From Escallonia rubra (lineage: Eukaryota > Streptophyta > Magnoliopsida > Escalloniales > Escalloniaceae): a stretch of 64,000 bases of DNA. Of the stretch, positions 1 through 64,000 are shown one piece after another. Within the stretch, counting starts at the first letter, position 1. The number at the start of each line of letters is the position of its first letter. The notes beneath the pieces were generated by a model. That model ran no database searches and was not told the DNA's origin. It was given only the letters and a program-made list of their open reading frames with translations. The translations under genes were made by a program, and so were the position numbers. The DNA lies in the NCBI GenBank assembly GCA_033065855.1, contig JAVXUO010000922.1, positions 1,364,001 to 1,428,000 of the forward strand, given 5' to 3'.

Positions 1-1
1 C

Positions 2-740
2 GAAGCCCTAGCTAAAATCACCGAAAAGAAATGTGAAGATTTCTTTTGGCGCACCGTTGTTTGTCGCTTTGGAATCCCGCGTGTGCTTGTCACTGACAAT
101 GGGAAACAATTCGACAACCCCACATTTCAGACATTTTGTGCCAACCTAACCATTGAGCAACGCTTTACTTCCATAAACAAATGGGCAGACATAAGTTACG
201 AATCGTACACTTCTCCAAGGGATAAAGAAAAAGCTAGACGGGGAGAAAGGGCTATGGGTAGATGAATTACCCAAAATTCTCTGGGCCTACAATACGACGA
301 CGAGAACCCCTACAGGCGAAACTCCTTTCAACTTATCATTTGGGACTGAGGCACTTATTCTTGTTGAAGTGGGATTGCTGTCTCTTTAGCTGACAACCCA
401 CGACCCTGTCCAAAATGAGGAAGCTCTCAGAGCTAACCTTGACCTCCTCGACGAGCGTCGTGAACAAGCGGCAATGCGCCTCACAGCCTACCAGCATCGC
501 GTATCCAAATTTTATGATCAGAGAGTCCGCCATCGTACATTTCGAGTAGGCAACTTAGTCCTGTGCCGCATAGAAGCTTCGGCTCCACGTGAAGCAGTTG
601 GTAAATTAGCAAAAAATTGGGAAGGCCCTTACAGTGTGATGAAGCTAGGAGGTCCATGAGCCTATCACTTGGAACAAATGGATGGAAAGGCAATTCCTCG
701 AACATGGAATGCAACCAATTTAAGACGATATTATTCATGA
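2..740 (+). pseudogene. Ty3/gypsy (Tat-type) pol remnant: integrase C-terminal half
   Basis: Conceptual translation gives the end of a plant Ty3/gypsy polyprotein: an integrase core strand with the motif VTDNGKQF (second catalytic Asp), then the conserved stretches WAYNTT, PFNLSFGTEA and the C-terminal KFYDQRVRHR / GPYSV region, ending in LRRYYS and a stop at 738-740. The coding sequence is dead. A small deletion near 178-180 shifts the frame from 2 to 3, and in-frame stops follow at 192-194 (TAA), after GLLSL (TAG) and after LGGP (TGA). The TAA sits where the catalytic glutamate of NGQTEVTN is expected. The family assignment rests on the antisense gene, hairpin array and 3' LTR that follow. 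The 5' part of the element lies outside the window. Confidence 0.9.
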
Positions 741-768
741 GCAAGGCCGCGGGGGGCCATCCTTTCCC

Positions 769-804
769 TCCATCTTGGTTAGACAATTCTATAGCATCAA
801 AATA
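769..804. repeat. Direct repeat flanking the antisense coding module (copy 1)
   Basis: This segment matches 3192-3229 with only small indels. Both copies begin CTCCATCTTGGTTAGACA and end in ATCAAAA(T/C)AAG. The two copies bracket the antisense coding remnant, one just past the end of pol and one at the start codon of the antisense gene. Confidence 0.75.
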
Positions 805-1124
805 AGACCTTGCTCATGACTAATTTTGCTTGTTCCGGACCAATCATGCCTAAATTTAGATCGCCTTCAAATTTTTAAGTTTAAGCTGACTCCACGGCGT
901 ATTACAGCCAAGCAGTCTAGTTGTTCTATTTTATTTTTCTCCGATTTACATGGCCATTGATGTATGTATCTCCATTTTGAATGAAAAGTTATTTGCATAA
1001 CGGTTGATGACATCAATGATTCGCAAAATAAAAGCCTTGTATTGCATTAAGGAGGAGAATTACACATTGGAAACTCTAAAAGCTAACCTAATAGCTAAAA
1101 CAAGGCAATCCTAGTCTATTCGTT

Positions 1125-3210
1125 CTACTCGGTAAAATTTCCTTCTAGTCCCATTTCCTGAGGACAATCCTCAAACACAGACGGCTCTTGCCTCAAAACA
1201 GTCCCAGATGCTGAGCCAAAAACACCCAAACTACGGCTAACGGAAGGACTAGTGAGCGTCTGGGAACAAGCAGCCTTCCTCTGTTCGGCTTCTTCGGCCA
1301 GACGTTCGGCTTCAGCAGCAACTTCTCGGGCAAACTTGTGCTCATAGATGCTCATGTCAAGATCAGGATGATCTTTGGAAACATCGCTCTTGTATTCGTT
1401 ATAACCATGCACAAGTGCCCCCTTCGAATCTCGGTAGCATTGGTCGATGAAGGCCTTGGACCTCTTGAACTATTGAACAGCCTGAAGAGCGACTGTTGAT
1501 TTCTTGGCCTCTAAATGACTAACTCGAGCTGAAAGTTCAGCGTTCTTGGCAGTCAATCCGGTGTTGGCTAGCTCCAGTCGCTTCACCTTCTTGCTCAAAT
1601 CCTCAACTTTCTTCTTGGCCTTCCTGTGAAACTTGTTCTCTATCATGACTTTGTTCTTCTCTTTATCCAACACTTTGTCCACAACAATTAGCTTCTCTGT
1701 GCCAATCTACACCTGCGCCCTAGCCTGCACGACGACAAGTGAGGATCAAATACGATAACTTCCAATGAAAAGAAGAGGAGAAATAGACCTGTGACATCAA
1801 CTGGAGCATCCCGTTAGCTGTGTCTGTAGGGCCATAGGTCGACAGTGTCTTGCGGTCCATATGAATGATCACATGACTAGACCAATCGCACGCTGTGCGA
1901 GGAGACTTGAAGACTGACTCCTCAACGGACACCCCCAGGCAGGGCAATGAGGAGCATCAGCAGTCCGAACAAAGGACGATGTAGCTCTACTTCCAGCTCT
2001 ACTCGACATTTTCCTCTTCTTAGGAGCTCCCTTGGACTTGTCCGCTGTAGACAGGCCCAAGACACAGTCCTCAGTCTGCACCTGAGTCTCCTTCGGTTGG
2101 GACCCAGAGATTAGCGCGCCGAAATCCAAGTCCGGCATATCTTCCTCTTCAACGTCGTGAATAGAAGCCAACTCGTCGGGGATAATGTCTCCCAAAAGCC
2201 CCTGAGCGTTGAACATCGGAGGATCCCCTTGCACACGAGACATGATTTCGCCCCCGTGCAAAACAATAGTAAGATCACCATTAAAGATCAGGCAAACACG
2301 AGGCTTGATAAGAACATTTACCGGGATCATTTTTGCCCTCTTCTTCCTCGTCAAAATCTTGAGGCTCAGGAGAAAAGATGATGCAACACTCGCGAAGTTG
2401 ATCGTTACTCAGAGGATATCTGGATTCTAAAGGTTCAGCTCCCTTGAGCTTTTCAATATGTTCAAGGTCGGTCTCCGACAACTCATTTTCTTTTAGTGTA
2501 TTATAAACTCTAGTATCGCATTTTGGAAGCCACACATTGCAGACTTCGCTCCGTTGAGACTTAGGCAATTTGAGAAATAGGAACCTCTCCTTCCGGTGAT
2601 GGTTGGATGAGGGTGGGTGTGGAAATAAGTTGGCGTCGGCCTTTGGGCGTCGACTCAAGAAATACCAACCTACATGTTTAGTAATCGTACAGATAGTAAA
2701 AAACCATCTGAATACTCTAACTCTAGGCCTCAACCCAAGCTTATGGCATTGATAGATGAAAAAACTCATAAAGCGCCATGCGTGAGGGGAATATTGTCCA
2801 GGCGCAAGTCCATAGACATTCAAAACCTTGATAAATAAGGGACGAAGAGGAACCCTAAAACCATTGAGGAACATGTCCCAATAAATACTTATCTCGTCGA
2901 TTGTAGTCATATTAGCTTATTAATCCTCATCAGGAAGCCTAAGTTTTACAATTGACGGAATCTCGCAACGCTCCCGTAGAAGCTTTAAGTCATAGCTACT
3001 TAATTTGCTTCTAAGTGTATGCGCGACAAAAGGCTTAGGGGACCGAGCGTTCTCCTTTAGAACTTCATTGGCAGAAACTCCCCTTAACTCTTCGAAAGGC
3101 ACCAAGGGAACACCCGTTTCTAAAAATAGGGGGTCAAAGGTAGGTTCTATTCAAACACCACGAGAATCGATATTAGGCTCAGAAACATGTTCTCCATCTT
3201 GGTTAGACAT
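1125..3210 (-). pseudogene. Antisense ORF of Tat-lineage retrotransposon (putative gypsy-type transposon domain)
   Basis: The minus strand encodes a long degenerate protein opposite in direction to pol. It starts at an ATG at 3208-3210 (MSNQDGEHVSEP) and is interrupted by several stops and frame changes. The 2910-2281 segment carries the recognisable domain: a GFRVPLRP stretch, then GLAPGQYSPHAWRF and FRWFFTI, the pattern of plant 'putative gypsy type transposon' proteins (PF04195-like). Downstream come an acidic linker (about 2354-1990) and a Lys/Glu/Leu-rich coiled coil (1682-1470). Antisense genes of this kind between pol and the 3' LTR are known in Grande/Retand-type Tat elements; their function is not established. 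The domain is assigned from pattern memory, not a search. Confidence 0.75.
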
Positions 3211-3530
3211 AATTCTAGATCAAAACAAGAGATTTCAACAGAAATTGGGAAAAGTTTTGAAGCTTTCTTGAAAAGAGGAGGACGATATTCAAACTACTTA
3301 AAAACCTTCTTCAAAGCCCCAATCTCGCTATCTCTCTAACACTAGAGAAATGAAACAAGCAAAAAGAGGTAAAAAAGTTTACCCCTTTAAATAAAAACAG
3401 ATCCTCCATCCAACGGATGAGATCTTATGACCGTTGCAATACCCTAAACACGTGGCGTGCATCCAATAATATCACCGGGGGGAAAATTTACCCATTTACC
3501 CCATGACGAAAGTTTCAACATAACCGAGTA

Positions 3531-4490
3531 GATGAGCTACTTTGGTCCCAGCCTCTACCGAGCAGACGAGCTACTTTGGTCCCAGCCACTGCCGAGCAGA
3601 CGAGCGCATTGGACCACACGCCCCTACTCTAACCGAGCAGACGAGCTACTTTGGTCCCAGCCACTGCCGAGAAGACGAGCGCATTGGGCCACACGCCTCT
3701 ACTTTAACCGTGTAGACAAGCTATTTTGGTCACAGCCTCTGCTGAGCAAACGAGCGCATTGGACCACACGCCTCTACTCTAACCGAGTAGACGAGCTCTT
3801 ATGAGGCCTCTACTCGGCTTGGCCGAGTAGACGAGCCCTTGAGGTACCTCTACTCAGCCAAGCCGAGTAGACGAGCTCCTATGAGGCCTCTACTCGGCCA
3901 AGTAGAGGCCTAGACAAGCCCTTGAGGTACCTCTACTCGGCCAAGCCGAGTAGACGAACTCCTATGAGGCCTCTACTCGGCGAAGCCGAGTAGACGAGCC
4001 TTTGAGGTACCTCTACTCGGCCAAACCGAGTAGACGGCCTCTATTCTGCCAAGCCGAGTAGACGAGCTCTTGAGGTACTTGTACTCGGCCAAGTTGAGTA
4101 GACGAACTCCTATGAGGCCTCTACTCGGCCAAGCCGAGTAGACGAGCCCTTGAGGTACCTCTACTCGGCCAAGCTGAGTAGACGAACTCCTATGAGGCCT
4201 CTACTCAGCCAAGCCGAGTAGATGAGCCCTTGAGGTAGCCGAGTAGACGAACTCCTATGAGGCCTCTAATCGGCCAAACTGAGTAGACGAGCCCTTGAGG
4301 TACCTTTAATCAACCAAGCCGAGCAGACGAACTCCTATGAGGCCTCTACTCGGCCACGCCGAGTTGCCTAGCCCTTGAGGTACCTCTACTCGACCAAGCC
4401 GAGTATATGAACTCCTATGAGGCCTCTACTCGGCTAAGCCGAGTAGACGAGCCCTTGAGGAAATATCTGCTCGGCCAAACCTAGTAGAGA
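3531..4490. repeat. Tandem hairpin array upstream of the 3' LTR
   Basis: Two related arrays lie end to end. From 3531 to about 3790 there are roughly three copies of a unit of about 76 bp containing CTACTTTGGTCCCAGCC and GCATTGGACCACACGCC. From about 3790 to 4490 there are about nine degenerate copies of a unit of about 80 bp made of two half-units, one ending CTCCTATGAGGCC and the other CCCTTGAGGTACC. The half-units are joined by the inverted repeat CTACTCGGC-CAA-GCCGAGTAG, so nearly every junction can form a hairpin of 9-10 bp. Tandem repeats at this place, between the last gene and the 3' LTR, are typical of Tat/Ogre elements. Confidence 0.9.
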
Positions 4491-4576
4491 AGCTTCTTAA
4501 AGGGATCTGATGAGGAGATCTGTAGTGATGCTATAATTCCATATTCTTCAAAAAAGAACATGGAATATGGGGCAAA

Positions 4577-4987
4577 TGATATGGGAGAAAAAATACCGCC
4601 TAGGAGATGGGGACACGTGTCACCATCTAATGGAGAAGTGGGAACTGGTAACCACCCACCTTCCTACTATTTATTTATCCATTATGACAAATAACCCCTG
4701 CTTAATAGTAGTAACTACCCATGAGTAAGAGTAACCTCCCATTAGTCTGGTAACTCCCTAATTAAAGGGGAAATAACTAACCCCTAAGGGGGGCACTCTA
4801 TAAGAGGAAAAGAGGAGAACAACTGAAAGGGAAGTAACTAAATCCGAGTCAAGAGTAAACCCATCTTAAGAATTTTCTGACTTAAGCATCGGAGAACTCC
4901 CGTCGGAAACCCTTCCGGCGAGTCACCGGTGTTGTCTTTTCTGTATAGGTCTGTTCACAAAGCGAGTTCCGGATTTCAGCCACAACA
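4577..4987 (+). mobile_element. 3' LTR of the Tat-type gypsy element
   Basis: The probable LTR starts TGATATGGGAG, after a purine-rich tract (about 4550-4573), and ends CAGCCACAACA, about 411 bp in all. It contains a TATA-like TATAAG at 4799-4804 followed by a purine-rich leader, as expected for an LTR promoter. The 5' LTR is outside the window, so neither the exact ends nor the target duplication can be verified; the 5 bp after the LTR are GGTAC. Confidence 0.65.
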
Positions 4988-5284
4988 GGTACAAAATTCC
5001 ATGACCGGAAATCAAGAAGACCATTTATACTTTTGACTCAATGCGGCAAAAAGTACCCAAACACGACTCTTAATCAAGAAGAAAAAGCAAATGTGCTACT
5101 TTGTTTTGTTTAAGAGTTAATTACGTGGTTGACCACTATACTATTAGGCAAATTTCACTTTGACCACTGAACTTTGATTTGTGTCAAAGTGACCATTGGG
5201 TGGGGGGGGGGGGGGGTTGGATTCAATACTGACTGGTGTCGTTGCATTATTTTTGCTACATTAAAGAAAAAATCTTTATGTCAG
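4988..5284. other. Intergenic; poly-G run and fragment of a dispersed repeat
   Basis: No coding potential was seen. The 5131-5220 stretch (around GACCACTATACTATTAGGC and TTTGACCACTGAACTTTG) has the look of one end of a dispersed long-TIR element, but no matching inverted end was found nearby. A G-homopolymer of about 15 bases follows TTGGGT near 5200. Confidence 0.4.
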
Positions 5285-5605
5285 TGTTAAGCATGATAAC
5301 ATTGTTGGGCCCATTCTCTAAAAGCTTAAGCTTTTAGAGCAGATGGTAACTTAACATGGTATCAGAGCTATGATTTAGCAAGGTCTTGGGTTCGATTCTT
5401 CCAGCTTGCATATATGGTCCCCCTTTATTATAGTGTTATTTACACTCAGTTTATTTCTGACTTGGTCTGTCTCTCCACGTGCAATCGGGGGCTTGCACGT
5501 GAGGGCAAGTGTTAAGCATGATAACATTGTTGGACCCATTCTCTAAAAGGTTAAGCTTTAAGCAGATGGTAACTTATAAGTTACCATCTACAGATGGTAA
5601 CTTAA
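5285..5605 (+). mobile_element. TRIM (terminal-repeat retrotransposon in miniature)
   Basis: Two short direct repeats beginning TGTTAAGCATGATAACATTG lie at 5285-5356 (72 bp) and from 5510. Immediately after the left repeat is TGGTATCAGAGC (5357-5368), complementary to the 3' end of initiator tRNA-Met, the standard primer-binding site of plant LTR elements. The internal part is only about 153 bp and has no coding capacity. The right repeat matches the left up to about 5576 and is then disturbed by a perfect 26-bp palindrome at 5564-5589 that inverts part of the LTR end. Such an element depends on proteins of other retrotransposons. Confidence 0.85.
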
Positions 5606-5881
5606 AAGCTTAAAGTCTTAATTCACTTACATTGCTGTACATAATTGAAAGTGTGTGTTAAGCGAGTCAACTATATTGGTTTCCAGTGAGTTCGATGCGG
5701 AATCTTTAATCACTGATCCCGCTGGACTTGAATCTAATCGGAAATCACAATTTGTACAGTGATTTAAAAGGCGTGTAAGATTGTTTAACGAAATTATATT
5801 ATGTGTTATATACAGTTCTGTGGCCAATTAGTATACTGATTTATCCTTAATTTTTACCGTCATCTACAATAGGTTCAGTTA
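5606..5881. other. Non-coding junction between TRIM and CACTA element
   Basis: No gene or repeat is recognised. If the CACTA element once extended left, its transposase (TNP2) part and 5' terminus are gone; no CACTA 5' terminus or subterminal GCGACGG repeats occur upstream of 5882. Confidence 0.4.
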
Positions 5882-6628
5882 ATGGATAGACCAGTGGCCT
5901 CCTGCTTGAAATTACTAGCTGAAGGCCCTAACAAACAAACATCCTGTTACGGAGGCTATATCATCAACGAGTTTAGGTTTAACGTAAAAGATGATGACCG
6001 AACAAAACAAACCCAAAACAGTGGAGTCTTGGTCAACGGCGACTGTTATGCCGAGAATTGCATGGACTTTTACGGAGAGCTAGATGAGATTGTTGAGCTA
6101 ACATATCTGGGTTCCCAAAACCGCCTGGTAATGTTCAAGTGTACGTGGTTCGATGTCACATGCAGTAGAGGAATCCGTGTTAGCTCTCAAAGGATTGTAG
6201 ATGTCAATGTTAAGTCAAGACTTGCATCAGACGAGCCCTTTGTGTTTGCTAGTCAAGTTGTACAAGTCTTTTATGCGGAGGACGTCGCCAATCTCAAATA
6301 TCATTGGTATACAATTATCAAGTCCAAGAAATTTCCCGTGACATATGAGAGTGAGCTAGACTCCTTTCAAGCCGACCAACCACCTGTCTCGTTCCCTGTT
6401 GAGGTCAACAACGAGGAGGACGATCTTCCTCTTCCAACAACACTTCATGTAGGAGAAGAAGTCGTAGATGATGACGCGAAAGACGTGGAAAGTGTTGGAG
6501 ATGATGTGACCGAGTCTATTGATGAAGAGGATGAATTAGAAGATGAAGAGGACGACGAGTCCCACGAAGAAGAGAACGACGAGGAAAGTGATGAAGATGA
6601 TGATGATTCTCAAACTGAAAATGATTGA
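5882..6628 (+). CDS. CACTA element protein segment with DUF4216 domain and acidic tail
   Basis: A 248-codon open frame. Residues about 20-160 match DUF4216, the domain usually found in the C-terminal part of CACTA TNP2-type transposase proteins: the NSGV block, MDFYGELDEIVELTY, RLVMFKCTWFDV, then DPFVFASQ-like DEPFVFASQVVQVFYAED. From about residue 180 the chain is almost entirely Glu/Asp with Ser. The frame has no internal stop, but the upstream exons with the catalytic region are missing; the AG just before (TTCAG, 5875-5879) could be an old splice acceptor, so the ATG at 5882 may not be a true start. A second copy of the same domain is at 61280-61857. Its cellular role is unknown. Confidence 0.85.
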   Translation: MDRPVASCLKLLAEGPNKQTSCYGGYIINEFRFNVKDDDRTKQTQNSGVLVNGDCYAENCMDFYGELDEIVELTYLGSQNRLVMFKCTWFDVTCSRGIRVSSQRIVDVNVKSRLASDEPFVFASQVVQVFYAEDVANLKYHWYTIIKSKKFPVTYESELDSFQADQPPVSFPVEVNNEEDDLPLPTTLHVGEEVVDDDAKDVESVGDDVTESIDEEDELEDEEDDESHEEENDEESDEDDDDSQTEND

Positions 6629-6797
6629 CTTGTAATGTTGTAACATCATGGGAAAAATGTAGTAACATTTTAGAACTTGGTTTGGATTGATGTGTTTTTG
6701 CACCTCCGTTCATATATATATATATATATATAGTGCCGATGATGATTTCTGCCAAATTATTGTTTTTAACGTGTTAATGTCTTTGTAATTTATCTAT

Positions 6798-9437
6798 ATG
6801 AAGTCAGATATGGATAGGATACGGGCTATTCGTGGCTGGGCTGGACGCCGAACTGCTTCCTCCCCGGTGGGTCGTACCTCGTCATTGCCCACAGATGACG
6901 AGGCACAGAGTGATCGCGTACAGCAGATAGGGCCCCAGCCCCAGCCATCGCCCCAGCCCGACGCAGATTCATCCCACACGCGCGTTGATTCTCCTTCTTC
7001 CGTGGGTTCTACCTCAGGTATAGTTGATAACGGTGTTTAGTACATTTTCGCTAGCTTTATATTTAAAGTATATTCGAACTGTATTAATGTTTGTGTTTTG
7101 TAGGATCTCGACGAGGCCGTGGTCCGACACGCGGGGTACGCATCGACCCCCAGCATAAACAGAGAATTACGCTCACCCAGGAGGGCCTGTAAGTAAAAAA
7201 AATATCACATGCCTTATATTTAAAATTTTGGGGTGTTAATTTATATTTGAACTGTATTAATTTATTTATTTACTTCTTTGGTAGGATCTTGGAGAATCAG
7301 GCGAGGACGAAGATCAACGTTCTTGTGAAGGGCCGATTCTTCGAGCCACGCCTGTACTGGAAGGACTGGGATGCCGCTGCGAGGGAGTCCCTATGGGAGG
7401 AGTGGCTGGTACGGTGAAGTATTTTTTTCAGCGATAGTATTTGTTTGGGTCAAATACACGTAGGTACCCTAGAACTACCACAAAATCTCAATTTAGGGTC
7501 CCAAAGTTTAATTTTTACACATAAGGGCCTGTAACTCCAAATTTGCAACAAGTAAGGGCATCCGTCCACTTTCTTAACGATCTAAGCTTTTCCGTCAGGG
7601 GCTTTTTTGGGTTTCTATATTTGGGTGTTTTAAAAGCCGCCCACTCACGACCAACACCACCGGCAACACCATACGGCTACCATGCCAACAACTGTCCCTG
7701 CCATCGCTCCCCCATCACCACGATCCACCGCCGACCAACGCCGTTCGGCGACCAACACCTCTCCCCCATCACAACGATCCACCCACGACCAATACCGCTC
7801 CCTCATCACCACGATCCAACGTCGACCAAAACTGTCTGGGGACCCCGCTGGTAGTGGCCCCACCACCCCATTACCACGACCAACCGCCGGCCACAACCAC
7901 AGCGGCACACTTCAGGCCGCCGGCCACCACCAATCATGCCAACCCACCAACAGCCACCGCTGGCGAACAATTAATCCAGATCCCGACAAACCCACGACCA
8001 CCAATCGCCACAGATCCTTACCAGCAAACCCATGACCACCCAAAACCTTACCTGCAAACCCACGACCACGACCATCAAAACCTTACCTGCAATCTGGTTC
8101 TTTATTGTTCCACCGCCGGCGAGACCCTCCGGCAACCACCACCCAACTGCTCAACACCCTCTGGCAAAGACCAACCACTGCTCACCGCCGGTTCGAATCC
8201 TACGCCAATTCCGTCCGTTTTTCGTGATCTGCTTTGGCCTCCATTTTTTGCGATCTCCTTTGGCCAATCCAACTCATGTGTATTAAATACCCACCTAAAA
8301 CAAACTCACTCTCTCTCACAGTCTCTCTGTCTCACGATGAAACCCAAATATAGAAATCCAAAAATGCCCCTGACGGAAAAGCTTGGATCGTTAAGAAAGT
8401 GGACGGATGCCCTTACTTGTTGCAAATTTGGAGTTACAGGCCCTTATGTGTAAAAATTAAACTTTGGGACCCTAAATTGAGACTTTGTGGTAGTTCCAGG
8501 ATACCTACGTGTATTTGACCCTATTTGTTTAATTAGAGTTTGTTTTCTGTAGTTAATTTGTGTTATTGAATGCCTTACAGGAGGGGTTCACGTTTGACTC
8601 GCCTGAGCAGCAGGCACTGGGGCATCAAGCCTTCTTTGCTTACATCGCCAAGAATTACTGCCGATGGCTCCACGACGCACGGGACCGGGCGAATAAGATG
8701 CTGCCCGAGGGTGCCCTGATGACGGAGATGACGAGATATCCCCCACATTGGATATCTCACGGTGTATGGGGGGAGATGATAGATCGGTGGGCTACGGATC
8801 CAGGCTGGGACGCCAAGAGTAAGAACGGGGCCAAGAACAAACAGAACAGAGATCCGACGCACACGCGGGGGGGGGGGGGTCGGTGCCACACGACATCGTT
8901 CGACACATGAACGCGGTTGAGCACCCAGATCTGGAGGAGGATGAGGTCATAGCTCTGACGTATAGTCAGACGTACGTACGGAAGAAGGACAAGGACGAGG
9001 CGCACTGGGCGGGCGACAATATTTCAGATATTGCCCGGCGGATCGATGTGAGTCAATTTGTTTAAGTTGTTAATTTTTTGTCTTTCTATCCTCAATGTTT
9101 GTTGCGTTAATTAATGCCCTAACATATCGTTAAATCACTATTTTTGCAGGCCTCGTATGAACAGCTTAGAGGATTCGAGCAGCAGTCCGGACAGCCATCA
9201 GCGTCCACTAGTACGGGTGCAAGTACTGGGGCATTGAAGCGATGGCTGGATACGCCGGAGGTCGTCAATGGGCCGAAAGGCCGCATACGCGACCTGCCTA
9301 GCACGACTGCTTGTGCCGTGATAGGAGCGTCCTCACCCCCTGCTGCCCCTCCACAGACACCGACTCCTCAGCGTCCGTTGAACGACGAGGAGATCCAGCG
9401 CATTGCTACGGTGGTGATGAGGATGATCAGGGAGTAG
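6798..9437 (+). pseudogene. Transposase_24-type (Ptta/En/Spm) gene, five exons, frameshifted
   Basis: Reading across plausible splice sites gives a protein of the plant Ptta/En/Spm family (Transposase_24-like). Exons: 6798-7017, 7104-7188, 7285-7408, 8581-9047, 9150-9437, with GT donors at 7018, 7189, 7409 and 9048 and TAG/CAG acceptors. Recognisable pieces are RGRGPTRG, YWKDWDAAARESLWEEWL, FFAYIAKNYCRWLHDAR, PPHWISHGVWGEMIDRW, and an SKNGAKNKQNR block before HTRGGG. A G-homopolymer at about 8868-8879 shifts the frame within exon 4, so the copy is probably dead. Intron 3 (7409-8580) is enlarged by the MULE insertion. Such proteins accompany TNP2 in CACTA elements; the exact role of this family is unclear. 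Confidence 0.8.
7447..8521 (+). mobile_element. MULE 1: non-autonomous Mutator-like element with long TIRs
   Basis: The element begins GGGTCAAATACACGTAGG and ends with the inverted copy. TIRs are about 180 bp (7447-7627 and 8337-8521) and nearly identical. A 9-bp target duplication TATTTGTTT lies at 7438-7446 and 8522-8530. The size, long TIRs and 9-bp duplication define a Mutator-like element. No transposase is encoded. The core (7630-8335) is GC-rich and repeats CCACGACCA-like words; its open frames are low-complexity Pro/Thr/His peptides without family resemblance. Confidence 0.93.
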
Positions 9438-10084
9438 GATCAACAGGGTACCGCTGCTCGACATGCCGAGCCGGCCCCGGATCAGCAGGATCCAGATCCG
9501 GGACTCGACAACCCCTGATGAACCCCTTCTCGTGCCCATTCCCAGCTTCCCCCCCCCCCCCCCACGCCCGGCTTGTACTCTTCTCCCCTCCCCTAACCGG
9601 CTGTATCCGGTTCCCGCTTTGTACATAATGAGTCTTTTTTATAATAAATATTTTTTATGATTGATTATATATATTTCTTTGTGAATTGATTATTGCGCGT
9701 TGTTGTTGAGAAATAAAAATTTTATTACAGGTCTGGGTAATAGAAAAAAAATTCAAATTTTTTTTTACTTTTGGCGACAGATTAATTCCGTAGCTAAAAG
9801 TGTTCCTACTGTCAGTTAATTAGCGACGGACTATTCCGTCGCTAATTTGACAAAAAAGAAAATAAATTAAAATACTTAAAATATAATTAGAGACGGATAT
9901 TCCGTCGCTAATTAAAAATAAATTCGTCGCAAAAACTTACATATTACACGACGGATTTGAAAATTCCGTCGCCAAACTATTAGTAACGGATTTTTATACG
10001 AGGGACTTTTAGCGACGGTAAATCCGTCGCTAAAACATTTAGCGACGGATTTACCCGTCGCTAAAAACCTTTTTTCTTGTAGTG
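9438..10084. repeat. 3' subterminal region of CACTA element 1
   Basis: After the stop codon comes an AT-rich 3' part and then, from about 9775, at least eight copies of an 11-13 bp motif (TTAGCGACGGA and its complement TCCGTCGCTAA), ending at the terminus at 10084. Subterminal motifs of this type are binding sites for the TNPA-like protein in known CACTA elements. Confidence 0.8.
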
Positions 10085-11400
10085 TTAACAGTCAGCCATA
10101 GTAGTTCAAAAACTATGACAACTCCTAATCAAGAAGAAAAAGTAGACATTATTTAGAACTATGGACAGTGGGTGTTGTCTACATGCAAAATTCAGGAAGG
10201 GGGTAACGAAACACCAAAATTATTGCCATGGATAGTAGGTATCGTCCCAACTTAGTAGTGTTGCCAATTAACAAAGAGAAAGGAACTATCTAAGTGCTGC
10301 CCTATGATTCGTTGTGCTGCTTTAGTTTTTACATGGGAACGTCCATAAGTCACAGTAAAATAAACTTATAGCATTTTATTTTGGATATCAGAAATCTTTT
10401 CCGATAACGGTTATTCATCTAAATGCGATGCCAATACTTCACAACTTTGGTATCATGAAATAAAAGTTTTAAGACAATTGTATAGATGAATCTAATAATC
10501 TTCGTGGAGCAGCTTAGGACACCTACAAAAAAATTTACCTCTGACATATAACTAACTATAAAATATCCAATATTTGGATCATTGTGCTTATAAAATCTGC
10601 CCAGTGGATCCTTTTATTCATTTTTAGTCTACAACCAGCCTTATTTCCACAAGTAGGTAGTCTAGGAGCTGCAAAGTACGTTTTCAATAAGGGAACAAAT
10701 GAAGGGGAAACAGGGTAGTAATGTTAGATTGGTGTTTTGATCAAAGAGTCTCCTGTAAATTATTCTATTCAACTTTCGGTGATTCTAACCATTCAATAAT
10801 ACTCAATTTTACGATAAAATTACACAAAAGTAGTATACATAGTTAATATGCATTCAAGAAAGTAAATGCCGTAGCTATATAAGCAAGTTCATGACAATGA
10901 GCTAGATATTGCACACCAGGTAAATAAAGAAAACGTACAATGTTCAGCAAAATATACTCTGGCAATTTGTTGAGGTGGAAGCAAAAGTTGAATGTAATTA
11001 TGTAAGTAAAAATTATTTAGAACTAAGCATTATAAAACCAATAATTACTACCTCGAGCAACGTCAACTACTCTTTGATCGTTGACACAAGAAGATTCGTT
11101 TATAGGAAGAGGTGCTGCTCGTGCTAACCGACGAATATCCTTTACATGCAGCCTTAATGGGTGGTTGTTAGTAGGACTAACTATATGCTCTAATGCCCTC
11201 TTTCCATTCTGCTGGACACAGCTCCTTTTTGCTGAGTTTCCAACATCGTCTTTAACAAACTTTGGTTCTTATCTTCCTCTCTTTTGAGTATTCTGATTTT
11301 TACAAACATATCTCTCTTTTTTCTGCAGTAATATCTAACCACATAAAAAACACTGAAAAATCCAAAGAAAATAATTTTAATTGTGTCCCACACCTATGTA
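10085..11400. other. AT-rich intergenic DNA, no gene seen
   Basis: No open frame with family resemblance, no tRNA and no terminal-repeat structure was seen. A 15-base word AATCAAGAAGAAAAA at 10112-10126 also occurs at 5073-5087, the only similarity noticed. Confidence 0.4.
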
Positions 11401-11452
11401 GCTGTTCTACAATCTTAACTTTCATATTAAACTCATCACAAGGTAAAGTATT

Positions 11453-11484
11453 TTATTCGTGCAACGCACGGGATGTTCTCTAAT
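11453..11484 (+). mobile_element. Possible Helitron 3' terminus
   Basis: A short hairpin CGTGC-AAC-GCACG is followed about 9 nt later by CTAAT (11480-11484), which fits the Helitron 3' rule (hairpin, short spacer, CTRRT), and the next base is T, the expected target. The 5' terminus was not found, so element length and identity are unproven. Confidence 0.35.
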
Positions 11485-11595
11485 TTCTCAAATATTGTTT
11501 AAAATTTAAATTATTAAAGTTTCTCTAACATGACTTAACGAAATAGCCAATGTCTCGATGAGTCAACATTAATAGTGAGGAAAGATAGTTGTTCG

Positions 11596-11745
11596 GGAGA
11601 AAAACAGAGGGAGGGAGGTAGAGGGAGCAAAACGGAGTAGTGGAGAGTGGAAGGAATACGGAGAGAAAACAAAACGAAGGGAGGGAGATAGAAGAAGCAA
11701 AACAGAGTGTTAGAGATAGGGAGGAATAGGGAGAGACGATGGCCG
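11596..11745. repeat. Imperfect purine-rich tandem duplication (~75 bp unit)
   Basis: Two successive GGGAGAAAA...GAGGGAGG(T/A)AGA...GCAAAAC(G/A)GAGT blocks lie next to each other in a strongly purine-rich strand. They sit in otherwise featureless intergenic DNA. Confidence 0.5.
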
Positions 11746-14097
11746 ACTATTGAGACAATATAATCCTATTTAGGCATTGCAACTTAATGAGTAGGATGAT
11801 GTGGTTAAAAATTTTGATGATGTGTCGTTTAAAAATGCGATTATGTGTCGCGCAAAAAAGTTAACTCTGTATCTTTTGCTTCGCTTATTATATATTATAC
11901 AGATATAGATTTTAAGCCTTTTTGTTAGTGAAATAGCTACATTATTACTTGTATGAAAGGGTTCATTCAGGAATGCGGACATTATAAATGACATTATTGA
12001 TAAAGGTGCTTCCTCTATCTAACAAATAACATTGGTGACCGTTAAATTGAGCTAAAATATCTAGTAGACTAGCAAAAAATAGTACTTGCTGAATATTGTG
12101 AGTCTAACTGGTACTTGCTTGTCTTTCTATTTCTACAATTGATGCTCCAATTATGGATTATGCACGGTCATCATTCGCTTAAGTAGTAGTTGTCTCCTTC
12201 TCTTCGATATTTCTAGCTTGCTCTTAAAAATCCTCTTCTCACTCAATGCATCCATTTTGATAAGAGTATACCTTCGATCTTAAACCATAATTCTTCATAT
12301 TTCTTGTTTTAAAGTAAGTAATAACGTTGTAAAGGAAGCTTGTTAATGCAATTGCAGTTCATCAATGTGAAATGGAAATTGTCTTAAATTAATTTGTTAC
12401 TAAATCAAGTTGTGTATATAATTTTTTTTGTCTAATCCTTGTTTAGCATGCACATCTAACCTTTACCGATAAGATAAAGGATCACAAAGTTTTGCATTAC
12501 CTTTGTCTTTGTCTTTTTTTTTTGTTTTTGTTTTTTTCATTTCCTTGTTAGTTTCCACACCTAGGTGACATCCATAAAAGTAGTGGCTACCATCATTTAT
12601 TTACAACCTATTAACTAACCCTCTTAACAATTCCAGCTCGTTTTAAACTTCTTCGTCATAGCAAACCAATCTCCCTCGTCACACTACTGCTTTGTGATTC
12701 CAAATCTTCAAAGGTTTGAGGCATAAAAGCAAAAAGCGTCATGACAAAAGTGTTAAGGGATTCATACAATTCTTCCGTTCTCATGAACCAGTTCGAAGGT
12801 TTCATGCCTAAGACCAAAAAGTGTCATAGACAAAGTTTCAAGCGATTCATACCATTCTTCAATTATAATGAACCAGTTCCGGTGAAGCTTTAACCTGAAA
12901 TGCTAGCTAGTTGCATCTTCGAAAGTTTTATCACCTTCGTTATGACTGCATATATACACAACTCAAAAGGTTAGAGGCCACTTTATGAACAATGTGAGGG
13001 TAATTGAGATTGCAATGAAACGAAATAATAGACTTAACTGATAATAAAGTTCGGAAATGAGGTATTAACTAAAAAAAGCAACCAATCACATAAGTAGACC
13101 TAATTTTTAACAACTAAAAAGTAACCAATTACATTTTACGCCTATTTTGATGTTGGCGGTATGACACTATTCATTTGTCGCCCATTATCAGGCTGGTTCA
13201 TCCTCTCTCTGTCTCCTAGAAATAAATTGGATTCACATATAATTTGGTGTGTCAATATAAAAAGTTTCGGTACAATGAGATTCCATCAACTCTATTTTTA
13301 CACCTATTTCCTTCACCTGTTCCGTTCACACTTTTTTTCCAATGAGTATCGGAGGTTAATAATTTTGATGCTTGGACTTTTTGTCAATGAGTATTTAAAA
13401 GTTTCTTCCCCCAAATATCTCACCTCAATGAAATCTAAAACCTGCAACCATCAACAAAAAACTAATACGCTTATAAGCATTCAGTCTTGAGGTGAGGTGC
13501 AGGCGCACCAGAATGTCTGTTGGATTGACCTTCCAAAGAGAGTTTTTTTTTGTCTTCTTCCTTCAAGTACTTGGTTGCACTCGACATGTAAAAAGAAGTT
13601 GTAGGATATAATCTATATGACATCTATCTCAGGTCTTCTCTAAAGTGAATTATGACTTCGTTCTGTACGACAATCATGGCATGAGATGCTTATTATAGGA
13701 TTCATCTTTTTCACTCACCATCAGCAGGAATGAAATCAACCACCAAACAACCACCTCCGCATCCCCACCCTACCCTACACATCCCTGAAAATCTCCACCC
13801 AGCTCGCCTGCCTAAACTTTTACCCCGCTCCCACAACCCCATCCCTTGCCACCCCCACCTCCATCACTCTGCCCCCTATTACCCTCAAAATCTCCACCTA
13901 CGCCTTTCTACGTAACCTTTCACCACAGTGACGGTGACCCCAACCCCACCACTTCTTAACTAAACATACGATGGTGCATGTGTTTGTAATTGTTTCTGAT
14001 CATCAAGAAGCCCTAGCCATGCTTCAATACAGCATTTCTTTGCAGAAGCCTATATTCACAACCTTGAGGTGGGTAAGTCTCTATGTGTGTGCCTATG
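11746..14097. other. AT-rich intergenic DNA with one tandem duplication
   Basis: No gene is recognised. At about 12707-12791 and 12792-12875 an 85-bp unit is duplicated imperfectly (AAGGTTT...AAAAAG(C/T)GTCAT...ATTCATAC(A/C)ATTCTTC...ATGAACCAG). A Pro-rich open frame at 13730-13915 has no visible domain. Confidence 0.45.
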
Positions 14098-14705
14098 TGT
14101 AACACCCCGGAATTTTCAGAGCGTTAACCAATCAATCGATCGATACGTAATCATTCAATCACCTCAATTCGATTAAAAAAAACTAATATATATCAGAGCT
14201 TCCACAATAACTTAAATTCTTAACTAATTGTTCTTAAATACAAAGACTAAATTAATGTACTCAATTAAGTAAGTTACACACTGATTCCTTCGCAGAGGCT
14301 TAAGTAAACAAAATAATAAAAATCTAAACCAACTCCACAATCAGGCTCTAACAAATCCAAGAAATCTACTTATGGTTATTACCTACAGAAGGGAATAGAA
14401 AGTGTGAGCTTTTGAAAGCTTAGTAAGGTCGCTCAAATTCAATAGAGGAGTACAAACGATTAACATATTTACTTCAAAAGCAATGAGAGAAGAGGTTCGA
14501 CTTTGTCCCTTAAATCAGATAACAATGAAAACAATTGCAATTACACTGTAAACAATGCATATGATATTGAACATGAGTAAATTTACAAAGTCACACAGAC
14601 AGTGCAGGGTAACACTTAGCAAAGCCACGAAGGCGATGCTCAGCAAGGCTCAATAACACTGATAACTACATATGCTTATGTAACACCAACGTTATGGGTG
14701 TTACA
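14098..14705 (-). mobile_element. 3' LTR of a degenerate non-coding gypsy element (minus strand)
   Basis: The block begins TGTAACACCCCGG and ends GGGTGTTACA, 608 bp. On the minus strand it is preceded by a polypurine tract (complement of 14706-14728, ...TTTTAAGGTGGAAAGAA), placing the 3' LTR here. The TGTAACACCC start and this type of tract are typical of Tekay/Del-like chromoviruses. Its partner LTR edge is at 15963. Confidence 0.75.
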
Positions 14706-15962
14706 TTCTTTCCACCTTAAAATTTCCGTCCTCGAAATTTTGTGTTTTTTAGATAATTGCTCTTAATCATGTCCGTTCTCAAATATCCACCGGCATACCT
14801 GAAATGCTTATATAACCTGATCCATTTAAATGGTTGGCAAAACAGTCCAAATACAATTCCAAGCGACTTACAAAATAAATGCGTTAAAGACCTCAAAGTC
14901 AAGGTTCATCGATATGTGTTTAACACTCTTTGATTCACTAGTAAATATTGCCTCAAATTAAATCACAAGCCCTGTTACACTGTAAACATGATTTTTACAA
15001 TTACCCTTTCTCCATTTATACCATTAAATTGTCGCTAATAGTCCAAGTAATTAAATTTATCAGAGTTAATTCTAATATTAATTTGGGACCATCACTTATG
15101 CTCTAACTTTCGTAGAATCTCAGGTCCGAAGGCTATGAAGTTTGAGAGTCGGTTCTCTTTCCAAGTTTTTCGCAATAAAATAATAAAACTTATAAGTCTT
15201 TAATCGATACTTAACCTCACGGAATTCAAGCCTAGTCTTTGACTTCCACCCTAGTGCATTATTGTAGAATCAAGATTGACTCACTAGTTTTCTTTTCTTT
15301 TGTTGGTCCTTCAGAATACACTTAAGTATGAAAGTAATTCTACCAATAACACTTTGCTAGAAGAGCTAAATTAATTAAGAATTTACGGGGCCTATGATTG
15401 ATACTTAAGATCTTCGTTTCCCATCCTATTGGTAGCACAAAAAACTTCATGAGCTAAGAATATTGACCAGTCACTACCCAAACGGAATTGCCACAACACC
15501 AAACTTCTATCATCAACTAATTTCTAGAACAACTTTGTCCCTGAACTTCTCAAATCCAAAACGTCAAGGTACGCTAAGATCTTAATGGACCACTATGATT
15601 TCGCTGCGTACTCTGATGTCAAACAAAACCAGTTTAAAATATTCTACACACACATGTATCACACATCCTCTAGCAATCATATCCTTTACCGTTCATAGCT
15701 TCTATTCCATGGATTTACTCAAAGGAATCAAAAGATTATATTCTTATCCTTCAATCATCTTCTTTGTTTAATATTTAAAATCCCTAGAATTCTAAGGTAA
15801 ATAACCTGTCTACTATTGCGTACTCAGCACAATCTCAACCTAATGTTGAAACATCAAATAAGTTTTCAAAACCTAATACAAGTTTTCATAGTCAAATCTC
15901 AGTTACAGATTATTTTAGGCTTATGAATCTACAGAATCTAATACCTAAGCTTTGATACCAAC
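14706..15962 (-). mobile_element. Internal region of the non-coding gypsy element
   Basis: About 1.26 kb between the two LTR edges. No gag or pol sequence can be read in any frame. At its right edge the complement reads TGGTATCAAAGCTTAGG (15944-15960), a near-match to the initiator tRNA-Met primer site, two bases inside the LTR edge TGTAAC (15963). With a primer site and a polypurine tract but no genes, it was non-autonomous. Confidence 0.7.
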
Positions 15963-16081
15963 TGTAACGCGCCGAAAATCTGGATCGTTAACCTTTCACT
16001 CAATCAATTAAGATAGTAATATCTCAAACTCGACCAAAATAATACTACCAATCTATCAGAGCAACTAAACCATTAATTGAT

Positions 16082-16515
16082 TGTTAGCAGCGAAATTTTG
16101 ACAAAAAATATATTGGGTTGACAAGCAAGCCCAATATTTTTGTTGGGAGCTTTTTGTTAAAGAAAGCCCAAATATCTAAGCTCCGCAAGTAGGCCCACTT
16201 TCAAAAGTCAACCAAATATTGCATTGGGCTTACCATAGCCCAATTGGAATTAAAAGTGGTCACGTCGATAGATAAAGTCAGATTTTATGTAAAAGATTTG
16301 GAAACAAGAGATAACAACTAAAAAAAATCATATCAAGATATGCTTGATTTTATCGACACATGAGATTATTATGAAATGTCATCCAAGGATAGAAATACTT
16401 CAGCTATATAAAGGACTTCTCTGGGCAGAAACAAGAGAGGAAAGAAAAAGAAAAGGACAGAAGCAAAGTCACAAAAGGCAAGAGAAAGACACAACCACAA
16501 AAATCAAGGAGAGAG

Positions 16516-16556
<41 letters not shown>

Positions 16557-18115
16557 AAAAGAGAGAAGGGGAAGGAAAGTAAGTCCAAAAAAATGGAATC
16601 ATGGTGAATCCCATTTATTTTTTATTTTTGATTTTTTTTTATGTGAAATTTCAAGTACTTTTCATGATGTATTAAGATTCATGAAGAAATAAAAGCTTTC
16701 GTATATTTTTGTTTGTTATTTGTATTCTTCTTTTTGGCTTAATTTCACCCAGCACCCTGTACTTAGGGGTCAATTGCACCCAGCACCCCATAGTTTTAAT
16801 TTTGGCACCCAGCACCAAAAATTTAAAAAACTTGGTATCTAACACCAATTGACGGTCAAAATGGCCTTTGACCAGACGACTGTTAACTTTTTTAAGGGCA
16901 AAATGGTCTTTTCATCCATGAAATCCTAGTCAGCTCCAACCCCCTAAGCCCAACGTCATTTCTCTCTTCCCCATTTTCTCTCTCTTTCCCCTCTCTCTCT
17001 ATCTTCTCTCTCTCTCTCTTCTCTGTTTCTCTCAGTTTCCCCAACCACCGTGCACCAAGAACCCACCTCGAGCATCGCCGCGGTCTTTGGCGTCCAGCGT
17101 GTCCCCACGTCCTCTTCACCTAGCCTGACCTGTCATTCTTACCCTCGATTTGGACCACTGATTATGTGGTGATGATGTTGTCCAGTGGCTGATTGTGCTC
17201 GTCGGAGATCGCGTGATGGGGTGATTGGGTATGTCGTGATTACGGCGGTAGGCAGGGGGAGTGTCTGATGGTCGTTCGATTGGAGGCGATAATGGCTCAT
17301 TGAATGGTCACCGTTGGTCGAACGCCCGTTATTGGTGGTCGTCATTCGGTTTGAGGTAGTGACCGTGGGTGAGGGAGGGATTGGTGGTTGTGGGTGGTCG
17401 TGGGTGAGGGATTTGTGGCAGAGGCGGCGGTCATCAACGATAGGCGTTGGTGGCCGCGATTCAATTGGAGGGGCTGCCGTGGGTTTCAGGATTGGTGGTT
17501 GTGGGTAGTTATGGCTGGTCGTGGGTGGCCGACGGTGGTGGGTCGTGATGATGGAGAGAGTGGTGGCGGGGATGGTGGCACACCGGGCAGTGGCTTCGGT
17601 CAGAGGCGATGGCTCGTCAGGCAATGGTTTCGGTCGGAGAAGGTGGCCGCACGTTTTGATATTGGTTGGGAAGATGAATAGTTTGGGAGAGAAAAATGGT
17701 GAGGAAATGACGTGGAGGGTCTGATGTTAATTATTGGGCCCATTTGGAGCTGACGTGGACGAAAGGTGGAGATAACAGATAAAAAGACCATTTTGCCCCT
17801 TAAAAAGTAACAGACGTATGGTCAAAGGCCAGTTTGACCGTCATTTGGTGCTGGGTGCCAAAATTAAAACTATGGGGTGCTGGGTGCAATTGACCCCTAA
17901 GTACAGGGTGCTGGGTGAAATTAAGCCCTTCTTTTTAAGTTTGTTATTTGTGTTTCTTTAATCGGAGGTTTTCGTGAACGTAATTAACGATTGACTTTTT
18001 AGCCAATTGAATATGAATCCACTTTTATAAAAAAATAAACATCGTTACATACATACGACGGGATTTAGTGACACAATTTTTTACACTAATCAATAGTGCA
18101 AAAAATGTGTTATCA
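16082..18115 (+). mobile_element. Solo LTR (about 833 bp), interrupted by MULE 2
   Basis: It starts TGTTAGCAGCG and ends TGTGTTATCA, with TG...CA ends flanked by a 5-bp duplication TTGAT (16077-16081 and 18116-18120). A TATA box lies in CTATATAAAGG (about 16407) and is followed by a purine-rich leader with a long GA repeat (16517-16552). There is no internal coding domain. Subtracting MULE 2 and its duplicated 9 bp leaves about 833 bp, the size of a plant LTR. The original element has thus been lost by LTR-LTR recombination. Confidence 0.78.
16736..17927 (+). mobile_element. MULE 2: non-autonomous Mutator-like element with long TIRs
   Basis: It begins GGCTTAATTTCACCCAGC and ends with the inverted copy. 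TIRs are about 175 bp (16736-16915 and 17755-17927) with few differences. A perfect 9-bp target duplication CTTCTTTTT lies at 16727-16735 and 17928-17936. The core is GC-rich with GGTCGTGGGTGG-like words on the plus strand, the complement of the words that fill MULE 1, though the TIRs of the two are unrelated. A 161-codon frame on the minus strand (17139-17624) is a Pro/Thr/His-rich low-complexity peptide and probably not a gene. Confidence 0.93.
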
Positions 18116-18729
18116 TTGATATATTACCCTTAGTGTACAATCAATATTGGTAAACTAAATTTAAATCTGAATAATAAGCTAGAAAAGTTTACCCATGCAT
18201 GGGTTTTAATGATCAATCTTAAAACTTAAATTCAAATTCTACTCACTCGGCTCTAATCCATACTCAAGCAACCTTAATAACCAGTATTAGGTTGCCTGAG
18301 TATGGATTAGAGTCGAGTAAGTAGAATTTGAATTTAAGTTTTAGGATTGACCATTGAAAAAGTTTTAAGATTTATCATTGAAACCTCTGCGTGGGTAAAC
18401 TTCTCTATCTTATTATTCAGATTGACTGTACACTGAGGGTAATATATTAATTAATGGTTTAGTTGCTATGACATATTTGTTGTATTATTCGATTGAGTTT
18501 GAAGTATTATTGTCTTAATGTAATTGATTGAGCGAGTGGCTAACGTTCCGAATTTTCGAGACCTTACATAATATGGACTTGCTCATGACAGGTCTTTCCA
18601 CGTGTGTGATCGATCTCAGGGACTCAATCAGTTGGTTGACCATTTTCTACCAATATAGAGCCCAATCCTTCTCAAAATCATATTGTTACATGGTCCCATC
18701 TCCTACTTGTTTTCTCTATTGCATTAGCT

Positions 18730-19080
18730 TGGGAGGCTATTAGAATTTCTGGTGAGAAGGTAGGCCGGTGGCACTTAATTTGGTTTCATGGTCATATTGC
18801 AAAGTGTGCTTCTAATCTCCGGTTGTTGTGCAAAAGTAGATTACAAATGGAACAAAAGGAGATATCGAATGTAATACATAATGGTTGCTGCCTCCTGTGC
18901 TCTAGCCATCAAGAGACAGTGCACCATCTTTTCCTTGCTTGCCATTATCTTAATGAACTATTCAGTTGGACTAATATTCCTATGACCTTCCGTGACTGGA
19001 CTGAGCTTCTTAATTATGCTAGTTCCAGTATTACTGGTGATTCTTTTAAAGCGAAGCTGAAAAATTGGGGACTGCAATGA
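18730..19080 (+). pseudogene. LINE-type reverse transcriptase remnant (zf-RVT region)
   Basis: One open frame reads WEAIRISGEKVGRWHLIWFHG and continues through CCLLCSSHQETVHHLFLACHY to a TGA at 19078-19080. The spacing C-x2-C ... H-x3-4-H and the preceding W..LIWF stretch match the zinc-binding domain at the C-terminal end of plant non-LTR retrotransposon ORF2 (zf-RVT). Only this piece survives; no reverse transcriptase core is readable upstream. It may be a 5'-truncated insertion, the usual LINE outcome. No poly(A) tail or target duplication was identified. Confidence 0.75.
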
Positions 19081-19277
19081 CAATCTACCATATCTAGCTA
19101 GTTAAAAAGAAAAGATAAGAGTGTTTCTGCATGGTGATCGAGAAACCTGTTAACGCTCGGATCTAAGATGTTCTTAGGTTGATCAGATTCGAGGTCTTTA
19201 GCTGGGAACTCATGATGACTCCGACCTCCGCAACTCGCTGGGGATCAATCAAGATATACTAGCATAGATACCTAGTA

Positions 19278-19343
19278 AATTTCAATGCAGTGGGTGTACT
19301 AATTGTTACTAGTAACAATCAGTATACCCACTCCATTGAAACC
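19278..19343. repeat. 66-bp near-perfect palindrome
   Basis: Two 33-nt halves (19278-19310 and 19311-19343) are inverted copies with only a few mismatches, meeting at TTACT/AGTAA without a loop. The outer ends read AATTTCAATGCAG and CTCCATTGAAACC. It may be a small fold-back MITE; no target duplication was identified. Confidence 0.7.
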
Positions 19344-22300
19344 AAAACGCCAAAAAGGTTAGATTGATACTTCCTTCACTTGGGTTTGATTTTTGTGGTG
19401 TTTGAGGCGGTGAGTTTCCATGGTTGATGGGCTTATGCGGTTCAAGAGAGTGAAGATGAAGATGTATGGCTCTAATGAAGTTGGTAGCGGGCTCTAGCGA
19501 AGTTGTTTGGTTATCACTTTTAAATTCTTGTTCTTAAATTTACAAATTTTGAACACCATTACCATCTCTTTGTATATTTACAACGGTATTCAGCCCTTTC
19601 ATTTTGATTATGTATGTGTGAAGAAATGATATTTTGACAACGTAGAGGAGTCTGCATAAGGCGTAATATAATATTGAATTCAACTACAGTACTTCTGTAA
19701 CTCTGCAAATAACATTCACATAAATTTATGCTGTTTTTCTCAGATTTCTGGAAATGCATTAATATCTTTAAAATAAAATGGTTATCAAATGGAAACGATG
19801 AAACTTCTCTTTTCTCGAAATGCTGAAAACCCAGCGAGATCCAGCCTTCAATCCTGATACATCGGAGAGCAAATGCAGGCACTTTCTGAGATTTGCAAAT
19901 ACCGAGGCAAATTACATCCCCGCTTCCCTATTTGTCAACGAGAATGCGGGCAAGTTCAGCACTCTTACCGTGAACTCGTCCTCATGACCGTCCGTTCCAT
20001 CAACTAGCCATCCAACGGATTGGCTTGTGCATCCATCAGATGGCTATAGAAACACTTTGCACTAGTGAGTGATCTTCTTTAAATAAGGACAGTGATAAAT
20101 TTTTGGTGATAATAAATAGAGATATTATTTAGATACGTTGTTGTTTGTGTTTATGAAAAATATCGATAATTAAGTTTAGCGACAATGGTTTAGGACTAAA
20201 ACAAAGTATTAACTCATTTTATTTTTGTCTAATCGAGAAAATTGCAGTCTATACAGCAGAAATATCCTATAACTTGATTATTACATCTGAATCAACGACA
20301 TAAAATTTGAGGTACACCAAGAATCAACAATGTCTCCTCTAGTATCGTCCTGAGGCGAGCAAGTTGTAGTGGCAAGGCAAGGATCCTAGCCAAGTTAAAA
20401 TTATGAATATCTTAACTAACAAAGTATATAGCCAAAAATATTGTACGTCCCTGCCTTAAAATAGTCTTTCCATGCGATATAAGCTAGCATGCTACTCATT
20501 TGATTGGTATCATGGACATTTATGGACCATCCACCACCATGACATTCTTGAAACTTCAGACAAAATATATAGGCCAAAAGATCCGAAGCTCATCGGACAA
20601 TGCACTGCCATGTTATCCCCAACATGTTCTTGACGCTGATCCTATTCCTCCCTTGCCCAACTATTATGCTACCCGACATTTCAGGAGATACATTAATATG
20701 TTGCTGGTGCACATTTGGTCCAACGATTGATGAGAAATCTTCTAGGTAACTCAATGACGATGATTATACGTTAGACTATCAAAAATTTTCTTGAAAACCT
20801 TCCGACTCTTGCTCTCGCACTTGATTCTTACTCTCACTCTCGCTTTTGTTCTGTAAGTTTGCTCTTGTTTTCCCTTCGATTCTCGTTCTCATTCTCCCAA
20901 GGTTTGTGAGATTTTGCGTTCTCAATACCAAATATATATATTTATGTCAACCTTATCCCTTCACGCTCTTGCATTGCTTGCCACCAGCTGCCAGTCGCAG
21001 ATTTGTGACTTGAGTTAAGCTTAGGGGGTTGCCCAATTAACACTCCTTTCAAAATGGTGAAATTTTGGAGAGTCTCTTCTACGAAAATACTTTTGATACA
21101 ACGGAAATACGTACCTTCCGTTCTTGATAAAAAAAAAAAAAAGTACCTCTTTTCTTTCTATTGGGATGGCATTAAGTACCTTCTGGTTTCAATTTACACT
21201 TTCTGCAGTTGATCAATGCCTCATTTCACTTAGATGTACTAGAGAGAAACAAACTACGTAGGACAGAACTGTCATTTAGATGGGAAATGAACAGAGAATG
21301 CAAGTGCCGCAACTTGCAAGATAGGGTTATCTCTTTCTTCCTCCTCGGGACTACCAACCTTACCTCAAAACATCAATGGAGCAGGTACACAAGTTGTTCA
21401 GCTCTCTCAAGCCAATGCTAGTGGATGAGGCGATTGCGAAAATGCAAGAACGAGAAAGAATTGACAAGACTTTCCAAACACGGCATAGATTAATTGTTGT
21501 TATCTCTGGGGGTTTCATCAAAGGTCTCTGGGGCCTCACCGCACAATTGGAACTTAATTAGGCTCATGTTCTAGCAAGCTCCCTCGTATCAAATGAAGGT
21601 GGATTTTTTTATCCAGTCTCATATGATGATGCTTTAGAGGATAATTACATCCACAGAGGAAACATATGCATTGGATTTTGCTTTCGAGAATAGTATCTTT
21701 TATTTTTATAGTTTCCTTCATTTTTTTGTCACTAAAAATGCTTTTTAATAACAAATATTACCATTTTAATGCAAATAAGAAGGTAAATTAGCATATTCCA
21801 GGCATAAATATACCTTCTCCCTTCCTCATGAAATAATGATTGATAAGATAAACTTGTTAGCTTACGAAGTGACATAAATGATACAGTATCTTTTTTTTCA
21901 AAAATCTCATTTCCTCTTAAACTCAGATGTTTAGTGTTGCATTGAAGAGGTCGTTGATTTATCACAAAATATATCGCTTTTTTTTTTTTTACATTTTTAT
22001 ACAATGTATTACAAGCAAATAACATATTCTTTTCCAAACCCCTTTGCAACAATTTGTCTTTTTATAATAACAGTGAAGTAAGACTACGTATTTCATACGT
22101 TTGACCTTTTTGAGACTGTACCGGCTGCTGTTTTAACACCATTATTTTTGTAAAATTGATGATAAAAAACTTTGAGAACACATTTCAGAGTCAATTATCT
22201 CTTAGTACTAACATTTGCCACAACAACAAAACTACATGTAGTGGATCAGGATGTAATTATGAGAATCTCGAACACAGCCTTGCTATTCTGCTCATTGCAT

Positions 22301-22952
22301 GAACTAAAGAAGGAAAGGGAAAGACAAATCTATGGAGTTGGGTTTTCTTTTTCCTTTTTTCTTTACCCTTTCATGCAACTAAGTATCAATTGAAGAACCT
22401 GAACTGACTAGGGTCAACCAAAGGACAATTCATCGATCAAAACTAAAAGATTTGCATGGTGTGCATCCTTAGCCACTATTGGAAATGTCAATACATGTCA
22501 GCGGACGGCTTTCATCATCTATTCAGCACCAGAGGTTGGACACCTGGTACCTGAGCTCCAGCTGCTTCCCAAGTGGTGCGAGCAGGATGAGCCATTTGCA
22601 AAGAGCCTATTGCCTACACATGCGCGCCTCCTTATTTAGACCGGGTTGGTTGCTTTAGTCTTCTTTCTCGGCTACCCTTTTAGAACAGTTAATGGTCTGG
22701 TCTCATCGAGTTATAAATGTTTTTGCCTCCGGCACTCTTCTTTATACACCGACCTTCAGCTAAGCCCATGGAATGTCAAAGAAGCAAGAATATCATCTTG
22801 ACACGCCAGAAATTTGCTATGTGATTTTTGCAACTTTTTCTGCTTTGAAGCTTGGGAGATACTAAGAAAAGGAAAAAATGAAAGCGAAAATAACGGATTT
22901 CCAATGTGTTTGGTTGCTTAAAATAATCTTGTAATACCTTCGTATTATGTGG
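19344..22952. other. Intergenic DNA, no gene recognised
   Basis: About 3.6 kb of AT-rich sequence. Short open frames occur (for example 20500-20730, 21376-21561, 21732-22052 on the minus strand) but none shows a domain, a biased composition typical of coding or a paralogue in this window. Homopolymer runs of A (about 21129-21141) and T (21979-21991) are present. Confidence 0.45.
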
Positions 22953-23334
22953 TGCAATTTTAGGGATAATTGCACAAATTACCCTTGTGGTTTGGGGTCG
23001 TTGCAAAAAAACACTTGTAGTTAGAAAAGTTGCAAAAGAACACATGTGGTCGGAAAAGTGTTACATTCGACGGTTTCTGTAACGATTTAAAAAAATTGTC
23101 TAAAATACCTTTGTTTCAGTGCAGAGGGGCGACACTACCAGCCTAGCCAGACCCGTTGCACCTCCAGCCTTGCCCTTCATCGTCGGGGCCTTCTCTCTGG
23201 TCACAACTGCCCAGCCATGCCCATCGCCGCCACAAGTCCAAGCCTCTGTCTCCAATCCCACGGCTGAAACACCTTTGTCTCCATTTTTTCTGAGTTTTAC
23301 CCTGGTAATGTGATTGGATTTACCCAAATTGCAC

Positions 23335-23391
23335 TATCTCAAATCTAGGGTTTCAATCGCAATGTGCGATTGAAACCCTAGATTTGAGATA
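23335..23391. repeat. Perfect 27-bp-stem hairpin inside MULE 3
   Basis: Arms 23335-23361 and 23365-23391 are perfectly complementary around a 3-base loop (ATG). The arm contains AATCTAGGGTTTCAATCGCA. It lies between the TIR-proximal part and the captured kinase fragment. A perfect stem inside a diverged element suggests recent formation or gene-conversion upkeep. Confidence 0.9.
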
Positions 23392-23607
23392 ATGCGATTA
23401 GGGTTGCGATTGGGTGGGGCTAATGCCTTGTTACGAAGTGGTCCTGTGTCCGAAAGAAGGGCGACAGCAGGATTGGGCGGTGTCCCTTGTCTCGTCGTGG
23501 CAGCAGGTGGGATTGTGTGGTTATGGCGGCGACGGTATTGGCAGCAGGTGGGACTGTGTGGTTATGGCGGCCGCAGCAAGCGACGGCGGGATTAGGTGCA
23601 GCATGCG

Positions 23608-23871
23608 GTGAACGAGAGCCAGCTCACAGTCGTCGCAATAGCCGATCAGAGAGACCACGTACCGGTGGCGGGACCGCGACAGGACCCCAATCTCCGACCT
23701 AAATGCCTTGAGTCCCCAACCGGACACGGAGTTCCACCGCTTTACGGCGACGGTTGTCTCGTCTCTGAGGGTTCCTCTGTACACCGTGGCGGATGCGCCT
23801 CGACCTACGAGCAGTACGTCGTCGAAATTTTTGGTGGCTGATTTGATCTCGGAGAGCGAGAATCGACGGCA
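23608..23871 (-). pseudogene. Captured CrRLK1L-type receptor kinase fragment (88 codons)
   Basis: The minus strand reads, without a stop, CRRFSLSEIKSATKNFDD, then a glycine-loop segment LLVGRGASATVYRGTL, TTVAVKRWNSVSG (with the subdomain II lysine), FRSEIGVLSRSRHR (subdomain III glutamate) and VSLIGYCDDCELALVH. This is the N-lobe of a plant receptor-like kinase and most resembles the Catharanthus-type CrRLK1L group (FERONIA/HERK relatives). The glycine loop is damaged (GRGASATVY instead of GxGxFGxVY), an in-frame stop precedes the first Cys, and the C-lobe is missing, so it cannot be an active kinase. It is a piece of one host exon carried by MULE 3. Confidence 0.85.
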
Positions 23872-24238
23872 GATTTAGTCCGGCGACCATTCGAACGGCG
23901 GTCTATTCTTCCGACATGGGTGGTGGAGGTGGATGCGGCCGGATCGGTAAGTGCGGCGACTAGGGTTTGGCTTGGTTGCATTAGGAAAGAAATTTGGGAG
24001 AGAGAAATTTGGAAGGAGGAAGACAGGAAGGGCATTTTTGTCATTTGTTAAATTAATTTCTACCAAACGCACTTTTCAGGAGCGTGAACATCACATGCCG
24101 TTAGTTTGAACGATTTTTTTTACGGTTGCAAGACTTTTACAATCTCCGGTATCTTTTTGCAATTTTTATAACGACAGGGATTTTTTTGCAATTAGCCCAA
24201 ACCACAGGGGTATTTTACACAATTTTCCTGCAATTTTA

Positions 24239-24578
24239 TTCTCCCAAGATATATATTGAAAAGCACAAGTTTTGCACAAGATTTGGACTAACCAATATGA
24301 GTAGATCAGTTAAGATAATTTCAAAACAAAGTAGAGCCTCTCAAAAATACGGATGACATCTTCATTCGTTAGGTAAGCAGATACCTCACGTGATGACTAC
24401 TAGCTACCAGCCCAAAAAATAACCTCAACAATGAGGCTAACGGTTGTCATCCAGGTGGTTAAACGAGATCCCATCCAACCATTCCTGAGATACCATTCAG
24501 TCGCTTGGTGCCTATTTTGCACTTATGTACAATATATAAAAAAGCAAAATCGGCATGCTGACTCTGCAAACCGGATTA
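24239..24578. other. Short non-coding spacer
   Basis: No gene or repeat structure is recognised between MULE 3 and the next fold-back element. Confidence 0.4.
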
Positions 24579-24793
24579 GGATCCCCTGCTGTAACCCATG
24601 GTTACAGCAGGGGTGCTGTGATCCCAAATGAGAGAGGGGGAAGAGAGAGAGAGAGAGGGAAGAGAGAGAGGGGGGTGTAAACCATGGTTACTCTCTCTCT
24701 TCCCTCTCTCTATATCTCTTCCCCGGCCCCTCTCTCATTTGGGATCACAGCACCCCTGCTGTAACCATGGGTTAGAGCAGGAGATCATGATCC
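24579..24793. mobile_element. Fold-back MITE (~215 bp)
   Basis: The two halves are inverted copies: left GGATCCCCTGCTGTAACCC through GGGTGCTGTGATCCC and CAAATGAGAGAGG, then a GA-rich stretch; the right half repeats these in reverse, ending AGATCATGATCC. Each arm also contains its own small palindrome around CCATGG (CTGCTGTAACCCATGGTTACAGCAG in the left arm is discontinuously self-complementary). The target duplication is unclear. It has no coding capacity. Confidence 0.75.
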
Positions 24794-26400
24794 TTGCGAA
24801 CCAGTGGTTAAATTTTTACGTTTAGATCTTTCTTTATTACTTGCCTTCTTCTCGTGCATATGGACGGAGCTAGTGTACTAGTTATTGGTGCGACCAACTG
24901 CGACCAACTCTACCAGTGAAGTTTTTATATCCCCTCGTTGGTTCAAACCTACTTAAACACCACCACAGTCACTAGCTTCTTAGTACAGTATAGCTTCGCT
25001 CCCTTGTTTAAGCACGAAATAATGGGCAAAGATTTTCTAGTGGCTGAGTTGCAAATTTTGTAACGCTAAGAAGAGGATATTGGAGTGCTGTGCAACATGA
25101 CATTGAGATGGGCTCTCCTTTCTCTTCTTATGCTCTTTTCATTTGAATGGTTAGAAAAATTTAAGGCAAACATGAACAACTCACTAATTAAGCTACTACA
25201 TAAGGTTAACTAATAGCTCATATTATTAGCATAGAACATTTATTATCCGTAGGAAGTAAAATTGCATCATTTATCATCACTCATATACCACTATGCTATA
25301 CTGCTTTTATACATGAACAAAGTTTGGCTTCTACCCGGGTTGTAAGAATCTTCCTCTAACCCCGTATATAGTGACAATTAATAGTCGCTAAATGTTTATA
25401 ATGGCTTTTCGTCTAACAAATAGGAAAAAAGACCTTAACCACATGTATTCTATAACCACGGCAGATTATTAGCCCTGGGCTAAGATAGAAAAATATATTG
25501 TGGAAGCCATTAACGCTTGTCTCATGAAGCATATGGCCTGGCATTCTTTAATTGATTCATCACCTTAAACATTAAAGCTTGTCCATGAAGCACTTGGTAG
25601 GGAAATTGAGATAAAATGAGGCAACAGGACCTATCAAATAAAGCGGATCGATATGTATTGATTCCTTTTTAGTTCACTAAAACTTGTTATGTGAAACATG
25701 TTCAGCAACATGAAAAGAAAACTTTAGTGTAAAAGTAAGCAAATAATTCTATCAATTATTGATAAGCATGTAGTAAAAGATATAATATAGTTAGAAAGAA
25801 AAAAACTGAAAACATTTGATATCGCACTCCCGGTAAAACGTTAGATAAGGAGCGGCACAAAGCCAGACCTTATTGTATAAGCAAGAGCCGTACAAGGCCG
25901 TCCTTTCTTTGTTTGTCTTTCATAAGAGATCGACTAGTGCTTGGATGCATTAACATAAGAAAAAGATCAGGAATAACAAAAATTAAATTGAAAATAATGA
26001 TCAGTTCTTCTCAAATAATCTCTTTATAGGGATGGAAGGAGTGGATTACTAAACCTAATATATGTTAAGAAAAACCCTACAGGCAGTTGAAACTAATGAT
26101 ATAGAATTTAAACAGAAAAACAGAAGTAGTTACGAGTTGTGTGTCATTAAGGAAAAGGTGAGGTCACAGAAGAAAGAAGAAGACAAGCAGGGTGATAAAT
26201 TAGTGTGCAATGGTTGGAGAACCGCCACTGGCTACGTGCCTGCAACTGCAGAGTCCATTTAGGCCAACTCTCCGTGTTATCTTCATCTCATCTTCATGGC
26301 AATAAATATAGATAAGTATTTTCTTGGGTTTTGTTTTTTTCTTATCTAAACGGCCATCACTTTTCCAGTCATCACAAGGGGTGTGATCCCCTTCACAAGT
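24794..26400. other. Upstream region of isocitrate lyase with a MITE half
   Basis: AT-rich DNA without genes. At 25324-25416 is a half-copy of the MITE found complete at 36051-36280 (TTGGCT(T/C)CTACCC..GGTTGTA, CAATTAATAGT, GGCTTTTC). The remainder up to the isocitrate lyase promoter shows no repeat structure. Confidence 0.6.
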
Positions 26401-26402
26401 GT

Positions 26403-26408
26403 TATAAA
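26403..26408 (+). promoter_or_regulatory. TATA box of the isocitrate lyase gene
   Basis: TATAAA in GTTATAAATTGG lies 93-98 bp upstream of the isocitrate lyase ATG (26501), a normal distance allowing a 5' leader of about 60 nt. The start context is GCCATGGC, favourable for plants. Confidence 0.6.
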
Positions 26409-26500
26409 TTGGGGTACTTGGCCGAGCCATTACATGAACTTCTCATAGCTGTAGTTGAATAGGAAAAGCTTATTTACATACCAAAAATAGAGTTCTAGCC

Positions 26501-29500
26501 ATGGCTGCATCTTTCTCAGTACCTTCAATGGTATGATATCAACAACCTTATATCTTCTCCTACTGGGTTTCAGCATTCTTTTTTTAGTATTTTTCTTAGG
26601 CCATGTTTCAAGGGTCATGCATGTTCATGAATTTGGTTTGCCATATATAAGCACTTATCCTTAGATTTTGCTTTCGTGAAGGATATATAATTGAACTGTT
26701 CAATTATTAAATAAGTAGAACGAATCCACTCTGTATTGCAATGTCAATCATGTCAATGGTTCCAGAGATTTTTGAGGAGTTGAGCTCCTAAAATAAGATG
26801 CATGAAACTGTAGTGAACTGCTTTTGTTACAAGTTTAATGAGTTGAGCTGTATATTATGCATGCATGATCATTTTCGTCATTTGAAATATGATATACAAA
26901 CTGATCTTTTGATCCATTTTATGGTAGTAACATGATCTCATGAAGTGTTCTTTTCATCTCTCTCTCTCTCTCTCTCTCCTTCCCCTATCCCCCCCCCCCC
27001 CCCCCCCGCGAGTTAGTTTTATGGGACTTTGCAATTGATGTTTCCAAGGTGCAAACCTCATTTCTTTTTGAAGAGCTAGATGTTTTAGGCCCAAAGAGGA
27101 TAAAAGAAATTTTGCTAGGAACCACACTTCCGTTTCCCTCTTGCCTTGTTGCACACCTGAAATCTTAGGTAGATCTGGTCAATCAAATCTGTGAATCTGT
27201 AAATTCTGTTCTGAGTTTACGTTTAGTATAGTTTATTGATTTGTTAGGAAGTTTAAAGTTGGGTACATCTAACAATTCCTTACCCATTTCACAAACCCGC
27301 CGCCGGACCTCCCTTAAAGATCCCTTTTCGGATCTACTTGATCAGGAAAAAAAAATGTCATACGCGATATGACATTACCAAGTATTAATTCATGTGTGGG
27401 TAGCAGTGTGATTTAGCATTTTCATTACTTTGTACTTCCTTTCCCCAAGCATATCATGCCTCCTTTGAGGAACGCGTGATGCCATCTCCTTCCAATTTCC
27501 CGAAGGAAATTAAATTAGTTACAAGCTAGGGACAGGCACCTCCAATTTCCCTCTTAGACATTGTAGTTGTCAATCACCATGGTGTGATGTCTATCCCAAA
27601 ACCTAAGAAAGGCAAAAGCACAAACTTTGCCTAAGAAAGCACTCAGCCCCAGCTACAGAAACAAGAGAGACTCACTATTATCTAAGGCAACAGGCAAAGA
27701 CCAGTTACAGAACTTCGGAGGTAATTAACCTCGATGCCAAGGCTTTTGGCCTGACCAGACCTGTAGTTTTACCCAGAAGATTTGCTGATAAGTTGATTGT
27801 ACTATCATGAAAATTTTGAAAATGCAGAGTTGCTAATGAATAGTGATTTGATGTAAAAGTCTTGCTCAAGATTGCTTATCGTTTTGGAACTTCCATGACG
27901 AATTTGAAAACCTTTAATGACCAGATTATGGAAGAAGAAGGGAGGTTTGAAGCAGAAGTAGCAGAGGTGCAAGCATGGTGGAACTCTGAGAGGTTCAAGC
28001 TCACACACCGGCCATATTCAGCTAGAGATATCGTATCTCTACGAGGCAACCTCAAACAAAGCTATGGCTCAAATGAGCTCGCCAAGAAGCTATGGAGGAC
28101 TCTTAAAACACACCAAGCCAACGGCACATCCTCAAGAACTTTTGGCGCCCTAGACCCCGTTCAAGTCACCATGATGGCCAAGCACTTGGACACCATTTAC
28201 GTCTCCGGTTGGCAATGCTCGTCCACCCATACATCCACCAACGAGCCGGGACCAGACCTTGCGGACTACCCTTACGACACTGTCCCAAATAAGGTCGAAC
28301 ACCTCTATTTTGCGCAACAATACCATGATCGAAAGCAAAGAGAGGCACGAATGAGCATGACCCGAGAAGAAAGGGCTAAAACCCCTTACATTGATTACTT
28401 GAAACCCATTATTGCTGATGGTGATACGGGGTTCGGTGGTGCTACTGCTACTGTCAAGCTTTGCAAGCTCTTTGTCGAGCGTGGCGCTGCTGGTGTTCAT
28501 ATTGAGGATCAGTCTTCGGTGACCAAGAAATGTGGTCACATGGCTGGCAAAGTACTTGTTGCAGTTAGTGAGCACATTAACAGGCTTGTGGCTGCAAGGC
28601 TGCAATTTGATGTCATGGGGGTTGAGACGGTATTGGTTGCTCGTACGGATGCGGTAGCAGCCACTTTGATCCAATCCAATATTGACACTAGGGACCACCA
28701 GTTCATTTTAGGAGTCACCAACCCAAACCTCAAAGGTAAGGGCTTAGCCACTATTCTAGCAGAAGGAATGACTAATGGTAGAAATGGACCTGAGCTTCAA
28801 GCCATTGAGGACAACTGGTTGTCCATGGCAAAATTGAAGACATTTTCAGAATGTGTCACAGACGCGATCAAGGCAATGAACGTTGGAGAGGCTGATAAGA
28901 GGAGGAAATTGAATGAGTGGATGAACTATTCAAGTTATGAGAAGTGTCTCTCGAATGAGCAAGCCCGAGAGATTGCTGAGAGGTTGGGGATTACTAATTT
29001 GTTCTGGGATTGGGATTTGGCCAGAACTAGAGAAGGGTTTTATAGGTTTAAAGGGTCCGTTGATGCTGCCATTGTTCGCGGTTGGGCTTTTGCTAATCAT
29101 TGTGACCTTATTTGGATGGAAACCTCGAGCCCTGACTTGGTCGAGTGCACCAAGTTTGCACAAGGGGTGAAAACTCTGCAGCCTGAAACCATGCTGGCAT
29201 ACAATCTCTCTCCATCTTTCAACTGGGATGCATCAGGGATGAACGATGAGCAAATGAAGGATTTCATACCTAGGATAGCGAAGTTGGGTTACTGTTGGCA
29301 GTTCATTACCCTGGCTGGTTTCCACGCTGATGCGCTCATCGTGGACACATTTGCTAGAGACTTCGCTAAGAGGGGAATGCTGGCATATGTGGAGAAGATA
29401 CAGAGGGAGGAGAGGAGCAATGGAGTTGATACTCTGGCTCATCAAAAGTGGTCTGGTGCAAATTACTATGACAGGGTCCTTAGGACTGTCCAGGGAGGAA

Positions 29501-29744
29501 TCACTTCCACTGCTGCGATGGGAAAAGGCAGAATAACCAACCCCCCTCTCTCACTAAAAGAGATCTTTCTTTTTCAATCTTACATATTCTTAAATGCTAA
29601 GGAAGTAGAGTTGACATGAGTAACATATGTTTTGTTTGTGTACTTGCAGGAGTGACGGAGGACCAGTTTAGTGAGACATGGACTAGGCGAGGAACAACGG
29701 ATATGGGAGACGGAACTGTTGTTATTGCAAAATCAAGAATGTAG
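26501..29744 (+). CDS. ICL: Isocitrate lyase, glyoxysomal (three exons, 575 aa)
   Basis: The enzyme cleaves isocitrate to glyoxylate and succinate in the glyoxylate cycle, in peroxisomes/glyoxysomes, allowing growth on stored fat. Exons: 26501-26530 ([10 protein letters not shown]), 27925-29527, 29650-29744; 1,728 nt in total, 575 codons plus stop, the normal plant length. Seen in the product: [10 protein letters not shown], the active-site signature KKCGHMAGK with catalytic Cys at about residue 213, [24 protein letters not shown], and a C-terminal SRM, a type-1 peroxisomal signal. The tiny first exon followed by a long intron (1,394 bp) is set by the GT at 26531 and CAG at 27922-27924. The last intron (29528-29649) begins GC rather than GT. 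Reading through it would stop at 29617-29619 and lose SRM. The N-terminal ATG in intron 1 at 27862 is not the real start. Confidence 0.96.
29528..29649 (+). other. GC-AG intron (last intron of isocitrate lyase)
   Basis: The exon ends ATGGGAAAAG and the next exon starts GAGTGACGGAGG, restoring the conserved MGKGVTE. This join forces the intron to start GCAGAATAAC and end TTGCAG. No GT donor lies close enough to keep the reading frame. Confidence 0.85.
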
Positions 29745-29817
29745 AAGAGCCATTATCATATGGACGCTGAGAGCTTGAAACACTTTCTCTAGGTTCCATT
29801 TAATGGAATTGGAGTAC

Positions 29818-29823
29818 AATAAA
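29818..29823 (+). terminator. Poly(A) signal of isocitrate lyase
   Basis: AATAAA lies 74 bp after the stop codon in the sequence GTACAATAAATATG, a normal position for a plant 3' end. Confidence 0.5.
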
Positions 29824-29899
29824 TATGTTTAAATAACTCCTTAGGTCATTGGGTTACTTTGAGGCATATTTTTGGTCCAAAAGTTGCAGGATCATTTAT

Positions 29900-31622
29900 T
29901 AATGTTGTAGCTCTTTGAAGCCTTCATTGAAGAAGAGATTGTGTCTGGTTTTCGTATTATCTTTCGTTGATGTTCAATGCTATAAAGTGGCTTAAATTGT
30001 TTGATTTCTGCTTGGCAAGTGTACACACAAATTTGGTACTGCGAGACAAGAAATAATTGCACAAAAATTAATTTAATGATTTTAAAATTAAGGGTTACAT
30101 CACTCTATGATTTTGACAAAATAAATGTAAATCCTCTTATTCGATCTCCCGTTTGGTTACGATCCAATGATTGAAATAACTTGATCTTGAAACGTGAATT
30201 TTAACTTCTTTAATCTTTACGGTTGAAAGATCGTCGAAACGGCTATTGTTCGAGGGCTTGGAAGCGTTATCCCGAAGGAGGTGACAATTCTTGACCTGTG
30301 GAATCACCTAGGTTGAAGGCGAATCTTCTTTGATATTTAGGATCAAAGAGAGATTAATCCATCGTTGAGAATGTTCGATTGAAGAACGGCACTAAACTAA
30401 TGCATATTGTTTTTCAAGTGGAGCGTAATTCTCAAGATTGGTGTGCTTGTCACAGAGTTTCCGGTAGAGCGCTAACTTGTTTGCATGGACTCAGTGTGTC
30501 GAAGCGTTGCTTGATCGAGAGCTTCGAAGCTTTATCTCAAACAGGCACGGCTATCCTTGACTTGTGGAATCACCTAAGTTGAAGAGGAATTTCTCCTTCG
30601 ATGAAAGAGAAATCAATCTTCGTATCTTGGAAGTGCTCGATTGAGGAGCGGGACTAAATTAATGCGTGTTGTTCTTAAAATGAAGCACAACTTAGGAGAC
30701 GACAGAGTTTCGGCGGGTCCTTGTTTTTTATCACGAAGACCTGTTTATTCCTCTTCTCTTCCCCAAACCCTCTATTTATAGGTAAGATGGTAAGTTTAAA
30801 TTTGGAAAATCCGTGATTTGAGTTTTGACTTTGTAATTAAGGAGATTTTTGTCCCCTTAATAATCTGATCTTATCAATCAAATGGATATTTGTCTCCATT
30901 TAATTTAGGAATGATTTTAGCCAAATTTGATTTTTCTGATAGCAAGATCATGGGTCGGACCACATAATTTTATCTGGGCTGGTTATTCGAATTTAACTTT
31001 GATTCGAGCTTGTTCTTTTGTTTGGTTCCATGTCAACATCTTGTATTTCTCGCAGTGTTGAAATATTAACTAAGCACTAAATTATTTACCGTTGAGAAGT
31101 AAAATTTATTTGTAATAGCAAGTACACTTAGCTCAAATACCACTTTGTTAGATAAGTGAGCACACAAAACACATAAGGAACCGATGACACCAAACTTGGT
31201 TACAATTTGAGACACCAATAGCAGTTACTGAATTCCACACGGAATTCAGACTTGACTCTCACTTACTGTTCTCTCTCGCTCTCTCTTGGTTTGACCTATT
31301 TGCTCTTAATCTCAATGACTTAAATACCTCCGTATAATGCATATGCAGTTAGCTTTATTGCTATATCCATCAAATACATTCATAGTGAATAATAAGGTAG
31401 TATTTAGGAGTGTTTTATGTTCCACTGGATCAAAATTAAGTCATACTATCTTCACGTTCTACTCAATGTTAAACTTTTGAATTTTTTTCCAAAAGCTATA
31501 TCTATGTTGTTCGCATGTTATTATGTATTACAAACTCTTGTTGTGCAACTCATACCCAGTATAATTCTTAAAATAACTTACTCACGATTCGATAAAAGTC
31601 CAAAAGATAAATATAACATCAT
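29900..31622. other. Intergenic DNA with an imperfect tandem duplication
   Basis: No gene. Two diverged copies of a block lie at about 30230-30460 and 30500-30720, sharing TTGACTTGTGGAATCACCTA, TTCGATTGA(A/G)GA(A/G)CG(G/C)(C/G)AC, ACTAA(A/T)TTAATGC and ACAGAGTTTC. The spacing is about 270 bp. Similarity is moderate and its origin is unknown. Confidence 0.5.
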
Positions 31623-31630
31623 ATCAGACC

Positions 31631-32652
31631 CAGTGTTATTAAAAGCGCGCCTAGGCGCAAGGCGCACCCAGGCTCACATAGTGCGCCTCGCCTGGGCCTA
31701 GGCGCAGCGCGTTCAATAAGGCGCGCGCCTTGTGCGCCCAGGCCCCAAGGCGCAAGGCGCGGAGCGGCGGCGGAGGCGCTCACTAAGGTGCACAAAGTCT
31801 AGCCATTGGATCTGCCTGTGTGGTTTTATGTAAACCGTTGGATCTGCATCTGCCTTTGTGGTTTTATGTCCAAAATCCCTAAATCAAAATCCCAGCACCT
31901 GAATCTTAACTCAGTCTCACAACTCACGACTCTCAACCCTCGCCTGATCTCTTCCCTTGCTCTGGCCACCATCGCCCCTCTCGCTGCCTGTCGCCACCAT
32001 CGCCTCTCTCGCCGACGGCCGCCTATTGCTCCATTCGCCATCACCGTCGCGCCCTAGCACCTTCCCTGCTGCTCTGCTACTACTGCTTGGCTGTTCGAAT
32101 TGAAGCTGCTTCACTCCACGGTCCACCGTCCAACGTCCACCTCTCTCTCTCTCTCTGTGTGTGTAATTTGATGATTTTCCCACCCCTGACTGTGACAGTC
32201 CACCCGCCAGTAAACTCCAATTTTTTATGTACATTAACTTTAAATGCTACGCCTTGTTATATTTTTTTTCTCTAATATTGTTCTTGCAATTCCACAATCA
32301 TGCCATAAGCTGCTGCGTAATACATTTTACAGTGCTTTGCATGAGTGGATGAGTCGCATGACATATGGTGGTGTTATGTTCACTTAGTGATTTGTTACTT
32401 TTCAGTTGATTTAAGACATTTCTAATGTTGGAAGCTTGTTAAATATGATGTTATTGAATTTGAAACTTTTCCTAGTGATTGAAAGTTTATTAATTGTCAT
32501 TTCTAAAATTTTTTACATAATTTTCTTGTTTAATGCACTATTATTTATTTATTTATATTTATATTAATTTTGCGCCTTACTTCGAAAAGGCGCGCGCCTA
32601 GGCTTCAGGAACCTTTTGCGCCTTAGGTGCGCCTGCGCCTTTAATAATACTG
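31631..32652. mobile_element. hAT-like non-autonomous element with GGCGC-rich termini
   Basis: An 8-bp duplication ATCAGACC (31623-31630 and 32653-32660) flanks inverted ends CAGTGTTATTAAAAGCGCGCC and, on the complement of the right end, CAGTATTATTAAAGGCGCAGG. An 8-bp duplication with CAG... ends fits the hAT superfamily. Both subterminal regions are packed with AGGCGC/GCGCCT motifs. The interior is about 850 bp with CT-rich and GC-rich parts and no transposase; open frames at 31806-32057 and on the minus strand (31917-32234) show no domain. Confidence 0.88.
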
Positions 32653-32660
32653 ATCAGACC

Positions 32661-34587
32661 TAAACATTTTCAAACAAGTTAGCATAAACGTTCTTGCACA
32701 TATAAACATGCTGTCTACTATTCCCTTTCCATAACTTCTTTGAATTGTTTTCCTGAAACTCCAACCATGCTCCTGCAATATGTGGTATACGCATAAACTC
32801 GTTATTATGTTATTCACATAAAAGCTTTAAGTTTGGCACATAATTTTCATTGTAGGCAGATTTGGTAAATTTTTTGTTTTTAGTTTCGCACATAAGTTTG
32901 GCACATAAATTCACAACGACGACCTCCAAATAGATTTGAAGCGATCAGGGTGATGCTAAATGAACACCAAGATAGTCATATAAACATGATCATAGAGATA
33001 CGAACAGCAAAACGAGCATACAAGTGCCTTTTGATCAATCCCTATTGTTTCAGGATTTAAACTAAACACTTTGTGTGCAAGCCTCAAGTTCTATAATACA
33101 CTTGATGCGTAAACCTCGAGTTCTGCAGTAAATCAGGAAGTTCTATTTAGTTAGTACAGTGTAATTGTCATGTCAATATATATGAAAACAAATCCAAACA
33201 ACAACATGAAACACTTCAAAAGTCCTACCGTCTTAAGTTTAACACAAATCTAAGCATGTACCTCCGAGAGAAAGATGACACCATCAGCATCCAAATTGCA
33301 AATCAAGGAGTCTGGAAAGATAAAACAAACAAAATGTGACGTGAAAAAGCAGGAGAAAATGTGATTTACCGAAATGATTCAGAATATAAGGGAGTGGTGA
33401 TGAGAGTTGTCGATAAAATGTAAGTATGTGGATAATATGGTAGCGGGCTAAAGTCATTTTACATCTATGGCCTTAACTAACTAAAACCTTAAAGTTTAAG
33501 TGATGGGTAATTATGTAAAGTACTAAACTGTAGTCACATGCCAGCACCTGAATGACTTTCAATGTAACACCAAGATGTGTTACAACAAGTATTTTTGGCT
33601 TCAACACATTATCTTTGTGAACTTGTACAATAAGAAACAAACCCCCAATTCGGGATCCATGTTCGGGCTTCCGTCCGGAGTCATTTACCTAAAAGCTTAC
33701 AGTTTTATTTAGGTGATTCCAACTTCTGTGTTTCTTTTTTGTTTTTGTAATTTCGTCAAGCATGCTAGTTCAACAGCGATACTTTTCGTACTTTTAGTAG
33801 AGGTATACGACAATGAGGTATATAGGCTGTCCCGTATTAGGGTCCCATGTTTCTACCCTTTTTGAGGAGTTGATGATCATTTATAGAAAGATTACCATAC
33901 TTCTAATACTTGCGAAAAGAGCAACAACAAAAAAAAAAAAGGAAAAATATTCTAGCTGGAAATTCCTTTATACAGATATATATTCTTAGATCGTATGTAC
34001 TTATGTAGCAAAGGTATATGTTTTTTGTGCAATTAATCCCTTGTCTTCGTCCAAACACGACTTTCCTAATTTTCTTGGTTTTTAACGATAGCATTGGCCA
34101 TAAGAGACTATATGAACTTGGAAGTTAGATCCGCGTTGGCTGAATTCTAATTTTAGACCCCTATTTGCAAGGAACCTCAGGTTCACAGCCTTCTAGCCAG
34201 AAAATTTTCCTCCACAAATAAACCTTGATGTCTGAACTTCCTTGCCCCTTGGCCAACAAACTCCGCACCTATTCTCGGTGAATTTTCCATCTTGTTGACA
34301 TGGTTTCTCCGGAAAATCAACAGTGTTTGACACCCTTAATTTTCTTTCACTTACGATTCCTTGACGGCATTTTAACCATTTCCATAATCCGCGTGGTTGT
34401 GAATTTGTGAAGCTTCCGAGCTACTAAGGTATACAACGTGTAACTTCTTCTTCGTCGAATGATGATTGCAGAATATTCATTGTTGATGCAGCATGCATGA
34501 GAATTTAGTAAGTTTTGGCATCTGGGTATGTAGTTTCCCTCGTTCCACCTTATATGCAATAGGCTTGATGTCATTCCCTTAGATCCC
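32661..34587. other. Intergenic DNA and upstream region of the DUF868 gene
   Basis: About 1.9 kb without recognisable genes or terminal-repeat structures. A small inverted word TGTAACAC...GTGTTACA lies near 33563-33584. No convincing TATA box is close to the DUF868 start; TTATATG at 34551-34557 is the nearest TA-rich word. Confidence 0.4.
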
Positions 34588-35520
34588 ATGGCTTATCGTG
34601 TTAACACGAGAGCGCAATCAATGTCCTCTTCTTCGCAACCTCCCCTAGCGCAAAAAATAACGAGTGATCCGGTAACAAATAAAACAGCTCAGAGTTCCGT
34701 GACATGCGTCTACCAGACACATATCGGGGGTTATTGGCGTAATGTAACAGTTTTGTGGAATAAGAATCTTATGAACTATTCCCTCACCATTTCTGTCGAT
34801 AGCATAGATTCTGATTTTCATCACACTTGCAAGATTGACATCAAGCCTTGGCATTTTTGGGCTAAAAAAGGGTACAAAACCTTTGAGGTTGATGGAACCC
34901 ATGTTGAGGCCTATTGGGATCTTCGTTCAGCTAAGTTTTCCGGTAGTCCAGAGCCATGTACGGATTTCTACGTCGCCCTAGTTTGTGATGAAGAGGTGGT
35001 TTTGTTGTTAGGGGATTACAAGAAAAAGGCATATAAACGAACTAAATCGCGACCTGCCCTTGTTGATGCGGTTCTATTATACAAAAAAGAGCATGTATTC
35101 GGAAAGAAATGCTTTACGACCAGAGCAAAATTTGACCACAGGAAGAAAGAACATGATATTGTTGTGGAAAGCTCAACGTCCGGGCCGAGGGATCCCGAAA
35201 TGTGGATTAGCATAGATGGGATTGTTTTGATCCACATTCGGAATTTGCAGTGGAAGTTCAGGGGTAATCAGACTGTCGTGGTGGACAAGCAACCAGTGCA
35301 AGTTTTTTGGGACGTGCACGCCTGGCTATTTTGTAGCCCGGGTTCAAGTCATGGCTTGTTTATTTTCAAACCCGGCGTGCAAGAAACGGACAGTGATAAA
35401 GAGGATAGTAGCCACAATGATGAAAGTGATTGCAGCGGCGGAAGCAGGTATTATTCAACTCAAAGCCATTCGAAAGCCTCGCAATTCTGCCTTTTTCTTT
35501 ACGCATGGAAGATTGAGTGA
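34588..35520 (+). CDS. DUF868 family protein (single exon, 310 aa)
   Basis: A plant-specific family of unknown function, usually encoded by intronless genes of about 270-330 codons, as here. The order of conserved blocks is complete: VTCVYQTHIGGYWRNVTV (residues about 39-56), a CKIDIKPWHFWAKKG block, FEVDGTHVEAYWDL with SAKFSGSPEP, FYVALVCDEEVVLLLGD, EHVFGKKCFTTRAKF, a Pro-Glu-Met/ISIDG strand, LQWKFRGNQTVVVD, VQVFWDVHAWLF, then an Asp/Ser-rich linker and a C-terminal FCLFLYAWKIE. The first ATG sits in CCCATGGC. The N-terminal 38 residues are Ser/Thr/Gln-rich and poorly conserved. No transmembrane segment or signal peptide is apparent. Nothing suggests damage. Confidence 0.93.
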   Translation: MAYRVNTRAQSMSSSSQPPLAQKITSDPVTNKTAQSSVTCVYQTHIGGYWRNVTVLWNKNLMNYSLTISVDSIDSDFHHTCKIDIKPWHFWAKKGYKTFEVDGTHVEAYWDLRSAKFSGSPEPCTDFYVALVCDEEVVLLLGDYKKKAYKRTKSRPALVDAVLLYKKEHVFGKKCFTTRAKFDHRKKEHDIVVESSTSGPRDPEMWISIDGIVLIHIRNLQWKFRGNQTVVVDKQPVQVFWDVHAWLFCSPGSSHGLFIFKPGVQETDSDKEDSSHNDESDCSGGSRYYSTQSHSKASQFCLFLYAWKIE

Positions 35521-36050
35521 CATATTGTTCTTTCCTCTTGGCGATTAAAATTGCATAAAGTGTATTTGATTAGCATGATTATGGCCATCCAAGTTGTAAA
35601 CTCAATTTTGTGACTTCTTGTTGGAGCAACATGCATATGTATGCTTAACATGATGACTTTTAAACACCTTTGTTCACGTATAATAGTTGTGTCGTGTTCT
35701 TCTTCCTCATTTTTGGGTTGTACATTGCTTCTTCAATACTTCCCGTATCAGTTTAGGACATGGCTAGTATTCAGTGCGAAAGAAAAAGAAGTTCTCATTG
35801 CTGTGGACGCCCTTCATGTCTCTTTCCCAAAGGTTTTGTTGGGGGTTTCAAGTGCATTACGCTCGCTCGGAAAAGGCATGGGTTTCATCATTTACATTTG
35901 AAGCCATTGAGTAAACTGTATAACAGTACATAAACTGATGATAACTAACTAATGTCTGTAGCTGAGATGAGCTTTGGATAAAAGGTTCCATGCTATCAAA
36001 GTTAATGTTAGATACTCAAGTAAAATAAAGGAGAAAAAAAAGAACAAACT
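35521..36050. other. 3' flank of the DUF868 gene, no further gene
   Basis: No coding signal is convincing here. An 86-codon frame at 35641-35901 lacks any family resemblance and lies within what may be 3' UTR or intergenic DNA. Confidence 0.4.
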
Positions 36051-36280
36051 TTGGCTCCTACCCCGGTTGTAGAAATCTTCATCCAACCCCGTGAATAGTA
36101 ACAATTAATAGTTGCAAAATATTTTTAGTGGCTTTTCTTCTAATACTTTCAGCGACAATTATTAGCAGTACTTTTTTAGCGTCACTAAATAAAAGTCACT
36201 AGAAACATTTGGAGACGATAAATTGTCGCTATATAGGGGGTAGGAGCTAGGAAGATTCCTCCAACCGGGATAGCAGCCAA
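36051..36280. mobile_element. MITE with ~60-bp imperfect TIRs (230 bp)
   Basis: The ends are TTGGCTCCTACCCCGGTTG and, on the complement of the right end, TTGGCTGCTATCCCGGTTG, and the similarity continues inward through GAATCTTC/GAAATCTTC and CGACAATT words. It has no coding capacity. A partial second copy is at 25324-25416. The target duplication could not be settled because the flanks are A- and T-rich, so the superfamily is not assigned. Confidence 0.7.
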
Positions 36281-37390
36281 TTTTTTTTCTGAAAAAAAAA
36301 AAATGCAAGTATCCCCTACGTTGGTTACCTGAGTACGGCTCCATTCTATTCATGTTGGCGGTTGCTGAGCAACTTTAATTCTCTTCATACTTATTTTTCA
36401 ATTTCCATTCATTCTATTCATATTTATTTTTGTAATATATAAGTTTTGTGAGCCTTAAAATTCATTTCGGTTGACCGGCCTTCTAAGCTGACAGCTAAAA
36501 AGACTCACCATTAGTCAGGGAGATAAAGGTAGGCCTGACAAAATGGGTGGGTGGGTGGGTGGGTTGGTTGGGTTTGGATTTGGATTAAATGAGTTTGGAT
36601 CAAATTAGTGACTTATCCCTGTAGACCCATTTATTTACGGGTGAACTGGGTTAATTATTAAATGGGTTGGTTTCACCCATTTACTTAATAATGACCCATT
36701 AATATTTTTGTTATAAGACCCTATACAATACATCTCTTTCTCCTTCATCAAACTATTTTTCTCCCCAGCCGGCGGCACCATTCCAATCTGTCGCCACACC
36801 TACAACCACCAATTTCATGCCACAATGACCACCATAAATAAACAACACCAACCACCACCGCAAGCAAAATCATATAAACAACCACCACTTGCCGCCACAG
36901 TTCAATCGCCATCACACCCACAACAACCATCACCATAACTATAACCATAGCCACCAGATCTGAGTGAATCTGGCAACATGGTGGCGAAGATGGAGCAACG
37001 ACAGAGCCAGGAATATGTGGTGACGGCGATGGCGACAGAGATGGCGGCTGGTCACAATCGGCCATCAACAGTAATTGGCCAATTGAAAAATTATAAAAAG
37101 CAAAATTAAGGCTATGAGATGTATTCCAAGGCTATGTTAATTGAGAGTTGGATTTGCCACTCGTTGAGCACGAGCGAAGAGATTGGATGAGCTTATTTAA
37201 TGCTCAAGGAACACTAATGGATGATTCAAACTGATTTGGAACTTGGGAACCTGCTAGACCTTGGCCTTAGGAGTGACGACAACGACGACGACGACGACGA
37301 CGATGATGCTGATGATGATGATGGTGATTTTTGCTTGACTGGTGTGTGAATAAATGTGTTGGTGTGGATGTTAGGTAAATGACGAATGAC

Positions 37391-37474
<84 letters not shown>

Positions 37475-37535
37475 TAGAGAGGCGGGGTGGGGAAGTGAGT
37501 GGAAGTTTAAAGTGCCACTAAAAATTCAGAGGCTA
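36281..37535. other. Intergenic DNA with several microsatellites
   Basis: No gene. Contents in order: a GGGT repeat (36545-36564) at the start of a low-complexity block with ACCCATTT words, a (GAC)n/(GAT)n tract (37275-37325), a (GT)n tract of about 60 bp (37395-37454) and a (GA)n tract (37455-37473). Confidence 0.7.
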
Positions 37536-39029
37536 AAATATTTCAGAGGCTCTAAAAGATTCTGAGTGGATCCTTGCCATGCAAGATGAATTGAATCAAT
37601 TTGAGAGAAACGATGTTTGGTCACTAGTTCCGCCTCCTATTCAACAAAAGGTCATTGGAACCAAGTGGGTTTTTCGAAACAAACTTGATGAAGATGGCCA
37701 TATTGTTCGTAACAAGGCTAGACTAGTTGCTCAAGGATACAATCAAGTCGAATGGGTTGATTTTGATGAAACCTTTGCCCCAGTCGCTCAACTTAAAGCT
37801 ATCCGAATGCTTTTGGCATTTTCATGTCACATGAACTTTAAACTTTTTCAAATGGACGTGAAAAGTGCCTTCTTGAATGGGGTAATTCAGGAGGAAGTGT
37901 TTGTTAAACAACCTCCCGATTTTGAAAATGAAAAATACATCAATCATGTTTTTAAGCTGAAAAAGGCTTTGTACGGTCTTAAACAAGCTCCTCGAGCTTG
38001 GTACGATCGTCTTAGCAGCTTCCTCATTGATCATGGATTCTCTTGTGGCATAGTCGATACCACTCTATTTACGAAAATTTGTAACTCGCACATTTTAATA
38101 GTTAAAATTTATGTTGATGACATTATTTTTTGTGCCATTAACAATGATCTATGTCAAAGAGTTTGCCGAGAGTATGCGTAGGGAATTTGAGATGAGTATG
38201 ATGGGAGAACTCACTTTTTCTTTGGACTTCAAATCAAACAGTCAAAAGAAGGAATCTTTATAAGTCGTCCAAGTACACACAGGAGCTTTTGAAAAGGTTT
38301 GGTACCCCTATTTCTCTTAGCGTTAATCTTATCAAAGATGAAAATGGTAAAGATGTAGATAACAAACTTTATCGTGGTATGATTGGTAGTTTACTTAATC
38401 TTGCCACTTCTAGACCTGATATAATGTTTAGTGTATGTATTTGTGCCCGCTTTCAGGCTTGTCCCAAAGAATCTCATCTTACTGCAGTTAAACGCATTTT
38501 CAAATATCTATTTGGGACTTTAAATTTAGGACTTTGGTATCCGCGTAATTCCTCGCTAGATCTGATAGGTTTTTCCAATTCTGATTATGCGGGATGTCTT
38601 GTCGATCGTAAGAGTACTAGTGACACTTGCCAATTCCTTGGCGATGCATTAGTGTCCTGGCACAGTAAGAAACAGACATCTGTGGCTCTCTCCACAACTG
38701 AGGCAAAATATGTTGCGGCAGGAAGCTGTTGAACCCAAGTACTGTGGATGCGTCAAACTTTATGGGATTTCGGTGTCTTAATAGACCATATTCTTAATAT
38801 GTGCAATAGTAGCAGTGCTATTGATATTAGTAAAAATATTGTTTAACACTCGTGCACTAAGCACATCGATATTCGTCACCACTTTCTTCGAGGCAATGTT
38901 CAGAAAGGTTTAATCGAACTCAAGAAAGTTGGTTCAAGAGATTAACTTGCAGATATTTTTACCAAACCTTTAGCTGAATCTTCTTTTTGTTCTCTTCGTC
39001 GTCGCTTAGGAGTGTGTGATCTTAGCTAA
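37536..39029 (+). pseudogene. Copia reverse transcriptase / RNase H remnant
   Basis: Reading starts at ISEALKDSEWILAMQDELNQ and includes GTKWVFRNKLDEDG, KARLVAQGYNQ, QMDVKSAFLNG, ALYGLKQAPRAWYDRL and the catalytic YVDDI. The RNase H part follows with SRPDIMFSV, DYAGCLVDRKSTSDTCQFLG and STTEAKYVA, finishing at ADIFTKPLAESSF and a stop at 39027-39029. It is inactive: frameshifts near 38145-38165, 38215 and 38265, a stop right after AAGSC (38730-38732) and further stops beyond. Confidence 0.92.
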
Positions 39030-39099
39030 CTTTTATCCCTTTTCACCTCGATTCTGATCATTTTAGTCAAAGGAAAAAGTTTTCCTTCAAATGGAACTT

Positions 39100-39300
39100 T
39101 TTTCATTCGACTAAAAACTTTGTTCCTTCTTCACTACTGCTCATTACAGTCGAATGAAAGTGAGTTTTCATTCGACTCAAAACTTTCCGGTCGAATGAAA
39201 ACATCGTTCTCCTTTTGCAACTGCTGGATTCGGTCGAATGAAAATAAGTCTTCATTCGACTCAAATCTTTTCGGTCGACCGAAAATGAATTTTCATCCAA
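39100..39300. repeat. Inverted/tandem TCGAATGAAA motifs after pol
   Basis: The segment repeats TCGAATGAAA..(A/G)AG..TTTTCATTCGACTCAAA several times, each copy palindromic around the TTCA/TGAA cores. The same word family reappears inside the LTR (41940-42250). Confidence 0.7.
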
Positions 39301-39434
39301 CCAAAAACCCGTCGTCTATAAATACCCCGTCACTTTTTCTTTCACTTTTTACTGTTTACCTTTTTACTGTTCTTGCCCAGTTTTCTAGTTTCTCACTCTT
39401 CTTCTCTCTTGCACGCCGTCACTAAGGACCCACC

Positions 39435-41448
39435 ATGGACTCAAACCCTCGTCCACGTAGTCGCCGTCGCCTTGTGATGCATGTCTTCGGCAACGAAGAC
39501 GAATCCGACGTGGCACCACTTCCTCCTACCACTGTTCCACCACCTCATGCCGCTACTCCACCTCCTCCCGCGGTTTGTCACCACTCAGACTGAAGCCATT
39601 CCCTCATGTCACCGTACCCGCCAGATGTCAACTGCTCATGCGCGCTTGTCATCCACTGCACCTGCTCAACGGACATATGCTGCTTCCTCATCCTCTTCAG
39701 GTACTGCTCCTCCTCCTGCTACCTCTTCTTCATCTGTTTCTCCTCCTACCTGCCCGCCACCCACATGTCCCTATCTTTCTCCTACCCAAATTCTTCACAT
39801 TCCTCACTTTTTCGAGTCCGCAGATGACCAAATCAACTATTACACAACTTTTGTTAATCGTGAGGTCGTAACAGATCGTCCAAGTGATGTCAACTTAATG
39901 ACTCAACTTGGTCTTACTGGTCTTTTTGACCGAATGAGATGTCCTTCTATTCTCTATCCTCCCTCCATTTACTACCCTTATCTTGTTCGAATGCTCAATT
40001 CGAATATGACATTTAATTCCATGTCCTCAACCTTTCTGACCACATATGTTAATGGGGTCACCATCCACCTAGATGCCACCACTTTAGCCCAACTCCTCGG
40101 TTTTACAAATCAATCCTCCACCATTATTTTTCCCAAAAATACGTGGTGCACCAGTAGCTCCTTTACCCCTCTTCAGCAAACTCAAACCCTTTTAGGAGAC
40201 CCGTCCATCTTATTTTGTGTTATAACCTTTCGGGCCGTTCTGGCTCTTTTACCACCTTTACATATCTCGGCATTATTCTCCTCACGCACTTCATTCAGCG
40301 CTCTCCTTTAAACATTGTGGGTATTATCATGCTCGTAGTGGATGCCCGGAAGAAGAAATCATCTGCTCATCTTCCATTTGGTCTACTCTTGACTCGCGTT
40401 TTTTAGTATTTTCATGTCCCCCTTCCTACCTCTATCTCGGAATGTATATTTATTCCGAGTCAGCACATTCTTGGCGAGACTTCTCTTCGTGGTGCGGGTT
40501 TCACTATTCGCACTGACCTTACTACCAACGATGTATCTCTCGAGCGTGTTGCATCTATCGACTCGACTCAAACTGTGTCCATTCCCGTTCCTGCTCAATC
40601 TCTCGCTCCTGCTCCATCTCCCGCTCCTGCATTTCACCCGCCACCACTTACTGACCATTTTCCCTCTATACCACCTCTACCCTCCGACCCTTCCTCTTAT
40701 GTCCCGCCTCTACCCACGCCTCCTCACCCTTCTGATCCCTTCTTCAGCCCCCTTAACGACTTTTCCAACCTTAATTTTGATGAATTTTTATCCTCCGACA
40801 ACTCTGAACTCTCCAAGCACCTTTCTCGTATTTCCACCTCTATTCAGTTAATTCTTGAATTCCAAACCACTTTAGCCGCTTCTGTCGCTGTCAACCATAC
40901 CGCGCTTCTTCACGAGTTCGCTTCTCTTTAGCAGTCCTTTCAACAATCATCCGCTCAGCTCTTTTATAACCAAATTGATTTTCACACCCTTCTCAACGAA
41001 CTAACTTCCAATCTCTCCTCCCTTCCTCTCAACCACACTTCTATTCTGGAGAGTTTGACTCGGATGCAGCATGATCTCTACTGATAGCAGGACGTCGCTC
41101 TTCAGGCTCATCGTCGTCAGGCCTATCTCACTACGAGCATACTAACTGAGCAGAACCGCTACCTGGCACATCAGATCTTTGATCAGGCTCATGAGTTTCG
41201 GGTCACTCATCCGGATATCTTTCGTCTCGACACATCGGCACCAAAGGGGAACAATGGTTCTTTAACCCGCATCTACCATACAACTCTCTGATGTCGCGTT
41301 CTCCTCGTGTCGTCGAAGTTGTTGAAGTACCCACAACTGCTCCGCCATCTACTGCTCCCTCCTCCTTTGCTCAGGGTGTTCGTCGACCTGCTCCGCCGCC
41401 TACCGATCCTTCCTCCTCTACACAGGGTGCTCGCCGTCGTCAGCCTTA
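39435..41448 (+). pseudogene. env-like / plant transposon ORF of the SIRE element, broken
   Basis: An ATG at 39435 opens an Arg/Pro-rich start (MDSNPRPRSRRRLVMHVFG) that runs into a stop at 39591-39593. The main open frame in another phase (to 40309-40311) contains a Ser/Pro-rich stretch, then IPHFFESADDQINYYTTF, FDRMRCPSILYP and LDATTLAQLLGFTNQS, the pattern of 'putative plant transposon protein' domains found downstream of pol in SIRE and Athila elements. Later pieces (to about 41448) are Pro-rich and then helical, with stops near 40930 and 41082. Several frame changes and stops make it non-functional. No envelope function is demonstrated for this family. Confidence 0.75.
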
Positions 41449-41677
41449 GATTCTGTTTATTTATTTTACTCCTTGTTTGTTTGGATTGACTATCCCTCTT
41501 TTTGATTTGACAAAGGGGGAGACCAATAGATTATTCATTGTAATCATCTTTAACAAATTTTTGGTGAATATTAAAGATGTTCTTTCAGTCATTGCTTTGT
41601 TTAATGTTATCTAATCGAGGGGGAGTTTCTTTATGTAATGTTGGAATTAATGTTGTCATCATCAAAAAGGGGGAGAT

Positions 41678-42836
41678 TGTTGACTTATTGATTTTGATGA
41701 TTCTAAATTTATTATCTCTTACATTAATCTGACAACATTATTCAGATAAATATTTCAGGATTTTTCTTAATCAAAGACAAAGATCATGCCTTGGAAAAAG
41801 CTTGAACTTGGACTTGGATTTGGGATTGGTGACTACATTGAAGATGCAAGAGCCTGAACTTTATTTTATCCTTTTTAGTGTTTCTAAGTCCTTAAAAGAT
41901 CTCACAGAAATTTAAGTAAAGAACCAAAACTAAAAGTTTCATTCGAAGGCAAACAACTTGCATTCGACTCAATTGTGCAGTTCTTTCTTTCTTGTCTTAG
42001 GCTAAAGTTTTCGGTCGAAGCTGAATTTTTCGGTCGAAGCTAAAGTTTTCGGTCGAAGCCATAATTTTCGGTCGAAGCCAAAGTTTTCAGTCGAAGCTAA
42101 AGTTTTCGGTCAAAGTTGAACTTTTCGGTCGAATGAAATGCCATTTTCATTCGACTCAATTTTTCTGTATCTTTACCATCTCTTCTCACTAAGTTTTCAT
42201 TCGACCGATTTCTCTGAGATGCACTTTCAGTCGAATCAAACTTATATTTTATTCGAATCAATTTTTTGGCTTCCCCCTTATAACAGTTCACTTTCTACTC
42301 CAGTATAAAAAGGGATCCTTGAGAGCATTTAATTCACTTCTTGCCAATCTTTAAAAACTCTCTCATCTTGTTCTCACACATTCATCTATTCTCTATTGAG
42401 TGAGTTCTTACTTGAGAAAGTTTATTGTAAGCTTCTTAGTTTTGGTTCTTGAAAGAATATAGATTTTCCTACCTAAGAAGGCTTAGTCTTAAATTATTCA
42501 TTGTAACATCTACTCAAGAAGGAGTTTGTCTGTTGTATTACATTGTAAATTTCTCAATTGTAATATGTTGGAAACCTTGAAAAGGTTTCAGAAATTGTAC
42601 TGCGGTTTGAGCTAGCACCCGAACCTAACTGGTTAGTGGAAGGCTCGAGTAGGTCTCCCTTGTGTGGAGTGCTCGGGGACTGGACGTAGGCTGATGAGGC
42701 CGAACCAGTATAAATCTCCGTGTTGATTTATTATTATTTCTTCTGTCATTACTTTGTAATCTCATTTTTTTAATTTCTACTCAAAGTTGTAAAACACCTA
42801 ATCACCCCCCTCTAGGTGTACTTAGGGACCTACACA
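41678..42836 (+). mobile_element. 3' LTR of the SIRE-type element
   Basis: It starts TGTTGACTTATTGATTTTG directly after the polypurine tract and ends GGGACCTACACA, about 1,158 bp. It holds TATAAAAAGG (about 42304-42313) as promoter. The end assignment is approximate by a few bases because the CACTA sequence resumes at about 42837. Confidence 0.8.
42001..42135 (+). repeat. Short tandem repeat in the SIRE LTR (20-bp unit, ~7 copies)
   Basis: Successive copies of (C/G)(T/C)(A/G)AA(G/T)TTTTCGGTCGAAG, about 20-21 bp each, lie upstream of the TATA box. Repeats upstream of an LTR promoter can act as enhancer elements in other plant retrotransposons; here this is inference. Confidence 0.8.
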
Positions 42837-43694
42837 CGTGTCGTGATAGGAGCATCCCCACACCCCGCTGCATCTCCACATACGCAGACACCGACCATGG
42901 AGCGCTTGTCGTTACATGGGGATAAGGTCCATCGCATTGCTGCGGAGGTTTATAAGAGGATCACGACGCATAATCAGGTACGACCAATATATACGTTTAA
43001 TTAGTGAACACTACATACGATTGCTATCGAGATTAATGCGTCCGTGTCTTTACACGCAGGGCACTGCTGCTGGACATGCCGAGCCGGATCTGGATCATAG
43101 TGCCCCCATGGACGAGGATGATTAGCAGGAACCATTAGATCCGGGACTCGCCGAACCCTGATCAAACCTTCCCCTTCTAGCTTTTTGTATCCCGCTCCCG
43201 TGTACTCCTAAATTTTGTATACATTTTATTGTTGGATTGCGATTATAGGGTTACGTATTAAAAAAATTAAAAAAATAAAATTAGTTTAACTTTTAGCGAC
43301 GGGACTATATTCCGTTACTAAAAGTCTGACTAATTTTAAATGAACGACTTTAAGCGACGGGAATTCCGTCATTAATGTTTTAAACGACAAACGTTTAGAG
43401 ACGGAATTTCGTCGCTAAATATTTTAGGTAATAAATTATTTCTGAAAAAAATAAATTAAAATACGGAAAATATAATTTGTGACAGAATATCCGTCACAAA
43501 TTGTATTTGTATGTCCGTCTTTGAAGATAACTTTAGGCGACAGATTGAAAATCCCGTCGTAAAACTTTTAGAGACGAAATTGTAGGCAAGAGAGTTTTAG
43601 CGACGGGGTGTCCGTCGCTAAAAAGTTTTACAGACGGATATCGAACTTTTAGCGACGGAAATGTTCGTCGTTAAAAGTCATTTTTCTTATAGTG
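42837..43694 (+). mobile_element. CACTA element 2, 3' end only
   Basis: From GTCGTGATAGGAGCATCCCC the sequence is collinear with the last exon of the Transposase_24 gene of CACTA 1 (VIGASSPP region, 9318 onward), including HRIAAEVYKRI matching QRIATVVMRMI. The 3' part has GCGACGG subterminal repeats (43295-43685) and ends TTTTTCTTATAGTG at 43694, complement CACTATAAGAAAAA. Everything left of 42837 was displaced by the SIRE insertion or lost. Confidence 0.85.
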
Positions 43695-44469
43695 AAAATG
43701 CACTTGTATTCTATATCATACGAGGTAAATCCCTAATCTGATAGTCTATCTTCGCCGTTGTATAAATTGGGTATAATCTTAAAGGGTTTAAGAAAAGATT
43801 TAACGACTTGATTATATATGTCTCACATGCTCAATAACTGAAGCTCTCAGAAATACCCTCTTGAGAATGATTAGATGGTTCGCCTTGAACCAGCTCTTCA
43901 AGGAAATCCATTGAAAGGCTCAAGAATCTCTCAAACGTGTCTTTCTCTGAGTCAAGACAAATTAAGGCCCTCACGCCATTTGGTTATATCCTCACACTAA
44001 TTAGAAGCCTGGAAGCCACAGAGTTCTCAACACTTGACAACCACAAGCTTGATATAATCCTTTTCCAACGATTGAAGTGTACAAAGAAATCTTCTCGAAG
44101 AAAATCAATATAAAGAAAACTCTATTTAAAGTGTACTAGAAGAATTGATGAGTTGATGTCACACACATAATAAATAAAGCTTTCTTGAGAACGATTAGAA
44201 TCTTGATATAAAAGAATAGGGATAAATTAAATGATTAGAATCTAGTCTACGCGCTCTAGCGCTTGGGGCTTTTCATCGGCACTCCTAGAGACTATGACTC
44301 CCGGGTCACTCCGAGACGGGAGCAGATTTTCTATGGGCATCGCATCTAGTTCGCCTAGTAGTTGGGTGTCGAGCCTTCCCCACCGCTGCCAGGTTCTCGG
44401 CGCCCTGTGGGACTCTGCAAAGGCTTTGGATTGGTGACTAGATCAGGGGGTTTCTCTGGCTACACCGGC
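43695..44469. other. Intergenic DNA, no gene seen
   Basis: AT-rich sequence without recognised features. Confidence 0.4.
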
Positions 44470-44760
44470 GCTGTGTGAGTCAGTCTTTTCAGACAGACAA
44501 AGTGGCACTGTGCGGGCAGGCCAGGTGAATATGCGATTCGACAGTCTGAAGGAACACCTGCTTTTGTGGCCCCTCGGTGACGTGTCACTCCCGAAGAGCG
44601 CCATGTATCACTTGAAGACATCACCATCTCAATCCCTATAAATAAGGGGCCTTGAGAATTCATTTGGGGGACAGAAAAACAGAACTCATTCTCACATTCA
44701 CTTTCTCACTCTAGAATTCTAGAGAGAGAAACACACATAACCCTAGCGCAGGATCTTGAC
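44470..44760 (+). promoter_or_regulatory. LTR-like promoter fragment
   Basis: CCCTATAAATAAGGGGCC (TATAAATA at 44637-44644) is followed by a leader with AGAGAGAGAAACACAC and AACCCTAGC, the layout of the U3/R part of a plant LTR. No coding part, primer site or partner LTR was found, so this is probably a fragment, and the class is not determined. Confidence 0.35.
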
Positions 44761-47700
44761 TCTGGACCTAAGTATTGGACTGTGATTGTTGCTGTGGATG
44801 CATGCCGCGTCATCGCCCTCGCAGCATTGCCACTCCTCAAGCTCTATCTGGAAAGCCCTTGATGTCTGGCCTTACTCCATCAGTGATCTATCCCATATCA
44901 GCATACTTAATATCTGACTCGAACTCTATTGTTTGTGGTACTTCCATGTAAGATGCAAACTCACTTTCTTGACATCACCTATCATACGTGAATTGCTTTA
45001 ACCAATCTGGAATCCACTCTAAGATGGAATACTTAAAACTTTGTGTTTATTTAGGAAAGACTTAGCCAATTTGGTGCCAAAGTGTCGTGCCACCAATTTA
45101 GGGTAAAACTCATAAATTCTATCACTGAACACTTAAGTGTAGTTACGTAATGAAAATGCATGTACATAGAGAGCTACGTTAGTCCTTTCTTGAGTTCATC
45201 GTGGCTTGCAATCATTTGCGGGCAGCAGATTCAGAGTTCATTTTGCACTGTACTTGTTTCGATGTTTGACAAATTGAAGTAAAAGGAAACAATCAACTAT
45301 AAATACATGCACCTCGACCAATGCAACAAATAGTTCCATACTTAGATTCTAAAACGGAGCCAAGAACACCGAGAAAGGCCATTGTTTAAGTTTTGTAACG
45401 TATATGATACTGCTAAGCTCCTTCATCCATCACTTCTATAGCAATTTACAAACCAATTTCAAAGAAAACAGTTTTCAAGTCTTTAAAGTGAGAGTCATTG
45501 TACACTGAATTGGGCTAGCCGCATTGCCTAAGAAGTGTGCTTCATGATATGGTTGCCACCTAGTTTTGTAAATGTCCATTGCTTTGGCAAAAACGTTATG
45601 TACTTTGGCATTAAGAGCAGCTTTAGAGGAATCTTAAGTTACGATGATGAGTTAAAAGTAATTCGCTTTAAGAACTTTTTATTTTAGAGCCTTCGTTATT
45701 TCGTGTGCATTGTACAAATAAGTCAGAAAAACTAATTAACACACAAATAAGCCATAGAAAACTAAATAGCATACCACCAACTGATGAAGGTGCAAAAAGG
45801 CGTGCGACACAACGCTTCAAAATTAAGTATAAATAATTTACTGGGTGCTCCGGAATTGATGGTTCCTTCCAATTATTCCGACCATCTATATCTATATAAT
45901 ATCATTTGAATGCATAATGTAAGTATTCCTCGCTCCCTTAGCCACTTTTTCTAGCCTGTATTGGTTCAGATTCCGGATTCGTAACCATAAAGTAATTAAA
46001 ACAAGCAGGCGGAAACGCGCTTCATTGATGACTCCAGCTATCCCGGGTCACCGTCGGCATTCGATTTGATTGGAATGACAAATAGGAACCTGGCGGCTTA
46101 CCTTTAGCCAGCTCTGTCCGCGGGTCATTGACGAGCTGCTGGAATCAATGGTCCGACTGCCTGAGAAATGATGGCATTGTAAAACAGCATCAGAGCGCAA
46201 ATCGAAGAAAATGCCCCTGATTTGCGCTCAAATTTCATGGCATTGTAAGTTTCAATGGCATATTTCTTCGCTTACCGTGCTTTTGTAGGCAACCCATGCG
46301 GAAACGTGTCTTTCTATCGTCGATCCAAACATATCACTCGCCTTCGTGAGACGTATTTGAAGGTATGCCCACCCGATCTCTTCTATTCAACTACCAACAC
46401 GCCCGAGAGATATACAACCGGAAACGAAATCTATTGTTCTTTGTGATGTTTTAAGTGATGGGTCGAATCAATATTCAATAGGAGCATACCCACGTATAAA
46501 TTTTGCTAATCACTTATTGTGTGCTATGATTATTTCGTCTAAAAAAAGCGTTTTTTTCTTGCATGCTGAACTTTGTAATGTTCTTGAATGAAATGAAGAG
46601 GTTGCTTTTCTGTTTATTATTGCAGTGTTGTTGTTGTTGTTCTTATGTTCTGTCCTGTTTTGAGGTCGATCTTCTTGTGATTTTTTGCTTCATTGAGTTT
46701 GAGAAGGAAACATTAAGCACCTATGCACCGCCCGCATCAGGTTATGTTGGGGAAAGAGCTTTTAGTGCTCTATCTTAATATGGATTTTAGTAATAGCTCC
46801 TTTCCATTTGACCTGGCAAATATGTTTCTCTTGGAAGTGGATTGTACTCTGTTTCTCTGTGAAGTGGCTTGTTGCAAATCTGACTCAAATTTGAACGTGA
46901 TGCGCAATGAAAAGTTATTGCAAGTTTCTAGGTTTGTTTAAATCTTCCCATGAATTTCTTCCCTGTTGTGTGTATTCGTTCTGCTTGAGAACAATGTGAA
47001 TGCATGGAGTATGAAGTAATACTTTGTCTCAGTTTTACCAGTCGCCTTGCTTTGCATACTATTAGTGCGTTAATTCTGATCAGAGTTTTACCTGTATAAA
47101 ATGACAAGGTGACTGAAAAAGGAGCAGAAGCTCTTTGGAACTTGAAAGTTTGGTTTACTGAAATATTCGGTACAAACTCGGTTCAGTTGTGAATACTTTC
47201 AGTTGTCAAGCACATAGGAGCATGTAACATGTTAATTGTGCCCATAGATGCTTTAGTATTTACGTAAAAACCATGTTATTGCCATGACCAAATATACATT
47301 TGTGTGTTGCAATGCTGGTTCAGAGTGACTCCTCCGTTACAGATGTATATTTGGTCTTGTGCAGATATCTGAATTAACTGATGATTTTACGTTCAGAAAC
47401 CAATACCAAAGCTTTTTCCCCTTTACGGATTTTCTTATGCCCAACTGTTGGTATTCTCTTGTACTGTCCTCAATATTTCCTAGGTTGATTTTGAGTACCC
47501 CTTGTACACTTCACTCGATGTTACCTCTCTCTTAGTTTGCTTCTTGTTTGGTGATGCTTCCTCCCTTCAATGCTGGAGAGAAGGAAGAGCTCAGTTTATA
47601 GACTTGCATGAATGGGTTAGTATTGAAGACAGCAAAATGTCTATTCAAGGTGATGCCTTGAATAAAATAGTGGTTCTATTGCCTTGTGACAGTGTGACAC

Positions 47701-49780
47701 ATTTGATTGCTAACCTAACAATAATCAGGGTGCATGATTCCTTCGCGTTACACCGAGGTCATGAGGAGGTAGGTATGGCATAGCTCATGCCCATAGAATA
47801 TAGAGCAGAAACACAGTTTTATGTGGCTAGTAGAGGCAGTAATTGTAGGCAAGGCTCCATGAAGACCCCCCCCCCCCGCCCCCCCAAAAAAAAAAGAGCT
47901 AGTGAATAGTGATGCCCGCTGGATTCAAGGAAGCTGGGAATACCAGCAACACCAACGATCCTTGCAGCAATAAGAACCCACTAGATCAGTTGTGGCATCA
48001 AAGACTCATGGGAGACCAACAACAATAGCCGCACGAGGTGGGGATAAGAGCTGGAGCGGGTGGTGAGGTTCTGGGGGCGGGAGTGGGAGCGAGTTTGAAG
48101 TTCAGATGTGAGGTTCTGGCAAGAGCATCACTAGTCTAGGAGATTCTTGAAACTAAGCCAACAAAAAGACATTGCTTGACACATTCCACTGTATCATACC
48201 TAGTCCACCACTCCACCTTATTCTTGCATCCACCAAACCACTGCCCCCTTCAGGGCCCGCTGCATGGCATGTAGGTCTGACGTAGTGAATGCTCTCCTAG
48301 TTCAAACCTGTTAGCCATCGACTGGAGTCCATCTACACCATGCTTAACAAATTAGCTTACCACCAAAAACTTTGACTAGGTAGATGATGTACTAGTTCCT
48401 TGGGCAACTGATTGGCGACTGTATAAGTTGGTCAGACATGGAAGGTGCATGTGATTGTGAGCCGAGGGGAACCTGGTTTCCGAACAGGATCTTTGCCTTC
48501 TGCTTTCTGCATTCTTCTTAAAGATTGCTCAGTTCCAGCTTAGCTAACCGTTATCAACTGGTTGCTGCTACAAGTTGAAGGGGCTCAGGATATTGGTAAA
48601 GTTCCTCAATAGCTGAAACAATTCATGTCGACCTGCTTCTTATTGCCTTATCACAGTGGGTCCCAGTTGATGGGATGTACTATCTTTCTTCTCTACGTAG
48701 CCCTCAGGTTCATCTGGTTCATATTCCTTGGGGCAACATATGGTAATTAGGAAGTATATGGAATGCTCATAACAGAGATCGACTAGAGCTTATGCCGTTG
48801 ATTACTTTCCCAAGACTATAAAGTCCTACACCTACTCATGCTTGTCAAAAATAAAGAGGAAAAGAGCTAGTTGAAGGTAGTTTCTTCCGCCTGTGAGCCA
48901 ATCACACCTTTCATGCACTCGCATTTATCGACCGAAGCCATAGTCCAGCCCATCTAATCTCACGAAATTAAGCGTACACAAGCATCTGAACTGGCATTCT
49001 AATGCGCTATAGAGACCAAGTAGGAACTATTTGTGAAGACACTCTATTCTAATCACAAGGCAAATGCAGTGGTAACTACTCTATGTTGAAGCCTGGAGCT
49101 AGTCTAAATGTGAATCCTCTAAATGTGCAGCCGGAAGGATAAAAAAGTCAATTAAACAAATACATTATTGTACCGACAGAGGTGCTTGAGAATTATCCGA
49201 TCGTTAGCTGGATGGATGTTTGTTCCTGTAGTGCCGAAAAATTGGTAACATACGCGGGAATCTTTAGGAGGTCTCTGCAGTGGGATGTGTTTCTATGTGC
49301 AAAACCTATATAGCTAGTATCTTAGTCGTCAATCTCCAGCCATCCAACTAAATAGTAGGATATAGCATAACTTAATCAACTTGTCTCAGCTCAGATGAAA
49401 GGAGATCCTGAGATTTAAGGCCTGCAAAAGGAATGAAGGGGACAAACTTTGCTACATTAAACAATTTTGATGAGAAATTCCTCATCGAGTGAATGTTTAA
49501 GAGTATGACATCCTCTTTGTTTTGCTCAAAGACGAAATTTACAACTGTATCATCTAAAAAATCTGCTTTTTTCCAAGATGCAGTCTGGTCATCTTCCGAC
49601 TTCAATGTTTAAGAGTATGACATCCTCTTTGTTGAGCAGAATTTAGTTCTTACCTCAATATTGAACTGCGGCGCTTGATTATCATAAACAATTTCCCAGT
49701 TCAGATAGTAAGAAACTGTCAGCTGAAATGATCAAAGGGGGTTCCAGACTGAAGGTAAGTAGTATCAAAAAAAGAATGAA
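44761..49780. other. Gene-poor region, about 5 kb
   Basis: No protein family is recognised on either strand. Points noted: a hairpin of 11-bp stem GAGCGCAAATC/GATTTGCGCTC at about 46192-46227 within a direct repeat TGGCATTGTAA; CTG/GTT-rich tract near 46622; a C-run then A-run at 47866-47897; and a 28-bp direct repeat starting AATGTTTAAGAGTATGACA at 49493 and 49606. Open frames of 60-93 codons (46255, 46563, 47502) have no domains. Confidence 0.45.
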
Positions 49781-49785
49781 GCTAC

Positions 49786-49791
49786 TTTATT
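49786..49791 (-). terminator. Poly(A) signal for the distal syntaxin 3' end
   Basis: On the minus strand AATAAA (GAGCAATAAAGTAGC) lies about 95 nt beyond the stop codon of the distal last exon, so that exon has its own plausible 3' end. Confidence 0.55.
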
Positions 49792-49885
49792 GCTCACAAT
49801 ATTTTACTCGATTGGCTCATTTCAATCCCTGAATACATATGTTAGACAAAGAAAAAGAACTCCTCACTCAGTGTTCCCTTCTTAT

Positions 49886-50047
49886 TTACTTCTTCCATGG
49901 TTTTAGAATAGATAGTACAACTATGAGCGCTATGATCAGAAGCAGAGAAATGGCTATCATCATGCATTTTCTTGACCTCTTCTGCAAGCTCTTGGCAGTT
50001 TGAAGGGCATCTGTACCCGACTGCACATGATCCACTGCGTTTGCTAC
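49886..50047 (-). CDS. Distal alternative last exon of the syntaxin gene
   Basis: The exon starts after TATAG and reads [20 protein letters not shown], then SRKCMMIAISLLLIIALIVV as membrane anchor, ending LKPWKK and TAA (49886-49888): 53 codons plus stop, phase 0, exactly exchangeable with the proximal exon 13. Joined to exon 12 (52496) it gives a 307-residue syntaxin. It aligns over its whole length to the proximal version with about half of the residues changed, mostly in the anchor and tail; the reading frame is intact, which argues for selection. No canonical upstream exons are duplicated, so it is an alternative terminal exon, not a second gene. Confidence 0.9.
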   Translation of the reverse strand, partial: VANAVDHVQSGTDALQTAKSLQKRSRKCMMIAISLLLIIALIVVLSILKPWKK

Positions 50048-51822
50048 CTATATGATCAAGAAATAAACATTTCTCGGATGAGCACTGATATATCAAATAG
50101 TCTTGGTATCCAACTTCATCAAGAATGTATTCAAGCTAAAAGCTTAAATGCCACAGTCCGTACAAGTTATAGAGGAGAGAGAAGGGGAGAGAGAGAGAGA
50201 GTCACAATCAGGCAGACACCACAGTGAGCAGACACCCTGCTTAATGTTTGAGTCGTAATACCAGTGTTCCACTCCTCTCGTGTGGATATCCTAGAGATCC
50301 ACTCCTCTTGTGTGGATAGAGCGGACACTCGAGTACTTAAAGAAGCATACCTTTTGTCTTGATTCGCATGCTATGCTCGAATGCAGGCTCATTGAGACTG
50401 GATCAGTGAAAGCATTTTGTAATGACAGTAGATAGATATACACATGTTTTATTGCTATGGGCCTATGTAAATTTTGAGTCATGCAGATGTCTGTAATAAC
50501 TTGAAATTTTACTATTAATGTCATGCGCTCATCTAAAAAAAAAAAAAAAAAAACATAAATGGACAGTTCTCTTTTTTCTCGTGACAAATCCCTCGCGTTT
50601 AAACCTCATACTTGACCTCAATCCCCCCCTCATTAGTTGCAGATCTAGACGTCCTCTAACTCAAGACTTGCAATGTAAATATATATCTACCCTTCCAATC
50701 AAGAATCTCAATGGAGCGCATAATTGTGATCAGGTCAATGAGACTTCTTGTGTCTGGCAAGTACGCTTGCGTTAATACCATTTTGTGGTAGAATAGTGGA
50801 CACACAAGCCCCCAAGGGAGATCACTTAGTGAGGGGGAGATAACACCAAGTCGAGATATCACAAAACTTGGTAACAACTTGCTATCGTGATACCGATCAC
50901 AATTTGCTCAACTCACTCGACACATGACACTACGTACTCACTTGAGCCGCCGCTGTTGATGCCCAGCCTCTGTTCTCCTCTTATACGTTGTTCCCCTCGC
51001 TTCAATCCAGAAGTCTTGTACACGTAGTAGGTCTATGTAGGATACTCGTGTATGTAGGCTATTTAGGATACTCCAGACTATACCATCATACACAATGTCT
51101 CTAACCTTAATTAAAATACTCTAGTCAAGTCCACTAATAATCAAGTTTATCATCCACTAAAAAAGGTTCCGTAGATTGTAAACCAGTGAAAATAGGGAAT
51201 CAGACCTAATGTTTTGCCCCAAGTTGACAACTCTTTATGTAACGGGACAAAGTTCTAAATGATAACACGGGGCACGTTATGACATATGAAAGATGCTGCC
51301 TAATTTTGCACCTTTTTTCACATCCTATATTCATCGCTAAAAGTTGCACTAGCAACAAATTATTTACTCTTTTTTAGCATCAAAAATGGTACTCCGTGTG
51401 TTAACAAGTATTCATTCAAGGTGTTAACATTCCAATGTAAGAATAACTCAAAAGTTTTGAACTTCATAAACAATTGTTAGATAAATGTACTAGCACAAGT
51501 AAAACAAATATTAAAAAAGTTAATTTATATACATATACACCCATTTGGGATGAAGTGTTAGTAAAAATAAAACTCAATGTAATGGAACGAAAATAATTTG
51601 GAGACAGAATTGAGAATCAAAGAAATGTAAATAGATTTACTTAAAAGTGTCTCAGCTATAAGGCTGAAAAAGGATTAAAAAAAAACAAAGGGAATGTCCA
51701 TGTTATGTTTTCCAACACCCTAATTCATTGCTAAAAAAATTCATGTTTTTATGGCTAATGCACTTTTTAGCGACGAATCGAGTGTGTGAAACATTGCACC
51801 AAGGAAATAGACGCAGGATAAC

Positions 51823-51828
51823 TTTATT
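51823..51828 (-). terminator. Poly(A) signal for the proximal syntaxin 3' end
   Basis: AATAAA on the minus strand (CAAATAAAGTT) lies about 395 nt past the proximal stop codon. It is the first full match downstream of that exon that was noticed and lies upstream of the distal exon. Confidence 0.45.
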
Positions 51829-52221
51829 TGACAACAAAATAACCAAGTAATGTTTCGCGTCATGGAAAATGCTTTATGGGCTAATATATACCAAGTTGTG
51901 GTGTTAGTTGGAAACACAAACAAGAATAAGGAAGCCATTAGAGAAGCTAAAAGAAGGGCCAATAAATAGTATGTATTGCCTATCAAATATCTTGCAAATC
52001 AAACCAAAAAACTTCAAAGCATAAGTTGTCACTCCCAACTCTTCAACCCAAGAAAGCCCCACAGTCGCAAACCAAACTTTACACCCAAAAGAATAATAAA
52101 GAAAATGAATCGGGAAAGCGATGAAAATGAAAGAAGAAGCTCGTCTCCCACCGTATTATATAACTCTAAAACCGTTACCAGATAGGTGCACGGACACCTG
52201 AACTGTAAGACGGGGACTACT

Positions 52222-52395
52222 CTAAGCACCCTTGCCACTCTTCCAAGGTTGGATGACACCGACTACTATTATAGCGACTATAATTAAGAGGATAATTATC
52301 GCAATGCACATCCATTTTCGGGAGTTCCTCTGGAGACTCTTTGCTTTCTGAAGTGCAGTTGTCCCTGATTGGACATGATCGACTGCATTCGAAAC
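52222..52395 (-). CDS. Proximal last exon of the syntaxin gene
   Basis: 57 codons plus TAG, starting [20 protein letters not shown], with the anchor [20 protein letters not shown]. It follows exon 12 after an intron of only 100 bp (52396-52495). Its anchor and tail look like the canonical Arabidopsis SYP132 end as I recall it. Confidence 0.92.
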
Positions 52396-55300
52396 CTGAA
52401 CAGCATTCCATTAACACATGACCGGAAGCATAACACATTGTTTTGTTATAAAACAAGTGTTGTGCATACAAAAAGGTGGTGTGAGAGAAACAAACCTGGC
52501 TTTCAATGTTATCCAACAAGTCTCCTTGAGCCTCAACTAGCACTGCCATATCAAGGTAAATCTGACACAAACAAAATTAGCATATCAAATCCTTGCTGTT
52601 CCTTCCTCCAGGAGGTACAACTTTAAATCTGGGTGCAATTATACCTGATGCAGGTCGAGAAGCTTTCTCTCAATTTCCTTTACAGCATCATGCCTCTCCT
52701 GAATTTCTTCCAAGGTATTTAATACCTGAAAACGTACTTTTCGACTAAGAACTCGGTACCAAAACAGGAGGGAAAATCGAAAGGGAAGCATGGAGAGCTC
52801 CAAAACAATAATCTTGAGATTCCAAAGGAAATTAGACCACAAAACTCACAATGTGAACTATCTTGTCAAATAACAAAATTCTCTGGCACATTAAGCAAAA
52901 CTCAGATATCAATTAAAAGGAACATATAACTATGCTCTGCAATAGTTTGTGCTCTAAGCCCCCAAAGAGAACTTGTGAAACGAAGCTACAGATACATAGC
53001 TAAAAGTTTAAAGATTTGCTAACATGTAGACTCACAGACTTCTAGGTAGTTTTAGCTTGCTCTCATATGCAGTAAAACTTGAAAAATAAACCGTCCATAT
53101 TTTCCGGGTGAACATCCCGGTAGTGCTTGTAAAAGAGGACTTAAATTTCAATTTCGTTTTCCCTTGAAAAGTAGCAGATTGTCAGGGTAGTTATCTCCAT
53201 GAATTGAATATAAACGCGACAAAAATAATCTTGGTTGAGCATGAAATTGCTGTGTTATGGAACCAATTCCTAATACGTTCCCTCTGGTCTCAGTTTGGAT
53301 TATCCTATTTGTTATTTCACCTAAAAAGGGAAAACGCAAGCGAGAAAAAAGAAATTCTAAGGCGCACCACCAGAAAACAAAAACTGGTCTTCCTGTGGGA
53401 AAATAACTCAGTTGAAGTTTGAAATCAACTACTTCATCCTACATACTCCAAGATTTATATTCGTGTACAGACTGCTTATACAAGCACACAGTTGCCAACA
53501 CTGCTAAGTTGCTGGGTGAAGTTCCACGACTAACAAGGCCAAGGAGAAGGAAAACTCGATGCTTCTATGAGCTGTCACTCATTAAATTGTTTATCTTGGT
53601 ACAAGCATATAAGTTTAATGATAAACAGGAACAATGGACTGGCCAATCCCGAAAGAGCCATTGCACCGACACGAAATTCATTAAAGAAAGGCACCTTTTC
53701 TCTTGGAAAATATACACTAAAATATCTAACGAATTCATTTTAAGAGGTGTGCTATTCGATTAATGTCATTTGGGGGTCATGGATAATTCAACATTAAAGT
53801 GAAGTCATTTTTCATTATTTTCATAATACTTGCTATGTAATGGGTGCGTTCTTTCCTTCTGTATTTTCGGGCGGGGGGAAATAACTTGGGCGGTGGATAG
53901 GAAGGAAGGATGAACTCACTCAAAGTATAATCCACAATGAAGCAAACAACATATATGCAGTTCAAGATAACTTCTGACCATTACTAATCTCCAGAAAGAC
54001 AGGTATAACAAGGCATAATAACCGTATTACAAATCAACATGGTACCTGTCCTCGGCCAGTTTGTTGCATAGCATTCTGAAAGATTTGTTCACTGTTTCCA
54101 GTTTCTATCAGGTGGTTGATTGTCTAACAAGGTAAAGAAAGGTTAATTAAGATCACATCTGGGGCATTATAACTCAATATTAACGGAAACCAAGGTTACC
54201 TCTTCATCTGGTCTTGATCCTGTAACTGTTCATTAGTGAATTTGAAACACATGAGGAAACATGATCAGTTGGATAGTGGAGACAATATTACTTAAGGGTT
54301 TAACTACATCATGAATTCTTATTTTGTAAGCAGGCAGGTTGAAGTAAGCAAACCTGTAATTACCCTTCTCTCCACAACCTCACGATATTCATCATCGATC
54401 TTTTGCCTCAAAGTCTGATACAGCATAAGTTGATGAGAACATATAGACGACTTAACTGCCAATATAACCATGCACGTAAACATACCTGAAATTCTGTCAT
54501 AAGGTCTCTGAACTTCTTGGTCAAGGCACTGCAAGTTCAAGAGAGAATAAACTACTTTTAAGTACTAACATAAGTTAATTTATCGTAAAAGAGGAAGTAA
54601 TCTGTGACTCAGAGTTATTCTATTCATGGAACGCACTTTGTCATATTTGTCCGCGATCGGTCGATACCTGTTCCCTTTCCACAACCAGGCTTCTGTCGAT
54701 TAGCTAAGTTCTACAAGGGAAACAAAAAGGAATCAGTTTATACTACCATAAGAGCTAACAACTCTAGCAGAACTTGTAGCCAAATACAAGAAAAAGAACA
54801 GTCACTGAAAAGGAGCAATACATCTTTGTTTATTGCTTCTACTTTCGCTTTCACATTACGTGCAATCTTGCCCACTTCATCAACATCTTTCTCCATTCGC
54901 TTCCTGATAGCTGGAAACAACAGTTATAGGTTATTACTGCGGAAGCATAGCAAACACAAGCAGTTGGCATTGTACATCAATAGCTCCTAAACTAAATGCT
55001 ATTTGACATGGCTAACTTAGTTATTTTTGGCAAGTGCAACTATACAACTGTATAATTGGCTAGTAAGCAGCACTAAGCCATGTGATCGACTCATGGCTAA
55101 TCTATGTCAAAATAACAGGTTATGGTCTATTTTCAACTATGACCAAGTTACTAGAAGTAGAAAAAGAATTTCACCTTTCATAGCGGAAGCTTTAGTAACA
55201 GACTTTGACTCCTCGTTGGCATCCTGGGACAAGATCAACAAAAACGTGAATATTTGCCAAAACGTTTGTTGTCCAAGCGAATTAGGACTCCAAGATAACT

Positions 55301-58300
55301 AATTTTATATTACAGTCCTTTAGCCTTTACTTTGATTAGTCCCATTAATAATTGGGATAGTCATGTAAGATGTCTTAGCAATGCCTATAGAGAGTTTAGT
55401 AAAAAGAAAGAGTTACTAGAAAATCTAAATGAAAACAATGACATGAGCAAGGTACTCCAGGAAAAACTGACACAAGTATCTAAGAGGTCAGGTAATCATT
55501 TAAGACAGCAACTGCTCTTGATCTTGTTATTTCTTTACAAGTGGAGTAATTGCTGAAGTGTATAAAGTTCTTGAACCATTTTATGTTGTTAAGTCCTAGG
55601 ATTTTGACTACCTTAATCCTTAAAAAGTGTGAGTGGACTCAAACATATCCATGGTTGAAGAATTCATAGCAACCCTTACAAATTTTTCTCTGCTCCCTCT
55701 ACTTCCTCACAAACCCAACCTTATAACGTATTCAAGCATTGGATTACATCAATCAAATAGGATAATTTTCCTTGAAGGAAAGATCGAGAAGCAGCAAGGT
55801 TGAGCATATATGCAAAGGATATACTCTAACTTTTACTTTCTTTTCTTGGGCAAGCGAAAAGCAAACAACTAAGAGCATCAAGGGGGAAAAACCTACCGAA
55901 ACTGAACAATGGGAAGGAGAAGAGAAAAACAAGTTTATATATCGGTAAAACTATAACTTGTAAACCCAAAATCCCAGTGGTGGGGTGGGAGGTAACCCAT
56001 GTTCAAATTCATAATAGCAGTTCCATCCTTAGTAGTAGGGAACTCCTAATATGGTGACACTTCTCTCTTGGAAACTCACTTTTGCGATCCCAAGTTAGGA
56101 GCTCCACAAGATCTTGTCCCAAGCTAATATGGGAACTCGATCCCGTCAGCTGGACACAGATGCATGGAACAAGTGAGAGTGCCTGAAAATCAAGCCCTTT
56201 TCAACTCATTCTTTGTTTCTCTCTTCCTTCACGTCCTTAGAGCCTCCTTGTCTGTTGTTGATGGCTACCTTCCTCAAGAGAATAGAGCTTGTCAATCAGT
56301 TCTCTCTCTCTCTCTCTCCCTCCCCCCCCCCCCGAGAGAGAGAACAGAGCTTTTCAGGTGCTTACGCTCCCCAGCCCCCGTTCCCGTTCCAGCCCCCCTT
56401 TGTGCAACTAAGGTTCCATCCCCATCAATTGAGGGTTTCTTCACTTTGTAGTGCCCCCTTCACCACAAATACAACTTGGCAACCACACCAGCTCAATTTT
56501 TCATTTTGCACTGCCTCCTAACAGAATTCTAATATCTCCTTGACTGATTCAGATGTAACTGACCGAGCATACAACTATATATTTGTCCAGCAGTATATAA
56601 CCACTCCAAAAGTACTGAAGATTGAACATAATAAAAGAGAAATTGCCAGGAAGAGATAAAGAAGCAAAAAATTTTAAGACTGGCAATTTGCCCATCAAAT
56701 GGGGGGCCTTCTAGAAAACTGGCATAAAAGGGTAAACTCAACCACGGATCTAAGCGTAAATCCATTAAATCTTCAACAAATTAATGAGGAGGGCCATATC
56801 CCTTAAATCAAATGAAGAAGTGCATTTAATTCGAATGAAAGCCAATGAATTGCTTATAACTACTTCCTCTTCAAATGGGAGAAAAAAGTGATCTTCTCAT
56901 TCATTTCATATCACATGTTTTAAAATTTTTACTTCTGCCCGAGTTTCCTGAATTAGAAGTTAGAAGTAAAGTTCAAACTTTTAATTCTGCAGGAGTTTCC
57001 TAAAGCTTAAAAGTTAGAAGTACAAGTCCACCATATCAAAACGGATGCCCATCGAGTGTAAAAGCCTACTTGAGAATCTTGCCAAATCAGAATAAAATCT
57101 ATATCTTCCAGAACTAAGTTTCATGATGTTAGGTTGTGTCCATGGCAAGGAGATCTGACTTTCAGGTTTTGAACAAGCTAAACAGTAATATGCTCATCAC
57201 CTTCCAGAACAACTAACCAAAGATTGGTACTTAGTAGTCAAACCCATGCAAATTTACAGAAAAAATGAAGAAATAAATGGTTGACAACTGATAATTTCTT
57301 CTTCAGAACATATTACATGCAAATAATAAGCTCAAAATAAGGTCAAATATACGTTGCATGAGCCACGCCGTACTAAATTAAAAGTCATTCTGTATATTTT
57401 GTTACATCACAAAAAAGAAAAAGACAGCTCTGCAGGAATTTCATACCTTGAGTTTCTTAAGTAACTCCGAAAGCTTATCAACCTGTTTATCAACCTCTTG
57501 TATCTACAAATCAAAGAAAGAACAGAGATAAGAAACAGAAGACAAAAAACTCAATACTAGTATCGAAATAATACAAACTCAAAGAGAGAGTGAATTTTTG
57601 CTTGCGGGAGATAAGGGAAAAAAATGTTACTTATAATTCAACTATTCTAAACCTTTGGCCCAAACAACAAGAGTTGTACACGAATCCTTTTTCTTCCACT
57701 CTCCCAAATTCAAATTCTCAAACATAATAGATAACATATGATATCTTCAATACACCATCCCTCCATTCTAATTAGAATCTATACAATACCTAGATAGTTA
57801 GTGAGATTTCAAACCACAAAAGAGTCCGGACTCAGGAGTGCATTTACCTGCTTATTGAAAGCTTCCATTCCCAAATCCGAGTTACTCCTCGGAACCGGAA
57901 CTCGGGTGCCCATCTCAATATCTGTTTCCCTAGAAGGATGCTCTTTGGCATCACCAACAAATGAATCCTGAAAGTATTACCAATTACACAAATCTAAATA
58001 AACTCCACACCAGATCACCTAAAATGCAGAACAACCAATTGTGTAACCAAATCAACAGTTAAAGCACGATCAAGGAAAAAAAAAAAAAAAAAACAAAACA
58101 AGAGAATGTCAGTGTCATCATTAGGCTTTGTTTGGCCGCATAACATTTTATACATGGCATCTGGCGGAATATTAGTGTAATTGGCATGATTAACGCCCGT
58201 TTTGGGGATAATCCCTCGTGGGTTTTTGCTTCCAACAACAAGAAACCCAAATCCATTGAACAAATCAAATTAACATAATGTTTGAAAAGCCATCACCAAA

Positions 58301-58459
58301 TCAATTTTCACCAATCAAAGCAGTACACATACAGAAAACAAAAAAAAAAAAAAACAGAAAACCCATATACGAGTTACGCAAATTGAATTATACTAGCTAT
58401 GTACGTGAGCATAAAGATGGCGAGACACAGGATAAACATACCGTAAGCAAGTCGTTCAT
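52222..58459 (-). CDS. SYP132: Plasma-membrane syntaxin (Qa-SNARE) SYP132-type, 13 exons, 311 aa
   Basis: A t-SNARE that drives fusion of secretory vesicles at the plasma membrane. Exons in transcript order: 58459-58442 (MNDLLT), 57967-57848, 57503-57447, 55223-55175, 54910-54822, 54710-54637, 54528-54486, 54414-54354, 54225-54200, 54123-54046, 52725-52645, 52561-52496, 52395-52222. All introns are GT-AG and all phases agree, giving 311 residues. Seen: acidic start with DIEMGTRVP, Habc helices (about 35-150), [20 protein letters not shown] motif with zero-layer Gln at residue 244 (VEAQGDLLD), then [20 protein letters not shown] as a C-terminal anchor and a short PWKSGKGA tail. The SYP13 group assignment rests on these blocks; SYP132 over SYP131 is judged from the C-terminus. 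A second last exon exists at 49886-50047. Confidence 0.94.
55224..57446 (-). other. Large third intron of the syntaxin gene
   Basis: 2.2 kb between exons 3 and 4. It contains a CT/C-rich stretch (56304-56332) and GC-richer DNA (56160-56520) whose open frames (for example 56164-56451) lie on the opposite strand and are low-complexity; no mobile-element ends were found. Confidence 0.7.
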
Positions 58460-58550
58460 CTTGATCGAATGACCTACACACAGGGAGGGTAAAAGTTGAT
58501 GTGGGTTTTGAAAAGAGGAAGCTAAGGAATAATGGGGTTACAACTAATAC

Positions 58551-58556
58551 TATATA
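58551..58556 (-). promoter_or_regulatory. Probable TATA box of the syntaxin gene
   Basis: TATATA in ACTATATAGTATTAG on the minus strand, about 92 bp upstream of the ATG at 58459. Position and context fit a core promoter but nothing else supports it. Confidence 0.4.
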
Positions 58557-58639
58557 GTTTTTAACGTATTATTGTGCCTGGCCGGCGGCAGTGGAAAGAC
58601 AAAGACAATGAGGATTAACAGCGCATGCCTGTGATGTGC

Positions 58640-59608
58640 TGTTCTATGTCTAAAAGGCGTTACTTACCAACAAGCAATGGAACATAAAGCTTTGTAGTTG
58701 ACTATCTTTCTTGCAAGAATTGCAAATTTCGGACCTTTTTTGATTTGGTTGTGGGCAACCATAACAATGTGGAACTCACCAAAGGGTCCGTCTGATTCTG
58801 GCAGGCCCGTGTGAAATTTTTTATTGAGCTACCTGAATTAAGATATTTCTTTTGGATAATAGCCCGTTTGATTCATTTGTAGTTGTCAATATTTGACTGA
58901 AATATTAAATTAGTGAAAGAGTCGGTTCACCGGTTTATTGATTAAAGTACTGAAGGAATTGTAATTCTAATGACCGTGATGACAAAAATTCTAATCTTCA
59001 TTATGGGTTTCAGCATAATTACGAAAAGAAACACCTCTTTTTGAAAAGACAAGAATAAAGTTTGTTTGGAAGCATTTAGAATTATTTAGAATTACGATGA
59101 TGCATATTACATTTACAATATGAATCAAACATCATTACTGAGCTCATAACTGAGCTCATAACGACCCTAATAACCATTGATCATTGAATCAAATGGGATC
59201 TAAAAGTATCGAATTGAAATAGCGCATCTCCAAAACCATAATGGCCCCACTTTTAATTTGTAATTCAGTTTCCCATGTATTTAGAAAATGTAACTCTATT
59301 TTCGCTTTAGTTAGTGGTCATTTTTGCTCCTAAGTGACGCTTCAATTCTTGTCGCGGTTGCATTCGACTTTAGCTCAAATACTCGCCCTTGCTCCATGAA
59401 CTAGTAATCCCACTGATAAGTACAATAATTGATAACATAAACTTCCGCTTATTTTTCTTTCCTCCCTCCTTGCAGTTGCTGTGTATAAAGAAGGAAAGAT
59501 ATACGTCAAGGAATTTATTGCACTAAAAAATAAGACATCCTTTGCAATGACGAAATATACCACATGCTCAAATATGTAATTATATTTTGTTGACATTCTC
59601 AACAACTT
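58640..59608. other. Intergenic DNA between syntaxin and tRNA
   Basis: No gene or repeat recognised apart from a short direct repeat GAGCTCATAACTGAGCTCATAAC at 59139-59161. Confidence 0.4.
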
Positions 59609-59680
59609 GCCCTTATAGCTCAGTGGTAGAGCGTCAGTCTTGTAAACTGAAGGTCCGCAGTTCGATCCTGCGTGAGGGCA
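59609..59680 (+). tRNA. tRNA-Thr (anticodon TGT)
   Basis: A complete cloverleaf of 72 nt: acceptor GCCCTTA/TGAGGGC plus discriminator A, D stem GCTC/GAGC, anticodon stem TCAGT/ACTGA with loop CTTGTAA (anticodon TGT), T stem CGCAG/CTGCG with loop TTCGATC. No intron. Upstream CAACAAC is the CAA-type start signal usual for plant tRNA genes, and TTTT at 59684 plus TTTTT at 59692 serve as polymerase III stops. A nuclear tRNA is more likely than an organellar insertion given the CAA motif and T-runs. Confidence 0.95.
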
Positions 59681-59694
59681 TTATTTTACTGTTT

Positions 59695-60300
59695 TTGTTA
59701 GCCTTAATAACTCTAAGGGTTAGCTCAATGAAAAGTTTCATGTTACAACCATTTCTCAGGAATCCGTTTAAGTTTTGTCTTCTGAATAAATTTGTTTCTT
59801 GGAAAACATGATTGACGTAGTAGTGAAGATCATTTTTATCAGCTCTCCTTGTCGTGGGGTCAATTTTATATGCGCACATTGTTTTATAATTTCTTCGATT
59901 TCTTAGAAGTTTGTTCTTGAATACTATATACACTCAATAGCTTTGCGCAATTGCGCGTTGGATATGTGCGTGACTGATGTAGTTATGGCGTGGGTTCACC
60001 ACGAGCTAGTTGCGATTTTTCATGCCTAAACTGGAATGTTTGCATTGTGCCTAATCTTGCTGCTTAGAGAGCGACATTGCACTAGATATTCATGTTACAA
60101 CAACTGCTTGCTGGCTTTAATAAAGAAAGACCAGTTCTCCCTTCCAAATGTATTCCTGGTGTAGTTGACCACGTAATGTGCAACATGTTTGAAGCCAAGA
60201 AAGTGGGTTCGCAGTCGACGTGGAGGTGCCACAAGGAATGCAGTCTGAGTCAAATGTCAAGTGTGCTGATGTGGGACACAACAAGAGTAGAGCAATGGCA
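59695..60300. other. Intergenic DNA, no gene seen
   Basis: An 86-codon frame at 60092-60352 runs into CACTA subterminal repeats and has no domain. Nothing else was recognised. Confidence 0.4.
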
Positions 60301-61263
60301 CACTGTTTTTAGTGACGGAATTTGGCTCCGTCACAGAAATTCCGTCACCTAAAACTAACCAATGTTAAGATGTAAAAACTAATATAAATTTAGCGACCAA
60401 ATAATTCGTTGCTAGAAGTTTCAGCTAAATGTCTAATTTTGATTGTTTTTTTTGTTTTTTTTAGCTTTGGAGAAAACCCCTAATGTATAATCTTAGGGCT
60501 TTGTTTTTCTTTTCATTTCCCTCTCCTTCTCTGAGCTCCCACTGCCATCTTCAATTCCCCAAAGCTCTCACCGTCGCCCCCTCCTTTCTCCCCATTCCGT
60601 CACCGCCGGCCGATTTCCCTCGTCGTTTCCCTTCGAGCCGCGCAGCGCCTGTGCGCTCCTGCCCCGCACGCCACGCCTGCTCCTGTCGCACTTGTTTTGC
60701 CCTACAAGCACAGTCGCTGTTCCTGCCGTGCCGCAGCAAGACTGCTGCTCCTACCTGGAAATTGCTCTCTCACCGAAAATTGTTGCTCCGTGGCTGCTCT
60801 CTCACCGAAAATTGATGCCGTCCGTTTTGCTGTCGCCGTTTCCCCCTCTGATTTGCTGCTGCAGGTAAGGTCACGGTCCTGTTTTCTCATGATTTTCTCT
60901 CTTTATATTTTCTCTTTCCTTTTCTTGAGTCCATTTTGCAATTACATGTTATAATTTGGTATATTGTGTTATTCATTGTAGGGATTGAACTAGTAGAGAT
61001 CTAGGTCTTGGAATTTTGGACAAGACCAAAATTGTGCTAAAAATAAAAGTCTAGTTATAATGTTATCATGTAAATGGTTTGTGCTAAAAATAAAAGTCTT
61101 ACGGCAAATTTATGCTATGTTACATACACAAAAAAAAAAAAATAGCCTAATACATATACTACTAAGATTATTTAAGGTCATGCTAGGTGAAATGTAATAT
61201 ATCTTATGAGTAGCCGTTAATTGTGTTTTTCTGTTTAGAAATTTTTCTTTGTTGGCTTTTCTT

Positions 61264-61857
61264 CCAGTTTCTTTTTGTGTGTTTTTGAAGGGTGGAAGGT
61301 GCAAGGGTCTTAATCAAACTGCTTGTGATTTCTATGGACAACTTGACGAAATCATCGAGTTAGAGTATGCTGGTGGGGGAAATCGACTGGTTATGTTCAA
61401 ATGTACATGGTTTGACATTACGTCAAGAACCAATTTCCATGTTAGTAGACATGGGATTGTCGATGTAAACATGAAATCAAGGCTGGCTTCAAATGACCCA
61501 TTTGTCTTTGTTTTTCAAGCTTCACAAGTGTTTTATGCAGATGCTGTTTCAAAAAGGAATATGAAATGGTCATCAGTTATTAGGACTAAGAAAATTGAAG
61601 TTTCAGATGTACCGGATACATACCAGGAGGATGAAGCTTCTGCTCTGTTACATGCTGGAGTAGATGAGATCGTTGACGACGTGCCTCTTCACGCAGTAGA
61701 TCAAGTTGGAAATGAAGTAGGAGATGACAAGATCAGTGCAATATATAATAATGATCATGAGACAAGTAGTGATGACGGAGAAGAAGATGAAGATGAAGAG
61801 GAACATGAAAATGAAGAAGATGAAGACGAAGACGAAGAAGATAAAGAGTTTGATTAA
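61264..61857 (+). pseudogene. DUF4216 segment of CACTA element 3
   Basis: An open frame carries CDFYGQLDEIIELEYAGGG, RLVMFKCTWFDIT, DVNMKSRLASNDPFVFVFQA and FYADAV, then an acidic tail of mainly Glu and Asp ending in EFD and TAA. It corresponds block by block to 5882-6628 of CACTA 1, but lacks the N-terminal NSGV part, so it is truncated or starts in an unseen exon. Similarity is clear at protein level and weak in the tail, meaning the copies are old or from different subfamilies. Confidence 0.75.
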
Positions 61858-62050
61858 ACACATTGTATTGATGATGATTGTCATGTATTTTGTGTGCACA
61901 TTAGCTTGCTTTCATGTGATTCAAACTATGGTGTCTAATTTTGTATGTTAGCAACACGTTTATCGACTTGATATTCACAGGTTTATATGCTTATATTAAT
62001 TCATTGCAATCGAACTTTTCTTTGATGAATTGTTATGTTTTAGTCATTAT

Positions 62051-63466
62051 GCAGCGTTCTACTAGCTCTCAGGGTCGAGCACGATCTCGAGCTGTATCGA
62101 CACCTATTGTTGGACTCGACCCGAGCGTCGAGCAGCCCCTTGACCCAACTAGCCTTGGCGTGACGTTACCTGGGGAATCATCAGTTGTATCTGCAAATGC
62201 AAGTGGTATAACTATAACTTAATTACATATCTTCCTTTGCCCTTTGTTTGTTTATCAATGTTGCATTACTTTTCTATTACGTTTAACAGCTCCTCGCCGT
62301 GGTTGAGGTCCGACACGTGGTGTGTTAGGTCGAGCAGGTCAACCAAAGGAAACATTAGATATTGTTGATGGAAAGTACATGCCTACACTATAGTATTTGA
62401 TATTATTTTCTTATGATTGATTATGAAATTCTATCGTTTTCTAGCTCCCTTACTGATATTTATGTATGTAATCATATAGCATTGAAAATGACAAAGCAAG
62501 AACCGCAATAAGTGGTATTGTGAAATCATGCATTAGAGGACCTTGGTCTGTGTGGTCTGATTGGAAGGACGAAGAAATTTTAACGGAGCAGATTTGGAGT
62601 AAGTTCCTTGTAAGTTGAGTTGAAGTGTTTGATTTATAGGACTAATTATTTAATTATGTTCATGTTCCAGTCTGTCGGCATGATTCTTTTACTTTTGTGG
62701 ACTTGGCAGAGGGTAAGAGAGCTTTCTTCAAGCACGTAAAACAAAATTATCACAAGTGGTTCTGTGCAGTGAGAGCACATGCACATAAAAGTTCTAGGGA
62801 AGGGGCTGATTTGGAGATGTGAAAAGCTTACCCTCCTCGGTGGCTAACCCATACTATCTAGGCCTCGATGGTGGATAAATGGAAACACGAGGAGTGGGAA
62901 TGCAAATATGAGCAAGGCAAGAGTGCACGTAGCAACAGTGCCTCTCATACTGGTGGTTCCGTACCACACGCTATTCTCGAGCATAGGAAGCGTTTACAAC
63001 ATCCAACGATGACTAAACCACAAGCCAAGCTGGTAGTTTATGAGGACACCCACCGTCTGAAGAATAAGCAAGGCAAGCCATATGTGACCGAGAAAGCGGA
63101 GAAAATCAGGGTAAGATCCAAACCGTTTCACTTTATATATTAGTTAATGCCTAAGATCATTTATGCCCTCTTCACCTATCTAGCATTCAAAATGGTATTT
63201 TTAATTGTATAATTGTCTCAACACATGTATTGCATTGTCCGCAAGATGCCTTTAAGTCTAAGGTAGAAGGTGCTCAGCCAATGAACTATGAGAATGATGT
63301 TGAGGAACTGTGGCTCACTGTACTGGAGGTCCTTGACAAGAAAAGACGTGCAGTTGGTCTTGGAACACGCGGACCACCACCACGGTCGAGGTTGAGCAGC
63401 ATGGGAGGATCATCTAGACGTATCACAGCCACACAAAATGTGACTGAGGATATGCCCGATCACTAG
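62051..63466 (+). pseudogene. Transposase_24-type gene of CACTA element 3, with stops
   Basis: Pieces collinear with the five-exon gene of CACTA 1: an N-terminal MQRSTSSQGRARSRAVSTP exon (62051-62205), APRRG-stop-GPTRG (62291 onward), ARTAISGIVKSCIRG/WSVWSDWKDEE (62482-62610), a FFKHVKQNYHKWFCAVRAHA block (62723 onward), ASHTGGSVPHAILEH and the C-terminal exon at 63230-63466. In-frame stops at RG*GPTRG, LEM*KAYPP and HTI*ASM show it is inactive; the first looks like CGA to TGA, a change expected from methylated-cytosine decay. Confidence 0.78.
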
Positions 63467-64000
63467 AAGCCACAACTGCGTAGCTTGTTTGAAGAATTTA
63501 TGCAAAAACATAAGGAACCAGAGGCACACATGTGGAGGGACATCAGGCTGAGGTACATATTCATGTATGTGTGTGTATGTGTGCGTGGAAGGGATTTTGG
63601 GTGGGTTCTATCACCGTGGTAATGGAAATAGTGAGCTTGCTTAGATAATGACTTAAGTGTAGTCTAATTAGATTATGTGCGGGCATATATGATTCATGAT
63701 TCTTCACCATATCATTTATGATGTGAATTTTTAGTAATTGTTAGTTAAATTTATCTTTTATATGATTGTGCAGCCATCCAGAAATACTGAGGATGATGAT
63801 GGCAATGATGGTTTGGATGCCAATGAGGAGTATGACCTTGATGAGGACGGAAATTGAGTGACCAACTAATCCCCTCTCTTTAATTTGAAATGTTCAAACA
63901 TCAACTTACTTTCATGTTCAAGGATGATCGCTACTATATGATAGTTTAGGATTTGTGTTGGACTTGGTATTTTATGTGTTTGTGGAATTATGGAGTTTGT

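Follow-up and report, generated by a model that had tools for sequence, protein, structure and literature searches.

A SYP13II syntaxin gene of Escallonia rubra with two last exons, very probably the orthologue of Medicago SYP132

A syntaxin gene of SYP13 type, with 14 exons, was encoded on the minus strand at 49886-58459 of the window, the 64,000-nt stretch of Escallonia rubra DNA analysed here. This gene very probably (about 0.93) encodes a plasma-membrane Qa-SNARE of the SYP13II clade, uses alternative last exons and is orthologous to SYP132 of Medicago. The gene is an added case of the published SYP132 alpha/beta architecture, in Escalloniales. E. rubra is classified under asterids, campanulids and Escalloniales; its draft genome is described in PMC10759652, where the phylogenetic position of the order is called unclear.

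Structure of the gene and its deposited models

The part shared by both predicted products consisted of 12 exons on the minus strand with GT..AG borders, which joined into an open frame of 254 codons. The coding part of exon 1 (58442..58459) began with the start codon and read MNDLLT, and exon 2 (57848..57967) was placed by its GT..AG borders and phase. Exon 3 (57447..57503), exon 4 (55175..55223), exon 5 (54822..54910), exon 6 (54637..54710), exon 8 (54354..54414), exon 9 (54200..54225), exon 10 (54046..54123) and exon 11 (52645..52725) followed from the gene model with GT..AG borders, and exon 7 lay at 54486..54528. The last shared exon, exon 12 (52496..52561), ended with IESQ at 52496 in phase 0.

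Two complete last exons, also on the minus strand, were found downstream. The proximal exon 13 (52222..52395, beta type) had 57 codons and a stop and was preceded by TTCAG, and the distal exon 14 (49886..50047, alpha type) had 53 codons and a stop and was preceded by ATATAG. Each encoded the SNARE end, a membrane anchor and a stop. Joined to the shared part, they gave proteins of 311 aa (proximal) and 307 aa (distal), both with Pfam domains PF00804 (Syntaxin) and PF05739 (SNARE) above cut-off; the C-terminal hydrophobic anchors were read directly from the sequence. A previous sequence-only reading had claimed a phase-0 end for exon 12 and a choice between two last exons of this size and content, both open in frame; its coordinates and frames were recovered, the 12 shared exons giving an intact ORF with either tail and an AG standing before each. 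It had also pointed to an AATAAA downstream of each exon. These motifs were present on the minus strand, 394 nt past the proximal stop (51823..51828, with a further copy at 50448-50453) and 95 nt past the distal stop (49786..49791), but they are weak evidence because AATAAA occurred at 0.78/kb on the same strand. With a frequency near background, they were not taken to prove polyadenylation sites.

The two last exons were compared with each other over 53 codons. Identical bases were found at 38 of 53 first, 43 of 53 second and 20 of 53 third positions, with a pN of 0.23 and a saturated pS of 0.80, which marks exons 13 and 14 as an ancient coding pair kept by selection for the protein. A chance origin of both open frames was ruled out by the same figures. 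The exons were spaced by about 2.2 kb, which included a MITE-like inverted repeat. Direct repeats near the last exons were short and looked unrelated to them. Nothing in the sequences preceding the acceptors justified labelling either exon constitutive or regulated.

In a protein search, Escallonia supplied the second to fourth matches among the best 120 of 1856. The top match among these was a Lupinus protein (P0003), which scored high because the tail is repeated in its model. In the protein deposited for E. rubra (P0006, RJ640_011286), the first 135 and the last 158 residues of the 307-residue distal isoform of the window recurred unchanged, and a misreading of exon 7, in the wrong frame and running into the next intron, stood in place of the 14 residues between them. 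Of this misreading, 37 residues matched the window exactly at 54415-54525. The deposited E. rubra model thus misreads exon 7 and uses the alpha exon only. Two E. herrerae models (P0004 and P0005) also ended in the alpha tail, so that the three deposited Escallonia models among these matches were alpha only. With the beta tail as query, no Escallonia row was found among the best 120 of 547 matches, and the deposited Escallonia annotation therefore seems to lack the beta product. Among solved structures, only general syntaxin kin were found, which added nothing.

Clade of the gene body and types of the two tails

The comparison drew on 274 protein ids, with the two window tails (P0001 and P0002) excluded, and 51 ids were omitted for their length or a missing junction motif. 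Each sequence was split into body (exons 1-12) and tail for 223-row trees, which include the two isoforms of the window, and the body tree was rooted on 14 conifer rows. Rows for a 37-row body tree and a 38-row tail tree were chosen by hand from the 223.

In the FastTree analysis of 223 bodies, 165 rows formed clade II, including the window, magnoliids, orchids, Ranunculales and core eudicots; 44 formed clade I, including Brassica, Tarenaya, Striga, Heliosperma, Protea and Amborella; and the remaining 14 were the conifers. Support was low at the clade II node (0.438) and was 0.998 for the part joining the window with Ranunculales. With IQ-TREE on 37 bodies, clade II was supported at 100/99.9; the Liquidambar row was flagged for its long branch and unusual composition. 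Forcing the window into clade I in this tree gave a delta lnL of 84 and a p-AU far under 0.001. By phylogenetic placement, the gene body of the window belongs to SYP13II, not SYP13I.

Each tail was typed by its closer identity to the alpha or the beta tail of the window. All 44 clade I bodies and all 14 conifer bodies carried beta tails, and clade II bodies carried 97 alpha and 68 beta tails; every typed alpha tail (97/97) was thus on a SYP13II body, and beta tails were on SYP13I, SYP13II and conifer bodies. The alpha tails were monophyletic, with 97 of 97 rows at 0.963 and, in the 38-row tail tree, 14 of 14 at 100/99.9. The window alpha tail averaged 82% identity with 93 alpha tails; with the remaining three groups it averaged 63-66%. 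The window beta tail had mean identities of 82% to 67 SYP13II beta tails, 86% to 44 SYP13I tails, 90% to 14 conifer tails and 63% to the 93 alpha tails. At six positions where the commonest residue differs between the types, at over 80% in each, both window tails carried the expected residue in six of six. Placing the window beta tail with the alpha tails was not rejected (p-AU 0.435) in the tail tree, which had 38 rows and 57 columns and an unsettled bootstrap, so this tree alone does not fix the nearest kin of that tail.

A search with the alpha tail gave 104 matches, of which 82 were typed, all as alpha; it was no full census, its word filter having missed 14 of 96 non-window alpha rows, including those of Quercus and Vitis. 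By organism names, neither Brassicales nor Caryophyllales appeared among the 98 named of these 104 matches, a soft absence because of the known alpha rows that the filter missed. Brassica, Tarenaya and Heliosperma were among the best 120 of 547 beta-tail matches.

These comparisons support the distal exon as alpha (symbiosis-type) and the proximal exon as beta (general type). The sequence-only reading had already taken the distal exon for the symbiosis-type isoform, and the SYP13II body, the tail types and the Medicago layout as described in PMC7145992 agree with it. It had also likened the proximal anchor to that of Arabidopsis, a non-host; here the likeness was seen with the tails of Brassica, Tarenaya and conifers.

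Alternative last exons as the best explanation

In Medicago truncatula, as described in PMC7145992 and PMC9158536, SYP132 yields alpha and beta forms by alternative splicing/polyadenylation, with alpha dominant in arbuscule-containing cells; this accords with the earlier statement that the Medicago locus makes two isoforms by alternative 3' ends. Huisman 2016 and Pan 2016 are the founding papers, as reported in PMC7145992, PMC9158536 and PMC6063945. According to PMC9158536, Aquilegia coerulea was the only surveyed mycorrhizal dicot without the extra exon 14. The likeness between Medicago SYP132 (SYP132A/alpha and SYP132C/beta) and the window gene lies in a SYP13II body with two last exons, either of which supplies the end of the SNARE domain and the anchor (for Medicago, as described in PMC7145992 and PMC9158536), and in the alpha exon as the last exon (PMC7145992). 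The two differ in species, and the Escallonia gene is known here from sequence alone.

The same layout as in Medicago makes an alpha/beta choice the best explanation in Escallonia. Cleavage and polyadenylation after exon 13 would leave exon 12 to join exon 13, giving a beta protein with a tail of the general (SYP13I, conifer) type. Where transcription continued and exon 13 was skipped, exon 12 would join exon 14, giving an alpha protein, whose tail would be of the type found only on SYP13II bodies in the typed rows. By homology with Medicago, alpha may be enriched in arbuscule-containing cells, at the periarbuscular membrane, and beta may be the general form. We infer the splicing choice, its regulation and a symbiotic role in Escallonia by analogy.

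Alternative last exons are backed by deposited same-species pairs, which share the body and differ in the tail. In Ziziphus, Mangifera, Manihot, Hevea, Actinidia, Prosopis, Erythranthe and Xanthoceras, SYP13II proteins of both types with identical bodies have been deposited for each species, whereas the Escallonia models listed among the matches are alpha alone. Among 11 hand-picked alpha/beta pairs of deposited models, the bodies were identical over their full length in nine; those of Davidia (242/252) and Salvia divinorum (236/252) were not, and these two pairs are probably paralogues. An Ipomoea pair was left out of the 11, both of its tails being alpha.

Two other explanations were weighed against alternative last exons. 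The distal exon might be a relic, open by chance or through recent decay, with only beta made. The interval between the exons, with its MITE-like repeat, would suit such a relic, but exon 14 retains its frame, acceptor, anchor and stop, and its tail has both the high mean identity to alpha tails and the alpha residue at all six discriminating positions; we regard the relic as very improbable. Under the second explanation, the gene would belong to the general SYP13I syntaxins, would have had its last exon duplicated and would have no link to the symbiotic SYP13II clade. SYP13I proteins, whose clade holds Arabidopsis SYP131 and SYP132 in the account of PMC9158536, likewise have Syntaxin and SNARE domains, and their tails are similar to the proximal tail of the window. 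Their bodies, however, form a separate clade, in which placement of the window body was firmly rejected, and the alpha tail was found on 0 of 44 of them, which leaves this explanation scarcely credible.

Symbiotic role and origin of the two-tailed gene

Even in model plants it is disputed whether alpha is needed, because beta can replace alpha in Medicago and rice single mutants are normal. A Medicago line without the alpha exon is described in PMC7145992 as having normal arbuscules, beta replacing alpha with no visible defect. In rice, as PMC9158536 reports, mycorrhiza was normal in SYP13II single mutants and not normal in a double mutant with a SYP13I gene. The earlier statement that one isoform is devoted to symbiosis was too strong, since Medicago beta at its native level replaces alpha (PMC7145992).

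Seven orchid rows matched the alpha tail, and three of them were typed, all three as alpha on SYP13II bodies. Orchids form another kind of mycorrhiza. Lupin, a non-mycorrhizal plant, is reported in PMC5316927 to retain SYP132A orthologues. Because orchids and lupin keep the alpha form or an orthologue, the step from the alpha exon to an arbuscular-mycorrhizal host had been drawn too strongly; the exon is a good indicator of such a host, though not a strict one, and E. rubra is probably such a plant. A literature search by titles and abstract starts recognised no study on Escallonia mycorrhiza. Escallonia is not known to nodulate, so only the mycorrhizal role could apply.

A by-product of the trees concerned Macleaya cordata, a member of Papaveraceae in Ranunculales. 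Its protein P0185 had a beta tail on a body that grouped with Papaver SYP13II at 100/98 in the 37-row IQ-TREE analysis, and its placement in clade I was rejected (p-AU 0.0003). Two Papaver rows had alpha tails on SYP13II bodies. Papaveraceae may have both exons, which would make the two-tailed gene older than published; the gain may have happened twice; or the Macleaya model may have been joined incorrectly. In the published scenario, given in PMC9158536 with reference to Huisman 2016, SYP13I and SYP13II crossed over unequally once Aquilegia had split off; the beta tail on a Macleaya SYP13II body calls this date for the two-tailed gene into question.

A possible reading, though less likely than not, is that the two-tailed SYP13II predates the split of Ranunculales from other eudicots, and its second exon may be a duplication within SYP13II, with no crossover. 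With the same gene and function, the last exon would then have been duplicated in tandem inside SYP13II to give the two exons. Uniting all SYP13II tails in one clade was only 0.2 log-likelihood units worse (p-AU 0.507), as such a duplication would allow, but the SYP13II beta tails were not separated from SYP13I and conifer tails, and within the 223-row set every SYP13II body from magnoliids, monocots and Ranunculaceae carried an alpha tail; duplication is a possible but somewhat doubtful origin. On the 57-column tail trees, with p-AU values of 0.507 and 0.435, the unequal crossover was neither supported nor rejected.

As an SYP132 orthologue with alternative last exons, the E. rubra gene would extend a known symbiosis-linked splicing switch to Escalloniales, and the Macleaya by-product bears on the timing and mode of origin of that switch.

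Neighbouring genes and transposon-type sequences

Besides the syntaxin gene, the window contained an isocitrate lyase gene in one long ORF (27862–29619; PF00463, E = 9.5e-271) and an ORF for a DUF868 plant protein (34588–35520, E = 8.1e-112), which matched the DUF868 profile almost end to end. Transposon-type sequences included a Transposase_28 ORF of putative gypsy type (2281–2910), a reverse transcriptase piece of copia type (37579–38181, RVT_2), and two DUF4216 ORFs (5882–6628 and 61249–61857), presumably transposon-derived. Two inverted arms of 59 nt each (51316–51374 and 51733–51791; 71% complementarity, 358-nt spacing) were detected between syntaxin exons 13 and 14, and they look like an old MITE-type insertion.

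Deposited syntaxin models

The deposited E. rubra protein P0006 took exon 7 out of frame and then ran through the following intron, indicating that the public gene model was faulty at 54415–54525. Two beta tails (the type encoded by exon 13) were present in the single Lupinus protein P0003, and P0107 of Arachis joined a beta start to an alpha tail (the exon 14 type) within one protein. These repeated or fused SYP132 tails are probably annotation errors.

Tails on SYP13II bodies in other plants

In Ranunculales, tail typing and body trees assigned Macleaya cordata P0185 a beta-type tail joined to a body of SYP13II, the clade of the window gene; two Papaver SYP13II proteins, in contrast, carried alpha tails. 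The two-tailed gene is dated after the Aquilegia split in the published account (PMC9158536).

Beta tails were also found on SYP13II bodies of Rhododendron (P0124, P0127) and Sarracenia (P0054). No alpha tail of either genus occurred among the 104 alpha-tail matches, a list known to miss some alpha tails. Neither genus is known to form arbuscular mycorrhiza. It is possible that in Rhododendron and Sarracenia the alpha exon was lost and the gene itself retained.
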